Positions 1 through 64,000 of a DNA stretch of 64,000 bases are shown piece by piece. This DNA is from Tuwongella immobilis. GTDB lineage: Bacteria > Planctomycetota > Planctomycetia > Gemmatales > Gemmataceae. The stretch lies in contig NZ_LR593887.1 of the NCBI RefSeq assembly GCF_901538355.1, positions 2,084,920-2,148,919 on the forward strand, in the 5' to 3' direction. Position 1 is the stretch's first letter, and every line of letters starts with the position of its first letter. The notes below the pieces were generated by a model. That model ran no database searches and was not told the origin of the DNA. It was given only the letters and a program-made list of their open reading frames with translations. The position numbers and the translations under genes were made by a program.

Positions 1-1
1 T

Positions 2-1852
2 ACCGGGATGTTGTTCAAACAGTTCGCCGTCACCATCGCCGTCACAACGATGTTCAGCGCCATCAACGCGCTAACGCTCTCCCCGGCGTTGTGTGCGGTG
101 CTGCTCCGCGATCACCATGCGGAAGCGGCCCAACGCCTGACGCAGCGTCAGAATTTCGCCAAGCGGCTCTGGAATGTCACCTTTGGATTCCTGTACCGCT
201 ACACGCTGGGGCTGTTGTTCCGTGGATTTAGCGCGGGATTCAATTGGACATTCGAGCGATTCACCAACCTGTACGGCTTCATCGTTCGCGTGATGATTTC
301 GAAGGTGGGGTTGGTCTTCTCGCTTGTGGGCTTTCTGGCGCTGTTGGGGGTGACCTACGATTCCGTTCGCCGGGTGCCGGTCGGCTTCCTGCCGGGCGAG
401 GATCAGGGCTTCATCATCGTCAACGTGCAGCTTCCGGATGGGGCGTCGCTGGAACGCACCTCGAAGGTGCTTCTGGGCATCTCGGAGCAGGTCCGCAAGT
501 TGGAAGGGGTCAAACTCGCCAACGCGATTGCGAGTCTGTCGCTGGTTGCCGGAAACGGCTCCAATAACGGCACGATCTTCGTGCGGCTCGACGATTGGGA
601 GGAGCGGTTGCCCAAGGGGCGCGACGCCGAGGCGATTCTGAAGGACATTCGACAGGTGCTCGGCGGAGTCAAAGAGGCCGTCTGCTTTGCCTTCCAACGC
701 CCCGCGATTGATGGCTTGGGCAACGCCACCGGCTTCAATCTGCGTCTGCTCGACAAGATGGGGCTGGGAGCGCAAGTGCTTCAGGAAGTGGCCGATGAGG
801 TGGTGCGGGACGGCAATTCGCAATCGCGGTTGCGAAACCTCAACTCCAGCTTCCGCGCCAGTGTTCCGCAGCTCTACGCCGCCATCGACCGCGAGAAAGT
901 GAAGAAGCTCAGCTTGTCGTTGGACGATGTGTTCGGCACCCTCAATGCCTACCTCGGTTCCAGCTACGTGAATGACTTCAACCGCTTCGGGCGGACCTAT
1001 CAGGTGAACGTGCAAGCCGAGGCGGAGTACCGGGTGCGCATCGACGATGTTTCCAAGCTCGAAGTTCGCAACGCTAACGGACGTATGATTCCGTTGGGTG
1101 CGGTGCTGAAGATGGATGAGATCGTCGGCCCCGACCGCGTGTTGCGCTACAACCTGTATCCATCCGCCGGGGTGATCGGTGAGCCCGCGTTGGGCGTCGC
1201 ATCCGGCGAGGCGATGCAGTTGGTGTCGCAAGTCGTGGAAGCGAAGTTACCCGTCGGCATGGGCTGGGATTGGACTGCGCTGTCGTATCAGGAAAATCGC
1301 GATGGCGGGCAGGGGTTCCTGGCGTTTGTGCTGGGTATCTGTGTGGTCTACCTGATTTTGGCAGCGCAATATGAAAGTTGGACCATGCCGATTGCGGTGG
1401 TGCTGTCGGTGCCGCCGGCGGTGCTGGGTGCGATGTGGGCGCTGAATCTGCGGAATATGGACAATAACATTTTTACGCAGATCGGATTGGTCTTGCTCAT
1501 CGCCTTGGCCGCCAAGAACGCGATTCTGATTGTCGAATTTGCACGAGCGTTGACTGATGAAGGCATTCCGCTTCGCAAAGCCGCCCTGCAAGCGTCGATG
1601 CAGCGATTCCGCCCGATTCTGATGACCTCGTTCACCTTCATCCTGGGCGTTTACCCGCTGGTGATCGCCACGGGGGCGGGTGCTTCGGGACGGCAAGTGC
1701 TAGGCACAGCCGTTTTCGGCGGCATGATCGGCGGCACACTCTTTAGCCTGCTGTTCACGCCGGTGCTCTATGTGACAGTCGCGGGCACGACCAACTGGGG
1801 GCGCCGAATGTTTGGCAAAGAAGACGATGCCAAACCGGTTGCCCATCCGTAA
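2..1852 (+). CDS. RND efflux transporter, inner-membrane pump subunit (HAE1-like), 5'-truncated by window
   Basis: C-terminal part (about 616 residues) of a resistance-nodulation-division pump, a proton-driven inner-membrane exporter that works with a periplasmic adaptor and an outer-membrane channel. The reading frame is open at the left edge, so the Met at base 8 is internal. Visible hallmarks are the transmembrane segment with TLSPALCAVLL, the porter-domain sequence GFLPGEDQGFIIVNVQLP, and the closing helix block with AAKNAILIVEFA and RFRPILMTS, typical of the second half of HAE1 proteins. The protein ends with a short charged tail. Adaptor and outer-membrane genes would be expected upstream, outside the window. 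Substrate cannot be inferred. The family call is firm. Confidence 0.93.
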   Translation, partial: TGMLFKQFAVTIAVTTMFSAINALTLSPALCAVLLRDHHAEAAQRLTQRQNFAKRLWNVTFGFLYRYTLGLLFRGFSAGFNWTFERFTNLYGFIVRVMISKVGLVFSLVGFLALLGVTYDSVRRVPVGFLPGEDQGFIIVNVQLPDGASLERTSKVLLGISEQVRKLEGVKLANAIASLSLVAGNGSNNGTIFVRLDDWEERLPKGRDAEAILKDIRQVLGGVKEAVCFAFQRPAIDGLGNATGFNLRLLDKMGLGAQVLQEVADEVVRDGNSQSRLRNLNSSFRASVPQLYAAIDREKVKKLSLSLDDVFGTLNAYLGSSYVNDFNRFGRTYQVNVQAEAEYRVRIDDVSKLEVRNANGRMIPLGAVLKMDEIVGPDRVLRYNLYPSAGVIGEPALGVASGEAMQLVSQVVEAKLPVGMGWDWTALSYQENRDGGQGFLAFVLGICVVYLILAAQYESWTMPIAVVLSVPPAVLGAMWALNLRNMDNNIFTQIGLVLLIALAAKNAILIVEFARALTDEGIPLRKAALQASMQRFRPILMTSFTFILGVYPLVIATGAGASGRQVLGTAVFGGMIGGTLFSLLFTPVLYVTVAGTTNWGRRMFGKEDDAKPVAHP

Positions 1853-1871
1853 ACTATCGGGAATAGGGAAT

Positions 1872-1912
1872 GTCCATCGCGGGGAATCGTCCAACAATTT
1901 CCCACGATGGAC
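1872..1912. terminator. Hairpin downstream of RND gene
   Basis: Perfect 8-bp arms GTCCATCG (1872-1879) and CGATGGAC (1905-1912) enclose a second inner pairing of GGGAAT with ATTTCCC. It starts 20 bases after the RND stop codon and lies before the rplC promoter candidate. There is no strong T-run, so it may act as a Rho-assisted or attenuating structure rather than a classic terminator. Confidence 0.45.
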
Positions 1913-1954
1913 CGTTCCGCGGGCCGGTTTTGAGGATACACCAACGCATTCCTC

Positions 1955-1982
1955 TTGACGATTCCGCGGATAGCACTATCGT
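1955..1982 (+). promoter_or_regulatory. Candidate sigma-70 promoter for rplC
   Basis: TTGACG (1955-1960), a 16-bp spacer and TATCGT (1977-1982) fit a -35/-10 pair. It lies about 65 bases upstream of the rplC start codon and after the hairpin that follows the RND gene. That would give rplC its own transcript. Confidence 0.45.
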
Positions 1983-2047
1983 GACATCTTTCGACTGCTA
2001 CTGCGCAGGCACTCTGTGCTGCGATTCGCTGAGTGAGGTAGGCAACC

Positions 2048-2761
2048 ATGCCACTGGGTTTGATCGGGACCAAGGTGGGGATGACCCAGGTTTACGACGA
2101 AAACGGCGTTGTCTCGCCGGTGACGGTGCTGCAATTGGGCCCCTGTCCGGTGTTGCAAGTGAAGGACAAGACCCCGCAGCCGAACCAAAAGCGGGCCGAT
2201 GGCTATTTCGCCATCCAAATCGGCTACGGAGCCAAGTCCCGGAAGCGAGCCAGCCGCGCCGAGCGTGGCCACGTCGCGGCCGACCTTGCCTCGAAGCGTC
2301 GCTCCGCCGGTCAGCCGATCACCCCGAAGGCCAACATCGAACCGCCCAAGGTGGTTCGTGAATTCCGGCTCGATGCCTCGCCCACCCAAAAGGTTGGCGA
2401 TGTGTTGGCTGTCGATTCCGTGTTCACCAACATCGCCGCCGTCGATGTCATCGGCACCAGCAAGGGCCGTGGCTTCACCGGGGCCATGAAACGGCACAAC
2501 TTCCAAGGGATGCCCGCGGCTCACGGTGCCAAGAAGGTTCACCGGCAGCACGGGGGTACCGGTTCGCTCGCCAGCAACCGCGGTACCGGTCGGATGAAAA
2601 AGGGCAAGAAGATGGCCGGTCGCTATGGTGCCTCCCAAGTCACCATCCGCAACCTGACCGTCGTCAAGATCGACAAAGAAAACAACGTCCTGCTCGTTCG
2701 CGGTGGCGTCCCCGGCCCCAACGGCGGTGTCGTGCTCGTTCGACCGACCAACAAGAAGTAA
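2048..2761 (+). CDS. rplC: 50S ribosomal protein L3
   Basis: Ribosomal protein L3 (237 residues), an early-assembly 23S rRNA binder near the peptidyl-transferase centre. The N-terminus MPLGLIGTKVGMTQVYDENG and the central KGRGFTGAMKRHNFQG / HGAKKVHRQHGGTGS block are diagnostic. The length is slightly above the usual 205-215 residues, with the excess in the middle. A GAGTGAGGTAGG stretch precedes the ATG as ribosome binding site. Unusually, neither rpsJ nor rplD/rplW flanks it: an efflux pump lies upstream and an Hsp70 gene downstream, and promoter and terminator candidates bracket it as a single-gene unit. It appears intact and is expected to be the functional copy. Confidence 0.97.
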   Translation: MPLGLIGTKVGMTQVYDENGVVSPVTVLQLGPCPVLQVKDKTPQPNQKRADGYFAIQIGYGAKSRKRASRAERGHVAADLASKRRSAGQPITPKANIEPPKVVREFRLDASPTQKVGDVLAVDSVFTNIAAVDVIGTSKGRGFTGAMKRHNFQGMPAAHGAKKVHRQHGGTGSLASNRGTGRMKKGKKMAGRYGASQVTIRNLTVVKIDKENNVLLVRGGVPGPNGGVVLVRPTNKK

Positions 2762-2770
2762 TTTCCGAAT

Positions 2771-2795
2771 CTTCCCAATCGGGAAGTTCGTTTGA
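2771..2795 (+). terminator. Rho-independent-like terminator of rplC
   Basis: A 6-bp stem CTTCCC / GGGAAG with an AATC loop starts 9 bases after the rplC stop and is followed by a T-rich stretch (TTCGTTTG). It supports rplC being a monocistronic unit. Confidence 0.6.
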
Positions 2796-2913
2796 CACAC
2801 GATTCGTTCGGTTCCGGCTTCGGGGTATCCGTTGCTGGATCCGAACGTTTCTCATTCCCCATTCGGGGGAAATTGCGAGTCCCGTTCGATGATTCTGTCG
2901 CGTGGAGAGACGA

Positions 2914-4461
2914 ATGGCCACGAACCGAGTCGGAATCGACCTGGGCACCACCTTCTCCGCCATTGCCACACTCGATGATCGCGGACAACCGCTGACCATT
3001 CCCAATCGGGATGGCGAAATCCTCACGCCTTCTGCGATTCTGCTCCTCGATCAACTCGCGGTAGTCGGCCAACCTGCGCTGGATGTCTGCCAGGAACAGC
3101 CCGAACAAGTCGCCACCCTCGTCAAACGCTCCATGGGACTGGAACGGTTCCCCAAACCATTGGCGGGCAAGCCGTTCCGACCGGAAACATTGTCTGCGAT
3201 TATCTTGCGAAAGTTGGTGCAAGACGCTTCGCTGCAAATCGGGCCGATCGAATCGGCGGTCATCACCGTCCCCGCCTATTTCGACGATCAACGCCGCAAA
3301 GCGACGCAAGACGCGGGGCGAATCGCCGGGTTGGAATCGGTCGCCATTCTCGATGAACCCGTCGCCGCGGCCTTGGCCTATTCGTTTCGACAAACCCAAA
3401 CGCTGCAACCCCGCGAACAGACAGTGCTGGTTTACGATCTCGGCGGCGGGACGTTCGATGTGACGGTCGTGCGATTGGGACCAAAGTGGTTCCAAACCCT
3501 GGCCATCGAAGGCGATGTGCGGCTCGGCGGGCACGATTGGGATTGCTGCGTGGTCGATTCGCTTGCGCGTGCATTTGAGCAGCAGTTTGGGAGCGATCCT
3601 CGGACGGATGAACAATCGCTGGCATCCCTGCTCGCCGCGGTGGAGCGGGCCAAACGAACGCTGTCGAAATTGGATCGCACGACGATTACCGTGAATCACG
3701 CCGGGCACAAACTCACCGTGCCGATGTCTCGCAGCGAATTTGAGGAGCTAACCCGGCATCTGCTGCTGCGGACGCGGTTAACCACCCAGCGCGTGTTGCA
3801 ACATGCCAAATTGACCTGGTCGCAAATCGATTCCGTGCTGCTGGTCGGCGGGTCGACCCATATGCCAATGACGCGACAAATGTTGCAGGATCTCAGCGGC
3901 AAGTCGCCGGATGCATCGCTGGCGGTGAGCGAAGTCGTGGCCCGTGGCGCGGCGCTGCATGCGGGAATTCTCGCCGCGAAACAAGCCGCAGCATCCCCGA
4001 GTGTTCCGCGAGCCGGAATTCATGCCGCACTCGCCGATGTGGTGGAAATCAACGTCAGTGCCCACAGCCTCGGCATCGAAATTCGTTCCGAACAAGGACG
4101 CATGAACGATAAGTTGATTCTTCGGAATACGGAATTACCCGTCAGCCAAACACGAGTCTATCGCACCACCAAGGAGAATCAGCGGCATGTGCGAGTGCGG
4201 GTGCTGCAAGGTGAAGCCGCACAAGCGGATGCGTGCATGATCGTGGGCGAATGTTGGATCGAAGACCTGCCCGAAAATCTGCCCAAAGGCGCACCGATTC
4301 AAGTGCAATGTACCTACCGCGATGATGGCCGAATTGATGTGATGGCGTTGGAACTCAATGGCGGAAAGATTGCGAGAACGACGATTCATCGCCAAGGCGG
4401 ACTGAGCGATGCGGAACTCCGCAGCGAAGCCGAATGGGTTGCCTCGCTGCGGATTGAATAA
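2914..4461 (+). CDS. Hsp70 family protein (DnaK-like, without C-terminal lid)
   Basis: ATP-dependent Hsp70-type chaperone of about 515 residues. The nucleotide-binding domain shows phosphate-1 (GIDLGTTFSA, near residue 9), phosphate-2 (VYDLGGGTFDVTVV) and the adenosine motif (LLVGGSTHMP). It is followed by a substrate-binding beta domain beginning near SAHSLGIEI. Canonical DnaK has 600-640 residues; here the helical lid and EEVD-like tail are absent. The ATG at 2914 is preferred over an in-frame GTG at 2902 because GGAGAG sits 4 bases before it. No dnaJ or grpE is adjacent, so it is probably a specialised paralogue, not the main DnaK. Confidence 0.9.
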   Translation: MATNRVGIDLGTTFSAIATLDDRGQPLTIPNRDGEILTPSAILLLDQLAVVGQPALDVCQEQPEQVATLVKRSMGLERFPKPLAGKPFRPETLSAIILRKLVQDASLQIGPIESAVITVPAYFDDQRRKATQDAGRIAGLESVAILDEPVAAALAYSFRQTQTLQPREQTVLVYDLGGGTFDVTVVRLGPKWFQTLAIEGDVRLGGHDWDCCVVDSLARAFEQQFGSDPRTDEQSLASLLAAVERAKRTLSKLDRTTITVNHAGHKLTVPMSRSEFEELTRHLLLRTRLTTQRVLQHAKLTWSQIDSVLLVGGSTHMPMTRQMLQDLSGKSPDASLAVSEVVARGAALHAGILAAKQAAASPSVPRAGIHAALADVVEINVSAHSLGIEIRSEQGRMNDKLILRNTELPVSQTRVYRTTKENQRHVRVRVLQGEAAQADACMIVGECWIEDLPENLPKGAPIQVQCTYRDDGRIDVMALELNGGKIARTTIHRQGGLSDAELRSEAEWVASLRIE

Positions 4462-4506
4462 TCGATGATCTGGCGAGTGTGCCGATAATTCGCCCTCGGA
4501 ATGGAG

Positions 4507-6507
4507 TTATTCCTTGGCTGGGGATGCGGCACCGCTCCGAGACTCGCCTTGGTCGCGTAGCCACTGCGACAATTCCTGCCAAGCCTCCGACAGTTCTTTG
4601 AGCGTACTGCGAATCGCTTCGAGCTGTGTCTTGGAATCCTCATCGGCGGCATCCAGCAGCGGTTGCACTTCCTCGTTCAATTTGTCGACAATCGGCGACA
4701 TGGACAACTCGGCACGAATCAAGGTGGTTTGATCCTTGACCCGTTTGCATTCGGCGACTGCGGATTTGAATTCCGGCATCGCCGCTTTCACGGCGGCGGC
4801 GTTCTCCAGCTTCGGCCACTCTTGCAGCAGGAAATCGCGGGCTTTGCCATGGGCGGCATCCACCACGGCAGTCGTCTGCTTGAGAGCATCCCGTCGGGCA
4901 CGGATTTTCGCATCGTCTTTTTTCGCCAGCAGGTCATCGTAAATGTCGATGGCTTTTTCGATTTCCCCTTGCCGCACCAGGAGTTCCGCTTCGCGGATCT
5001 TCGCTTCCAATGCTTTGATTTCCGCTTGAATGGCGGGGTCGTTCTCCCGAGCAATCACCGTTTTGAGTTCGCCAATGTGTTTGGATAATTCTTCTTGCTT
5101 TTGGCTGATCGTATCGATCTGCGCTTGACAAAGTTGGAACCACGATTCGGCATTGGGTAGATTCGGCTTCAGCTTCTCGAGTTCATCGGTGAGGAGTTTC
5201 ACCTCCCCGGCCAGCAGGGAATAGGTGGCTTCTGCTCGACTTAACGCCAAGGCATTCTTGCCGTTGCGTTCGAGTTGGATGAGATCCTGGAAGCAGCGAA
5301 TCTGCACATTCCGATTGTCGGTGATTCGGGAAAGGAAGGCATCCTGCTGCCGTTGTTGGCGGATGACTTGCTCGGCGTTGGGGTCGAGTCGGAACGGAAT
5401 TTGGAGCGGCTCATCTTCCAAGAGCGGGATGAGCATTTGGGCGCGGACATCTTTGCCGACGAGAATGCGGGTGAAGACCACATGCGGGAACGGTCGTTTG
5501 GAAACGAAGATATTGCCGTTGAGCAGGGTTTCATCGCGACCGGAACCGCTGTCTTGGAAGGTTGTCTCATTGACTTTGACGCGAATGATTCCGGGGTCGA
5601 TGCCCGTGCCGTTGGGGTTGACCAATCGCAACCGCAACGGAGCTTCGACGGTGCCGAGTTTCATTCCCAGATATCCGGCGATACTCGAACCTTTCGGCAT
5701 CGGATTACTTTCGTATCGCCAGACGAGCTTGCCGCGACAGACGCCATCCACCGGCGCATCTTGAACAATAACAAAGACTTCTGGCATGCGCACGCCGGTC
5801 ATGGCTGGCGGTGCGGGAGTGGCGGTGGCGGAAGTCGTGGCGGTAGGGGCCGCGAAGCGATTGCGCGGGGGCAAGCGCATTTGGACGACCGTGAACACTT
5901 CACCGGGCTTGACCAGCCGATCCAGATTCGGGGCCAAGTTGCCGCCTCGAATCGTCAGCCGCACCAGCTCGGGCTTGTCATCTGAAATGCGCTCGATTGT
6001 GCTAATGATGCCGAAATCGCGGCGGATCAGCGTCGCCATCAATCGGGGAACGATGGCTCGATCGGGGGTGCGGAACCGTCGCACCAATGGCGATGCCAGG
6101 CCGGTGCTGCCATCCAACTGCCGAGCCGCAAGTTGATACTGCCCATCGAGATAGGATAATTCGACGAAGTGTGTCTTCTCACCGGCGGGGGGATGCACCC
6201 CCTCCAAAGTTGCGAAGCCGGTTTGAACGAATTGCTTCCAAAGCGGTTGCCATTGGGCGGGTGGAATCGTGGCGAGATCGATCCATTCCAATTCGCCCAT
6301 GCGTCCCAGTTCGGTGCCCAGCAGACTTTCCAACTCGTGGGCCAATCGCTGGCGAAATGCGGCGGTGATGATCGGGTGCGCGGGGGCGTGCAACACCACG
6401 CGCAGCCGATACGGGGTGGCCAATCCCGGATCCAACGGCTTGGATTGGGCGGCGACGGTGCCGGGCAGCAACCCGGCCATCAGCAGAGCGACGACGAGAC
6501 AACGCAC
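4507..6507 (-). CDS. Secreted coiled-coil protein of unknown function
   Basis: 666 residues with a clear signal peptide (MRCLVVALLMAGLLPGTVAAQS), so it is exported. The first half is predicted to be globular, with a segment LTIRGGNLAPNLDRLVKPGEVFTVVQMR followed by an Ala/Pro/Thr linker. The second half (about residues 385-640) is charged and heptad-like, suggesting a long coiled coil or helical bundle. No catalytic motif was recognised. The start is a GTG preceded by AAAGGA 7 bases upstream. It is the last gene of a minus-strand run with rsgA (39-base gap) and the S41 homologue, so it is probably co-transcribed. Function unknown; likely a planctomycete-restricted envelope protein. Confidence 0.8.
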   Translation of the reverse strand: MRCLVVALLMAGLLPGTVAAQSKPLDPGLATPYRLRVVLHAPAHPIITAAFRQRLAHELESLLGTELGRMGELEWIDLATIPPAQWQPLWKQFVQTGFATLEGVHPPAGEKTHFVELSYLDGQYQLAARQLDGSTGLASPLVRRFRTPDRAIVPRLMATLIRRDFGIISTIERISDDKPELVRLTIRGGNLAPNLDRLVKPGEVFTVVQMRLPPRNRFAAPTATTSATATPAPPAMTGVRMPEVFVIVQDAPVDGVCRGKLVWRYESNPMPKGSSIAGYLGMKLGTVEAPLRLRLVNPNGTGIDPGIIRVKVNETTFQDSGSGRDETLLNGNIFVSKRPFPHVVFTRILVGKDVRAQMLIPLLEDEPLQIPFRLDPNAEQVIRQQRQQDAFLSRITDNRNVQIRCFQDLIQLERNGKNALALSRAEATYSLLAGEVKLLTDELEKLKPNLPNAESWFQLCQAQIDTISQKQEELSKHIGELKTVIARENDPAIQAEIKALEAKIREAELLVRQGEIEKAIDIYDDLLAKKDDAKIRARRDALKQTTAVVDAAHGKARDFLLQEWPKLENAAAVKAAMPEFKSAVAECKRVKDQTTLIRAELSMSPIVDKLNEEVQPLLDAADEDSKTQLEAIRSTLKELSEAWQELSQWLRDQGESRSGAASPAKE

Positions 6508-6546
6508 GGGGGAATCCTTTGCTTGCGCCGGCGGTCCGCTGCGAGG

Positions 6547-7689
6547 TTAGTCGCGGAGCGTCCCTTGGAACATACCCAAATAACTGTGATAGCGTCGGGC
6601 ACTGATTTGATGCCGCGAAACGGCTTCCTTGACCGCGCACCCGGTTTCGTGGGTGTGGGTGCAATCGGGAAAATCGCACAGAGTTGCGAATGGTCGAAAT
6701 TCGGGGAAAAACCCCTGAATCTCAGCCGGCACAATATCCCACAATTGCAGCTGCCGCACGCCCGGAGTATCGACCACCCAGCCGCCGAATTCCATCGCCA
6801 CCAATTGCGCGTAAGTCGTGGTGTGGCGGCCCTTTTGGTTGACATTGCTGACAGATTTGACCCGCAGTGCCATGCCCGGTTGCACGGCGTTGAGCAGCGA
6901 GGTTTTGCCGACACCGGATTGACCCGAAAAGACGGTTGCTCGGTCGGTTAACAGTTCGCGCAATTGATCGATCCCGCTACCCGTGGTGGCGGAAGTCAAC
7001 ACGACCGGGATTCCTAATTGGGTGTACGATCCAATGAGTGGCTGTAATTCTGTGCGATCGGCGAGGTCGGCCTTGTTCAGGCAGAGAATCGGCTTGAGTC
7101 CGCCTTGTTCGGCGGCGGCGATGTAGCGATCGATGAGGTGCGGCTTGAGGCTTGGTTGGACCAACGAAATGACGATCAAGAGTTGATCGACGTTGGCCAC
7201 CAAGACATGCTCGCGGCGGCGGCTGGCACGGGTCAGCACGCCGGAGCGTGGCTCGACGCGTTCGATGAATCCTTCGTCGGTGCCGGTCGGGCGGAACCAG
7301 ACGCGGTCGCCGGTGGTGACAATGTTGCGTTCATCGGTGATGAGCGATTTCAGCAGTCGGCGAACCGCGCAGCGGACTTCGCGGCCATCGGCGGTCTGCA
7401 CCATGCTATACAGACCATGCACGCGAATCACCCGCCCGAATTGGCAGGCTTCGGTATCGACGGATGGCATATCTTGCGTGGGAATCTCGCCGGGCTTGCC
7501 GCCAGATTGATCTTCCTGAATGATGGTGCGATGTCGGGATAGTTCGCCTTTGGAGCGGACACGCTCATCGTTGACAATGGCGTCTTCGTTGAATTCGCCG
7601 CCGGAATAATCGCGGGTCCACCCTTTGGGACGGGGGGGCCGAGTGCGATTTTTGCGAAGCTCGACGCGGACTTTTTTCTTATTGCTCAT
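6547..7689 (-). CDS. rsgA: Small ribosomal subunit biogenesis GTPase RsgA
   Basis: Circularly permuted GTPase (about 380 residues) that binds the immature 30S subunit and promotes its maturation. An OB-fold comes first, then the permuted motif order: G4 (CLNKADL), G1 (GQSGVGKTSLLN), then G3 (DTPG). The C-terminal zinc-binding segment CDFPDCTHTHETGC has the expected Cys/His ligands. The N-terminus is basic (KKKVRVELRKNR). The ATG at 7689 is chosen over a GTG at 7695 because GAGG lies 5-6 bases upstream of it. It sits between an S41-type protease homologue (54-base gap) and a secreted coiled-coil protein in one transcriptional direction. Confidence 0.96.
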   Translation of the reverse strand: MSNKKKVRVELRKNRTRPPRPKGWTRDYSGGEFNEDAIVNDERVRSKGELSRHRTIIQEDQSGGKPGEIPTQDMPSVDTEACQFGRVIRVHGLYSMVQTADGREVRCAVRRLLKSLITDERNIVTTGDRVWFRPTGTDEGFIERVEPRSGVLTRASRRREHVLVANVDQLLIVISLVQPSLKPHLIDRYIAAAEQGGLKPILCLNKADLADRTELQPLIGSYTQLGIPVVLTSATTGSGIDQLRELLTDRATVFSGQSGVGKTSLLNAVQPGMALRVKSVSNVNQKGRHTTTYAQLVAMEFGGWVVDTPGVRQLQLWDIVPAEIQGFFPEFRPFATLCDFPDCTHTHETGCAVKEAVSRHQISARRYHSYLGMFQGTLRD

Positions 7690-7743
7690 GTCCACCTCAG
7701 CCGATTGCGCGGGGCAATCGTGTGTGCGAATTCCAATGTCATG

Positions 7744-9399
7744 TTACCGGATGGGATCCAACGGGGGAAGCAGATCCGGTTTGACCGCGGGAATGGGAGC
7801 GGGGCGCGGCTCCTTGATGGCCCGGCGCAGTCGCTGCAGGGCGGCTTGTTGCTGGGGGTCGGCTCGCGGATCGTCGAGCGGGAGAATTTCTCCGGCGTCG
7901 GCGGGCCGTAAGATTTGTAGGGTCCAATGGTTGCGAATTTCCTCCCGAATATCATCCGTCAGCGGAAATCGGGCATTGTCATCGGGTTGCACTCCCCAAT
8001 CATCGGTCAGGCGGCTATCGGGGAATCGCTGCAAATTTTTTCCGCTGGGGCGTTGAAAAAATCCGGTGGTCAGTTTGAACATCTGATCGCCCAGGCCGAC
8101 TTCGATCCCCTTTTGAATGGTGGCTTTGCCGCGAGTGCGCTCCCCGGCAAGAATCGCTCGGCGGTTATCTTGGATGGCGGCAGCAATCAGTTCGCCCCCG
8201 CCGGAAGTATCCGGGCCAATCAGCACCACCACGGGATAATCCCCCGCCTGAAATCGAGTGCTGGCGACGCGATTGGTGCGGTAAATCGTCGGTTGCAGCA
8301 CATCGCGGCTGATACTTTGGGCAATCATCCCTTCCGAGACGAAGATGGAGGCCACCGCAATCGCCGGGTCGAGGTAGCCGCCGGGGCAGGCACGCAGGTC
8401 GAGAATCAAGCCGTTCATGCCATCGGATTCCAGTTGTTGAATGGCATCCGCGAGTTGGTCGGGAGTCTGTCGGGTGATGCTCCCAATGCGGATGAACGCG
8501 AGTTTCTCCCCGCGATCCAGCCAATAATCCCATTCGCTGGCACTGCTGCGGCGAATGCCGAACACCGATTCTGGCGAGAAGACACCCGGCGAGATGACCA
8601 GGGTTCGCGGTTCTGGGGAGCCCTTGCGGAGGATTTGAAATCGCGTGCGGGTGGTGGGGCTGGCAGGTTGCAGCAATCGTCGCAACACTTCAGCGGAGTT
8701 AGCTTCCCGAATCGGAACTCCGTCAATTTCGGTCAGAATATCGTCGGGTTTCATGCCCGCAATTTGGGCCGGACTGCCGGGAATGACCTGCTGCACACGC
8801 CAGGGGAACGCCAGCGGTTCGGGAAGCAGTCGCAGGCTCGGTGCCAGCGGAATTCCACCGCGACGGAAATTTTTGGCCGGGCCGGTTGTCTGCCCGACCA
8901 ACTCGAAGCCGTAACCACTGGTGACATCCCCAGCAATGGAAAATTCGCTGCTGGGAACAATGCCACAATACGGGTCCAAGCGTGCGCCAATGGCTTCCAA
9001 CGACTGAATCAAATCGCGTCGATCGTCGAGACTGGCCGAATTGCCCAGATACGAACGAGCCTGTTGCAGGGCACTACTCAACGATTGCCAATTGTTGGCT
9101 TGAACGATTGGGCGACGGAATTCCGGCGGGAACGGCTTGCGTTGGCTATCGTAGAGCGCATCCATGGCGGCGACGGCGAGTTCGCTGCGCGGAATCGGCT
9201 TGACATATTGATTGGAAAGCGAGGTGCAAATTTCGATCAGGGCATCGGCAAATTCCCCGCTGCGGCGATCGCGGCTGGCGGGGGTGTTGGGCATCGGCAG
9301 CGGCGACGGTGGGACCGCCCACGCGACCACTCCCGACCAACCCAGCAGCATCAGCGGAAGAACCTGCCACAGGCGAGAAGCAATCTTGCGGTACGCCAT
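7744..9399 (-). CDS. S41 (C-terminal processing) peptidase family protein with PDZ domain; nucleophile position is Gly
   Basis: 551 residues with a signal peptide or anchor (WQVLPLMLLGWSGVVAWA), a PDZ domain (about 195-270, PGSPAQIAGMKPDDILTEIDG) and an S41 core (about 295-470) with LILDLRACPGG. CtpA/Prc enzymes have SASASE, whose middle Ser is the nucleophile, and a Lys 25 residues later. Here the aligned segment is DTSGGGE: the nucleophile position is Gly400, while Lys425 in RGKATIQ is conserved. Ser399 is one residue off. It may therefore be inactive, or use Ser399. GGAGGA precedes the ATG by 8 bases. It is the first gene of the run with rsgA. Confidence 0.9.
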   Translation of the reverse strand: MAYRKIASRLWQVLPLMLLGWSGVVAWAVPPSPLPMPNTPASRDRRSGEFADALIEICTSLSNQYVKPIPRSELAVAAMDALYDSQRKPFPPEFRRPIVQANNWQSLSSALQQARSYLGNSASLDDRRDLIQSLEAIGARLDPYCGIVPSSEFSIAGDVTSGYGFELVGQTTGPAKNFRRGGIPLAPSLRLLPEPLAFPWRVQQVIPGSPAQIAGMKPDDILTEIDGVPIREANSAEVLRRLLQPASPTTRTRFQILRKGSPEPRTLVISPGVFSPESVFGIRRSSASEWDYWLDRGEKLAFIRIGSITRQTPDQLADAIQQLESDGMNGLILDLRACPGGYLDPAIAVASIFVSEGMIAQSISRDVLQPTIYRTNRVASTRFQAGDYPVVVLIGPDTSGGGELIAAAIQDNRRAILAGERTRGKATIQKGIEVGLGDQMFKLTTGFFQRPSGKNLQRFPDSRLTDDWGVQPDDNARFPLTDDIREEIRNHWTLQILRPADAGEILPLDDPRADPQQQAALQRLRRAIKEPRPAPIPAVKPDLLPPLDPIR

Positions 9400-9507
9400 C
9401 CGACGAGTCCTCCGTCTGGGGTGCGAATCCGTATCACTAGCTATGGTAAATCAACCGGCAGAAGGCTTGAAGCCCATCTCGAGAAGATTTTGGCCAAGGG
9501 GAGACGA

Positions 9508-10152
9508 ATGCAGACACGGATTTGGCTGATGCGACATGCGGAAACTGCGACGCCGCATCTGTTTCATGGGGCAGAATCGGATATTGGGCTGAGCGAATTG
9601 GGCGTGGCTCAGGCCAAGGCCGCCGCGGAAGTCTATGCCCAATTTCGGCCCGATGTCATCGTCTCGTCGGGGATGTTGCGGGCACGATTGACCGCGGCCC
9701 CCATCGTCGAGATGTGCCAAGTCCCCTACGAAATCGAACTCGATCTGCACGAACGCAAAGTGGGCGCACTTTCCGGCACCCCCAATGATGCCACTGGCGG
9801 AGTCTGGCCGGAGACGCTGCAACGCTGGGTGCGCGGCGAATTGGACTACGCCCCCGCCGGGTCCGAATCCTTCGAGGCGATTCGCAGTCGCGTGGTGCCG
9901 GCCTTCGAGCGGGTTGCGACGCGGCATGCCGGCAAATCGGTGGTGATCGTCGCTCATGGGATCGTCTGTCGAGTGTTGCTGCTGAGCATCTTGGAAGGGT
10001 GGAGCCCGGAGGATTGGACGAAGCTGGGCCGCATTCCGAATATGGCCGTTAGCGAACTGATCCACTGGGCGGGCACCTGGCAGGCCGTGCGGACCAACGA
10101 GGTCTTCCCGGAAGTGGCGGCGCTGTCGGCGATGCCCGATCGACGCAGTTGA
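9508..10152 (+). CDS. Histidine phosphatase family protein (phosphoglycerate mutase-like)
   Basis: 214-residue branch-1 histidine phosphatase. The N-terminal MRHAET motif supplies the phospho-accepting His (the RHG/RHA signature), with acid/base Glu in LHERKVG and the second His in VAHGIVCRVLL. Members dephosphorylate small metabolites or act as cofactor-dependent mutases; the substrate cannot be told. The ATG at 9508 is chosen because AAGGGGAG lies just upstream; the frame remains open far upstream, but that part is antisense to the S41 gene and is not coding. It is transcribed divergently from the S41/rsgA run, with about 108 bases between. Confidence 0.93.
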   Translation: MQTRIWLMRHAETATPHLFHGAESDIGLSELGVAQAKAAAEVYAQFRPDVIVSSGMLRARLTAAPIVEMCQVPYEIELDLHERKVGALSGTPNDATGGVWPETLQRWVRGELDYAPAGSESFEAIRSRVVPAFERVATRHAGKSVVIVAHGIVCRVLLLSILEGWSPEDWTKLGRIPNMAVSELIHWAGTWQAVRTNEVFPEVAALSAMPDRRS

Positions 10153-10174
10153 TCGATCGGCGAGTTTGTCTGGC

Positions 10175-10202
10175 TTGCCGGGCTTCGCATTTCACCCGGC
10201 AA
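10175..10202. terminator. Hairpin after histidine phosphatase gene
   Basis: Perfect 8-bp arms TTGCCGGG and CCCGGCAA with a 12-base loop, 22 bases after the stop codon of the phosphatase gene. No T-tract follows. The remaining roughly 225 bases up to the histidine kinase show no gene. Confidence 0.5.
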
Positions 10203-10429
10203 TCGCCTGGTTCGCCGAGTTTCTCGCATGCCTTGTAGCTTATCTGGAATCGCCAGCCTATCCATCATAAGTCCTTGTCATATCGGTACTTCCGATGAAG
10301 ATCGTGGGTCGATCGATCCGATAATCAAAGTTGTCAGCCTGATCCCCGAGTCGCTGGGCATGGATGTCACGACTCGGGCCATGCAGTACCGAACACGGCC
10401 TTTATTGGTTGCGTCTAGGAGGCGTCTTC

Positions 10430-11203
10430 ATGACCGGCGAAGAGGTTCTCGCACTCAGCACGGAAACGGAATCGTTACGCCAGCAATTGCTGCAAGCGCA
10501 ACGGCTCAGTTCCGTCGGCGCGTTGGCGTCGAGTGTGGCGCACGAATTTAATAATATCCTGACGACAATCATTAACTATGCGAAAATTGGCCTGCGCTCG
10601 GAAGATCCCGCCGCCAAGAATGTCGCTTTCGAGAAGGTGCTCAAGGGGAGTTCCCGAGCGGCGACCATCGTCGGCAGCATGCTCGGATTCGCCCGCAATC
10701 AATCGCAACGGCGCGAGCCAACCGAATTGGTGCCGTTGGTCGATGAAGTGCTGCTGCTGACCGAGAAGGATCTCGCCAAGCATCGCATTCAATTGGAAAA
10801 GAATTATCGCATTCGTCCGATTGTGCCGATCGTGCCCGGACAAATCGAACAGATTCTCGTGAATCTGATTATCAACGCCCGGCAAGCGATGCCCAACGGC
10901 GGGCGGCTCAAGCTCGAAATTCGCCAAAGCGATACCGAGAACATGGTCGAAGTCCGCATTGCCGATAGCGGCGTCGGCATTCCGCCGGAACAACTGCGAC
11001 TGATCTTCGAGCCGTTCTACACCACCAAACAGCCGGACGAATACGGCAACGGCGGCACCGGGTTGGGACTCTCGGTCTGCCGACAGATTATCGAGCAGCA
11101 TCACGGCCGAATTCGCGTCGAAAGCATCGTCGGCAAAGGTTCCACCTTTACCGTGAAGCTCCCGGTGCATTTCCCCGATGAAGCCGAAACGGTGGACGGG
11201 TAA
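10430..11203 (+). CDS. Sensor histidine kinase, short cytosolic form
   Basis: 257 residues with only the transmitter module of a two-component kinase. The dimerisation/phosphoacceptor helix carries the H-box VAHEFNNILTTI (His38). The ATPase domain has an N-box (NLIINARQAMP), G1 (DSGVGIPPEQ) and G2 (GGTGLGLSVCRQIIEQHHG). No transmembrane or PAS sensor is present, only about 25 helical residues before the H-box, so input probably comes from a partner protein. The ATG at 10430 follows an AGGAGG and is preferred to the in-frame ATG at 10364. No response regulator gene is adjacent; the nearest receiver-like protein is the degenerate one at 12057-13016. Confidence 0.94.
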   Translation: MTGEEVLALSTETESLRQQLLQAQRLSSVGALASSVAHEFNNILTTIINYAKIGLRSEDPAAKNVAFEKVLKGSSRAATIVGSMLGFARNQSQRREPTELVPLVDEVLLLTEKDLAKHRIQLEKNYRIRPIVPIVPGQIEQILVNLIINARQAMPNGGRLKLEIRQSDTENMVEVRIADSGVGIPPEQLRLIFEPFYTTKQPDEYGNGGTGLGLSVCRQIIEQHHGRIRVESIVGKGSTFTVKLPVHFPDEAETVDG

Positions 11204-11251
11204 TCGGCCCGCATTCGCCTGCTCGATTCGATCGCGATGGCTGACGGAATT

Positions 11252-11293
11252 CCCCTGACCGGCCGGGCAAGGATGCCCCGACCCGCTCAGGGG
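11252..11293. terminator. Bidirectional terminator-like hairpin between convergent genes
   Basis: Arms CCCCTGA and TCAGGGG (7 bp) enclose an inner GGGCA / TGCCC stem. It lies between the histidine kinase (+) and the pxpB-like gene (-), which converge here. Suitable as a shared transcription stop, although T-runs are weak. Confidence 0.5.
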
Positions 11294-11319
11294 ATGTCCG
11301 TTTTTGGGCAGCGTTGCGG

Positions 11320-12060
11320 TCAACCACCACGGGGATTCGGCAGCCGTTCGCCGAAACGGGCATCGAATTCTCGCGCATCAATGCGAACAAACTGCACCTG
11401 ATCCCCCACATGAATGGGGAAAAAATCCTGCTCCACATCGACAATCGTCAACGGCGTGCGACCAATCAGATTCCAGCCGCCGGGCCGTGCCAATGGGTAT
11501 AACCCCGTCTGACGGCCGGTGAGTCCGACACTTCCCGGCTCGACGCGCAGGCGTGGCGATTCCAGTCGCGGCACGCCGGTCAATTCCGCAGGCAGATAGC
11601 CCAAATACGGGAATCCAGGACAGAAGCCGATCGCGTACACCGTATAGATTTCGGCGGTATGCCGGGCGATGACTTGCTCGGCGGATCGGCCTGTCTTCGT
11701 GGCGACTCGGTCGAGGTCCGGCCCCAATTCGTAACAGCACGGAATGCGATGCAACACCGTGGCGAATGTCGCCTTCGCAATCGTGGGCGCGGCGGCTGAA
11801 TCGGCATGCAGCCAATCCGCAAGTTGCGTGCCAGCATGTGCATGCGACACGATCTGCGAATCAACGAACACGCCAACGGTGGAATACGCGGGCACCACAT
11901 CCTCGAGCCAATTTGCCTCGCCGCTCGCCGCTCGCCGACGCATTATTTGCGTGAAGGCAATCGCTTGCGATTCATTCGGGAATCGAAACATCCAGCCGCA
12001 ATCGCCAATCGGTTCCATCGTCGGAAGATGGCCGCGCGATGGGGGGGCGGTCGCGGTCAT
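11320..12060 (-). CDS. pxpB: 5-oxoprolinase subunit B / KipI-like protein
   Basis: 246-residue member of the PxpB (KipI, YbgJ) family. The C-terminal cyclophilin-like part has the signature GFCPGFPYLGYLP, RVEPGSVGLTGRQTGLYP and PGGWNLIGRTPL. In most bacteria PxpB acts with PxpA and PxpC to hydrolyse 5-oxoproline to glutamate using ATP; Bacillus KipI inhibits a histidine kinase. No pxpA or pxpC is visible, so either function is possible. The ATG at 12060 overlaps the stop of the upstream REC-GGDEF gene as ATGA, implying translational coupling. The open frame upstream of this ATG is antisense-like and not used. Confidence 0.85.
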   Translation of the reverse strand: MTATAPPSRGHLPTMEPIGDCGWMFRFPNESQAIAFTQIMRRRAASGEANWLEDVVPAYSTVGVFVDSQIVSHAHAGTQLADWLHADSAAAPTIAKATFATVLHRIPCCYELGPDLDRVATKTGRSAEQVIARHTAEIYTVYAIGFCPGFPYLGYLPAELTGVPRLESPRLRVEPGSVGLTGRQTGLYPLARPGGWNLIGRTPLTIVDVEQDFFPIHVGDQVQFVRIDAREFDARFGERLPNPRGG

Positions 12061-13016
12061 GGCGTTGGCTCCAGCGTGACGATGCGATCGCCGCCTTGAC
12101 GTTGCCCCTGAGTGAGCGCGTTGCCGATGGTGACGATGAGATTGGTGGGGACGCCGTCGCGATGGGCCATTTCGGTGATGCCGGCGAGGGTGACCGTGGG
12201 CCACTCGCAGCCGGGCGGGGCGAGCAGTCGATCGCGAGCGATTTTCTGCGCGAGACGTTGCAGCACCGCTTGCAACACGCGCTGATCGGCGCGCGGGAGA
12301 AGCACGACAAAGCGATCCCGACCCAATCGTGCCGGGAGATCGCCAGCCCGTCGGATACTATTTTGCAAGCGTCGGGCGAGGGTTTGCAGAAATTCTTCGA
12401 GAATCATCGGCGGTGTGCGGCTGACCCAGGAATCGAAGCCGTCAATGGCGATTCCGATGAGCGAAATCAAGCCGCCGACGGGGGCCGCTCGTCGCCAATC
12501 TTCGGCGAGTCGTTCCTCGAAATAGCGACCATGGCTGAGGCCGGTTTGGGTGTCGGTGGTGCTGATGAGTCGTAATTGGGCCCGCGCGTGTTCGATTTCG
12601 CTGCGAACTTGGTGCAGTTCCAACCGCAGATTGCGGGTAAACCAAGCATGTTCCAACAGCGATTCCAACCCGGTGACGGTGAGTCCGGTTTCGGAGATGA
12701 CGCCGTCGGCACCCGCTTGCAAAAAACTCCGGGTGGAATGGTGCGAATCTTCCCGGCGGAGAACCACCACGCGACAGGTGCGGGGGGCAACTGCGGTATA
12801 TCGGCCCAGCAGATCTTCCTGCGCGCCGGGCAGCATGGCATCGAACAGAATAATGGCTTCGGGCGATTGGTGCAGTTCGTCCAAACTGGCTTCCAGCGTG
12901 GCGACGGAGCGAATCAACGTCGGCTCGATCCCCAAATCAATGAGATGTCGGTGGAGTTGTTGCGTGAGCGGCGGCGACTGCAGAACCAACAAGACAGGAA
13001 TGTCGATTTCCAGCAT
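12057..13016 (-). CDS. Degenerate response-regulator / GGDEF domain protein
   Basis: 319 residues. An N-terminal receiver-like domain (about 5-125) keeps an Asp at the phosphoacceptor place (LFDAMLPG, Asp59) but has LQSPPL where the acidic pair should be. A helical linker (EIEHARAQLRLIS) leads into a GGDEF-like domain starting at TDTQTGLSHGRYFEERL; the signature motif reads LGRDRF instead of GGDEF, so diguanylate cyclase activity is unlikely. It lies 4 bases downstream of galT and overlaps pxpB by ATGA, within a coupled four-gene run. It may act as a c-di-GMP-independent scaffold or GTP sensor; this is inference. Confidence 0.82.
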   Translation of the reverse strand: MLEIDIPVLLVLQSPPLTQQLHRHLIDLGIEPTLIRSVATLEASLDELHQSPEAIILFDAMLPGAQEDLLGRYTAVAPRTCRVVVLRREDSHHSTRSFLQAGADGVISETGLTVTGLESLLEHAWFTRNLRLELHQVRSEIEHARAQLRLISTTDTQTGLSHGRYFEERLAEDWRRAAPVGGLISLIGIAIDGFDSWVSRTPPMILEEFLQTLARRLQNSIRRAGDLPARLGRDRFVVLLPRADQRVLQAVLQRLAQKIARDRLLAPPGCEWPTVTLAGITEMAHRDGVPTNLIVTIGNALTQGQRQGGDRIVTLEPTP

Positions 13017-13020
13017 GGGA

Positions 13021-14070
13021 TCACTCGGTCGAAGGAGCCACCGTGCCGCTATTTGAGCGAAGATGCGAACGATAGACCGCCGCCGCCTCTTCTGGTGCTG
13101 TGGGGTTGATAATCAAATCGGTACCCCACTCGAAGCCCGCCGCTTGATGCAATCGCGGAATCAGCTCCAGATGCCAATGAAACCGCGAGAATCCGCCGGA
13201 ATGCCACGGGGCGGTATGAATCACCCAGTTGAACGCGGGCGAACCCAGGCATTCCTCCAGACACCGTAGTAAATGATGGAGAAGCAAGCCAATTTCGTCC
13301 AGGGGAACATCGCCGAGATCTTCAAAATGCGCGGCCGGTGTCTTGGGCACAATCCAGGCTTCATATGCAAACCGACTCGCATACGGGGCAAAGCAGGCGG
13401 CGTGTTCCGTCTCTGCAATCCATCGCACGCCATCGCGCTTTTCCTGCTCCAACATTCGGGCCAAGGGCGAATCCCCCCATTCCGGTCCGGCTTCAGCGAA
13501 TGCCAGACATTTTCGCTCTAATAACGGCGGAACCACTGGCAGGGTAATGAGTTGCGAATGCGAATGATCGAGCGATGCCCCGGCCATGGCACCGACATTC
13601 TTAAACAGCGTCGCCGAGCGGAGTCGGCTGTCTTGACGCAATTGCAAGCAGCGGGCGCGATACGCTCGCAAGACGGCTTGAACTTGTCGGGCGGGCAGGG
13701 TGGCGAGGCTGCGGACATGCTCGGGGCATTCGATAATCACATCATGTTGGCCAAACAGCGGCAGACTCGCCGGGCCGACAAGAATCTCCATCGCGGGGTC
13801 GATTCCGCCGCCGCTCTCCGGCATCCGCACCGCCGGGAAGCGATTCGGCACCACCCGCACATCCCACGAGGAGCGATCGTCTCGAACGCTGCAATAGACC
13901 GGGTCGGGCGTGTCGGCTTCGTGACCCGGACAAAACGGGCAGGTCAACGAGGCATCGGCATGCAGTGGCGCAGTCGGCGAATGCGTCTGGATCGGCCGCG
14001 ATGCCCGCTCTGGAGCGATGAGCACGGTGCGGCCAAACAGCGGATCGCGGCGCAGATTCGACTGACTCAC
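13021..14070 (-). CDS. galT: Galactose-1-phosphate uridylyltransferase
   Basis: 349-residue GalT of the HIT superfamily, exchanging UDP between UDP-glucose and galactose-1-phosphate in the Leloir pathway (cytoplasm). Zinc-type Cys pair CPFCPGHE near residues 44-51; active-site segment DHSHSQ near residues 168-173 corresponds to the family HPHGQ, with the central His171 as expected nucleophile. FNWVIHTAPW and HWHLELIPR provide the C-terminal zinc/HxH part. The start is GTG at 14070, overlapping the glgA stop codon as GTGA, with GGAG 7 bases upstream; the in-frame extension to 14211 would lie entirely inside glgA. Together with glgA it suggests a sugar-nucleotide/glycogen unit. Confidence 0.92.
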   Translation of the reverse strand: MSQSNLRRDPLFGRTVLIAPERASRPIQTHSPTAPLHADASLTCPFCPGHEADTPDPVYCSVRDDRSSWDVRVVPNRFPAVRMPESGGGIDPAMEILVGPASLPLFGQHDVIIECPEHVRSLATLPARQVQAVLRAYRARCLQLRQDSRLRSATLFKNVGAMAGASLDHSHSQLITLPVVPPLLERKCLAFAEAGPEWGDSPLARMLEQEKRDGVRWIAETEHAACFAPYASRFAYEAWIVPKTPAAHFEDLGDVPLDEIGLLLHHLLRCLEECLGSPAFNWVIHTAPWHSGGFSRFHWHLELIPRLHQAAGFEWGTDLIINPTAPEEAAAVYRSHLRSNSGTVAPSTE

Positions 14071-15668
14071 GGACGAACTCCGCGAATTTCCGTCCCCGCT
14101 GCCGACCAGCGCCGCAGGCCATCGTGATTGCCGCTGGCGATGCCGTCGCGTTCCTCGATCAGACGAATGCACAACTGCTCGTATCCCAACGCGCTGCGAT
14201 TCCACGACCAATCTTGCCGCATCCCCGTGCGAACCACCTGCAAGAATTGCTCGGGATGATGCCGGTACATCTCCAACGCGCGATCGATTGCGCCGGTGAG
14301 TTCCGGTGCGGAGTAGCCCGCGAATCGGAATCCGGTTGCAGTCCCAGCACTGAGTTGTTCGGGAGTCGAATCGCTGATCGTGTCGAACAATCCGCCCGTC
14401 GCACGAACAATCGGCACGGTACCGAACCGCAGGCTATACAGTTGATTCAGCCCGGATGGCTCAAACAGACTCGGCATCAGGAACAGGTCGGCTCCGGCTT
14501 CAATGCGATGCGCCAGTGCCTCATCGAACTTCAGCCGCAATCCGACTTGCTGCGGAAATCGCTGGGCCAACTCGGTGAGCATGCGGTGATACATCGGATC
14601 ACCCTCGCCCAGCACCACCAACTGCACGCCCTTGGCGAGCATGCCATCGGCGGCCTTCAGAATGATATCGATCCCCTTTTGATCGACGAGCCGCGCCACC
14701 ACGCCGATCAGCGGGCTTCGCGGTTCTTGCGGCAGTCCGAACTCCTGTTGCAGTGCGGCTTTGCACTTCGGCTTGCCGATTTCCACGCTCTCCACATCGT
14801 AATGCGCGGGGATAAACGGATCGGTGGCGGGGTTCCACAAATCCGGGTCGATGCCGTTGACGATTCCCGAGAGCCGATTCCGCCGCTCGGAAAGCACGCC
14901 TTCCAACCCGCAGCCGTAGTACGGCGTTTGAATTTCCTGGGCATAGGTCGGGCTGACCGTGTTGACCCAATCCGCGAAGATGATCCCCGACTTCAGAAAG
15001 TTCACTTGGCCCCAGAATTCCATCTGCCGATGATTAAACAACCGCCAATCCAATCCCAAGAGCGGGTAGACATCCGGTTTAAAGGTGCCCTGATAGGCGA
15101 TATTGTGGATGGTAAATAGCGAGCGAATCTTCTGATACGCAGGCCGATACCGATACAATTCCTTCAGATATACCGGCAATAGTCCGGTCTGCCAATCGTT
15201 GGCGTGAAGGATATCCAGCGGGTAGCCCAACACCGCAATCGCTTCCATGACCGCGCGGCAAAAGAATATGTACCGCTCGGCACTGTCGGGATAGTCGCGT
15301 TTGTAGCCGGTGTGGTCGAGATATTGGTAGATCCCGCGACCCTGCGACGGATCGTCCCGCTCAAAATAGTCCGAATTTTCGACCAAATAGACAGGAACAT
15401 CCGAATCCGGGAAGGTCGACTGCCACAGGCGACAGGGAATGATTCGATCGCCGACGGGAACCGCGAGCGTATGTTCGGTGGGGGCGATTGGCTGTTTGCC
15501 GGTGCGAATGCCGCGATACAACGGCAGAATCGCCGCCGTGCGATGGCCACGCCGCGCGAGTGCCACCGGCAGCGCCCCCGCGACATCGGCCAGGCCGCCG
15601 GTCTTCGCAAATCCAACCACTTCCGAAGCGGCAACCAGAATCGACAAGGATTGAGGGGCATTCGCCAT
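14067..15668 (-). CDS. glgA: Glycogen synthase (ADP-glucose type, GT5)
   Basis: 533-residue bacterial starch/glycogen synthase, which transfers glucose from ADP-glucose to the non-reducing end of alpha-1,4-glucan. N-terminal KTGGLADV (residues about 22-29) is the ADP-glucose binding motif. HANDWQTGLLP and SLFTIHNIAYQG follow, and the C-terminal half has the GT-B features GVVARLVDQKGIDIIL, MPSLFEPSGLNQLYS and RATGGLFDT. The length is slightly above the usual 480. The ATG is preceded by GGGAG. It is the first gene of the coupled run glgA-galT-REC/GGDEF-pxpB. About 190 bases separate it from the FHA-protein gene upstream. Confidence 0.96.
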   Translation of the reverse strand: MANAPQSLSILVAASEVVGFAKTGGLADVAGALPVALARRGHRTAAILPLYRGIRTGKQPIAPTEHTLAVPVGDRIIPCRLWQSTFPDSDVPVYLVENSDYFERDDPSQGRGIYQYLDHTGYKRDYPDSAERYIFFCRAVMEAIAVLGYPLDILHANDWQTGLLPVYLKELYRYRPAYQKIRSLFTIHNIAYQGTFKPDVYPLLGLDWRLFNHRQMEFWGQVNFLKSGIIFADWVNTVSPTYAQEIQTPYYGCGLEGVLSERRNRLSGIVNGIDPDLWNPATDPFIPAHYDVESVEIGKPKCKAALQQEFGLPQEPRSPLIGVVARLVDQKGIDIILKAADGMLAKGVQLVVLGEGDPMYHRMLTELAQRFPQQVGLRLKFDEALAHRIEAGADLFLMPSLFEPSGLNQLYSLRFGTVPIVRATGGLFDTISDSTPEQLSAGTATGFRFAGYSAPELTGAIDRALEMYRHHPEQFLQVVRTGMRQDWSWNRSALGYEQLCIRLIEERDGIASGNHDGLRRWSAAGTEIRGVRP

Positions 15669-15860
15669 GCGTGCGACTCCCGAGAAAACGGGCGAACCAA
15701 TGCGAACGGGGTCGAATCGCTCGACACGGGCTGTCAGGTCTATTGGGATGTTCTAGCAGACGAACCCAATCAAGGAAAGCAATCGCGCCCCACCAAGCGG
15801 GGGAAACCACCAGGGCGGGGCGATAGATTCGTTACGTCGCATGCGATGGTCGTTCCCGAA

Positions 15861-18800
15861 TCAGGCCGAGCGACGATTCACCGGCACCGATTCCGACCCG
15901 TGACCCGTCCCATCGCCGCGGATTTGGTGCATGAAATTTGACCACAATTCCGGCTGATCCTTTAACTTGCGTTGCAGTGCCGATAGTTCGGTCATCAATT
16001 CATCGCCATCGCGGAAGGGTTGTTCCGGTGGACCAAATGCGCCCAATCGTTCGAGCATGGGCTTGATTTCCTTCGGAATTTTCGGCTTCGATTCGCCCGT
16101 GTCCGCCGTCGCCCACAAGAGCGCAACCCGCCCCAGCGCGAGCAGATCATCCGCCGGGGTCGGATCGGCATTCGTGCCATCTTCCCGAGGCATGCGGTGA
16201 TGGAACAGCCAATCCGGTTCGCCGATGCCCTGCAATTTCACCACCCCCAGCGGCGTCATCAGAAACGACCGGGCCGACAGATGCCCATGCACCAACCCCG
16301 CGGCGTGGGCCTGAGTTAATCCCGCGGCGGCCTGCGATACCAATTTCACCCAGACGGCGGGCTTGGCGGACAACTCCGGCCATTCGTTGCCGGGCACACC
16401 ATCATTGACCTCTTGCAGCACGGCGGGCCGTTGATTGATTTCCAACACCGCAAGCGTGGCCGCCACATTGGGATGCTGAATGCTCGCCGCCGCCGCAAAC
16501 CGCGAACGATATTCATCCGGGTGGATCGCGTCTTGCATTTCGCTCTCGGCCAGATGCCGCAGCGTGGCCACATCCACCCCAAATTGCCGTTCCGGGTCAA
16601 GGACACGATACAGCGTCTCCCGAGGCAATTTCGCCAGTCGATCTAGCACGCGAAACGACCCCAGCATCAGCTTATCCAGATGCCCCGCATCGATCATCGC
16701 CAATTGATGCAACGTCACCACCCCGCTGGTGAGCAGCAGTTGCTTCAACGAGCAGCGTTGCCGCAGGGCTTCGCTCCATAGGGCATGCAACGTCGGCTCA
16801 TCGACCAAGTCCAATCGGCGGAGTTTCTCGCCCAGGCTCTTATCACCCGGGTCCAATTCCTCGTCCCAATTCACCGGCCCGGAATCGCTCGGTGGCAGTC
16901 GCAGCACACCGGTCGAACCCGTTGCCAGGTCGTGCAGTTTGGCCCGATACCATTGCCGCATCGCGTGCAGCCCATCATCGGTGGCTTCGATCGCAATCGG
17001 ATTCGGTGTCACCGGCGGCAGCAATTTCGGGGTATATGTCACCGCTGGAAGCGTCGGAACGCTCGATCCCGTCTCCACTTCCGACTCGACCTCCGATTCG
17101 CGGGCCGACTCCGCAGTCGGAATCCGATGATCCGAAAATCGGATCACTTCCGGTTCATTTTCCGCAATTGATTCGGAGCGGATTTCGGAATCGAGAGTGG
17201 GCTTCAATTCGGCCACAATCGGATTCGGATTCGGATCATTCGTTGATAAATTTTCGGAAATCGCCGCAGGAATCGCCGGCGCATCCGCGATCACATCGGG
17301 CGATGGAACCCCATTGGGCGATGCGACCCCATCGCTGGCGTCTGGCGATTCGCCGACATCGGTCGAATCATGGGAGGGCGGATTGGTCGAGACTTCGCCG
17401 AGTTCGGGCAGCAGCGTCGTCGGCGTCATCCGCAGGGCGTGCTTGGCCATCCGCGATTCGTTATCCGCCACCAACTGCTTGATTTCGGCGATCCGCGATT
17501 GCCATTCGATCAACTGTTGCCGGAACGCCGCCACCGATTGCCGATGATCCGACCGCGCTTGGCCGAGGTTCTGTTCCTCGCGGCGCAGTCGCTCGATTTC
17601 GGTCTGCACATCGCGCCGCAGATGTTCCAATTCGGCTTTGCTTTGTTCGGCGGTTTCGTGCAATTCGCCCAGGTTGCCTTGCAGTTGCTCGCGGGCTTGC
17701 TGCATGCGTTCGAGTGCGATTTGGCCGCGCTTTTCCAGGTCGGGCAGTTGTCGCAGCAACTCCGTGGTTTCCGCCAACACGCTGCGGCGATAGTCGTCCA
17801 GGAATGTCTGATTTTTTTGCAGCCGTTCCAGCGATTGACGCTGTTCGCTCTCGGATCGCGCTCGATTCTCGAACAAGGCTTTGCGATCGGCGGCAATCGC
17901 TTGGCCCGCTTCCTTGAGCCGTTCCACCTGCCGACGCAGCGTATCTTCCCGATGCGTGAGCGCTTGGTGGTATTGCTCCAATTCCGATGCCCGATGCTCC
18001 AATTCCTGCCGGAGTGCGTGAAGATGCTCATCGCCTTGCGATCGCAATTCTTCCAGTTCTGCGCGTTCGGCTTCGAGTGCGTCGTGCTGGGCTTGCAACT
18101 GCCGCGATTGTTCCTCGATTTGGGCCGCGCGTTGTGTCAATTCCTCGGTTCGGCGACGCAGTTGTTCCTGCATCTGCCGCCGCGAATCCTCACCCTGATG
18201 GGCCATCGATTCGCGTTCCCGCAGGCTGGCACGATCGGCCTCCAACGATTCCTGCATCTCGACAAGTTGCTGCGCGCGGGCTTTCAAGAGGCCGCTCTGC
18301 TCGGCTTGTTCCGCTGCGCGGGCGTCCAACTCTTCGGAGCGTTGTTGCAGTCGCGATTCCTGTTCGCTGAGGCGTTCTTGCAATTGCTTCAGTTGCAGCA
18401 TCGCTTTTTGCAGCAGTTCCGAGCGTTCGCTGAACATGCGGCGTTCTGCGCCGTGGCCCTGATGTTCCTGCGTCAGTTGCGACCGCAGCGATTCCAATTC
18501 TTCGGATCGCTTAGCGAGTTCCTGCGAGAGTTTATCGTGTCGGCTGCGTTCGTCCGCCATTTGTGCGGATTCCGCACGCATTTCTTCGCGGATGCGTTCG
18601 AGCCGCGTGCGCAGGGCCGCCAACATTGCCTGTTGCCCTTCGAGTTGAGCGGCGCGCTCGGCCAATCGGCTGGATTGCAATTCCTGGTCATTTTTTTGTC
18701 GGGCCAAGCGCTCGGCTTCGATCCGACATTGTTCCTGCTGCGCATCCAAGGTCCGCGCTTGGGCCTCGAATTCGCGCGTGTCGCTTTGCAATTGCTCGAA

Positions 18801-20813
18801 TCGCTGATCGATTTCCTTCGCCCGTTCTTGCAAGGCGGACTGTTTCTGTTCGAGCGTGGCTTTCTCGCGCTCAACCCGCTGGAGATCGGCTTGCGATTGC
18901 GAATACAGCCGTTCCACTTCCTGACGCGATGCCAGCAGGGCGTTTTCCCGCAATTCCAACTGTGCGAGTCGGGCCAGCCAATCGCGTTCCCGTTCCTCGT
19001 CACGCTCAATGACAGATGCGCGAACGCTCTCGAATTGGGCCTTTTCGCGCTCCAATTCGGACCATTCTTGGGACAATGCCTCGCGGCGTTGGAGCAATTC
19101 GTTGTCCATGACGCGGAGTTGTTCCAACCGTTCGGATGCTTCTTGCAAGCGCGGAGCGAGTTGGATGACCTCCTGCTGGAAGCGTTCCTGCCGGGCTTGG
19201 AATTCCGCTTCCATGGCGGCGGAGCGTTGGGCGTACTCGGCCTCCAACTGGGCTTTGCGTTCCTGGAGCCGATCCAGCCCGGCTTGCAATTCGGCCTTGC
19301 GCGCGTGCCATTCGGGGATCTGCTGCCGTTCGAGTTCGGCGCGATCGTGTTCTTGCAATTGGCGGCGGGCGTGGAATTCCGCTTCGAGTTGCTGTCGGCG
19401 GCGTTCCAACTCCATCTCGGCGGCGGCCAAACGCTGATTGAATTGGCTTTCCAATTGCGTGCGGTGACGATCGATCTCCCGTTGCAGCGATTGTTCGCGG
19501 TCGCGCAGTTGCTCGGTCGTCGATTGCACCGATTGGTGCATTTGCGACAGTTGTTCGCGGGTTTGCTGGTAGCGATCTTGAAACTGCTGGCGCATTTCGA
19601 GCAGCGAATCGCGGGTTTCCGCCAAACTGCGGGCTTCCTGCTCCATGCGCTGGCGTTCTTGCAGCAATTCTTGTTCGCGGCGTTCCAGTTGCGTCCGAAG
19701 CGATTCCAGCGATTGTTCCCGGTCGCGGTAGCGCATCTCAATCGCTTTGGCCGATTCTTCCCGACGTCGCGATTGCTGCTCGCCTTCGAGAATCGCCGAT
19801 TCACGCTGCCGCAGCGACTGCTCGCCTTGACGAATCGCTTCTTCGCGCTGGCGGAGTTGTTCCTCGCCGCGACTGAGTGCGATTTCCCGTTGTCGGTAGG
19901 TTTCGTTCTCGTGTTCGATCTGCTCGAGTCGTTCGCGCAATTCGGTCTGCGCGCGTTGGAGCATTTCTTCGCGTTGTCGCAATTCGGTCATCGCGGTGGT
20001 GGAAACCGGCGCGGGGCGGGGGGCGGTGAACTCCCGCTCCATTTCCTGGCGACGGCGATACCACAGCATGCGATCCGCTTCGAGCTCGGCGGCTTGCTCT
20101 GCCATTTGCGATTGCAGCGATTCGATTTCCTGCTGTCGGCGATCGAGTTCCTGCTGGCGGCGCACCCACTCGGCTTTCCGCGAATCTTCCTCGGAATCGA
20201 ACGAGCGTTGGCGTTCCTCGAAATCGACGAGTTTGGCCCGCAGCTCGGCGGCCTCTTGCTGCAATTGCTGCAAGACCGCCGACGATGCCGACGTGGTAGA
20301 GAACGGCGATCCGGGCCGGGCGTATGCCGGTTGTGGGGCCGGAGTGTGCATCGTGTGCAAACTGGGAACCGGACTCGCATGGGCGGCATGCGAGGTGATC
20401 GCCATCGGTGTCGGCGGCGGCGAGACGGGAATCAGCCGGGCATGCGCCGTCGTTTCTGGCATCTCGACTTGGATCAGCAATTCGACCGCACCGATGCCAA
20501 TATGATCGCCATGCTGAATCGGCGTGGGGGTGGCATGCGGAATCGGGCGACCGTTGACATGCACGGCCAACGTCGGGGCGAGCTTGCGAATGCGCACCCC
20601 TTCCGGACTGCGATTCATGACACAGACGACTGGCGGGAGATTGCTGCCGGGCAGCCGCAAATCGCAACCCGGAACACTACCCATGAGAAATTCATCGCCT
20701 GCCATTTCGTACAACACCGGTCGCGCGGTGCCGTGGCGGAATTCCAGGCGGACCATCGGCATGGAGATGGAATCGGCGGTGCGATGCGAAGTTGTTCGAG
20801 ATGTCTGAGCCAT
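15861..20813 (-). CDS. FHA domain / very long coiled coil / pseudokinase protein
   Basis: About 1650 residues. Residues 20-118 form an FHA-like phosphopeptide-binding domain (FLMGSVPGCDLRLPGSN, HVNGRPI, HGDHIGIGAVELL), though the usual Gly-Arg is Gly-Ser. After a Pro/Ala linker, about residues 220-1170 are nearly continuous Gln/Glu/Arg-rich heptads (coiled coil). A Pro/Ser/Asp linker follows. The last roughly 330 residues match a Ser/Thr kinase fold, but the glycine loop and Lys are gone, HRD reads VHGHLSARSF and DFG reads GIG: a pseudokinase. No signal peptide or membrane segment is seen with the ATG at 20813; its ribosome site is weak. Probably a cytoskeletal or scaffold protein; function inferred only. 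Confidence 0.85.
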   Translation of the reverse strand: MAQTSRTTSHRTADSISMPMVRLEFRHGTARPVLYEMAGDEFLMGSVPGCDLRLPGSNLPPVVCVMNRSPEGVRIRKLAPTLAVHVNGRPIPHATPTPIQHGDHIGIGAVELLIQVEMPETTAHARLIPVSPPPTPMAITSHAAHASPVPSLHTMHTPAPQPAYARPGSPFSTTSASSAVLQQLQQEAAELRAKLVDFEERQRSFDSEEDSRKAEWVRRQQELDRRQQEIESLQSQMAEQAAELEADRMLWYRRRQEMEREFTAPRPAPVSTTAMTELRQREEMLQRAQTELRERLEQIEHENETYRQREIALSRGEEQLRQREEAIRQGEQSLRQRESAILEGEQQSRRREESAKAIEMRYRDREQSLESLRTQLERREQELLQERQRMEQEARSLAETRDSLLEMRQQFQDRYQQTREQLSQMHQSVQSTTEQLRDREQSLQREIDRHRTQLESQFNQRLAAAEMELERRRQQLEAEFHARRQLQEHDRAELERQQIPEWHARKAELQAGLDRLQERKAQLEAEYAQRSAAMEAEFQARQERFQQEVIQLAPRLQEASERLEQLRVMDNELLQRREALSQEWSELEREKAQFESVRASVIERDEERERDWLARLAQLELRENALLASRQEVERLYSQSQADLQRVEREKATLEQKQSALQERAKEIDQRFEQLQSDTREFEAQARTLDAQQEQCRIEAERLARQKNDQELQSSRLAERAAQLEGQQAMLAALRTRLERIREEMRAESAQMADERSRHDKLSQELAKRSEELESLRSQLTQEHQGHGAERRMFSERSELLQKAMLQLKQLQERLSEQESRLQQRSEELDARAAEQAEQSGLLKARAQQLVEMQESLEADRASLRERESMAHQGEDSRRQMQEQLRRRTEELTQRAAQIEEQSRQLQAQHDALEAERAELEELRSQGDEHLHALRQELEHRASELEQYHQALTHREDTLRRQVERLKEAGQAIAADRKALFENRARSESEQRQSLERLQKNQTFLDDYRRSVLAETTELLRQLPDLEKRGQIALERMQQAREQLQGNLGELHETAEQSKAELEHLRRDVQTEIERLRREEQNLGQARSDHRQSVAAFRQQLIEWQSRIAEIKQLVADNESRMAKHALRMTPTTLLPELGEVSTNPPSHDSTDVGESPDASDGVASPNGVPSPDVIADAPAIPAAISENLSTNDPNPNPIVAELKPTLDSEIRSESIAENEPEVIRFSDHRIPTAESARESEVESEVETGSSVPTLPAVTYTPKLLPPVTPNPIAIEATDDGLHAMRQWYRAKLHDLATGSTGVLRLPPSDSGPVNWDEELDPGDKSLGEKLRRLDLVDEPTLHALWSEALRQRCSLKQLLLTSGVVTLHQLAMIDAGHLDKLMLGSFRVLDRLAKLPRETLYRVLDPERQFGVDVATLRHLAESEMQDAIHPDEYRSRFAAAASIQHPNVAATLAVLEINQRPAVLQEVNDGVPGNEWPELSAKPAVWVKLVSQAAAGLTQAHAAGLVHGHLSARSFLMTPLGVVKLQGIGEPDWLFHHRMPREDGTNADPTPADDLLALGRVALLWATADTGESKPKIPKEIKPMLERLGAFGPPEQPFRDGDELMTELSALQRKLKDQPELWSNFMHQIRGDGTGHGSESVPVNRRSA

Positions 20814-20992
20814 GGTGGCACAATCGCTTGAAACCGCCGCACGGAGTCCCCGTCCCATCCATGAGTGGGTGCCGCGCGTGGAGCCACTGCCGATTGGAAC
20901 GAATTTGATGGGGCGATACAAGCCCAACCCGGTTGCGATTTCTCGGGATTGCCCCCCGACTCCGAATCGACAACCCGATCCGGGATGGTTCC

Positions 20993-21033
20993 GAAAACGC
21001 CACAAGACGCCTCGGAGAGTCCGAAGCGTCTTG
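20993..21033 (-). terminator. Terminator of the HtrA-like gene pair
   Basis: On the minus strand, arms CAAGACGC (pairing 21003-21010 with 21026-21033, loop 15 bases) are followed by GTGGCGTTTTC. It lies about 45 bases past the stop codon of the 21077-22165 gene. The rest of the 20814-21076 gap, upstream of the FHA gene, shows no gene. Confidence 0.65.
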
Positions 21034-21076
21034 CGGGTGTGGATTCAGCCAATCGTGAGCCGTTGCTCGCCGACGA

Positions 21077-22165
21077 TTACTTGGATTTCGTCGAGGAGGT
21101 GGTTTCAGCCGGCTTGGCCTTCGTGGTCGAAATGCTGGAGAACATTTCTTGCAAGGCTTTTTGCAGGGCATCGGTCGGAATCGCATACGATTCGACGCGA
21201 CCGGCCCGAGCGATGTTCAACCCCAGCACTTTGCCATCCAGATCGACCAGCGGCCCGCCGCAATCGGTGGCCTTCAGCACCGTGTCATGCTGCAGAATGA
21301 CCGGGAAGCCCATCTTGCGGGTGCTGAGAGTGCTGCCCATGGCGTTCTGCACATCGGAACGATCCACCCCTTGGCGGCGTCCGAGTTTGACCAGCAGCTT
21401 GATTTCTTCGCCGCCGCGGTTGAGCAGAATTTCGATGGTTTGGCCGGGCTTCGACTTCGAGAGCGCCTCGAACACGCCTTCTCGCGTCGTGATGCGCTGA
21501 TCGCCAATCGCCAGCAGGTAGTCGTTCTTCTTGACCCCGGCCTTCTCGGCGGCGCTGTTCTTCACCACGTCTTTGATCATGATCCGCGATTCGTTGACGA
21601 TCGGCTCGATGCCCAAGAAGCCACCTTGGGGAACGGTGGTTTCGATGGCCAATTCGCGACGGGAGAGCGTGCGGGTTCCGACCGACACCACACCCACGGC
21701 GGCGGGGACCGAATCCATGCCCGGCGATGCGACCCAGTTGCCGACCGTGCCAGCCGTGTTGGCCCACTTCACAACAGGCAAGTTGCGGAGTTCCACTTTG
21801 ATGAGCGCCAGATCGAACGCTTCATTGGTGGCGACCACCTTGGCGGGCACCTTGCGATCGTCGCGGAAGATGACTTGCAGATCGCCGACGAGTTCGCTGT
21901 TCTTGGTGACGATGTAGCCATCCGAGCGAACGACGGTACCGAGCGCGACGTCTTGGTCCTCAATGCGGACGCGGACGACGCTGGGCAGAACGTCTTTAAT
22001 CGGATCTTTGAAACTCTGCAGGAACGCCGAAGCATTCTTGCGAGAGAAATTTTTGAACGGGTCTTCGTTTGCCGATTGGGCGAACAGCGAAGTCGGGGAC
22101 AAGACCAACGCCAGCCCCAGAGCGGAGATCCAGCGTGAAGAACGGATCGCAACCGAACGGCTCAT
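21077..22165 (-). CDS. HtrA-like protein with PDZ inserted in the protease domain; catalytic residues replaced
   Basis: 362 residues with a signal peptide (ISALGLALVLSPTSLFAQ). The trypsin-like fold is recognisable: GTVVRSDGYIVTKNSELVG aligns with the HtrA segment containing the catalytic His, which is Ser90 here; Asp118 is kept (FDLALIKV). The Ser segment is ATDCGGPLVDLDGKVLGLN, with Cys302 in place of the nucleophile. A PDZ domain (GFLGIEP...AGVKKNDYLLAIGDQRI...RGGEEIKLLVKLG, about 185-265) lies between the Asp and Ser halves, instead of after them. The ATG at 22165 is favoured by the signal peptide. It lies 66 bases downstream of an intact HtrA-like gene and is probably a co-transcribed regulator or substrate-binding partner. 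Confidence 0.88.
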   Translation of the reverse strand: MSRSVAIRSSRWISALGLALVLSPTSLFAQSANEDPFKNFSRKNASAFLQSFKDPIKDVLPSVVRVRIEDQDVALGTVVRSDGYIVTKNSELVGDLQVIFRDDRKVPAKVVATNEAFDLALIKVELRNLPVVKWANTAGTVGNWVASPGMDSVPAAVGVVSVGTRTLSRRELAIETTVPQGGFLGIEPIVNESRIMIKDVVKNSAAEKAGVKKNDYLLAIGDQRITTREGVFEALSKSKPGQTIEILLNRGGEEIKLLVKLGRRQGVDRSDVQNAMGSTLSTRKMGFPVILQHDTVLKATDCGGPLVDLDGKVLGLNIARAGRVESYAIPTDALQKALQEMFSSISTTKAKPAETTSSTKSK

Positions 22166-22231
22166 GTTGGGTTCCAAATGGATGGTGACGGTTGCCGAGC
22201 GTATGAGCGACACACGCTCGGTGCCATGGGA

Positions 22232-23320
22232 CTACTGATTCTCACGAGTTCCAACAGTGATTCGAAGTTTGATGGTTTCGTTGCCACGTTTGACTTCGAG
22301 AATCACCACTTCGCCGGGACTCTTGGTTTGCAACGCGGGAATCAGATCATCCCGCTTGCCGAACGGTTTGCGATCAAATGAGAGAATTCGATCGTCGACT
22401 TTCACGCCCGCTTTTTCGGCAGGGCTTTTGGGCAACACTTGGACCACGACCGGAGCTTCGGAATCGGGATCCAAGACCAACCCGTAGAACGGAGCATTTT
22501 CCGTGGGGGCCGGTGTCGGGGCATCGGGTGCGGGCTTTTTCGGCGTCTTGGCTTTGCCGAACCAGCCACCACCCCAGGCTTCGCTCGCCAGCAGTCGGCT
22601 CCAGGTGTCGCGGTACGTGTTGACCGGCACATGGTAATTATAGTGAATCAGCGGTCCGATGCGGCTATGAATTCCAATCACTCGGCCATGCATATCAAAC
22701 AGAGGGCCACCCGAATCGCCACCCACCAGGGTGCAATCGGATTGCACGACTTTTTCGGAGACGCTCAGGATGCGACCAACTCGCACGACCGGGGAACGCG
22801 ACGACTTGTAACCGCCAGGATGACCGATGGCCACGCACCATTCGCCCTTCTTGAGTGCGCCGGAATCGCCCAATTGGGCAAACGGCCACTGCTTGTCGGG
22901 TTCGGTGATTTTGACCATCCCGGAATCGATGTCGCTGTTGAGTCCCAGCGATTTGCCCTTGGCGCGGGTTCCATCTGGCAGAAAGATCACCACATCTTTG
23001 CCCGCTTCGCCGATTACGTGGGCGGCGGTGAGAATGTAGCCATCTTCGCTGATAATCACACCACTGCCCATGGATGAGCCAATGGCGAGGCCGACCGTGC
23101 AGGGGCGAACTTGATCGACCACTTTGCGGGTCTGATCTTGGATGTCTTTGAGGTCTTTGGGACTCTCGGGGGTTGGCTTGCGGAAAATGGCCGGCAGGTC
23201 TTGCGACACCGGGCCAACCACCGGTGCCGGCGTTTCGGCACGCACCGATGAGGTTCCCACGGCAATCGCCAGTACCACCCACACGGCCTGACGCAAGATC
23301 GGCATACGGATTGGATTCAT
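22232..23320 (-). CDS. HtrA/DegP-like trypsin-type serine protease with C-terminal PDZ
   Basis: 362 residues, exported (signal peptide ILRQAVWVVLAIAVGTSSVRA). The S1C catalytic triad is visible: His101 (TAAHVIG), Asp132 (DIDSGMVKI) and Ser203 (VGGDSGGPLFD). A Pro/Ala linker (about 270-285) leads to a PDZ domain (LVLDPDSEAPVVVQVLPKSPAEKAGVKVDDRILSF). A periplasmic quality-control protease is the expected role. The ATG at 23320 is chosen because it gives a clean signal peptide; the frame extends upstream without coding signs. It is first in a two-gene unit with the degenerate homologue (21077-22165). Confidence 0.92.
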   Translation of the reverse strand: MNPIRMPILRQAVWVVLAIAVGTSSVRAETPAPVVGPVSQDLPAIFRKPTPESPKDLKDIQDQTRKVVDQVRPCTVGLAIGSSMGSGVIISEDGYILTAAHVIGEAGKDVVIFLPDGTRAKGKSLGLNSDIDSGMVKITEPDKQWPFAQLGDSGALKKGEWCVAIGHPGGYKSSRSPVVRVGRILSVSEKVVQSDCTLVGGDSGGPLFDMHGRVIGIHSRIGPLIHYNYHVPVNTYRDTWSRLLASEAWGGGWFGKAKTPKKPAPDAPTPAPTENAPFYGLVLDPDSEAPVVVQVLPKSPAEKAGVKVDDRILSFDRKPFGKRDDLIPALQTKSPGEVVILEVKRGNETIKLRITVGTRENQ

Positions 23321-23646
23321 GGGCAGCTTGCTCACGGAGGTTGAAGCGTTGGTCCTTGCCGGGCAACCTGGGAGAGTCGGTCGTCCATTCATGCGATCAG
23401 TCGACGCGGAGAAGATGAAATCTACTTTACTCTTTCTCCATCTTTTCACGCAAGTCAACACCACGCAAAATTTTTTCCCGAATTCCGGCTCGGGGTCGGG
23501 AATTATTCCCATCCGAGACGAGGCCGCGTTCTATTAGATTCGACGCAGGTCCGACTGGTTTCTAACTCGGACGCACCCGATTTTTTCGCACCCGGCAATC
23601 GGCCCGTGATTCGATCGCTGGAATCAATCCAACTGGAGTCGTCGCG
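23321..23646. promoter_or_regulatory. Divergent intergenic region upstream of HtrA pair and PI-PLC-like gene
   Basis: 326 bases without a convincing gene, holding the promoters for both directions. It contains a perfect palindrome GGGAATTATTCCC (23498-23510) and several A/T-rich runs. No clear -35/-10 pair could be assigned. Confidence 0.5.
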
Positions 23647-24453
23647 ATGCAACATGCATGGATTGGATGGAGTTTGTGGGGGGCGGCCCTGGGGATGATC
23701 GCGCAAGCTCAGCCGGTTGACCCGATTCCGCAGGCGCATTCTCACAACGATTACGAACAACCCCGCGCCTTGCTCGATGCGCTGGATCAGGGCTTCACCA
23801 GTGTGGAGGCGGATATTTGGCTGCTGCCCGATGGACAATTGGGGGTTGCGCATACGCCGTTTGGGCTGAGGAATTCTCGCACGTTGGAATCGCTGTATCT
23901 GAAACCGCTGTCTGAACGAGTTGCTCAGAATCGTGGCCGAGTGATGCCCGGAGTGCCGTCGTTTACGCTGCTGATCGACATCAAAACGAAAGGGCCAGAA
24001 ACCTTTGCCGCGCTGCAAAAGCAATTAGTTGCCTACGAATCGATGCTATCCGGTGTGCGGGATGGCAAGTTCCAATCGCGGGCGGTGACGGTGATTATCT
24101 CGGGGAACTGCCCACGCACGGAGATTCTGCAAAGTCAACCGCGACTGGCGGCGATCGATGGCCGCTTGGGCGATCTCGATTCGGATGCCCCGGCCCATGA
24201 AATTCCGATGATTAGCGCCGCTTGGTCGAGCCGTTTCCGTTGGAAAGGCACCGGCGAGATGCCGGAATCGGAACGCAAAGCGCTGGCGGAGATTGTTCAG
24301 AAAGCCCATGCCAAAGGCCGGGTCGTGCGATTTTGGGCGGCCCCGGATCTCCCCGCGAGTTGGGCGTTGCAACAAGCGGCGGGCGTCGATCGCATCAACA
24401 CCGACCGCCTCGCCGATCTGCGACAATTCCTCACCACCAAACCTGCGAAGTGA
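23647..24453 (+). CDS. Secreted PI-PLC / glycerophosphodiester phosphodiesterase-like protein
   Basis: 268 residues with a signal peptide (WSLWGAALGMIAQAQ). The TIM-barrel PI-PLC/GDPD superfamily signature appears right after it: AHSHNDYEQPRALLDALDQG then VEADIWLLPDGQLGVAH, giving the His/Glu/Asp/His set expected for metal-assisted phosphodiester cleavage. LLIDIKTKG supplies a further metal-binding strand and the protein closes with GVDRINTDRLADLR. It resembles the bacterial AIM6-like branch. It acts in the periplasm, presumably on phospholipid head groups; the substrate is not known. GGAG lies 8 bases before the ATG. Confidence 0.85.
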   Translation: MQHAWIGWSLWGAALGMIAQAQPVDPIPQAHSHNDYEQPRALLDALDQGFTSVEADIWLLPDGQLGVAHTPFGLRNSRTLESLYLKPLSERVAQNRGRVMPGVPSFTLLIDIKTKGPETFAALQKQLVAYESMLSGVRDGKFQSRAVTVIISGNCPRTEILQSQPRLAAIDGRLGDLDSDAPAHEIPMISAAWSSRFRWKGTGEMPESERKALAEIVQKAHAKGRVVRFWAAPDLPASWALQQAAGVDRINTDRLADLRQFLTTKPAK

Positions 24454-24585
24454 TCCGCAAACGCCGATTCCTTCCATCGATTCCAGTGGATGAAATCGTC
24501 TGCGGATTTTGCTTGCGGGGGTGGGGGGCTTTTGGTGGAATACACCCGCCTCTACCGCCTGCCTTGTGAAATGCGAGGATGTCGC

Positions 24586-25842
24586 ATGTCGAAATGGTTG
24601 ATGATCCTGGGATGTGTGGCTGCTTGGGTGCCGCATGCAACTGCGGAAAACTGGGCCGATTTTCGTGGGCCGACTGGTCAGGGTGTCTACACCGGCAAAC
24701 CGCTGCCATTGGAATACGGACCCGGCAAAAATGAAGTCTGGAAGACCGAAATTCCCGGCAAAGGCTGGTCAACTCCGATTGTCGTGGATGGGCAGCTTGT
24801 GCTGACCACCGCCACGCCGGGCGAAGGGCGAACCGATCAATCGCTACGGGCGATTTGCGTCGATGCGGATTCGGGCAAGATTCTTTGGAATGTGGAAGTC
24901 TTTCAGCAGAAATCGGCTTCCTCACCCCGCATTCACAGCAAGAATAGCTACGCTAGTCCGAGTGCGGCCTGGGATGGCGAACGCTACTTTGTGCATTTTG
25001 GGCACGAAGGCACCGCCGCGCTCGATCGCAACGGCAAAATTCTCTGGAAGCAAACCGGCTTGCGATATGCCCCGGTGCACGGCAACGGCAGCACGCCGAT
25101 CGTCGTGGATGGCAAGCTCATTTTCAGCATCGATGGCACCGATCTGCAAGCCTTGATCGCGTTGAGCTGCAAGACCGGCGAGGTGGTCTGGAAGGCGGAT
25201 CGCAATAGCACCGCCGACAAGAAATTTTCCTTCGCCACCCCCGCGCTGGTCACCCATCAGGGCCGCACGCAGATCGTCAGCCCGGCCAGCGATGGCGTTT
25301 ACGGAATCGACCCCGCGACAGGCAAAGAACTGTGGAAGTTGCGCTACAGTGGCTTCTCGGTGATTCCCAAACCTGTTTATGGCAAAGGACTTGTGTTCAT
25401 CGCCACTGGATACGGCCCGACATCCGTGATTGCGTTCCGCCCGGAAGGCACCGGCGACATTACCGATAAGGCGATTGCCTGGACGATGAAGCGCGGTGCC
25501 CCCAACACGCCGTCGATGCTGCTGGATGGCGATGCCCTCTATCTGGTGTCGGATGCCGGTCAAGCGAGCTGTCTGGAAGCAACGACGGGCAATGTGATTT
25601 GGCAAGAACGGCTGCCGGGGGCGTATTCCGCCTCGCCGATTCTCGCCGGAGACCGAGCCTACTTTACCAGCGAAGATGGCATCGGCTCGGTGGTCCGCAC
25701 CGGGCGCGATTTCGAGATTCTCGCCAAGAATCGCATGGGCGAACGCACCTTCGCTAGCTTTGTTCCGGTGGATGGCTCGCTCTATGTGCGGGGCGATAAG
25801 CACCTGTATCGCTTCCAGGTCCGCTCCGCCGCGAGTCGGTAA
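24586..25842 (+). CDS. PQQ-like beta-propeller repeat protein, secreted
   Basis: 418 residues with a signal peptide (WLMILGCVAAWVPHATA), then ENWADFRGPTGQG, the usual opening of planctomycete outer-membrane-biogenesis-like PQQ propellers. Repeating blades have the pattern GKILW, GEVVWKADR, GKELWKLRY and GNVIWQERLPG. No catalytic residues or quinone ligands of a dehydrogenase were noted, so it is more likely a binding or scaffold propeller. The ATG at 24586 is preceded by GAGGA; the ORF extends upstream to 24490 without coding signs. It is followed by a hairpin and a heat-shock gene pair. Confidence 0.9.
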   Translation: MSKWLMILGCVAAWVPHATAENWADFRGPTGQGVYTGKPLPLEYGPGKNEVWKTEIPGKGWSTPIVVDGQLVLTTATPGEGRTDQSLRAICVDADSGKILWNVEVFQQKSASSPRIHSKNSYASPSAAWDGERYFVHFGHEGTAALDRNGKILWKQTGLRYAPVHGNGSTPIVVDGKLIFSIDGTDLQALIALSCKTGEVVWKADRNSTADKKFSFATPALVTHQGRTQIVSPASDGVYGIDPATGKELWKLRYSGFSVIPKPVYGKGLVFIATGYGPTSVIAFRPEGTGDITDKAIAWTMKRGAPNTPSMLLDGDALYLVSDAGQASCLEATTGNVIWQERLPGAYSASPILAGDRAYFTSEDGIGSVVRTGRDFEILAKNRMGERTFASFVPVDGSLYVRGDKHLYRFQVRSAASR

Positions 25843-25876
25843 GGGCCAGTGCCAATCTGACAGCCGGAATTGAGAA

Positions 25877-25896
25877 TCCCCGATTCCAGTCGGGGA
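25877..25896 (+). terminator. Hairpin after the PQQ-propeller gene
   Basis: Perfect 7-bp arms TCCCCGA / TCGGGGA with a 6-base loop, 35 bases after the stop codon. No T-run directly follows. It separates the propeller gene from the hsp20 promoter region. Confidence 0.5.
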
Positions 25897-25988
25897 AATC
25901 CCAGCAAGAAAAATCGTCGCCGCAACCTCTTGTTTCATCAGGGGTTGTGGCGATTTCATTTTTTTCGGGACTGCACGTCTGGCGCGAA

Positions 25989-26005
25989 TTGGCGCGCGGG
26001 TTGCA
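25989..26005 (+). promoter_or_regulatory. Candidate sigma-54 promoter upstream of the hsp20 pair
   Basis: TTGGCGCGCGGGTTGCA matches the -24/-12 pattern TTGGCAC(G)-N4-TTGC with one deviation, and GG and GC are at the correct spacing. It lies about 134 bases upstream of the first hsp20 start codon. No CIRCE inverted repeat was found in this 297-base gap. Activator sites are not evident by eye. Confidence 0.45.
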
Positions 26006-26139
26006 TACTTGGATTGGCACAGAACGAATCGCTCTCGGAAGGCGTATCGAGATCCCCCCAACCCGGCGAATCCGGTGATCATTTCGGGGCAGTCTCCGCT
26101 TCACCGATCATTCCGCGACGTTCTCGAGGAGGCATGAGT

Positions 26140-26583
26140 ATGTTGACGCATTACCGACGTGATCCGTTAGCTGCTTTGTTTCAAGAAGCCAATCGGATGC
26201 AATCCGAAGTGAGTCGCCTGTTCGGGCGTGGTCTGTTCACCCCGGAAATGGCCGTTGCTGGCCCGCTGTTGAATGTGTGGGAAGACGATCACGCGTTTTA
26301 TGTCGAGACTGATTTGCCGGGGCTGACCCTGGAAACCATTGACATTACCCTGACCGAAGGGAATCAACTGACGATCAGTGGCGATCGCAAACCGGTGGAA
26401 GTGCCCTCGGCGATTTGGCATCGGCAGGAACGACCGACCGGAGCATTCTCCCGCTCGGTGACGTTGCCAGCGCTGGTCGATGCGGACAAAGTCGAGGCCG
26501 TGTTTGAATCTGGCGTGCTGAAAGTGACGCTGCCCAAGAGCGAAGCCGCCAAACCGCGAAAAATCGCCGTCAAAAGCGTGTAA
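26140..26583 (+). CDS. Hsp20/alpha-crystallin family small heat shock protein
   Basis: 147 residues. An alpha-crystallin domain (about 40-147) shows VWEDDHAFYVETDLPGL at its start and the C-terminal strand with GVLKVTLPKSEAAKPRKIAVKSV. These ATP-independent holdases bind unfolding proteins in the cytosol. The start is the second ATG (26140), because GAGGAGG (26126-26132) is 7 bases from it but only one base from the ATG at 26134. It forms a tandem with the next hsp20, 38 bases downstream; the two probably make hetero-oligomers. Confidence 0.94.
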   Translation: MLTHYRRDPLAALFQEANRMQSEVSRLFGRGLFTPEMAVAGPLLNVWEDDHAFYVETDLPGLTLETIDITLTEGNQLTISGDRKPVEVPSAIWHRQERPTGAFSRSVTLPALVDADKVEAVFESGVLKVTLPKSEAAKPRKIAVKSV

Positions 26584-26621
26584 GGTTCCCACCCCTGAGA
26601 ATGATGAAAGGAGGCCGAATC

Positions 26622-27011
26622 ATGTCTGAGAATTCACTTACGAAAGCGGAGAATTCGTTGGCTCCGGTCGAAAATCATCCTGGGGCAACGATTTCCCCCC
26701 GTGTGGATATTTTGGAACGCGAAACGGAATTGCTGCTGATTGCGAATTTGCCCGGCGTGAAATCCGATGATGTGGAGGTTCGCTTTGAAAATGGCGAACT
26801 CACGCTGCATGGGGTGCGCTCAAGTTCGCACGCGGGCAAAAATCGGCTCAGTTGGGAATACGAGGTGGCGCATTATCATCGGAGCTTCCGGTTGAGTGAG
26901 AACATTGCTGCAGATCAAATTCATGCGGATTTCAGCAACGGTGTGCTGACGGTGCATCTGCCGAAAGTAGAAGCCGTGAAACCGCGAAAGATTACTGTTC
27001 GCAGCAACTAA
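26622..27011 (+). CDS. Hsp20/alpha-crystallin family small heat shock protein, second copy
   Basis: 129 residues, diverged paralogue of the preceding gene. N-terminal arm is Ser/Glu/Asn-rich; the alpha-crystallin domain runs from PRVDILERETELLLIANLPGV to FSNGVLTVHLPKVEAVKPRKITVRS. The ATG at 26622 has AGGAGG 7 bases upstream; an upstream in-frame ATG pair at 26601 would place the ribosome site inside the coding region. Likely co-transcribed with the first hsp20. Confidence 0.94.
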   Translation: MSENSLTKAENSLAPVENHPGATISPRVDILERETELLLIANLPGVKSDDVEVRFENGELTLHGVRSSSHAGKNRLSWEYEVAHYHRSFRLSENIAADQIHADFSNGVLTVHLPKVEAVKPRKITVRSN

Positions 27012-27182
27012 CGGGAAATGCTACACTCATCGAAAGTGATCCGATGCCGCTTGGCAGAATCGCTGGGAAACTCCCGCGGATGCCAAGCGGATGCACCATT
27101 CCGTTCGCAAAGCGTTCCGCGAAGCGGGATCGTTCCCATACCGTGTGGGGCGAGAATAGCGGATCGACGGTGAGGAGTGATC

Positions 27183-27749
27183 ATGACCACGATGGGGCGA
27201 CGCGACTTTCTGCGGGATTATATGATGATCCCCCCCGGCACGCTGATGGCTGGGGTGGTGAATATGATCGTCGAAATTCCCAAGGGGCGGCGAAGCAAGT
27301 TCGAGATTGACAAGAATACGGGGCTGATCAAACTCGATCGCTACTTGTATAGCTCGTCGGTGTATCCGGGCGATTACGGGTTTATTCCGCAGACGCTCGC
27401 CGAAGACGGTGACCCCTCGGATATTCTGGTCATGGTCAATGAGCCGACGTTCTCGGGCTGTTTGATTGAAGCCCGTGTCGTTGGCTTGTTCCGCATGAAG
27501 GACAAGGGCGTCAACGACTACAAGGTGCTGGCGGTGCCCAATAGCGATCCGCTGTTCGGTCAGATTCGCAAACTCGAAGATGTGCCGCAACACTTCCTGC
27601 GCGAAGTCGAACACTTCTTCGCCACCTACAAGCAGCTCGAAGGGGCCACCGTGGAACCGTTGGGGTGGTCGTGCGCCGAAGAAGGGACCGCCGAAGTGCG
27701 ATCCGCCGTGGAACGCTTCCGCGCCTCACTCGGGACGATTTTGGGCTAA
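27183..27749 (+). CDS. ppa: Inorganic pyrophosphatase, family I
   Basis: 188 residues. Soluble cytosolic enzyme that hydrolyses pyrophosphate to phosphate and so drives biosynthetic reactions. Signature elements are KFEIDKNTG, YPGDYGFIPQT and the metal-binding DGDPSDILV (the D-x-D-P-x-D motif), then NDYKVLAV. The ATG at 27183 follows TGAGGAG by 5 bases. A 171-base gap separates it from the hsp20 pair, so independent transcription is likely. A strong hairpin follows. Confidence 0.95.
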   Translation: MTTMGRRDFLRDYMMIPPGTLMAGVVNMIVEIPKGRRSKFEIDKNTGLIKLDRYLYSSSVYPGDYGFIPQTLAEDGDPSDILVMVNEPTFSGCLIEARVVGLFRMKDKGVNDYKVLAVPNSDPLFGQIRKLEDVPQHFLREVEHFFATYKQLEGATVEPLGWSCAEEGTAEVRSAVERFRASLGTILG

Positions 27750-27777
27750 TCCGCCCCGTTCCTGTGATTGAAACAAA

Positions 27778-27826
27778 GTCCCCCGCAATCAGCCTTCCGG
27801 TGCGATTGCGGGGGACGTCTGTTTTC
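27778..27826. terminator. Strong bidirectional terminator between ppa and sdhB
   Basis: Perfect 13-bp arms GTCCCCCGCAATC and GATTGCGGGGGAC (27778-27790 and 27804-27816) with a 13-base loop. GTCTGTTTT follows on plus, and CTTTGTTTC on minus. It lies between two convergent genes and suits both. Confidence 0.85.
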
Positions 27827-27845
27827 CAGAATGATCCGCCGATGA

Positions 27846-28607
27846 TTATTCCGCGACTCGTTCTTCGGCAAACAAATTGGCCACGGCGTAATCCCGATTC
27901 AACTGCGTGATGAACTTCACGCTAATTTCCTTGGGGCAAGCCGCTTCGCATTCGTACTGGTTGGAGCAGTGGCCAAAGCCTTCCTTGTCGTGCTGTTCCA
28001 ACATCTTCAGCACGCGGCGTTTGCGTTCCGGCTGTCCTTGCGGCAGGCTGCCCAAGTGCGAGACCTTCGCCGATAGAAACAGCATGGCCGAGGCGTTCTT
28101 GCAGGCCGCCACACACGCGCCACAACCGATGCACGCGGCCGCGTCCATGGCCGTTTCGGCGGATTCCTTCGGAATGGGAATCGCGTTTCCGTCGGGCGAA
28201 CCGCCGGTATTCACCGAGACATAGCCACCCGACTGAATGATGCGATCGAATGCGCCGCGATCGGTCACCAGATCCTTGATGACCGGGAATGCGCGGGCCC
28301 GCCACGGTTCCAGATACAGATGCTCGCCGTCTTCGAAGCTGCGCATGTGCAATTGGCAGGTGGTGGTGGCCTTTTCCGGGCCGTGCGGCGTGCCGTTAAT
28401 CATCATCGAGCAGCTACCGCAGATGCCTTCTCGGCAGTCGTGATCGAAGGCGATCGGTTCTTCGCCCTTGTGGATCAAGTCTTCATTGACCACATCGAGC
28501 ATTTCCAGAAACGACATATCTGGGCTGATATTCCGCGCTGGGTAGGTCACCATCCGACCTTCGTCGGAGGCGTTCTTTTGACGCCAGACATGGAGTGTAA
28601 AATTCAT
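27846..28607 (-). CDS. sdhB: Succinate dehydrogenase iron-sulfur subunit
   Basis: 253 residues. Carries electrons from the FAD subunit to the membrane quinone site. The [2Fe-2S] Cys cluster is seen in [18 protein letters not shown], the dicluster ferredoxin part in [16 protein letters not shown], and the last cluster in [18 protein letters not shown]. The start ATG at 28607 has GGAGAG 8 bases upstream; the frame continues upstream without coding character. It is the third gene of sdhC-sdhA-sdhB on the minus strand, 79 bases after sdhA. The arrangement is like the three-subunit Bacillus-type enzyme. Confidence 0.96.
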
Positions 28608-28686
28608 GGTCTCAACTCTCCGCGATGGCTGAATGCTCGCGGCGATGCGGGGACGCTGGCCCACCGCATCGCGCGGACAAATGAAA

Positions 28687-30615
28687 TTACTTGTAGCTGC
28701 GAATGGCCAGGTGAGCATGCTCGAATGCGAGCGGCTCTTTGACCAGTTCCGCAGGTTTGTCTTGGCCGTGATATTGCCAGGCCGCAACATGGCAGAATTC
28801 TTCGTCGTTGCGCTTCGCTTCGCCATCTTCCATTTGGAATTCTTCGCGGAAGTGGGCACCGCACGATTCCGCTCGGGTGAGGGCATCGCGGCACATCAAT
28901 TCGCCGAAGTCGAGGAAGTCGGCAACACGACCCGCTCGTTCCAACGATTGGTTGAGTTCATCGCCACTGCCCGGAACCGCGATGCTGCTGTAAAATTCTT
29001 CGCGGATTGCCGGGATCTTGCTCAGAGCGTCGCGGAGGCTCTGATCGGTGCGTGCCATCCCGCACTTGTCCCACAGCAACTTGCCGATTTCGCGGTGGAA
29101 TTCGATCGGCGTCTTCTTCCCCTTGGTGGAGAGGAACTTCTTGATTTGCAGCGTTACCGATTCTTCCGCGGCCCGGAATTCCGCGTGCGAAGTCGGCAGG
29201 CGATCCGACTTGTTCGTGGCGAAATAGTTGGTCAGTGTGTACGGCAGAATGAAGTAGCCATCTGCAAGCCCCTGCATCAGCGCCGATGCGCCCAGCCGGT
29301 TGGCACCGTGATCGGAGAAGTTCGCTTCGCCAATCACGAACAGACCGTTGATGTTGGACATCAAATTGTAGTCCACCCACAGGCCGCCCATGGTGTAGTG
29401 CAGCGCGGGGTAGATCCGCATCGGCTGTTCGTAGGCGTTTTCGCCGGTGATCCGTTCGTACATATCGAACAGGTTGCCATACTTCGATTCGACGCTCTTG
29501 CGACCAATTCGCTTGATGGCATCGGCGAAATCGAGGTAGACCCCGTAGCCACCCGGACCCACGCCCCGGCCTTCGTCGCAAACCTTCTTGGCGGCACGGG
29601 ACGAAATGTCACGCGGGGCCAGGTTGCCGTAGCTGGGGTACATGCGTTCCAGGAAGTAATCCCGTTCGCTGTCGGCAATTTGGCTGGGATGCCGCTTGTC
29701 GCTGGCATTCTTGGGCACCCAGATGCGACCGTCGTTCCGCAGCGATTCCGACATCAGCGTCAGCTTGGATTGGTGATCGCCAGAAACCGGAATGCACGTC
29801 GGGTGAATTTGCGTGTAGCACGGGTTGGCGAACAGCGCACCGCGACGATGGGCGCGATAGGTGGCCGTGACGTTGCAGCCTGCCGCATTCGTGGACAGGA
29901 AGAACGCGTTGGAATATCCACCCGTCGCCAGCACGACGGCATCCGCGGAATACGATTCAATCTTGCCGGTACGCAGATCACGGACGACGATGCCGCGTGC
30001 GCGCTTGTTGCCCTGACCATCGTCGGTGACGACGAGATCGAGCATTTCGGTACGCGGGTGCATCTTCACTTTGCCGTAGGAGATCTGCTTGGACAGCGCC
30101 TGATAGGCACCGAGCAACAGTTGTTGACCGGTCTGTCCACGGCAATAGAAGGTCCGCGAAACTTGGGCACCGCCGAAGGAGCGGTTATCGAGTCGGCCGC
30201 CGTACTCCCGCGCGAACGGGACACCTTGGGCGACGCATTGATCGATGATTTGGACGCTGACTTCGGCCAATCGATAGACGTTGGCCTCGCGGGAACGGAA
30301 GTCGCCGCCCTTGACCGTGTCTTGGAACAATCGTTCGACGCTATCGCCATCGTTTTGATAATTCTTGGCGGCGTTGATGCCCCCTTGCGCGGCGATGGAG
30401 TGCGCCCGACGCGGGGAGTCTTGGAAGCAGAACGAATGGACATCGTAGCCCAGTTCGGAGAGCGTGGCCGCTGCCGATGCGCCCGCCAAACCCGTGCCAA
30501 CGACGATGACGCTATACTTGCGCTTGTTGGCCGGGTTGACCAGCTTCATCTCGCGGCGATAATTCGTCCACTTCTGGGGGGTGGGACCCGAGGGAATTTT
30601 GGCATCGAGATTCAT
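28687..30615 (-). CDS. sdhA: Succinate dehydrogenase flavoprotein subunit
   Basis: 642 residues. Oxidises succinate to fumarate with covalently bound FAD. The dinucleotide-binding motif [19 protein letters not shown] is near residue 38, the FAD-attachment region [13 protein letters not shown] follows, and active-site segments include [21 protein letters not shown] and [12 protein letters not shown]. The central cofactor motif [17 protein letters not shown] is also present. GGGAGG precedes the ATG. Spacing to sdhC is only 6 bases, so the two are coupled. It functions in the TCA cycle and aerobic respiration at the inner membrane. Confidence 0.97.
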
Positions 30616-30621
30616 AATCCA

Positions 30622-31440
30622 TCATCCTCCCATCACGGCCGACAAGGTCTTGGCTACATCCGGATTTGGCTGGAGATAACCCAGTTGGCACGCGAGGACA
30701 ATCGAGCTATTGCCGATCAACAACCCCAACGCCAGAACGAACGCCACTGTTCGGATCAGGCTCTGGAATCGCGTGCTGTTCAGGCTCAGCGTTTGGAACA
30801 CGCTGGCCGCTCCATGCGTCAGATGGAAGAACAGTGCGAGTTGGGCAACCAGATACAGCCCTGAAACAACCGGTTTTTGGAAGCCGTAGATAACCATCGA
30901 ATACACATCTCGCAAACCTTCACTGTCGCGAAGTTGCGAATAGTTGACGGCTTGGTTTTCAATCGTCACCGTGGCACTCACCGCCGTAACCGTAAAGTGG
31001 GCCAGGTGAAAGAGCAAAAAGGTTCCCACGACGATCCCGGTGGAGAGCATGTAGCGGCTCGCCCAGGTCGCCTGGATGGTCGAGTGATAGTAATACGGAA
31101 CCGGTCGCGCGGTGGCCGATTGCGATTTCAGACGAATCGCGAGCGTCAGGTGCGTGACCAGAATCGCCAGCAGCACGCCGCGAATCACCCACAGAATGGG
31201 ACCCAGACTGTGCAGTTTTTCGGCATAATGATTAATAAGCGACTGACTGACGAAGATTTGCAGGTTGCCAGCCATGTGGCCGACCACGAAGCCGATTAGC
31301 GCGATGCCCGTCAGCGCGACCAGAATTTTACTGCCAACGCTCGACTGCAGGAGTTTGCCCAACCAAACCATCGGCGTGGGGCTGCCAGGCCGCGGTTGGT
31401 TGGTCGGATAATTCTGTTTGGGACGAATCACTTTGCTCAT
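30622..31440 (-). CDS. sdhC: Succinate dehydrogenase cytochrome b subunit
   Basis: 272 residues, with five predicted membrane helices (roughly starting at residues 38, 80, 128, 190 and 233), as in the Bacillus-type di-heme single anchor subunit; no separate SdhD is present. Conserved histidines for heme ligation lie in VVGHMAGNL, NHYAEKLHS, LVTHLTLA, LFHLAHF and FHLTHG. The subunit anchors SdhA/B and carries electrons to quinone. First gene of the operon; the roughly 200-base upstream gap contains two inverted repeats (31490-31515 and 31520-31537) and the presumed promoter. Confidence 0.94.
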   Translation of the reverse strand: MSKVIRPKQNYPTNQPRPGSPTPMVWLGKLLQSSVGSKILVALTGIALIGFVVGHMAGNLQIFVSQSLINHYAEKLHSLGPILWVIRGVLLAILVTHLTLAIRLKSQSATARPVPYYYHSTIQATWASRYMLSTGIVVGTFLLFHLAHFTVTAVSATVTIENQAVNYSQLRDSEGLRDVYSMVIYGFQKPVVSGLYLVAQLALFFHLTHGAASVFQTLSLNSTRFQSLIRTVAFVLALGLLIGNSSIVLACQLGYLQPNPDVAKTLSAVMGG

Positions 31441-31489
31441 GCGATTGCTTCATTCTGGAGGACCGATCGGACGCGACCAATCGGAGTGC

Positions 31490-31537
31490 CTCCCGCCTCA
31501 GAGGTGGAGCGGGAGCGGCCCGATCGCAAACGATCGG
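31490..31537. repeat. Two inverted repeats upstream of sdhC
   Basis: First: CTCCCGC / GCGGGAG (31490-31496 and 31509-31515). Second: CCGATCG-CAAA-CGATCGG (31520-31526 and 31531-31537). They sit 50-100 bases upstream of the sdhC start, inside the presumed promoter region, and may be operators or 5'-UTR structures of the sdh operon. Confidence 0.45.
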
Positions 31538-31578
31538 AGTGAACAACCGGGGCTAACGGACGATACGAGTTCATTTTA

Positions 31579-31595
31579 GCACGGAACCCCCGTGC
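31579..31595 (-). terminator. Terminator-like hairpin after the TPR kinase gene
   Basis: 6-bp arms GCACGG / CCGTGC with a 5-base loop. On the minus strand it is followed by TAAAAT. It lies about 50 bases past the stop codon of the kinase gene. Confidence 0.45.
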
Positions 31596-31646
31596 GGCTA
31601 CCGGATTCCGAATCTTCTGGAAGCCGCTCGAAAATCCCCGCCCATA

Positions 31647-34600
31647 TCACTGGTTTTTCGTCGGTGATTTTGGCCCCGGCTCGGCAATCATTTTCAGAAA
31701 TGGCTGCCAATCCGCATGATGAACCGAATTCGAAGACAACGGGGCACGGTCCGCATGGGCTTGCTGCCAATGACGGCGTGCCCGGGCTTGCCATTTTTCG
31801 GCATCCGCCGGTGCGGTAACGCTCGCACGACAAGCCGCTAATGCCAGCGACAATTGGAAGTCGATCGTGCGATCATTCAGGTTTGACAGCGTCTCATACG
31901 CCGATTCTGCTTCGGGAGTTGAACCAGTTGCAATCTGGCAGAACATTTGAATCACTTGAATTCGCGATTGTTCGGCATCCGGTTCGGTCCGCTTGAGCCG
32001 TTCCCACTGGATGATTGCTTCGGTGAAGCGAAATTCAGATCCCAGCCAGAACGCATAGCTCGATTCGATCCTTCGCCGAAGATTCTGCAGTTCGGGCGAG
32101 TTGGGCCACTTCGCTTGGGCCGAGTCGAGAAGCTGCCGGGCGGCAACAATACACGCCTCCGCGCTCGCTCGATGCGGCGAATTTCGAAGCAATTCCGTCG
32201 CCACCAGCTCACTTTGAATCGATTCGATCTGACGGGTGCGATCTTCCGGAAACTGCCAAGCCAAGCTCCGGCGAATCGAGAGCGACTGCTCCAATGCCTC
32301 GACGAAACCGTCTGGGTTCCCCGACTGCAATTCCGTCGCCGCCAAAAGCTGTGATGTTTTGGCGAATGCGAGTTTGGAATCGAGTGTGAATCCCGTTCGT
32401 TCGAGTTGGCGAAGCCGCTGCTGGTGCGCGAATCGGAGTCGTTCGACCGCTTCGGGTAATCGGTTCAGTTTGGCCAATGCCTGCCCGTGATTTTGGGCAA
32501 CGATGGTGATTTCGTGGAGCAATCCGAAGGAATTGGGGGATCGCTTGAGCAGTTCGAGCAGGTATTGCGTGGCTTGCTGCCAGCGTTCGGCGGCCCGTTC
32601 ATACTCCCCGAGGGCGAAGTGGGCCGCGCCCAGGTTGTTCTGCACCGTGGAAAGCGATTGGATCCATTGGGCGGATTCGGGCTGTTGATCGCGAAACCGT
32701 CGATACTCCACGTCCGCCTTTTCCAGCAGCGATTTGGCCGATTCGGCATTGGTTTGTTGGAGCCATGCAACCCCCAGCGATGTCCATACCTTGGCGAATA
32801 AATCATCGCGGGAACGCTGCCCGGCGGGGGATTGCTGGATTTCGGTAATCCATCGATTCGCTTCTTGCAGCAACTCCAAACTCACCGGCAATTGTCGATT
32901 GGCTCGTTCCACCAAGGCATGGGTATGCAGTAAACGGATCAGTTCGTACCGATGCGTCGGCTCTGCCGGACTGACGGAGTGGATGCGTTCGAGCAAGCGT
33001 CTGGCATTTTGAAACGAGGTACGCGCCGCATCGAATTTGCCGTGATCCGCCTGTGCGAGGCCCAGGTTGGTCAATGTCATGGCAGACAGAACCGTGTAAT
33101 CGGTATGCGTGGGGAAGTTCCGCACCAACTCTGCTAATGTCGATTCGGCTTGAGTCAGTAAATCGATGGATTCGGCGAGTTCCCCCTGCAGTCGGAGTAA
33201 ATTCCCCAGGTTGCCTTGCGTGGCGCTCTGTTCTTCCAAAAATCCGGGAGATTTGCGCGCCAGTTTGCGAAGTTCTGTCTGCAATTCCAAGGCCATTCGG
33301 TAGTCGGCAATCGCTTCGCGGGGACGCTGCAACTGCGACCGGACATTGCCGCGATTGCTGTACGAGGTTGCCAAGAGTCGGAGATCGGAATCCATCATCT
33401 CGGGCATTCCGGTCAAGGCATTGAGCCAATCGATGGAGCGGGATAGTTGATCCTCGGCGTCGGAGAGTCGATGCTGCTCCACAAACCACTTCGACCAGTT
33501 GTTTGCGTTCATCGCCAAAACTTTGAGACGCCGACGCGGATCGGGAGCATCGTCGAACGGTTGCATCAATTCATGGGCCTTGGCGAAATTCTGATACGCT
33601 TCGGAGTAGTCTCCGCGTTTGGTCCGCAGAAGGCCGCAGTCGGTAAGCGTGCCTGCGGTGAGCAGCGCACCCTCGAACGGCGTGGGCCAGTCGGGAGGGA
33701 CTCCCTGAATCGATCCAAGTGCGAGTTGATAGTGGTGCAGGGCGTCGTCCAGTTGCCCCAGCCGAGCGTACAGCGATGCCACCCGATGGAGCCCCTCAAA
33801 GCGAATGGCCGTCTGCATGGGCGAAGAATCCTGCCGATCGGCAAAATCCTGCCAACGGCGCAAAGTGGCTTGCAAATACGCTCGATCGTAGGGGCCTAAT
33901 TCGGGTTTGGAATCGAGCATCTGTTGAACCAGATCATCCGTCGCGGCCCGGAAACTCTGAAGCGTTGCGAGTTCGGCTTGTTCGGCTTTCGCGCGTGCCG
34001 CGATCGCCTCGTCTTTAGCGATTCGTTCCTGGGATTCGCGGAATTCGGCATCCTTGCGAGCGCGTTGGGCCTCGGCCAATCCTGTGAGGGTGCCCCATAA
34101 TCCGACGATGAGACTCAACGTGATCAGGCTAAATGACGCGACTGCGGCACGATGCCGACGCAGAAATTTCGCCAAGCGATATCGCCGACTGGGCGGATGC
34201 GCCAGCACTTGGGTCCCTTGCAAGTAGCGCTGAAGGTCGTTGCACAACTCCAGTGCGGAGCCGTAGCGACGTTCGCGGTCCTTCTCCAACGTTTTTATCA
34301 CGATCCAATCGAGTTCAGATTGGAGCTGTGCCAGATAATCGCGTCCGGTGGTGCCTCGTTGGAGCGCGATTTGCTCGCGCTTCGCTGGTTCGGGCCATTT
34401 CCGACTCGCGAGCGGGGGATCGATTTCTCGAATCCGCCGGAGCATTTCGAGCAAATGGGGCGGATCGCAATCTGCCCAATCGAATGGCAGCCCGCCGGTG
34501 AGTAGCTCGTACAGCAACACGCCAAGACTGTAGACATCGGAGCGGGTGTCGAGATCCGGATTGCTCATCACCGCTTGTTCCGGGCTCATGTATTGCGGCG

Positions 34601-35399
34601 TGCCGAGAATTCCGGGATTTTTGGTCAGCAGCGTGGCGTCGTTCAAGTCCCCCATCGTCCCCTTGGCGATGCCAAAGTCGATAATCTTCGGCACGGCCTT
34701 GCCATCAATCGACGTGACCAAGACGTTGCTGGGCTTGATATCGCGGTGAATGATGCCGCGCTGATGCGCGTGATGGATCGCTTGGCAAACCGGGATCATC
34801 AGTTCGACCCGTTCCCGAATCGTCATTCTTTGGCTGTCGCAATATTCTTGGATCGGGAGTCCTCGAATTCGCTCCATCACGAAGTACGGTCGTTGATCGT
34901 CGGTTTTCCCCGAGTCGAAAATTTGGGCAATCGATGGGTGTTCCATCCGCATCAATGCTTGGCGTTCGCTCTCAAAACGAAGGAGCACCGCTTTGGTATC
35001 CATGCCCATGTGGATGAGTTTGATGGCCACTTCGCGTTCAATGGGGGAGAATTGTTCGGCCAACCAAACGGTTCCCATGCCACCCTGGCCGAGCAGTTCG
35101 ATGAGTCGATATCGATTCCCCAGGATGAGTCCGGGAGCCTCGATATTCAACGCGACCGACTCGGCCAATCGGCTCGCCGAGTCGTGCATCGGGTGCGTAC
35201 CGGGCGAACCGTTGGGGGAAGCATTCGCGGGAGTCACCGGCGGAGCGTGTCGCTGGGGCGTGATCGGTTTTCGCGAGTCGAAATGACTCCCGATCAATCG
35301 CAGCAGTTCCGGATGATGGGATAGCAAATGTTGAAGGACCATCAGCTGCTCATCTTCATCGAGATGATTCAGCGATTCCAGGAGCGAGGGGTTGGTCAT
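31647..35399 (-). CDS. Membrane Ser/Thr protein kinase with TPR repeats
   Basis: About 1250 residues. The kinase domain (about 95-395) is intact: glycine loop GQGGMGTVW (104-112), Lys127, HRDIKPSN (218-225), DFGIAKG (241-247) and MSPEQA. One transmembrane helix at about 418-440 separates it from a large C-terminal part (about 450-1250) of helical repeats of the tetratricopeptide type, repeating elements such as YNNLGAAHFALGEYERA, which probably face the periplasm. The ATG at 35399 is chosen over an in-frame TTG at 35417. The N-terminus (LDEDEQLMVLQHLL) is helical. The substrate is unknown. Confidence 0.93.
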   Translation of the reverse strand: MTNPSLLESLNHLDEDEQLMVLQHLLSHHPELLRLIGSHFDSRKPITPQRHAPPVTPANASPNGSPGTHPMHDSASRLAESVALNIEAPGLILGNRYRLIELLGQGGMGTVWLAEQFSPIEREVAIKLIHMGMDTKAVLLRFESERQALMRMEHPSIAQIFDSGKTDDQRPYFVMERIRGLPIQEYCDSQRMTIRERVELMIPVCQAIHHAHQRGIIHRDIKPSNVLVTSIDGKAVPKIIDFGIAKGTMGDLNDATLLTKNPGILGTPQYMSPEQAVMSNPDLDTRSDVYSLGVLLYELLTGGLPFDWADCDPPHLLEMLRRIREIDPPLASRKWPEPAKREQIALQRGTTGRDYLAQLQSELDWIVIKTLEKDRERRYGSALELCNDLQRYLQGTQVLAHPPSRRYRLAKFLRRHRAAVASFSLITLSLIVGLWGTLTGLAEAQRARKDAEFRESQERIAKDEAIAARAKAEQAELATLQSFRAATDDLVQQMLDSKPELGPYDRAYLQATLRRWQDFADRQDSSPMQTAIRFEGLHRVASLYARLGQLDDALHHYQLALGSIQGVPPDWPTPFEGALLTAGTLTDCGLLRTKRGDYSEAYQNFAKAHELMQPFDDAPDPRRRLKVLAMNANNWSKWFVEQHRLSDAEDQLSRSIDWLNALTGMPEMMDSDLRLLATSYSNRGNVRSQLQRPREAIADYRMALELQTELRKLARKSPGFLEEQSATQGNLGNLLRLQGELAESIDLLTQAESTLAELVRNFPTHTDYTVLSAMTLTNLGLAQADHGKFDAARTSFQNARRLLERIHSVSPAEPTHRYELIRLLHTHALVERANRQLPVSLELLQEANRWITEIQQSPAGQRSRDDLFAKVWTSLGVAWLQQTNAESAKSLLEKADVEYRRFRDQQPESAQWIQSLSTVQNNLGAAHFALGEYERAAERWQQATQYLLELLKRSPNSFGLLHEITIVAQNHGQALAKLNRLPEAVERLRFAHQQRLRQLERTGFTLDSKLAFAKTSQLLAATELQSGNPDGFVEALEQSLSIRRSLAWQFPEDRTRQIESIQSELVATELLRNSPHRASAEACIVAARQLLDSAQAKWPNSPELQNLRRRIESSYAFWLGSEFRFTEAIIQWERLKRTEPDAEQSRIQVIQMFCQIATGSTPEAESAYETLSNLNDRTIDFQLSLALAACRASVTAPADAEKWQARARRHWQQAHADRAPLSSNSVHHADWQPFLKMIAEPGPKSPTKNQ

Positions 35400-35513
35400 G
35401 ATGGGCGTTCCGACCAAGCCAAGGATTACAATCTTCGACTCTTCGATTGAGTTTATTGTGACAAGGCGTCCGATGAAAGTGGCGAAAAGTGACCATACCG
35501 ATTTTTCGGAGAG

Positions 35514-36311
35514 TTACTGCGGCGCTGCCGGAGCGACAATTTCCGGTTCCGCATTGCGCAGCGGCGGAATCGGGAGCGACGGGAGCGGCAGAATCGCGGG
35601 AGTTGTCGGCGTGATCGGGGCATCGAACGGGCGGCGACGCAGCACCAGGTACGACAACGGGCCATCGACGATTTGATACCGCGAAATCGGGTACCGTTCC
35701 AATCCCATCGCCGGAATCAGCCACGCGTGATTGCGCTCCGGCTGAATCACGCGATCGCGATGGAAAATTTCCAACGCGAGATATTGCGTCGCCAGTTTGC
35801 CGAACCGCGTCAGCGGATACTCATCGCGGCCATACAGCGGGTCGAGATCGGAAACGGCGTGAATGCAGTTGCTCACTCGTGGGCCATGATTGCGATCCAC
35901 CGATTTGTAGCGATATTCACCGCGTTGCAATCGACCAATTTGCGCCTGGAAGCGCGGCAACGCCGTCGGGTAGACCTCATACGGCCCCCACAGTGCAATC
36001 GATTGACCATCTTGCAGCACAAATCGAATCGTCTCGTGCAGTTCCAGATTCCGCCCGGTTTCCGACTCCCGAGCCAGCGGACGAATCTTCAGAGTCGCGG
36101 GCATCCACGAAATCGTGAGCGATTGCACGATCGTTTCGCTCCCGCCGATGCACTGCGTTTGCACCAGCGTTGCCCAGGTATGCGTTTTGCTGGGAGTGCG
36201 AGGGAAACTTTCGCTGCCGAACAGGAAAATGTAGTAGCGTTCGCTGGCGTGCAGCGGCCCGACGGCCAACAAGAGCAATCCGAAAATCGAACCAATGCCG
36301 CGCATGCCCAT
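35514..36311 (-). CDS. Secreted protein of unknown function
   Basis: 265 residues with a signal peptide (MRGIGSIFGLLLLAVGPLHA) followed by ERYYIFLFGSESFPRTPSKTHTWATL. The middle has aromatic-rich stretches (LWGPYEVYP, CIHAVSDLDPLYGRDEYP), and the C-terminus is Pro-rich (TPAILPLPSLPIPPL). A Cys pair could form a disulfide. No catalytic motif was recognised; the THTWATLV-type opening looks like a planctomycete-specific family. GAGGAG lies 9 bases before the ATG at 36311; an ATG at 36305 is an alternative. It lies after the kinase gene in the same direction but with its own gap of 114 bases. Confidence 0.75.
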   Translation of the reverse strand: MGMRGIGSIFGLLLLAVGPLHASERYYIFLFGSESFPRTPSKTHTWATLVQTQCIGGSETIVQSLTISWMPATLKIRPLARESETGRNLELHETIRFVLQDGQSIALWGPYEVYPTALPRFQAQIGRLQRGEYRYKSVDRNHGPRVSNCIHAVSDLDPLYGRDEYPLTRFGKLATQYLALEIFHRDRVIQPERNHAWLIPAMGLERYPISRYQIVDGPLSYLVLRRRPFDAPITPTTPAILPLPSLPIPPLRNAEPEIVAPAAPQ

Positions 36312-36481
36312 GAATTGCTGCTCCTCGATGATGATTCCATCCGCGTAAATTTGAACCATGCTTCGGAATTTCCAAACGGATCAGCACGCAACCACCAGCA
36401 TCCCGATGTGGATGACTCGCTATCCTCGCTGCAATCGCTACATCATCCGAAATGGAGTTCCGTTTCGGGAGTGGCGTCATC

Positions 36482-36937
36482 ATGTCGATTGTCATTGAAT
36501 TGCATCGTCAGGAACTACCGCCGGAAATCAAGCAGGCCATCATGATGCCGTTGGATGATTTCACGCGGCAGCAGGGGCACGTCTGGAGTCCCACGACGTT
36601 TTCGCTGGTGCTGGTCGATTCGGCGGGGCACGTGCAAGGCGGACTCTTCGGGGAAATCCTCTGGGAATGGCTGCGCGTGAGCATTCTCAGCGTCACCGAA
36701 GCCTGTCGCGGGCAGGGGTTGGGGCGGCGATTGATGACCGAAGCGGAGCAAGTCGCACGGGAGGCCGGGGGCCATTCTGCCTGGGTGGATACCTTCAGCT
36801 TCCAGGCACCCGATTTCTATCCGAAATTGGGCTATGTCGAATTTGCGCGATTAGCGGACTTTCCACGCGGAGCCAGCCGCATCTTCTTCCGAAAATCGCT
36901 GATCGCAGAATTATCCCAAAAAGACCCCGCCGAATAA
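36482..36937 (+). CDS. GNAT family N-acetyltransferase
   Basis: 151 residues. The acetyl-CoA binding motif A is seen as LSVTEACRGQGLGRRLMTEAEQVARE (R/Q-x-x-G-x-G/A), and motif B as FYPKLGYVEFARL. Members transfer an acetyl group to small amines or protein termini; the substrate is unknown. The ATG at 36482 is chosen by its GGGAG and conserved start; the frame runs 30 bases further upstream. Its 3' end overlaps the 3' end of the convergent surface-protein gene by 27 bases. Confidence 0.9.
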   Translation: MSIVIELHRQELPPEIKQAIMMPLDDFTRQQGHVWSPTTFSLVLVDSAGHVQGGLFGEILWEWLRVSILSVTEACRGQGLGRRLMTEAEQVAREAGGHSAWVDTFSFQAPDFYPKLGYVEFARLADFPRGASRIFFRKSLIAELSQKDPAE

Positions 36938-39826
36938 CTCGCCGAATGGGGCATCGCTTTGGGCTTCTTGCGGGCTGCCCGCTTCGCCGCTGGGCGCGAG
37001 TAACTCGGCACTGCGATACCATCGCACGCGGCTCGTGCCTTGGCTGCCATCGCCGGTGAGCAAGTCCGCTTTTCCATCCGCATCCATGTCTTTGGCAATC
37101 ACGCGCACGCCGCCTCGTGTGGTGGGATCGCCGCTGAAGAAATTGGCCAATTCGCGGGATTCGCCGGCCAGCAGCGATGCCCCGGAGAGAATCCGCACGC
37201 GCGGCCCGCCGTTGGGGCCACCACCGCCAATGAGATCGCCCCGCCCATCGCCATCGACATCGCCAACGGAAACGAACGCGCCATCCCGCAAGGTCGGCTC
37301 AAACAGGAAGAAATCGGGCAGCAGTTTGCGAACATCCGCACCAGATTCGCGGCCCGTGGCGACACCGCGCAGGAAGTCGCCGTCGAAAATCGCAATCCGC
37401 GGCCCACCTTGGAATCCTGCGGAAACCACCAATTCGGGCACCGCGTCGCCGTTGATGTCGCCGAATGCAACCCGCGCACCACCGCGAAACGCCAAATCAT
37501 CGGGAAACACGAAAAACGTAGTGAAAATCGCGCCGGTATCGCCACGAAACAGAATCACCCGTGCCCCGCCGCCCTGATCCGGCGAGAGGGCGATTTCGGC
37601 CCGCCCATCGCCATCGAGATCCGCCGCCGCGAGGAATGCGCCGCCCAAAAATTGCTCCCCGACATCGTAAGCGGTGAGATCGCGGAGAATCGCATGGGTG
37701 ACTCCGTCTTGCACGCGCAGTCGGACGATGCCGCCCGGCCCGGTCACGCCGATCAGATCGGGCACGCCATCGCCATTGACATCTGCCAGCGCAGCCCGCA
37801 CCCCACCGGGGGCTTCTTCCGCAGAAAACAGCGTCCGACTGCCCAAATTCGCCCCGGTGCCATCACGCAATTCAATCCGTCGATCGGTCGCCAATCCCGT
37901 GCTAATCGCCACATTGGCAATTCGATTTTGATCGCTCGATGATCGTGGCGGGACAATCGGCGGCGTGATCGGCGGCACTCCCGGCGGCGAAACCGGGGGC
38001 GTGACAGGTGGTGTCACCGGTGGCGTGATGGGTGGCGTGACGGGTGGAGTCACCGGAGGCGTGACGGGTGGCGGGGAGCTGCCGGAGTCGTCGTTGACGA
38101 TGATTCCCGGTAGAATCGCCGAGGCGATTCGGGCATTTTCAGCGAATGACAGTACGATTTCAAACGATTCATCGGCCTCCGTGTCGGCATCGGCGAGGAT
38201 GTCGAATTCGAGCTGCTGCACGCTGCTCCCGACGGGGAAAACGAGGGTGCCGCTGGGAAATCCGCCGACAAAATCGCTGGCGCTGACCGGGTTGGTCCCC
38301 GTGCCGCGAAGCACATAGCGCACGGAACTGGTGATGGTCGTGGTTCCGGTTCGCTGGATCGGAATCGTCACGCGGGTGCTGCCGTTGGTGCCTTCGGCGA
38401 TGCTGCGAGGAGTGCTGTCGGCGACAATTGTCGAAGTAATCGGGCTTCCGTTGGCGATGGTGGCGAAGTAGATGTCTTTGCCGCCCAGTGGCGTGGTTTG
38501 CCAATCGCCGGTGACGGTGGCGACGCCGGGCGAGTTGATGCTGCCGAGCATGGCCACCGTGGAGCCGTTGACGGCAAATCCGACGATGCTGCCATCGCTG
38601 CCATCGCTATCGCCGTTGGCGGTCAGCGCGGTCCAAAATCGGCGAGTGGAAAAGTCGGCTGAGACGGAGAGAATCGCCGCTTCACCGAGTCGATACGCTC
38701 CCACCGTTTGGCCGTTGATGGTTTGCGAATCGCGGTTTTGCAAGGTCGCCGCCGAACTTCCGCCGATGAAGACGGTGCCCAACGCATCGGCGGCAATGGA
38801 TGCGGGGGAAAAGCTGTTCGCGCCACCGGCGGATAATCGGGTGACAATGATTTGGCCACGAATCAGCGTGCCATCATTCGGATTCATCTGCGAAAAGAAG
38901 GTAAACGTGCGTGCCCCGGATGCCGCGGAGGTATCGGTGAATTGATCGGGATCGACGAGCCGACTGCCGAGTGTGGTGGTGATGGTGTCGGGATCGCGTG
39001 CAAACACCGTGTTGCCGCCGTCCATGCGCCCCAAAAAGTAGAGCGAACCGTTGGCTCCCCACTCGATTCGGACTCCGCGCGAATCGGCGGCCAGACTCGC
39101 ATTCAGCACCGTCGAAGCGGAGAAATCCCAGGAATTCCAGGCGAGATTCAGCGTCGAATCGGCCCGGTCAAAACTGCGAATCCAAGGCACCTGCAACTCG
39201 CTGGTCGCTTGCGTGTAGCCGGTGACAAAGACGCGGTTCGTGTCTGGGTGAATCGTGAGATCCGCCGACCGAACATCTCCGCCAGTCAGCGTTTGCGTCG
39301 CCAGTTGTGTGCCTGCCGCGCTCCAAATGGTCAGGGTATCGCTCCCCGTCTGAAGCGTGGCCACGGTCCCATCGCGGCTGATGGCGACGCGATCGAAACT
39401 CCCGGATTGCTGCCAAATGGCCGGGCCGTTGAGATCGGCGGCGAACACGCGAATTCCAAAGTCGCCGACCGCGACAACGCGACCATCGCCGGGGCTGACG
39501 GCGAGATCGCGGACGCTGGTTCCGCCGAGTGAAATTTGCTGGCTGGGTCCGCTGCCGAGCGTCTCATTCAGCCGCAACAACTGGGCCGCTCCACCCGGAG
39601 CACCGGCGATTTCCACGGCGGCAAGATAGCTGCCATCCACGGGCGAACGCACAATTTCGGCCGCACGATCGTCGCCGGTGCTGCCAATCCATGTCCCGCG
39701 TGACAACGACAAATCCGCAGGTGCGATTCGGCTTTCCAGCAGCTCCACCGTTGAACGAATAGCGGAGCGAACAGACGGACGAATCGTCGGATGCTTGCGA
39801 GCGGAATGCGCGGTCGATCGATCCAT
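36911..39826 (-). CDS. Surface protein with Calx-beta and FG-GAP/VCBS repeats
   Basis: About 971 residues. The N-terminus carries the planctomycete signature VELLESRIAPA near residue 30, typical of exported surface proteins of this phylum. Residues about 40-470 resemble beta-propeller repeats (SPGDGRVVAVGDFGI, AADALGTVFIGGSS). A Calx-beta-like calcium-binding module follows (QQLEFDILADADTEADESFEIVLSF, then VNDDSG). A (V/I)TPP repeat linker and three or more FG-GAP repeats (ADVNGDGVPDLIGV, AADLDGDGRAEI, GDVDGDGRGDLIGGGG) finish the chain. Adhesion or matrix role is inferred. ATG at 39826 is chosen; divergent from the discoidin/pectate-lyase gene. Confidence 0.85.
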   Translation of the reverse strand: MDRSTAHSARKHPTIRPSVRSAIRSTVELLESRIAPADLSLSRGTWIGSTGDDRAAEIVRSPVDGSYLAAVEIAGAPGGAAQLLRLNETLGSGPSQQISLGGTSVRDLAVSPGDGRVVAVGDFGIRVFAADLNGPAIWQQSGSFDRVAISRDGTVATLQTGSDTLTIWSAAGTQLATQTLTGGDVRSADLTIHPDTNRVFVTGYTQATSELQVPWIRSFDRADSTLNLAWNSWDFSASTVLNASLAADSRGVRIEWGANGSLYFLGRMDGGNTVFARDPDTITTTLGSRLVDPDQFTDTSAASGARTFTFFSQMNPNDGTLIRGQIIVTRLSAGGANSFSPASIAADALGTVFIGGSSAATLQNRDSQTINGQTVGAYRLGEAAILSVSADFSTRRFWTALTANGDSDGSDGSIVGFAVNGSTVAMLGSINSPGVATVTGDWQTTPLGGKDIYFATIANGSPITSTIVADSTPRSIAEGTNGSTRVTIPIQRTGTTTITSSVRYVLRGTGTNPVSASDFVGGFPSGTLVFPVGSSVQQLEFDILADADTEADESFEIVLSFAENARIASAILPGIIVNDDSGSSPPPVTPPVTPPVTPPITPPVTPPVTPPVSPPGVPPITPPIVPPRSSSDQNRIANVAISTGLATDRRIELRDGTGANLGSRTLFSAEEAPGGVRAALADVNGDGVPDLIGVTGPGGIVRLRVQDGVTHAILRDLTAYDVGEQFLGGAFLAAADLDGDGRAEIALSPDQGGGARVILFRGDTGAIFTTFFVFPDDLAFRGGARVAFGDINGDAVPELVVSAGFQGGPRIAIFDGDFLRGVATGRESGADVRKLLPDFFLFEPTLRDGAFVSVGDVDGDGRGDLIGGGGPNGGPRVRILSGASLLAGESRELANFFSGDPTTRGGVRVIAKDMDADGKADLLTGDGSQGTSRVRWYRSAELLAPSGEAGSPQEAQSDAPFGELFGGVFLG
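37956..38075. repeat. Short tandem repeat encoding (V/I)TPP linker
   Basis: About ten near-copies of a 12-bp unit (GTGACGGGTGGC-like) within the surface-protein gene. On the coding strand it encodes a run of PPVTPPVTPPI-type repeats between the Calx-beta and FG-GAP parts. Such repeats can vary in copy number by slippage in frame. Confidence 0.7.
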
Positions 39827-40123
39827 GGGCGTGGTCCCAGTTTGCGAATCATGCGGATATTCGACGGGATGTACGCAACATAGGTCACACTCGCGGGCAT
39901 CGATGCGAATTTTTCGGAAAAATTTCGCAAAATGCCGGATTTTCCCAGAAAAATGGATTCGCAGCGGATTCCGAATCACTCGGAAATCGATGGAATCCCG
40001 ATTCGGCGGGGGTGCTTGCAATGCGGATTTCGCCGGGTGATAATGCTCAGACCGTTCGACGGATCAACAGGCATTGTTGTGAAGATTCGATTCTCGAATC
40101 GTCGCCGCTCCGAGGGCCGAGTG

Positions 40124-42550
40124 ATGAGACAGTATCGCGGGTTTCGGTCGATCCGTTGCTCCATCCGCGGCGTGATCGTCGCAGGTTGGTTGCTGATGAC
40201 AGTGGCATCGGGACAGGCCGCCGAGACGTACCTAACCGGCGTCACCGTAACAGCTTCCAGCGAGCAGGTGAAGGGCTACACGGGGGCGGCAAATCTGGTC
40301 AATGATCGCGGATTCCGCGAAGTGCCGCCGGGGAGTGGCAATTGGCTGCTGACTAACAACGGCTCCGCCGATGGCGGCTGCATGTGGAATTCCGCGTATC
40401 TCCCCAGCGGGCCGCAGGAAACGCCGCTCTTGGACTTCGATTTGGGCCGGTCGCAGACGGTCGCGGCCATGCACGTCTGGAATCATAACTCCAATCTCTC
40501 GCGGAATTTCCGGAATGTGACGGTCTACTATTCCGCCGATGGGAAACGCTGGCAAACGCATCCGCAATCGTTGATCTTTCGGCAGGCGTCGGGCAAGCCC
40601 GATGATCCGGGGGAACGGTATCCATTTCAGCCGCCCATCACGGCGCGATACATCCGACTTTGGGCCGAAAGTACCTATCGCAGTGGTGGTCAGCCCGATG
40701 TGGCGGCGTTGGGGAAGGTGCGATTTCTGCCCGGGAAACCGAGCGAATCCGCGCCGGTCGCCGCTGCTGCCGGATTGTACCCGCCGGATGCCGGGGTGGT
40801 GAGCGTGAAGGATGCCCCGTATTTGGCGAAAGGTGATGGTGTGACGGATGATACGGCTGCGATTCGGCGAGCGATTGCCGACACGCAAGGGACGCGGAAA
40901 ATGCTCTATCTCCCGGCTGGAACGTATCTGGTCAGCGATTCGCTGGCGTGGCGGAAAGCCTTCGCCTATGGCCATCAGCAGTTCCGTGGGGAATCGATGG
41001 AAACGACCATCATTCGGCTCAAAGATCGATCGTTTTCCGATCCGAAATCGCCACAAGCGGTGATCGATAATGGCTTCAACGGCGAGTACGGAAAAGGATC
41101 ATCCGCAGACTGGTTTCACAATCATTTCACCGATTTCACGGTGGACACGGGCCGAAACAATCCAGGCGCCGTGGGCGTGCGATTTTATTCCAATAATCTG
41201 GGGCGATTGGGTCGGGTGCGGATTCGCTCCGGGGATGGTGACGGCGTCATCGGCTTGGATATGGGTCACACCGATATGAACGGCCCGCTGCTGGTGAAAG
41301 ACGTTGAAATCGACGGGTTTGATACCGGAATTCGCTGCGGCGGCACCGTGAATAGCCAAACCTTGGAGCGGATTCGGCTGAGCGGCCAGCGCGTCATCGG
41401 CCTGACCAATCATGGGCAATGTCTTTCGATTCGGGATCTCGAAAGTCGCAATGCGTGCCCCGTTTTGGAATCGAAATTTGGTGTGCTGGCGCTGGTTGAT
41501 TTTCGCTGCATTGGCGAATCCGGGGCAGAGTCGCTGACGGCGATTTCGACCAACGAAACGCTCTTTGCCCGGAATCTCCAGGCCAGCGGGTACGATCGTG
41601 TCCTGAAGCATGTGGCGAAGGAGACGACTTGGAATGAAAAACGCAATCAGATTGATGAATATGTTTCGGCCAAGCCAATGAAGCTGCACGGGGCCGAGCC
41701 GCGCTCGCTGAATCTGCCGGTGAAGGAGACGCCGACGCCGTTGCAGGATGCGCTTCGCAGTTGGGCCAACGTGCGGGCATTTCGGGCGATTTCCGATCTG
41801 GATGATTCGGCGGCGTTGCAGCGAGCGGCCGATTCGGGGGCGGGCACGCTCTATTTCCCGCCGGGAACGTATGTCATTTCCCAAAATGTGACGATTCCGG
41901 CGACGGTGCATCGAATGTGCGGCATGTTTTCGACCTTGCGAGCGGTGCAAGTCGATCGAAAAAATCCGCGGGAATTTCACATCGAGATTGCGGACGGCGA
42001 GCGGCCGATCTTCGTGGAGGATTTCCTGGGCGATGTCGAATGGCAGACTCGCGGCAAGCGAACTTGGGTGCTGCGAAACTGCGGCCTCTCCGGTGGCAGC
42101 GCGACCGCGACCGGCGAAATGTACCTTGAAAACGTCGTTGGCGATTGGATTTTCGGCAAGGGGCAGCGTGTTTGGGCGCGTCAATTCAACGCCGAGCGAG
42201 AAGGCGTTCACATGACGAACGCTGGCGGAAGTTTGTGGATTTTGGGCCTGAAAACCGAACGCGGCGGAGTTCTCATCGACACGCTCCAAGGCGGGCAAAC
42301 CGAGGTGATTGGCGGGCTTTCGTACACAACAACGAACGGAAAACTGGGGCCGATGTTCCGTGTGACCGATGGCCGACTTTCGGTGACGCTGGGGGAAGTG
42401 TGCTACACGGGCGATCCGTATCGCGTGTTGATTGAGTCGATTCGCAACGGCGAGATCTACCGAATTCCACGTGGCGAACCCGGATTGCGTCCTGGATTTC
42501 TGCACGGCAGTGCGTTGCCATTGGTCGTGGTTGGACCGGCCGAGCGATAG
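40124..42550 (+). CDS. Secreted discoidin + pectate-lyase-like (beta-helix) protein
   Basis: About 808 residues with a signal peptide (IRGVIVAGWLLMTVASGQAA). Residues about 35-190 are an F5/8-type C (discoidin) carbohydrate-binding-like domain (PLLDFDLGRSQTVAAMHVWNHN, ARYIRLWAES). Two pectate-lyase_3-type beta-helix modules follow: the first begins DAPYLAKGDGVTDDTAAIRRAI / YLPAGTYLVS and the second SDLDDSAALQRAADSGAGTLYFPPGTYVIS. The catalytic residues of polysaccharide lyases were not assigned, so enzyme activity is not certain. A role in polysaccharide binding or breakdown is inferred. GAGGG precedes the ATG at 40124. Divergent from the surface-protein gene across 297 bases. Confidence 0.88.
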   Translation: MRQYRGFRSIRCSIRGVIVAGWLLMTVASGQAAETYLTGVTVTASSEQVKGYTGAANLVNDRGFREVPPGSGNWLLTNNGSADGGCMWNSAYLPSGPQETPLLDFDLGRSQTVAAMHVWNHNSNLSRNFRNVTVYYSADGKRWQTHPQSLIFRQASGKPDDPGERYPFQPPITARYIRLWAESTYRSGGQPDVAALGKVRFLPGKPSESAPVAAAAGLYPPDAGVVSVKDAPYLAKGDGVTDDTAAIRRAIADTQGTRKMLYLPAGTYLVSDSLAWRKAFAYGHQQFRGESMETTIIRLKDRSFSDPKSPQAVIDNGFNGEYGKGSSADWFHNHFTDFTVDTGRNNPGAVGVRFYSNNLGRLGRVRIRSGDGDGVIGLDMGHTDMNGPLLVKDVEIDGFDTGIRCGGTVNSQTLERIRLSGQRVIGLTNHGQCLSIRDLESRNACPVLESKFGVLALVDFRCIGESGAESLTAISTNETLFARNLQASGYDRVLKHVAKETTWNEKRNQIDEYVSAKPMKLHGAEPRSLNLPVKETPTPLQDALRSWANVRAFRAISDLDDSAALQRAADSGAGTLYFPPGTYVISQNVTIPATVHRMCGMFSTLRAVQVDRKNPREFHIEIADGERPIFVEDFLGDVEWQTRGKRTWVLRNCGLSGGSATATGEMYLENVVGDWIFGKGQRVWARQFNAEREGVHMTNAGGSLWILGLKTERGGVLIDTLQGGQTEVIGGLSYTTTNGKLGPMFRVTDGRLSVTLGEVCYTGDPYRVLIESIRNGEIYRIPRGEPGLRPGFLHGSALPLVVVGPAER

Positions 42551-42561
42551 TCGCCCAGCCC

Positions 42562-42598
42562 ATCTGCCGATGACGGATGGTTGTCGTCATCGGCAGAT
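42562..42598. terminator. Bidirectional terminator between convergent genes
   Basis: Perfect 13-bp arms ATCTGCCGATGAC / GTCATCGGCAGAT (42562-42574 and 42586-42598) with an 11-base loop, followed by TTTGG. It lies between the pectate-lyase-like gene and the Met/Cys-rich gene. Confidence 0.8.
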
Positions 42599-42608
42599 TT
42601 GGCGATGC

Positions 42609-43076
42609 TCAGCACATGCAGCAGCAAACCGGCGTGCCACCGATCATCATGCAGCAGCAGCAGCCGGATTCCATGCAAGTCATCAGGCAATCGCCGCAGC
42701 TTTGAATCATGGCGCAGCAATTGTCATCGCCGGAAGTGCAGGTCAGGCAGCAGCCGTTGTTCATCATTTCCAGCTTGCACGCACCCATCGTCAGATTGCA
42801 GCAACAGACCATCATGCCGTTCATCATGCAGCACAGGCTGCACATGCCACCGGCCATCATGGTGCAGAGGTTTTGCATCATCGTGCAGGCCGTCGGATCA
42901 TCGCACATGGCCATGATTTTGATGCCGCCTTCGCACTTCACAATCTTCATGCTGCAGCGTGGCACCATGACCATGTTCGGCATCATCTGGGGCATCGTGG
43001 GCATGCCCGACGCCATCGATTGATTCGTCATGGTTCCGGGCATGGTCATGCGATCCATCATCATCGTCGTGGTCAT
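42609..43076 (-). CDS. Methionine- and cysteine-rich protein (putative metal-binding)
   Basis: 155 residues, of which 35 are Met and 28 are Cys (about 41% together). The first 40 residues are Met-rich with motifs such as MPTMPQMMPNM, resembling Mets-type copper sites; residues 41-155 have clustered Cys (CC, CCC, CCCC), often next to Met pairs. No signal peptide or known domain is visible, and no homologue was recognised. AGGAGA precedes the ATG at 43076; a longer frame begins at 43097. Codon use follows the window, so it looks like a real gene and not a chance frame. Sequestration of soft metals such as copper or zinc is a plausible role, but inferred. It ends at a strong terminator. Confidence 0.75.
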   Translation of the reverse strand: MTTTMMMDRMTMPGTMTNQSMASGMPTMPQMMPNMVMVPRCSMKIVKCEGGIKIMAMCDDPTACTMMQNLCTMMAGGMCSLCCMMNGMMVCCCNLTMGACKLEMMNNGCCLTCTSGDDNCCAMIQSCGDCLMTCMESGCCCCMMIGGTPVCCCMC

Positions 43077-43180
43077 GATTGTCGTCTCCTGTACCACGCG
43101 AGTGGGGCGAGGTCGCCGAACTCACCTGGCGAAAATAGCGAAGTTTTCCGCATTTTCCGTGCGGATTCGATTGCTTTTCC

Positions 43181-43201
43181 CGAATCATGCCGTATGATTC
43201 G
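43181..43201. repeat. Inverted repeat in divergent promoter region
   Basis: 8-bp arms CGAATCAT / ATGATTCG with a 5-base loop. It lies between the start of the Met/Cys-rich gene (43076, minus) and the small gene at 43274 (plus), and close to element copy A. Could be an operator site for either direction. Confidence 0.5.
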
Positions 43202-43208
43202 AGAAGAA

Positions 43209-43232
43209 TGATGATCAAGTTGACGAATTTAG
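43209..43232 (+). promoter_or_regulatory. Copy A of a repeated 24-nt element
   Basis: Reads GATGATCAAGTTGA, five bases, TTAGT, and ends 41 bases before the ATG of the 71-residue protein. Copies B (45027-45050, plus) and C (44755-44778, minus) have the same spacing. The element may be a promoter or a regulator binding site. Confidence 0.45.
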
Positions 43233-43273
43233 TCGTGTATCGGATTCGTCAGTCTATCCCGAGGAATGGTCCC

Positions 43274-43489
43274 ATGTTGACCCATCGGTTCCGTGAACAT
43301 CTGCATGTGCTGCCGGGGAACATTTCGGTCGGAATGTCCATGCCCGCGTTTGTTCCGTGTCCGATGTTCGCCATGTTCTCGGCGGGGCAACAATCGACGA
43401 TCCAAGCGATCTATCAAATGGCCGCCGAACAGACTCGCCAGCAACTGCAACCGCGTCGCATTCGCCGGGCGGAATTCTCTCGAAACTGA
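43274..43489 (+). CDS. Small protein of unknown function (71 residues)
   Basis: Encodes a 71-residue protein starting MLTHRFREHLHVLPGN, with a Met/Pro-rich centre (MSMPAFVPCPMFAMF) and a helical, basic C-terminus (IQAIYQMAAEQTRQQLQPRR). The ATG is preceded by GAGGAA at about 7 bases, which fits a translated gene. Short planctomycete proteins with a similar IYQMA-EQ segment are recalled, but no family can be named with certainty. It lies divergent to the Met/Cys-rich gene and carries one copy of the repeated element upstream. Real-gene status is moderately supported. Confidence 0.5.
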   Translation: MLTHRFREHLHVLPGNISVGMSMPAFVPCPMFAMFSAGQQSTIQAIYQMAAEQTRQQLQPRRIRRAEFSRN

Positions 43490-43801
43490 CAATCAATCGA
43501 TCCCTTCCGACTCGATTTCCGCAGCCTGCCTGCCAACACATGCGTTGGTCGGTGGGCTGATTGTCTTTTCGCTACCATACCACGATCAAATGGGACCGCT
43601 AGCCCATTCGGAACCTCGTCAGACCTACTCTGTCATGGTTAGGAAGTCGATCAATTCAATCGTGATTTCGAGGCGGACCGACGCCAAGCGGGGAGAGAAT
43701 CCGACATGGCGAGCTGCTGCGAATACGGGGAATGGGAGCGAGAACTCTGCGGATTGTTGCCGGAATTGGCGGCGTGTCAAGCGTCGAGACGGGGCGACGG
43801 C
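43490..43801. other. Gap between the 71-residue gene and the transposase remnant
   Basis: About 310 bases. No convincing gene: a frame at 43706-43915 has a GGAGAG before its ATG, but most of it runs antisense through the transposase end and it shows no recognised domain. No insertion-sequence terminal inverted repeat was found by eye. Confidence 0.4.
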
Positions 43802-44692
43802 TCAGGCGGTGGGGCGGCCGGATTGCATCCAAAAATGATATGCGGCAAACACCAAGATGACATGATGATGCCAGCCCTGCCAGGTGCGGCCCTCGAAGTG
43901 ATCCAACCCCAGTGATTGCTTGAACGATTCAAATGCGGCTAATCCCTGGATTACGGCATCGGCACGATGCGGGGCGGTGGGATAGGCGGCATCCTGGAGG
44001 ATTGAGTAGAAATCCGGCCCCGCCGCATACCCGGATTCGGCGACAATCGGCAAAATTGGCTCGGATTCGCGGCGTAATTCGTCGAGTAGCTCGAAGGCGA
44101 TTTCCGATTTGCTGGCCGTTCGTCGTTCGGAATCGGGGACTTTGGCGTCGAGTGTGTCTTCTTGTTCGCGCAGCCACGCGGCGGGAAGGTATAGCCGCGC
44201 TGCCAGCGGGAAGAATCCCAACGGCCCCACTTGTGAAACGAATACTCCTACCTGGCAATTGATCTTTCGTCCCACGGAACGAGCATATTGCCGCTGCACG
44301 CCCACGGAATGCTTCCCCCGCTTGGGAAAGATGCCATCGTGGACCAGCCAAACCGCATGTCGATCATTCCGCCATGCGCGAGAATGACTTCGCACCGCCG
44401 TTGCCAAGCGACGATGATTCCACGGACTATTGCTGACGAAATGCTGCAAAGCCTGCGGCAAATTCGATTCCACGATCATCACCTGACTGGCTGCCAGCGC
44501 GATCGATTCGACGTTCTTCCGCTCCGTTGGCTCGAGCAATCCGCGCAGATAGGCACGGAATCGCAAGAACTGATCCGCCCGATGAAACACGGTCCGAAAA
44601 TCCGCGACATACGACTCGAACTGCTCCAGTCGCTCGCGTTCCAACCGTCCCCGTTGGGGCAGTTCGGCGTCCGCAGATGCGTGAGGTGGCAT
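43802..44692 (-). CDS. IS701-family-like DDE transposase, internally shortened
   Basis: 296 residues, against roughly 400 or more expected. The N-terminal half aligns with the IS701/IS4-type core: WLVHDGIFPKRGKHSVGVQRQYA (first Asp kept), LYLPAAWL and ELLDELRRES. The second catalytic Asp position appears as VAESGYA (Glu). After DFYSILQDA, the sequence jumps to the C-terminal block LGLDHFEGRTWQGWHHHVILVFAAYHFW, with about 100 residues absent. The gene is a continuous frame, not frameshifted, so it is either a decaying insertion or a co-opted protein. ATG at 44692 is chosen. Terminal inverted repeats were not found. Confidence 0.8.
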   Translation of the reverse strand: MPPHASADAELPQRGRLERERLEQFESYVADFRTVFHRADQFLRFRAYLRGLLEPTERKNVESIALAASQVMIVESNLPQALQHFVSNSPWNHRRLATAVRSHSRAWRNDRHAVWLVHDGIFPKRGKHSVGVQRQYARSVGRKINCQVGVFVSQVGPLGFFPLAARLYLPAAWLREQEDTLDAKVPDSERRTASKSEIAFELLDELRRESEPILPIVAESGYAAGPDFYSILQDAAYPTAPHRADAVIQGLAAFESFKQSLGLDHFEGRTWQGWHHHVILVFAAYHFWMQSGRPTA

Positions 44693-44754
44693 GGCGATTC
44701 CCGAATTCCTGGTCGCGTCGATCGCACCCATTCGGCACGAGTCGCCGAATGATG

Positions 44755-44778
44755 ACTAAGTTTGTCATGATAATCATC
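44755..44778 (-). promoter_or_regulatory. Copy C of the repeated 24-nt element
   Basis: On the minus strand reads GATGATTATCATGA, CAAAC, TTAGT, with the same spacing as copies A and B. It ends 62 bases before the transposase ATG. It includes the palindrome ATGATTATCAT. Confidence 0.45.
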
Positions 44779-44851
44779 ATAAACTCTGGGCGAGGAAATG
44801 CAATCGGATCTGCGCCGACTCGCCGTCGCCCGCAGTTCACTTTGTCAGCTC

Positions 44852-44895
44852 GGATTTACGATTTTTCGTAAAAAGTTACGAAAAATCGTAAATCC
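44852..44895. repeat. Perfect 20-bp inverted repeat with 4-base loop
   Basis: Left arm GGATTTACGATTTTTCGTAA (44852-44871), loop AAAG, right arm its exact reverse complement (44876-44895). The left arm contains a smaller palindrome, TACGA-TTTT-TCGTA. It sits between divergent genes, so it is not placed as a normal terminator. Confidence 0.9.
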
Positions 44896-45024
44896 TGACT
44901 TCAGGGCCGAATCGCGCAACCAATTACCACACAATTGGTTCGGTTCAATCTCGTGCGGTTGCTGAACCGGGAAACTGACGAAGTGCGATTGCCGGTGGAA
45001 ATGCCGATGAGAAACCGCATTGAA

Positions 45025-45050
45025 AAGATGATCAAGTTGATCATCTTAGT
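45025..45050 (+). promoter_or_regulatory. Copy B of the repeated element with palindrome
   Basis: AAGATGATCAA-G-TTGATCATCTT (45025-45047) is a perfect 11-bp-arm palindrome; it overlaps GATGATCAAGTTGA-N5-TTAGT (45027-45050). It lies 67 bases upstream of the DUF1559 gene start. Confidence 0.5.
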
Positions 45051-45117
45051 TCGATAGAGAATTCGAGTCGTGACCTGTCGCACTCGAATGGCAGTCGAAC
45101 GGTTTGGAGATTGACCA

Positions 45118-46029
45118 ATGCATGCGAATCGTCGGCAGAACGGGTTTACTCTGATTGAACTACTGGTCGTGATTGCCATCATTGCGGTGCTGATTGGACT
45201 GTTATTGCCCGCGGTGCAAAAAGTCCGAGAAGCCGCCGCTCGAATGCAGTGTCAAAATAATCTCAAACAGATCGGATTGGCCGCGCACAATTATCACGAT
45301 ACGAATCAAAATTTGATCCCTGCCTTCGTGGGGAACAATGCCCAGGGAGTGGATAGTTGGGCCACCTGGGCGGCGCTGCTGTTGCCGTACATCGAGCAGA
45401 CGCAGGTGCTGAATCTGTGGGATCAGAAACGGTTGGTGAGTTATCAGCCGGCGGTGGCGTATCAGACGCAGATCAAAATCTATCTCTGCCCCTCGCGGCC
45501 GACGGCGGTGCTAAGTACCGGCGATTTTGCGACGCCGGGCGGAGCACTCTCCGATTATGCCGCCAGTTTCGGCACCGGTGCAGATTTCACGAATTCCAAT
45601 GGCGCGATCATTCCGGCATTGCCGACGGTGACCACGGATTCGGTGGGGCCGCTGCTGGTGTCGTGGACGCATCAAGTGAAGCTGTTGGATGTGACGGACG
45701 GCACGAGCAATACCACCATGTTCGGTGAGAAGGCGATTCGACCGAATTCGCTCCGAGGTCGGAATGAAGATCGCAGCGTCTACAGCGGGCAGCGAAACAC
45801 GCATCGTCGCATGATGGGGACCGATTCCGCCGGGACGCAACGGCTGCTGATGCCGCCGAATTGCCAAACGATCCCGAATGCGAATGAGTCGTTTGGCGGG
45901 CCGCATACGGGGATTACGAATTTTGTCTTTGTCGATGGCAGCGTTCGATCGTTGCGGAATTCCGCAGATATTGCCGTCCTTACTGCGCTGGTGACTCGAC
46001 GCGGCGGTGAAGTGGCAGTGGCGGAATAA
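45118..46029 (+). CDS. DUF1559 domain protein with prepilin-type N-terminus
   Basis: 303 residues. The N-terminus [20 protein letters not shown] is a prepilin cleavage/methylation site, so the protein is processed and inserted like a type II secretion pseudopilin. It continues with the family segment [30 protein letters not shown] and ends with [17 protein letters not shown], the H-X9-DG signature of DUF1559. This family is greatly expanded in planctomycetes; the function is unknown, presumably surface or filament related. GGAGA lies 8 bases upstream. A small lipoprotein gene follows after 27 bases, probably in the same operon. Confidence 0.95.
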   Translation: [303 protein letters not shown]

Positions 46030-46056
46030 CGTGCGGAATTTCCAGGAGAACCCATC

Positions 46057-46497
46057 ATGACCGATATTCGAAATCATCGACGGATTCCAGGACGGTACTT
46101 GCTGGCCGCAGTGCTTCTGTCAAGCATTGGCTGCGGTGGCAGTGGGCCGCAGACCGTACCATTTTCGGGCAAGATTTCCCTCGTTGGAGGGAATCTCGAG
46201 CAACTTGCGGGGAGCGCCGTCGAAGTGGCGAAGGTCGATGATCCCGCGGTTCGCGGCTTCGGCGAAATCCAGCCCGATGGCCAATTCCAACTCGCTTCAC
46301 TCATCCAAGGTGAACTTCGAGAGGGCGTGCTTCCCGGACAATATCAGGTACGAATTCTGCCCAATTCGGAAGATGGGGAATCGTATCGGCGATCGGCCAA
46401 AGCGGTGGCTCGGCGATTCTTGCAGTTCGAAACGTCGGGACTGAAAGTGAATGTGCCCGATTCGCAGGTCGTGACTCTGGCGATTTCGGCGAAATAG
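46057..46497 (+). CDS. Small lipoprotein of unknown function
   Basis: 146 residues. The N-terminus RYLLAAVLLSSIGCGGSG has a lipobox (LSSIGC), so Cys26 is the likely lipidation site. The mature part is short and predicted beta-rich (TVPFSGKISLVGG, GEIQPDGQFQLASL, GQYQVRILPN), the kind of transthyretin-like or carboxypeptidase-regulatory-like fold that commonly follows DUF1559 genes in planctomycetes. AGGAGA lies upstream of the ATG. It follows the DUF1559 gene by 27 bases. Its stop lies only 3 bases from the end of the convergent kinase gene. Confidence 0.85.
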   Translation: MTDIRNHRRIPGRYLLAAVLLSSIGCGGSGPQTVPFSGKISLVGGNLEQLAGSAVEVAKVDDPAVRGFGEIQPDGQFQLASLIQGELREGVLPGQYQVRILPNSEDGESYRRSAKAVARRFLQFETSGLKVNVPDSQVVTLAISAK

Positions 46498-46500
46498 CGA

Positions 46501-49500
46501 TCATGGCGGCGGTTTTGCGGCGGCGGGGGCCGAATCCGTCGCCGCTCCCCGATCCGCCGCGCGGCGTTGCCATTCGGCGGCGGACAACCCCCGCAGACTG
46601 CCATCGGGGGCGAGTTCCATCCCCGTGCGGAATTCGAGTTCCTCCCGCCATTGGGATGCGCTCCACTCCGGTTCCGCGATGGTGGGCAATCCAAGACTGG
46701 CGTGATCCTGCCAGCGAAATTCCGATTGCCCGAGCTGTAAAAATTCGTCTTCTTGCCAGATGGCAACGTGTCGCAGCATCGGGCCAATCGGGAGCCGGGT
46801 CGCACGATCGAAGCGTTGAATGCCGCTGGAACTGGGAAGCCAATCGCGGCCATCGGGCGAATCGATCAGGCCGGACGATCCCGGAAATGACTCGATTCGT
46901 GCTCCGGTGATTCGGTCGATCACCTCCCGAAGCGATTGCCCCGAAGCATCATTCATATCAACAATGGCGAATTGGTTGTCGCGAGTGAACGTGCGGAGCT
47001 TGCCGCGATTGGCCAGCGGTATCTCGCCGGGATGATCGAGATTCCACGCGATGATCTGCCGCGATTGAGCCCGTCCCATCAGCACCCGACCGTTGGCGGC
47101 GAGTTGCCAAATCGGGGCTTGGGCAAATTGAAAACTACGATCGATCGCGTGGCGATTGGGCAACCGAATCGGCTCACGATGGCTGTCGGTCAGCAATGTG
47201 ACCAGGAGTTCCGACGAGGGCAATTCTTCCACGCAGATGATCCCCAACAATTCCGATTCCAGGAGTCGAAACAGCCGGTGATTCGGTCGCTCCAAGACGC
47301 GGCGAACGTTGCCGGTGGCGAGGTCGATCCATTCGCCGGTGATTGTGGAATCGCTGGTGGAATGCAGCAAACAGCCGGTGCCGTCGCGGGTGATCTGAAT
47401 GGGACCGGCGATGGGGTGGGTGACGGCTCGTTTGAGCGGGGTATCCGGTTGGTTGGGCCGATCGATCGCGGCACGTCGCAAATTGCCGGTGCGCTGGTCT
47501 TCCCAGACGACCCATTGACCATCTGCCGCAATTGTCGCGCGAGCGGTTTCGGGCACGCGGCGGATGATCGCCCCGGTTTCGCTGTCGCAGACCATTCCCT
47601 CCATCAACCGCGTTTGCTCGGCGGCGATTGACAGAATGAGACAGCGACGGCCATCTGCCGACCAGGTGACCGTTGGGGGGAACTTGTCGAATTCGCGTGG
47701 AAGTCGCAGCACGGGGCCGGCTTGATGTTCCGGCAATTTCACGATGCGGAAGCGATTGCCTTCGATTTGCACGGCTCGAGTGAATGTTGGCGCGAGCAGC
47801 AGCCGACCTTCCCACAGGTAGCCGATCGGCGGGGCATCGATTCGATTGCGCACGGCCCATGGCTCATCCGGGTGACGAATCAATCGCATGGATTGATCGA
47901 TGTTGCGCCAGTCGGCTTGGGGGATGGGTGTGATCCAGGGGGAATTGGCGGAATTGGTGCGTGACACGGCCCACATCGCGGGGAGCAATCGCACCGGAAA
48001 CCCCTGTTCGGCAACGGCTTCGATTAATTGCGTTCCCTCGGCGGTCTCCATGCGAAATTCGCCGGAATTGGGGGCGGATTCCCGACAATTCCTGGGTGGG
48101 GAGCCGAGTGATTCCGCGAATTGGAACGCCTCTCGCCAGCCGAGCCATGCCCAGGGATCGATTCCCGAGCGATGCAACCACTGCTGACCAACATTGCTCA
48201 GCCAGAATTCGACGGCTTCCGCCGGTGCCGCGACGGTGCGCCGAGCCACGACTGTGCCGCTGGGAAAATCGACCAGCATCAGGGTGCGATTGAGATGGAG
48301 CACGAGCCGATTCCGCGAGCCATCGCAAGCCACCTGGGAGGGAATGACCATCCCCGGAATTCGACAGCGATGGCGCAATTTCGGCGGATTCAGGCTCCAC
48401 CATTCCAGTTCAGTCGTCAGGGTGTTGTTTTCGTCGGGCGATGCAAGGGTGAAGGCCAAAATTGCCTCGGTTCCGGCATCATTCATCAAAACCGTCTGCT
48501 GCACGGTACCCGGATGCGATTGCGTGACCCAATCGGACTTGCCCCAGTTGCCCAGCGTGATGCCGCGACGTTCGACCGCGGAGTTGATCGCGAAGACGGA
48601 CCCGGAGTTGCTGGAGATGGCCAACGTGGGCGGATCGACTAATTCGGGGGTGAATCCCAACGGCGTGCCGGTGCGGGTGTAGGCATCGACTCGGTCGCCA
48701 CGCATCGCTGCCGCGACCCGCGATTGGGTGACCATCGGCTCACGTCGCAGGTTGGGCGAGCTGGTCCAGCAGAGGATTGGCGGTGACTCGCCGATGGGGA
48801 AATCGCGGCCCGTTCCAGTGTATCGGGCGACGCGAATGGGGCGGGCACTCTGCCACTGGGCGAGCGTTTCGCCGGAATCCCAGGCGATTCGTCGCACTTG
48901 TGAATCGCGGGTCACCACCAGGAATTCCTGCGAATCCGCACTGGCGTGGAGGTCGCGGACGAGTGGGGCGTTGCGGGTGGGGCGATACCAACCATCGAGC
49001 GCGAATTCGCCTTCGGATTCGGCGGCGGTCAACTCGATTCGGCGATGCAGTCGAAACGGCTGCAATCGAAAAACCTCCACTCCAGTCTTGCGGGCGATGG
49101 CCAGCCAGCGCAAATCGGGCGATGCCGCCGCATTTCTAGGTAAATAGGGCAATGCAAAATCGCTGGGGGAATCATTCGATCGTTCCACGACGGCAAGTGT
49201 TTCGGGCAATAACGGTTGCCAGGCAGCCAATGACCGTCGAATTGCGTGGGCCAACTCACTGTGCGGATCGGGGGTGGTTTCCAACGCGCGGGCCAGCCAC
49301 AAGCACCCCTCGGCGATTTGCCCGGCGGATGCGCGTTGTTGCCCGGTTTCGGCGATGAGTCGTGCCGAAAGTTGGCTCATGCGCTCGGCCTGTTTTCGCT
49401 GCATATCGGCGGTGGTGACGGCGGCGTTCAGTTGGCCGACGATGCGTTCGCGCCCCGCACTTTCGGCCATCACTGCCGTCAGATTCGCCTCGGATTCCTG

Positions 49501-50871
49501 ACGCGACTGCCACTGTTGCAGCAGGATTCCACCCGCGAGAATGGTGCAAAGCACGGCGAGCATGCCGACCACCAGCAAACTCGCCGCCGCGGTTCGATTG
49601 CGCTGACACCACCGCAGAATCCGCTCGATTCGCAGAATCGGCCGCGCCATCACTGGCAATCCCTGCTCGAATCGCCGGAGATCTTCCGCGAAATCGGCGA
49701 CGCTGGGGTACCGTCGATCGGCATTCGGATGCAGGCAGCGCAAGGTGATGCGCTCCAAATCCTTCGGGATTTCTCGGCGAATGTCGCGCGGAGAAATCGT
49801 CCGTTGGGTGGGCAACCCACGGATGCGGTTGCGAATCTCTTCCGGGGTGATCGGCGGCTGTCCGGTGAGGCATTCGTACAGAATCGCCCCCAATGCATAG
49901 AGATCCGCCAGCGGACCGACCGACCCCGATTCCTCGAGTTGTTCCGGGGCCATGTAAATCGGTGTGCCAACGGGCGTGCCCGGCTCGGTCATCCCCTCGG
50001 CGATTGGTGAGAGATCTTTGGCCAAGCCAAAATCGCTGACCAGCGGGTGAGTATTAGTCCGCATCAGGATATTGGCCGGCTTCAAATCGCGGTGAACGAT
50101 GTTCAATCGGTGCGCATCGGCAATCGCATCGGCGATGGAGCGGAGCAGGGCGACCGCATGCCGCACGTCCAGCCGCCCGGATTTGAGCCGCTGAGCGAGC
50201 GTGCCGCCGGGAATCCAGTCCATGGTGAAATACGGTCGGCCAGCATGTTCGCCGATCTGGTGGATTCGCACGATGTGCGGATGCTGCAATCGGGCGAGAT
50301 ACTCCGCCTCGGCCCGAAATCGCTTCAAATCGCGCTCGGTGGGGACGAATCGCAGCGTTTTCAGCGCCACCATGCGCTGCAAGGAATGTTCCACCGCACG
50401 ATAGACGACACCCATGCCGCCGCTGCCAGCCTCTTCCAGCAGCAGCAATCCGGGGATTGTTTCCAATGGGGGCAATGCCGTGGCGGTGTTGGGCCGCGAC
50501 CATTGCGAGGGGAGTTGCGACAGGGCCAACTGCGGGAAGCGTTGCTGATAGGCGGCGAGTTCCAAGCCGGGGTCGGAACGTCGGCGTTGACGATATTCCG
50601 TGAAGATGAGCTCCCGCAGAATCTCCGGCAATTCCGACAGAACGGGGTAGCGGGCGACCAATTCTTCGACACGGAATTCCTGTCCCAGTCGCAGTCGGCC
50701 TTGCAGTTCCGCGTGCAGTAATTCGACCCGGTGCGCGAATGGCGCATCGGCAGGCAAGAATGCTTCGGGGGTGGCGGCGGGATCGCTGGCCAAAGTCGTG
50801 AGAAAGGCGTGAATGCGCAGATCGAGTGCGCGGAATTCGCTGGGATCGCTGGGGGACGGGGGCGATGTCAT
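46501..50871 (-). CDS. Ser/Thr protein kinase with C-terminal WD-like propeller
   Basis: 1456 residues. An N-terminal helical region (about 1-125) precedes a complete kinase domain: glycine loop GSGGMGVVY (149-157), Lys171, HRDLKPAN (260-267), DFGLAKD (280-286) and MAPEQ. A transmembrane helix lies at about 429-451. Then come a short coiled region and about 950 residues of beta-propeller/WD-like repeats (for instance SPDLRWLAIARKTGVEVFRLQPF, WSADGRRCLILSI, AADGQWVVWEDQ). This is the common planctomycete kinase design. It begins 14 bases after the sigma factor gene and is probably co-transcribed with it. The substrate is unknown. Confidence 0.94.
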   Translation of the reverse strand: MTSPPSPSDPSEFRALDLRIHAFLTTLASDPAATPEAFLPADAPFAHRVELLHAELQGRLRLGQEFRVEELVARYPVLSELPEILRELIFTEYRQRRRSDPGLELAAYQQRFPQLALSQLPSQWSRPNTATALPPLETIPGLLLLEEAGSGGMGVVYRAVEHSLQRMVALKTLRFVPTERDLKRFRAEAEYLARLQHPHIVRIHQIGEHAGRPYFTMDWIPGGTLAQRLKSGRLDVRHAVALLRSIADAIADAHRLNIVHRDLKPANILMRTNTHPLVSDFGLAKDLSPIAEGMTEPGTPVGTPIYMAPEQLEESGSVGPLADLYALGAILYECLTGQPPITPEEIRNRIRGLPTQRTISPRDIRREIPKDLERITLRCLHPNADRRYPSVADFAEDLRRFEQGLPVMARPILRIERILRWCQRNRTAAASLLVVGMLAVLCTILAGGILLQQWQSRQESEANLTAVMAESAGRERIVGQLNAAVTTADMQRKQAERMSQLSARLIAETGQQRASAGQIAEGCLWLARALETTPDPHSELAHAIRRSLAAWQPLLPETLAVVERSNDSPSDFALPYLPRNAAASPDLRWLAIARKTGVEVFRLQPFRLHRRIELTAAESEGEFALDGWYRPTRNAPLVRDLHASADSQEFLVVTRDSQVRRIAWDSGETLAQWQSARPIRVARYTGTGRDFPIGESPPILCWTSSPNLRREPMVTQSRVAAAMRGDRVDAYTRTGTPLGFTPELVDPPTLAISSNSGSVFAINSAVERRGITLGNWGKSDWVTQSHPGTVQQTVLMNDAGTEAILAFTLASPDENNTLTTELEWWSLNPPKLRHRCRIPGMVIPSQVACDGSRNRLVLHLNRTLMLVDFPSGTVVARRTVAAPAEAVEFWLSNVGQQWLHRSGIDPWAWLGWREAFQFAESLGSPPRNCRESAPNSGEFRMETAEGTQLIEAVAEQGFPVRLLPAMWAVSRTNSANSPWITPIPQADWRNIDQSMRLIRHPDEPWAVRNRIDAPPIGYLWEGRLLLAPTFTRAVQIEGNRFRIVKLPEHQAGPVLRLPREFDKFPPTVTWSADGRRCLILSIAAEQTRLMEGMVCDSETGAIIRRVPETARATIAADGQWVVWEDQRTGNLRRAAIDRPNQPDTPLKRAVTHPIAGPIQITRDGTGCLLHSTSDSTITGEWIDLATGNVRRVLERPNHRLFRLLESELLGIICVEELPSSELLVTLLTDSHREPIRLPNRHAIDRSFQFAQAPIWQLAANGRVLMGRAQSRQIIAWNLDHPGEIPLANRGKLRTFTRDNQFAIVDMNDASGQSLREVIDRITGARIESFPGSSGLIDSPDGRDWLPSSSGIQRFDRATRLPIGPMLRHVAIWQEDEFLQLGQSEFRWQDHASLGLPTIAEPEWSASQWREELEFRTGMELAPDGSLRGLSAAEWQRRAADRGAATDSAPAAAKPPP

Positions 50872-50885
50872 GCCGCGTGGTTCCG

Positions 50886-51506
50886 TTATTCCGCTGCGGG
50901 GCGATCGCGGAGGTGGCGAATCAGAATCTGCCGAATCTGGGCCCGAATTCGCTCGACGCCGCGATCGTAATAGTTGAGGGCATCGCTGATTTCGCCCACG
51001 GTGAATCCTTCCAGGGTGCGATCGAACACGGCCCGATGCAAGTCAGATTGCAATTCCGCGCGCACTGCCGACAGTAAATCGCGCAATTCGACCAAATTTT
51101 CTGGCGAAACCAGCGAATCGGCCAATTGACGCACCTCGCCAGACTCATCGGTTTGCAGCGAACGTTCCCGGCGTCGATCGTTTCGTTGTGCGAATTGTTC
51201 GCGTGCCTCGCGGATGCACCGCCGTTCGACAATGAGCGCCAGAAGCCCCCAGAGTTGCTGCCAATCGATGAAGCGGATGCGACCGGCCCGCCAGCCAATC
51301 AAAAAACTCCGAAATGCTGAGAGCACAATATCTTCCGGATCGATCACCGCGCGCAATCGCGGGTCGAGTCGTGCTGTCGCTTGCTCGAGGAGTCGCTGGG
51401 CGAATCGTTGAAATACAGCGGAAATCGCGGCCTCATCGCCGTTCAGCATCTGCTCGGCCAGGCGATCCCAGTCTTCAGGATTCAGGTCCATTGGATCGGG
51501 CAACAT
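50886..51506 (-). CDS. ECF-type RNA polymerase sigma factor
   Basis: 206 residues. Region 2 features are in the first half ([31 protein letters not shown]) and region 4 in the second half, with a helix-turn-helix-like [31 protein letters not shown]. This is the planctomycete ECF group found next to Ser/Thr kinases, where phosphorylation by the kinase is suspected to control the sigma factor. No anti-sigma gene is adjacent. The ATG at 51506 is chosen with GGGA upstream; an ATG at 51491 is an alternative. The kinase gene begins 14 bases downstream, and the giant RTX gene is divergent. Confidence 0.92.
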
Positions 51507-51609
51507 GCGAAATTCCCAGAATTTCAGATTATTCGGAGTCGGGTTCGACTTCGATTTTCCCATCTTACTGAGACATCAATGGTCAATCAACCGATCGGGA
51601 ATCGCGATC

Positions 51610-54600
51610 ATGGAACCGACTCGCAACACACACGCTGCATCCCGGAATTCATCCCCGCGAGACGCTCGGTTACGAGTCGAGCAGCTCGAAGATCGCAACC
51701 TGTTATCCAGCAACCTGTTACACCCCACCCAAGTGGCGACGCTCTTGGGAGGACCAGTAGCCGGGGTGACCATCATCACCCATGGACGCACGACCAACGG
51801 CGATGAACTGGCGGAGCTGGCCCAGGCGATTGTCTCCCGATCAAACGGGATTTTGCTCGATTATGATGTCATCGGTTCGCAAGTCAACTCGGGATTCGAT
51901 CCCACGCAATCGACCTTGCCACAATCGCCTGCTCAGGCGAAGAATCGTCAGGTGGTGATTCTCTACGATTGGACCCCGGATGCCACCATCGCCAACACGG
52001 GCTATGCGGAGGCGGCGGGCGATTCGTTGTTTACCATGTTGGTCGGGTTGGGAGTGATTTCGCACACGCAGCCGAACAATCAGGTTCCGTTGCATTTCAT
52101 CGGTCATGGCACGGGGGCGGTGGTCACCAGCGAGGCGGTGGAGCGTCTCGCGGAGCGGAAGGTGCCCGTCTCGCAGGTTACGTATTTGGATCCGCACGAT
52201 TTCCTGCAGCCCGGTGCACCGCTATTTGATGCCGAGCAGGAGTTGAATCGGCTGGGGCAACCCGCGCTCACGAACGATCCCGGCATCGCCGAATCCGAGC
52301 GTCGCCAGGCGTATGGGGTTTCCGTTTGGTCGAATGTGGCGTTTAGCGATGTCTTTTACCAGACGCGCGGCAAAGGTCCGAGTGGAATCGGGACCACGCA
52401 GGAAGGCCGACCGATTCCGGGAGCGGCGAATTTCCTGCAGAATGCGATTCTGCGCGATGATCTGCCCGGAACGGATACCGAGCAAATCTGGCGGAATTAC
52501 CTGAATACGGTCAACAATTCGGCGAGTACGACCGGCTATGCCTGGAGTCCAGTTCGCAATCCCAGCCGCACGAATTTGCCGCTATCGATGTTTTTCGAAG
52601 ATTTGAATATCTCGGATTACCACTATCTCGATCCGCGACCCGATCAGGATCACGAACATTCGCCCACGGTTTTGGTCAATCGCACGACCGGCACACCGAA
52701 TCGGGCCGGGCTGGCGGCACAAGGGCTGACCACCTTTAAAATCATCGAAGGCGGATGGGCACCGCGAAATTCCCGCTGGGAGATCAGCAACGGCGATTTC
52801 GACCATCGCGGTCAGGGGGCGTATCTCCCTGGTTGGAGTCAGGCCGGTGGCGGCGGCACGGCTCCGGTGGTGGTCGATCCGACGAATGGAAATGCGTATC
52901 TGCGATTGGATGCGGCGTTTCCCAGCCGCACGCACGCGGATCTGCTTCTGCCGAGCGTTTCCAGTGCTCTCGTGATGGATGTTTGGGTGCCGAGTCCACA
53001 AGTGGGCGATGCCCTGGTGGTGAAGCTCGACGGGCTGACGGTGGGCCGCATCGAAATGCTGAGCCTGCCGCTGGAATCACGCACCGGCTGGAGCACGCAA
53101 CGACTGGATTTGCCCAATTGGACGCGGGGGCAGATCGCCAATCTGCAAATCGAGTTGGTCCGCACCGGCGCTCCCACTCCCACCGAAATTCGCATCGATC
53201 GACTGCGATTCGCGCCGGTCATGCAAATGGGCACCGGCGATGTCTTGGACTTGAATCTGGCCTCGCTCATTCGCGGCGAGCAATATCAGCTCACCAATTT
53301 GTCGCAACTTCAGGCAATTGGCACCGTGATCGATTCGCCGGAACGCATCCTGCAAACGGGTCGATTGCGATTTGCACCGCATCTCGACAACAACCTCGCT
53401 GGCGACCAATTCCCCGGCAGCCAATCCCCCGGTTGGCAGGGCACGCGCCAGTTGGAATGGCAGATCGACGGCCGACCACTGACGGTGTTCGTCGATGTCA
53501 CGCATGGATTCTCCACCTCGGGGCCGCAAGCCGTCTCCATATCAGCTGGCGAAACCGAGACGCTGCGACTTCAGCAGCGATTGCGCTACCTGGGCTATGT
53601 CGGAGCCGGAAAGGAGAAACGCGAATTACCCCAACTGACGGGCGAAATCGATTCCCTGACCCGATCCTCAATCGCCGTGTTTCAAGCCGCGATTGATCCC
53701 AATGGATTCCAACCATGGGTCCAATCCGGCACGCTCAATTCGCGCACCGTGAATTGGCTGAACACCCGCGAAGCTCCGCGATGGATGGAGTTGATCGACC
53801 CGGATCCGCAACCCGCAGGCCAGTTCGATCCCACGAAGGTGATCGGGGCGTTCGACCTGATCCCGATGAAGAATCCGAATAACGGCAACGCGCGCGACGG
53901 CGTCATTCCCCAGATTGAACGCTGGGGAACAAGCTGGATGATTGAGACGATCCAGAATGTCACTCAATTGCCCGGAATGGGCGGTCTGCTCATCAACGGG
54001 CTAAGTACCGAATACGGGCCGGATGCGGCGTTGGCGAAGACCCACAAAACGCATTCCAATGGTATGGTTGTCGATATCGCGACCACCAAATCGATCCAGA
54101 ACGCCAGCGCTGGGGAGGGGTTAACCGCCGCGGAACAACGCATCGTCGATTGGTTGTTCGCGTTCCAAGACAATTCTGTCGCGGGCACCTGGATTTCAAC
54201 TATCCTTCATACCAATCTGAAGATCATCAATGCCTTCAACGCGCGGGACATCAATCAGGGGTTGGGCATCGCGGCTTATGATGTGACGCATGATACGCAT
54301 GTGCATCTGCAATTCCGTCCGGCGGCAAATGAACGGCAATATCGCTGGGCCGTCCCGGATAAAGCGCAGGCCGCGAGTCCGGGGCAAGCGTTGAATGCGG
54401 CGGAGCAGGGCTTGCTCGATCGGTTGATTGATGCACAACGAACCAATCGGATTCTGCGGGTCGAACATCCGAATGCGAAATTGATCAACGCATTCAACGC
54501 GATTGATGGAAACGCCGGAATCGGTGTCGTCGGTGGCGTCGCCAAGCAACTGCGAGTGACCGCCAGCGCCAAGCCCGCCCGCCGGATCGAAGCGGGACAA

Positions 54601-57600
54601 GCGGCGTCGATTCGGCGCATTTTCCAGCTCCTTTCCGATGAAATTGGCCAACTCACAGAAACCGCCCAAACATTGCAGGCGGCGTTGCCATTCGTCAGCC
54701 CGGTCGGCCCCAATCGAAGCGAATCCGGGGCCGAAGCCGCGCCGCGCACCACGTTGGCATCCGTGACACCGGCCCGCTCGATGTTCCGCGCCGCCGTCGC
54801 TGCCCCGGTCGATCAATATCTCACCGAGACACCCGAACCAACGGTTGATGGCTTGCGAGCGGCCGTGGAATCACCAATTCCCGGTGCCACCAAAGTGGTG
54901 CAGTCGCTGAATCTGACCGATTCCGACATTCGCATGCGCGCCACGCTGCGACTCACCCACGAATCGCTGCATGCGTTCCTACTCGGCGGCGAGGCGAATG
55001 CCTTGGGCATCCGCATTCAAGGCGAATTGCGCTTGATTGCCGCCCTGGAAATCGACTTGGAATGGGGCATCGATCTCGATGCCGACCCGCTTTCCGGAGA
55101 TGCGCTGTTTTTCCGCATCCACTCGTTTGCCGTCACCGCAACCGTCGATACTGCGACGCTGCAAGCCGGAATTGACATTGGCATTCTCGATGCGGAAGTT
55201 CGCAATGGCGATGTGGAACTCACCGCCCGCGCTCAAATCGGAGTCGTGGCCCGCGAGTTTCGCTTGTCGGAATTCATCGCTCAACCCTTGGGCTGGGCGA
55301 CAGGGACGATCACCTTAACGGGGAGCGCATCGGCGGCGTTGCCGGTGGTGGCTCGTGTCGCGGGCATCACGATTCCCGGCAATCCAATCTTGCGATTCGG
55401 CGTCTCGCAGATTGTCGCGGACCCGAATCAGGCGACGCAACCAACGCCGGATTGGAGCGATGCCGCGCCGTTGCGGGCATTCACGCAGAGTCGCGGCAAT
55501 CTCCTCCGCGACCAACTCGCGGCGGTCGGTGAATTTTTGGATAACCTCCAAGCCACGGACCTGCTCGCTGGTGTGGTGCCGCTGGTGGAAAATCTCCGCA
55601 TCGGCGATGCCCTGGATTTCAAGGCGGCATTCGATGCGGTCATCGGCTCCGCGACCCGCAGCAGCGACGGCGGCACGCCTTTCTCCACACTGGGCGGATT
55701 GCTGCAACTCATTCCCGGAATGACGGTTACGCAATACGATGCGACCACGCAGCAACTCGCGCTCAAACTCCGGCTGAATCATGCCTTGCCGGAATTGCCG
55801 GTGGGGTTCCAATGGAATCTCCCGGCAGGCAGTTTCGCGGGAGTGCAGACCGCTGCCCGGTTGACCGTGCGATCCGCCATCGAGTTGGATCTCGATTTGG
55901 TCATCGAATTATCACCCCTGAAGCGAGTCACCGAACAAACGACGCTGAATGAAATCGCGCAATTGGTGCGAAATACCGATTTCCCGCAAGCCAGTGGCCC
56001 GGATTTCGTCATTTGGACCGCAGCGGGGGATCGAATTGAGGTCGACTTATCCACCGCCGTCACGCTCGGGGATGCACTCGCCCGCATTCGCACAGCGGGA
56101 GCGGGCAATATCGAGGTACGTTTCGGCGAAGCGATCCCCGATTCGACCGACCGCTTGGACGTGATCGTGCTGACCGATCGCACGACCGGCACCGGAACCT
56201 TTCGTGTCGAGGCAACCTCTGCGAATCCATTCGCGGCGTCGCTGTTGGGAATTCTGACCACGGCGTTGGCCAGCTCGCCGACGCGCATTGTCGGCGATGT
56301 GCTGGCGATTGATTCCGCGACGCGAAAAGTCTGGCTGAAGCCGGGCAGCCGAATTTCGGGAAATTTGAGCTTGGTTGGCAACGATCTCGACGCGACCGCA
56401 CGGTTGGGGCTGGTCGGAATTGGCATTGTCGATGGCGCCGCACTTGGCACCGTCGAGGTGAATTTGCCACTCGCCGATCCGAATTTGATCGCCAATAGCG
56501 GCGGGCGAATTCTCCTCCGCGAACTCGGTGATGCGCTGGATACGCCCAGCCTGTTGTTCCCGGATGCCAGCATTCGTGGCACCGCGCAAGCGACGCTCCC
56601 CGTGCGATTGCAGCCGAATCCGCTCACACTCGCACTGGGGCCGAATCCGCGGGTGGTGCTCTCCTGGAACGATGACAATTTGCTGGATTTCAGCGTGCCC
56701 GTCATGCAGGTGACCACACACGACATGGACGGTCTGGACGTGCTGCGGAATCTGCAACTGCCGGATTTGCGGGCCGGGTTCGACGCCCTGGGCAACTACT
56801 TCCATTCGCTGGAAGCGTTGGCGTTGCTCGGGGAGAAGATCCCGATCATCGAAAAGAGCATCGCCGAAATCATTGGCTTCGATGAAGAATTCCGCATCGT
56901 GTTGGATGCGGTTCGGCGATTTGGCAGCGATCCGAATCAACTGTTGGGCGAACTGGCGCAGACGTTGGAGGCACTCATCGGCGTCGATGGCGTCTCGGTG
57001 CGGTTCGATGCCGCCACGAAATCGCTGCTGATCGATCTGCGGTTTCAACGATCGCTGAACACCGAATTGGCGGTGCATCTGTCGGCGGGAATGATTGCCG
57101 GCGGATTGGTCGATGTGCAAGGCGGGGGCAAAGTCGCGGCCCATGCCGGACTCGATTTCCGGCTGAAATTTGGCATCGATCTGACAACGCCCGGCCAACC
57201 ACGCGCCTTTTTGCATGAAGATACGCAGATGGATGCGACGCTGCGTGTCGCCGGAACCGGCCTGAATTTCACGGCGGCAGTTGGGCCACTGGGGTTGTTT
57301 ATTCGCAATGGATCGGTGGCGATTGATGCCGATGGCGCGGCCAACTCCACCGATCCGGCCCGATTCCGAATCGATGTCGATGCGCCCGGCGCTGCCACGC
57401 GGCTGTACCTGGATCAACCAATTCTCCAATCGACGCAGGTTTCGTTGGTCGGGGCGGCGGATGCGAATTTGCCCGTGTTTTTCCCCACCGCCAGTCAGCC
57501 GCTCGATCCCGCGAAGCCGAATTTGAATCTGCGTGTGCCGAATCTGTCGCTGCCGCAGCAAATCACCATCGATGCCCCGGATTTCGCCGCGTTTGCAGCC

Positions 57601-60600
57601 GGGCAGGATCTTTCCGCCACGCTCAATGCGATGATCGATGGCTGGGACGGGATTTTCCGCGTGCTGGAAGATGCGCTCGATGGCCGCGTCTTGGGCGTGG
57701 AAATTCCGCTGATCGGCAGCCAGCTCCGCGAGGCATCCCGATTCCTGCTCGATCTGCGGCAAAAAGTCGTGGACAATCTCAATCAAGCGGGGCAAAAGAC
57801 GCTCGAATTCGTGCGGCAAAAGCTGTTCGAGGCGCTTGGCCCCGGCGGGTTGGACTGGCTGAAGGATGTCAATCGCGATGGGGCGATTTCCGCTGCGGAT
57901 ATCGGCGTGTCGCCGAACAACCCGACGCTCAGCACCGATACGATTTTCTTTGATTTCCAACTTGGAAAATCGCTGGGAATTGTCGATGTGCCGGTCGGAT
58001 TCGATCTCGGATTGCCGAATTTGGGCCTGTCGCTCAACGGGGCGACCCGCGTTGAATTGGGCTTCGATTTGGGCCTTCGCGTTGGGCTGAGTCGGTCGCA
58101 GGGCTTCTTCCTGGACACCGCTTCGGTGGCACGTGATGTGGCGACTGGGCAGCCGTTGGCGGTGGTGGATGGCCGCCCGGCAGAATTGCGGCTGCGGGTG
58201 CGAGCCACCACTCCCGGACTGCAAGCCACCGGCAAGCTCGGATTCCTGGAGCTTTCCGCTCGAGATGCGCTCGGCAGCGATGGGCAGGCCACCCATGCCA
58301 CGGCGACATTTGCGGTCGATTTCCGCGATCCCAGCGGAGATGGGCGGCTGACGCTCACCGAGGCGCTGACCACGTCATTTGAACGCATGGTGGCCGGGCG
58401 AATCACTCTGCAAACTGCCGTCAATTTGGACCTCACCGCCGGATTCGGAAATGCGCAGTTTCCCAGCGTTTTGGCCGATTTCCGGTTAACGTGGAACCTG
58501 CTCGACATCGACACCACACAGACCCAGAATGCGACTGCGCTGTCGGTCGATTTCGGGAATGTGCGGATCAACCCCGGTCAGGTGATTCGCAACTTTGTGG
58601 CGTCGGTTCTGGGCGAAATCAACAAAGTGCTGGAACCCATCCGCCCGGTGTTGGAATTCCTGACCTCGCCGATTCCGCTGATTTCCGACTTGGCTGGTTC
58701 TTCGGTGACATTCTTGGACATCGCGCGGCTATTCGGCAAAGTCAGCGATGGCACGCAGAAAATGATCAATGCCGCCACCATGCTGGTCGGTTTGGCCCGC
58801 GATGCCGAGATTTTCACCGCCGATGGCGAAATCCGCATGGGGGCGTTCCGCATTCTGGACGACCTCCGCAATGTCGGGGCGGGCTCGGTGACTTCGCTGC
58901 AAATCACGCCGCCGAGTATCTCCCCGGAAATTCAGCTCGAAGGCACACCGGGAGCGAAGGAATTTTTCGATCGTGCCCGAAATGTTCCCAGCGATGCAGC
59001 GGGTTCGACGGGGTTAAGTTTCCCGTTTCTGACGCGGCCGATGGATGTCTTCAAACTGCTGCTGGGGCAGGATATCGACCTGTTTTTCTACGATATGCCG
59101 ACGTTGAGCGTCGGGACGGGGTTTGAGAAATCGTTCTGGATCTTCCCGCCGTTTCTCAGTGTGGGATTCGGCGGCTACATTCGTGCGGTGGCCGATCTCG
59201 ATTTCGGCTTCGATACCGCAGGATTGCGGAAATTCCTGAATACCAACAACGTCGCCGACGTGTTCGATGGCTTCTACGTGGCCGGTCTCGATCGCGCTGG
59301 GCGGCCGCGTCCGGAATTTATCCTGCAAGGCGGTCTCTATGCCTCGGCTCAACTCGGGGGGACGTTCGATTTCGGGATTGGCTCGCTGACGTTGGCCGCC
59401 GGGGCGCGAGGTGGGGTGTTCGCCGATATTGCCTTGGATTTACGCAACCCCGATGGCGATCCTGCGGGCAAAGTCCGTGTCTCGGAATTGCTCCAAGGAT
59501 TTGCCGCAAGCCCATTCGGGATCTTCAACGCATCCGGTTCGATTTATGCGGGATTGAACGCCTTCGTCAAAATCCAACTGGAAATCGACCTGTTTTTGGC
59601 CAGCATCACCATCACGATCATCGATGCCCAAACGCAGTTGCTCGGAATTACCTTGTTGGATTTCCGCGGTGGGTCGCAGCCGATCACGCCGCCAGACATT
59701 GCCCGGCTGGAAGGCCGCAATCTGCGCCTGCTGGGGACGACCGGCAACGATACCTTCCAACTCCGTCGCGGGGCGGCAGCAGACGAGATTATCGTCACCT
59801 CCAAGGGGCAAACGGTCTCGTTCCGCGGCGTCGATCAGATCATCGGCGACCTGGGCGAGGGCAACGACACCGTGCTGGTCGATGCCACAGTGCTGACGGC
59901 GGTGAATCTGCAAGGCGGAACCGGCAACGACACGCTGACCGTGCAAGGCAACGGCCCTGCAACGCTTTCCGGCGGCGATGGCGATGATACGCTGCAATCC
60001 GGCGGCGGAAATGACTGGCTGTTGGGCGGTGCGGGGAATGATCTGCTCATCGCTGGGCGCGGTCGAGATACGCTCGAAGGGGGCGAAGGCAATGATCGGC
60101 TCGTTGCCGGAGATGGGGCCGATTCGCTCGCCGGCGGCGGCGGCAATGACACGCTCGAAGGGGAAGCTGGCGACGATACGTTGCACGGCGAAGCGGGCGA
60201 TGATTCGCTGCTCGGCGGGCTGGATAACGACTCGCTGACCGGTGGCGATGGCAACGATACGCTGGATGCCGGCGATGGCCGCGATACGGTCTTTGGGAAT
60301 GCGGGGAATGATCGCATTCTCGGCGGGTTGGGGAACGATGAACTCGACGGTGGCGACGGCAACGATTTCATCGATGGCGGGGCCAACAACGACAGCATTC
60401 GCGGGGGGGATGGCAACGATGTGCTGTACGGTGGCGCCGGCAGCGATACCGTGCGCGGGGATGCGGGCGATGACCGGATTGTCGCTGGGCAGAACCTCGT
60501 CGGCAACGATGCGGGGGTGACGCATCTGCTCGACGGCGGGACGGGAAATGACACGATTCATGGCGATTTGGGCGATGATTCGCTCCTCGGTGGCGATGGC

Positions 60601-63600
60601 GACGATCAGCTTTTTGGCCAAGGTGGAAACGACTCGCTGACCGGTGGCCTGGGGAATGATTCACTTGTGGGCGGTGCGGGGAACGACACGCTGCTCGGCG
60701 GTTGGGGGCGGGACACGCTGCTGGGCGGTGTGAGCGAATTCGACACAGCGGATGCCAACGAACGGAATGAACTATGGGGCGATGAACGGCCCGGAGCGGA
60801 CCCGTTTTCCACGCCGGATCAGCATGCCGATCGCATCTACGGTGCCGCCGGTCGGGACACGATTTGGGGCGGCCTTTCCGATGATTGGATTCATGGCCAA
60901 GCCGGGGCGGATTGGATCAGCGGCGATGCCGGAAATGACACGATTCTCGGCGGAATTGGGGCGGATACGCTTTTCGGCGAGGCGGGTGATGATTCGCTGC
61001 TGGGGGATGCCGGGGATGATGTGCTGATCGGCGGGCAAGGCGATGACACGCTCGATGGCGGGGATGATTTTGACGTGCTGTGGGGCGGCGTGGCGGTGAT
61101 CGCGCCGGGGGCGTTGGATGTTCGGCAATCGGCGGCATTTGAGACGCTGATTCTCGACCCGACTGCATATTCGTTCGCACTGTTGGTCAATCCGACCGGC
61201 GAAATGATGCCGAAAAATGCGCCGATTGTGCTCGCGGGATTGTCCGTGGATGGTCAAACCGGGGATGGCCAAGATTCCTTGCAGGGTGGAACGGGGAATG
61301 ATTGGCTGTTCGGCGGTGGGGATCGCGATACGCTCGATGGCGGGGCGGGGAGCGATTACCTCGATGGGGGCAGCGGCGAAGATTTCTTGCAGGGCGGTGC
61401 CGATGATGATGTGATTCGCGGCGGATCGGGCAACGATTTCCTCCGCGGTGGCGATGGCATCGATCATCTCTTCGGCGAGTCTGGCAACGATTTGCTGTTG
61501 GGCGATGCCGGGCGAGTTGTCACCGTGAATGGCGTCACGACGCATCTCTTGCGCGGGCAACGACTTTGGGGTGGATCTGGCATCGATACGCTGATGGCCT
61601 ATGCTCCCAGCGATAACCCCGTGTTGGAGTCGTCGCAATATGGCGATGAACTGCACGGTGGCGCGGATGGAGATTTCCTGTACGGCAATTTGCGTCGGGA
61701 ATTCCTGTTCGGCGAAGGCGGCGATGATACGCTCGTTGGCGATTGGCTGGCCGGACCGAATTACGCGATGTCGGCTCGACCGCATCTCGATGGTGGGAGC
61801 GATGCGCTGTTTGGTGGCAGTGGGTTTGATCGCTTAGCGGGCGGTGGCGGCGATGATGTCCTGTGGGGCGGCGCGGACGGCGACCGACTCGAAGGCAACG
61901 AAGGCCGCGATTCGCTCTATGGCGGCGGCTGGAATGATGTGTTCGTGCTCGACAGCCTGCCCGAATATACCATCGGTGGCGATGTCTTCGATGGCGATTG
62001 GGACATTGACACCGATAATCGGACCTTTGTGGGTGAACTTGCGACCGACATTTTGCTCATCGAAGGAACGCAGCTGGATGATACGATTTTGCTCAGTCAG
62101 GATGCCAAATCTGAGCAACTTCGGGCGGATATCAACGGCGTTACCATCTATGTCGATTGGCGGCGGGATGGCGTGGCCCAAGTTGAACAGATTCGCATCA
62201 GTGGATTCAGTGGCGACGATTGGCTCGGGTTTGCAGATGATGCGACGGCGCAATTGCTGAGCCAAACCAACGGGAAAGCGACGATTCCGCTGGTCGATCC
62301 GCTCTGGCAGGAACGCGATGAATGGGCCAGCATGATCGACGGTGGATCGGGCAATGACACGCTCATGGGGTCGTCCGGCCGCGACCATCTCGACGGCGGC
62401 GCAGGGAGTGATGAGCTGTACGGCATGGCGGGGCACGATCGCCTCTGGGGGGATTTGTCGCTGGATGTGGCCAATGACGGCGATCTGGATCGGCTTTATG
62501 GCGGGCAGGGGAACGATGACCTGATTGGTGGCGGCGGGCGAAACGAAATCTATGCCTGGTCGCGCAATCCGTTTCTGGGTGGGCAGTTCGGTGTGTTCGT
62601 CGATTCCAACGGGCGATTGGTCGATTCCAGCGGCGATGCCAATGGAGATGGCTTGCTGGACGATGGGTCGGGGAAACCGGCGTATTCGCTCGAAGATACG
62701 GGGTTGAATCGCAATTTGGGCGGGCCGAATCGGGATTTGCTCTACGGCGGAACGGGGCTGGATTTTCTGGAGGGGAATGGGCCGACTGGGCCGGATGTCG
62801 CGGCTGAAGATCGCGATGTGTTGCTGGATCGCAACAATCAACCGTTCGATGCTCGGGATGCGGGGCTGGCGGGAGAGGCCTGGAAGGAATACGCCCGGCA
62901 AAGCGATCAAGTTTGGTATTATTCCGGCAGCAATAAAAACGATGTGATTACGGTCGATTACGTCACCGAACCCGGCGGGCTGCTTTCCGCGCGGCATCTG
63001 ATTACCCGATTGACCGAAAATCAGGGTAATTTCACCTTTGATGCGCAGGTGCAACTGGCGTTTGATGCGGTGGGCAAAGATGGCAAGCCGGTCTGGGCCG
63101 ATGGTGGGAACTGGTTCAATCCCGAGACGTTGCAGTTCGAGCCAGGCAGTGATTTATCGAGCGTTTTGCCCGCCGATCGGGATGTTTTCGCAATCATTAT
63201 TGATGCATTTGGCGGCGATGACCGCATTCAAGTGGGGCCGACGGTGCTGCGCTCGGTTTGGATCGACGGCGGAACGGGAAATGATCGCATTGAGGTCAGC
63301 TCCGGCACGCCGCTGCTCCCCGATCGCACCGAAACGCCCAGTCGGAACGATGCCAGCCAGTCGGCCTATTCGCTGGGGACTATCGATGGCAATCGACGCA
63401 TCATCGGCTTGACGCTCGACTCGCCCACCGACATCGATTGGTACGATTTCCAACTCGCGCAGCCACCCCGAGTTGGCGAATCGCTGCACGTGGTGAGTTT
63501 GGCCTCGGCCGATGGCGTGGTCGTGGAACTGTTCGGAATCGTCAATACGCCTGACGGCCCCCAGTTGGAATCGTTGCGGGTCTCGCAAGATGGCAGACTG

Positions 63601-64000
63601 AATCTCGCCGGACTATTGCCACAAACCAAGTATTCGCTGCAAATCCGGAGCAATCGCACACCGACCCGCTATGAATTGACGTTTTCGGCGGGGGATTCCG
63701 GGGAAATCGGGACGCCGAACGATCTGCCGCAATCGCCGACAGCGTTGGGGAATTTCTCGCAAATTGGTCGAAATCTCGGCTTTTCGCTGCATCTGCCCAG
63801 TGATGTCGATTGGTACGAATTCAACTTGGAACAACTCGGAACCGCTGGCGATTCGTTCCGAATCATTCCCGAATTCACGGGGGAATTGATCGTAGAATTG
63901 TATGGAAATGATCTTTCGACGCCAATTCAGACACAGCGCGGGTATGGCCCGATTGATCCAGCGGTGATCTCGCTGGCGGGGATGGCGGCGGGGAAATATC
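51610..64000 (+). CDS. Giant multidomain RTX (hemolysin-type calcium-binding) surface protein, 3'-truncated by window
   Basis: Reading frame open from ATG at 51610 to the right edge, more than 4130 codons. Residues 22-33 have the planctomycete signature [12 protein letters not shown]. Domains visible: lipase/hydrolase-like (about 45-330, GHGTG at 165-169, nucleophile position Gly); peptidoglycan-binding-like (about 648-715); LAS metallopeptidase-like (about 750-905: His815, Asp822, HVH 897-899); a long beta-rich region of unknown type (about 1090-2700) with EF-hand-like loops at 2086 and 2240; RTX repeats GGxGxDxL (about 2710-3720); and PPC-like segments with DIDWYDFQL and DVDWYEFNL (after about 3925). 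Ca-dependent folding and export are inferred. It is divergent from an ECF sigma gene. Confidence 0.92.
59733..62800 (+). repeat. RTX nonapeptide repeat region within the giant gene
   Basis: Tandem units of the form GGxGNDxL recur, for example [24 protein letters not shown] and GGSGNDFL, in several blocks separated by spacer domains (near 60740-60830, 61070-61240, 61950-62280). Each repeat pair can bind calcium in a parallel beta-roll. The spacers are not repeats and may be separate small domains. Confidence 0.9.

Follow-up and report, generated by a model that had tools for sequence, protein, structure and literature searches.

Is a reading frame in which 41% of the residues are methionine or cysteine a real gene and, if so, what might its product do? 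The question was raised by a locus in a 64,000-nucleotide stretch of the Tuwongella immobilis genome (the window), in which the following features were considered:

42609–43076, minus strand: Met/Cys-rich protein gene, 155 aa, with a Cys-free Met-rich tail (residues 1–36) and a core (37–155)
43085–43090, minus strand: ribosome-binding site AGGAGA, 8 nt 5' of the ATG
42562–42598, no strand assigned: 14-bp perfect hairpin without U-tract, between the Met/Cys gene and the convergent gene 39932–42550
43182–43200, no strand assigned: perfect palindrome GAATCAT-N5-ATGATTC (GAATCATGCCGTATGATTC), between the divergent genes
43274–43489, plus strand: divergent partner gene, 71 aa (MLTHRFREHL...AFVPCPM...IYQMAAEQTRQQL...FSRN), conserved in relatives
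43802–44731, minus strand: solo IS701-type (DDE_5) transposase-like gene, found beside the Met/Cys–partner pair in many relatives

The product of 43076–42609 (minus strand) consists of 155 residues followed by a stop, and recounting gave 35 Met and 28 Cys, the 41% of the preliminary description. The protein has a mass of 16.6 kDa and 18% Cys, with no His and no aromatic residue. The Met-rich N-terminus and the Cys clusters elsewhere were also recovered: the first 36 residues are 36% Met with zero Cys, and the Cys motifs comprise ten CC, one CCCC, five CXC and five CXXC. The gene is single-copy in the T. immobilis genome (one contig, 6,690,754 bases).

The comparison of aligned sequences indicated that the Met/Cys frame is a real gene and not a chance reading frame, as had been claimed. 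The alignment contained 42 intact loci, mostly from Gemmataceae with a few more distant planctomycetes; part of the relatives were MAG contigs, and one sequence was included twice via different collections (L033 = L073). Over 304 pairs, pN/pS was 0.42 in the Met/Cys frame vs 1.07, 1.31, 1.05, 0.82, and 1.50 in the other five frames. Intact homologues occurred over many genera, and a usable start and ribosome site were present at nearly all loci. The competing explanation is that the locus is low-complexity ATG/TGC-rich DNA, or that the antisense frame is the true one. The antisense register corresponds to a long open plus-strand ORF (42432–43211) and was open at 31 of the 42 loci, as expected from Met/Cys codons. 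Because its pN/pS was 1.05, this ORF is a by-product of those codons. Conservation of the opposite strand in place of this frame had been named earlier as an outcome that would speak against the gene; when checked, it did not occur. Given these ratios, the starts and ribosome sites, and the duplicated fold predicted below, the explanation that there is no gene here has almost no chance of being right.

The flanking signals were in partial agreement with the preliminary description. The ribosome site AGGAGA lay at 8 nt from the ATG as described, and comparable sites were present in most homologues. The hairpin at 42562–42598 (−32.9 kcal/mol, z −6.2) does have a perfect 14-bp stem, but since it lacks a U-tract and is shared with the convergent gene, it appears to be a hairpin and not the canonical intrinsic terminator implied by the term strong terminator. 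A sigma-70-like promoter was sought and none was found, and the Rfam scan of the 64-kb window returned no match.

The Met/Cys protein is a member of an undescribed planctomycete family. Strong homologues were found in 28 of 95 Gemmataceae genomes, T. immobilis included (E 1e-59 to 1e-33, 47–74% identity), and several carriers possessed two or three copies. Furthermore, GTDB contigs contributed seven loci, two of them labelled Phycisphaerales MAGs, and other families of the phylum contributed four (392 genomes searched). A profile search added one weak match only. The window protein had no match in Pfam, NCBIfam, PHROG or PDB sequences, a Pfam scan of 40 family members gave nothing relevant, and viral and plasmid relatives were sought with none found. 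None of the papers searched dealt with such a protein. In its main text, the T. immobilis proteome paper mentions YTV Cys-rich cell-wall proteins and not the Met/Cys protein (PMC8567305). Routine tryptic proteomics would be largely blind to the core, because it has few tryptic sites (its peptides are 47 and 54 residues long). The family appears to be unannotated.

The alignment also separated the two sulphur amino acids. In the 42 loci, 14 Cys columns were kept in at least 90% of members, of which the window protein lacks two (A56 and G128). Core Cys ranged from 14 to 29% over the family, with about 24% in most members, while core Met ranged from 3 to 32%. The Met columns were mostly occupied by V/L/I/F/Y/W in Met-poor clades, and the core of Met-poor relatives contained as many as 12 aromatic residues. 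By this alignment, Cys, not Met, is the signature of the family; on this point the earlier interpretation did not hold as given. Since core Met varied so widely and was mostly replaced by hydrophobic residues, Met looks to be mostly a packing residue in the core, in addition to its place in the tail. Nearly all members lacked Cys in the tail, which was rich in Met in most of the Gemmataceae sequences. Swapping between Cys and Met was considered and rejected as a sign of soft-metal ligands, because in the two members furthest from the rest the change to Met was 62% for hydrophobic columns vs 39% for Cys columns. In addition, charged and polar residues were conserved (K44, E46, K47, D60, Q68, E103, D117, and Q125), which suggests that the protein does something more specific than chelating in bulk.

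The structure was predicted by AlphaFold2 using 40 homologues. Residues 1–32 were predicted to be disordered, and residues 40–155 had a pLDDT of about 90, with the last few lower. The predicted order in the core was E E H E E – E E H E E (eight strands, two helices), forming two strand–strand–helix–strand–strand units at about 37–94 and 95–155. The two halves aligned with an hhalign score of 54.6 (E 1.3e-11), compared with a maximum of 19.3 in 60 column-shuffled controls. The paired positions of half 1 and half 2 included C41/C100, G51/G108, C56/C113, D60/D117, M66/M123, Q68/Q125, C71/C128, V90/V150, and C91/C151. We are confident that the core, as modelled, is a tandem duplication of this unit. 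Foldseek with the predicted fold against the PDB gave a best E of only 0.83, and the best VIA-align hit (Z 5.2), to unrelated large enzymes, was judged to be noise; searches with no credible match do not by themselves make the fold new. No signal-peptide-like stretch was found near the N-terminus, where the maximum 19-residue hydropathy was 0.47, and the sequence makes a cytosolic location most likely.

Several known systems share features with this protein. Like the bacterial metallothioneins SmtA and MymT, the Met/Cys protein is apparently cytosolic and Cys-rich, with CC, CXC, and CXXC motifs, and the window protein has no aromatics. It differs from them in size (155 aa and 16.6 kDa vs usually under 10 kDa), and no curated metallothionein model of Pfam or NCBIfam matched it. 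Metallothioneins undergo metal-driven folding, whereas the AlphaFold model predicts a stable alpha/beta core folded without metal. Moreover, the family has a Met-rich tail and conserved non-Cys residues, and some members possess the numerous core aromatics noted above. Copper storage proteins (Csp1 and Csp3) are four-helix bundles. They resemble the Met/Cys protein in bearing many Cys on a pre-folded scaffold (a predicted one here), and Csp3 in being cytosolic, but the predicted twofold strand–strand–helix–strand–strand core, the missing Pfam match, and the Cys-free Met-rich tail set the protein apart from them. Csps have been described as tetrameric and, in contrast to metallothioneins, as folded before they bind metal (PMC7558416). 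Periplasmic Mets-motif copper proteins are expected to have a signal peptide, which was not detected here. The preliminary description was right to set the protein apart from classic metallothioneins and periplasmic Mets-box proteins, and no known family was matched.

For the Met/Cys protein we propose, with an even chance, a role in the cytosol: its thiols would buffer soft metals or thiol-reactive stress, and in part of the family the cysteine supply would be regulated along with it. The folded thiol-dense core with about 28 Cys and the flexible Met-rich tail would sequester Cu(I), Ag(I), Hg(II), Zn(II) or thiol-reactive stressors, a buffer role like that of a metallothionein or a copper-storage protein on a different scaffold. 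If it does bind metal, the protein would extend the range of known scaffolds beyond those of metallothioneins and Csps. None of the conserved neighbours of the Met/Cys gene was recognised as a metal-handling gene; neighbours were named by eye unless scanned against Pfam/NCBIfam.

The divergent partner at 43274–43489 proved to be conserved, as had been supposed. A profile search placed it in exactly those 28 of the 95 Gemmataceae genomes that carry the Met/Cys gene, that is, in 28 of 28 Met/Cys-positive genomes and, as a weak match, in 1 of 67 others (Fisher 3e-23, ignoring shared ancestry). M1, F26, Y47, A50, and the C-terminal N were conserved in it, and a model from a single sequence without its first Met was poor, with one helix and a pLDDT of 62. 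This perfect co-occurrence, together with the conserved polar residues and the duplicated core, would also be consistent with a chaperone for a metal or Fe-S cofactor that serves one particular client, which might be the 71-aa partner, and is not a bulk buffer. We consider such a chaperone unlikely; no client enzyme was recognised among the conserved neighbours, and the Cys content is far above a chaperone's need. The partner itself belongs, as one branch, to a broader group of small proteins whose C-terminal Asn is conserved. In two genera, distant partner relatives lay directly 5' of an M16-protease-like gene (named by eye), at G000:C1:2263809-2264030 (L082) in the T. immobilis genome (G000) and at G032:C116 (L087).

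Some relatives of the Met/Cys gene have a gene module beside them. An Rrf2 regulator adjoined the gene in several loci, and mostly then a cysteine synthase. The regulator matched PF02082 and TIGR00738 (Rrf2 superfamily), scored 71.6 bits with the CymR equivalog model, far below its cut-off of 195, and had C-x8-C-x5-C in all five module sequences read. The CysK copy tested was above the cut-off of TIGR01139. At E<1e-60, this distinct Rrf2 subfamily had ten copies in nine of the 95 Gemmataceae genomes, all nine Met/Cys-positive, so that the Rrf2–CysK link concerns 9 of the 28 carriers and two thirds are without it; the genomes behind these counts are not phylogenetically independent. The copies by the Met/Cys gene were 233–1,545 bp away, except one at 5.3 kb in G052, which lacks the dedicated type of CysK, and in G044, G088, and G089 the regulator stood by a stand-alone partner copy. 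A search of twelve genomes gave five copies of the CysK subfamily (72–75% identical), in five genomes and each time in the Rrf2 module; all five genomes had a separate CysK or CysK-like gene elsewhere. The arrangement was also seen outside the Gemmataceae, in a genome from a different family of that class (L078), and a second genome of this other family (L079) had a different CysK about 1 kb upstream. The T. immobilis genome is without this Rrf2 subfamily. Two further observations concern other Rrf2 genes. The second Met/Cys copy of G052 (L060) had two Rrf2 genes at about −5.8 to −4.0 kb, with a sulphonate/taurine-type ABC transporter ATPase (named by eye) in the same stretch. In L053, L059, and L061, of one genus, a second, different Rrf2 type lay about −2.2 kb away, upstream of the transposase-like gene.

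The pairing of an Rrf2-family regulator with a cysteine synthase is shared with the CymR–CysK regulon of Bacillus and Staphylococcus, the two genes being adjacent here. The planctomycete Rrf2 differs in having C-x8-C-x5-C and in its linkage to a single Cys-rich protein with its small partner. CymR works as a complex with CysK, and mutation of cymR caused copper sensitivity and altered the expression of metal-homeostasis genes (PMC2869319). Among Rrf2 regulators with three Cys are redox and NO sensors (PMC9338935), which, along with the Met-rich tail, would fit a device for redox or reactive-sulphur chemistry, with the thiols in peroxide/NO/HOCl or persulfide handling and Met as an oxidisable sink. 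Neither a methionine sulfoxide reductase nor a thioredoxin or persulfide enzyme was recognised as a conserved neighbour, and such a device seems improbable. MrpX is a Met-rich periplasmic oxidant sink paired with a Met sulfoxide reductase. The Met/Cys protein shares the Met-rich sequence with sinks of this type, but it has no signal-peptide-like stretch and no adjoining Met sulfoxide reductase, and Cys is its conserved feature.

The upstream regions of the relatives contained a common palindrome. When aligned, they showed AATNNCGAC-N7-GTCGNNATT about 90–117 bp 5' of the Met/Cys gene and again before rrf2. The exact pattern occurred at eight sites in five of twelve genomes, all before the Met/Cys gene or rrf2-cysK. 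With one mismatch allowed, twelve further sites were found in the twelve genomes vs three for a reversed-pattern control. Of the twelve sites, four preceded other copies of the Met/Cys gene, one lay some 200 bp 5' of a partner gene, two separated the partner from rrf2 in G044, and five were at other places. The palindrome was not found in T. immobilis, G011, and G054, all without this Rrf2, nor in G052, where Rrf2 is 5.3 kb from the gene. We infer that Rrf2 binds the palindrome. The shared sites suggest that in several species the Met/Cys gene is switched together with its own cysteine synthase, which makes a thiol store or a metal buffer the probable role of the protein. At the window locus, GAATCAT-N5-ATGATTC (43182–43200) is unlike this palindrome and is a possible operator. 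Different palindromes were also observed in the same intergenic region of other lineages, e.g. GATCATGAACTTAGTCATGATC in L050/L051.

The genomic context, with its dedicated Rrf2–CysK pair and common palindrome, indicates cysteine metabolism in the first place. The Met/Cys protein might accordingly be a sulphur amino-acid store, which banks cysteine (and Met) at times of ample sulphur and is degraded when sulphur runs short, with Rrf2–CysK as cysteine sensor. The palindrome that a CymR-like Rrf2 and a dedicated cysteine synthase share with the Met/Cys gene, the very high S content, and the sulphonate-type transporter gene near one copy all fit such a store. A store needs no conserved sequence, though, and the fourteen Cys columns, the many conserved polar residues, and the defined predicted fold stand against it, as does a Met content not maintained over the family; its probability is therefore put low. 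Soft-metal or thiol buffering is the best single reading of the protein, which we would expect to hold in about one case of two. In one set of relatives, the Rrf2 repressor with C-x8-C-x5-C probably serves as the stress sensor, by way of an Fe-S cluster or the cysteine status. Its release would turn on the Met/Cys gene and the dedicated cysteine synthase together, and in places the divergent partner too, so that cysteine would be made as the Cys-rich protein is needed. The linkage of a Cys-rich protein to an Rrf2 regulator and a private cysteine synthase suggests a way in which bacteria may meet the cost in sulphur of such a protein. More tentatively, and with less than an even chance, the family may be a new class of intracellular soft-metal/thiol-stress buffer on an undescribed duplicated scaffold, having in some lineages a dedicated regulon (Rrf2 sensor, cysteine synthase, and 71-aa partner) that makes the cysteine it consumes.

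Two other neighbours were observed. Active IS701 transposases have DDT at the first catalytic Asp. The gene at 43802–44731 has HDG at this position, and because the Asp is apparently replaced, its product is probably no active transposase. This solo DDE_5 gene is likely domesticated. It was located at about −1650 in many Gemmataceae loci, and in some genomes it was found elsewhere too. In addition, a conserved protein of about 210 residues that appears to be secreted, with no Pfam match, was encoded downstream of mostly Met-poor copies at nine loci (L040, L042–L048, and L075), mostly at about +470 to +740 and once at +1.9 kb.
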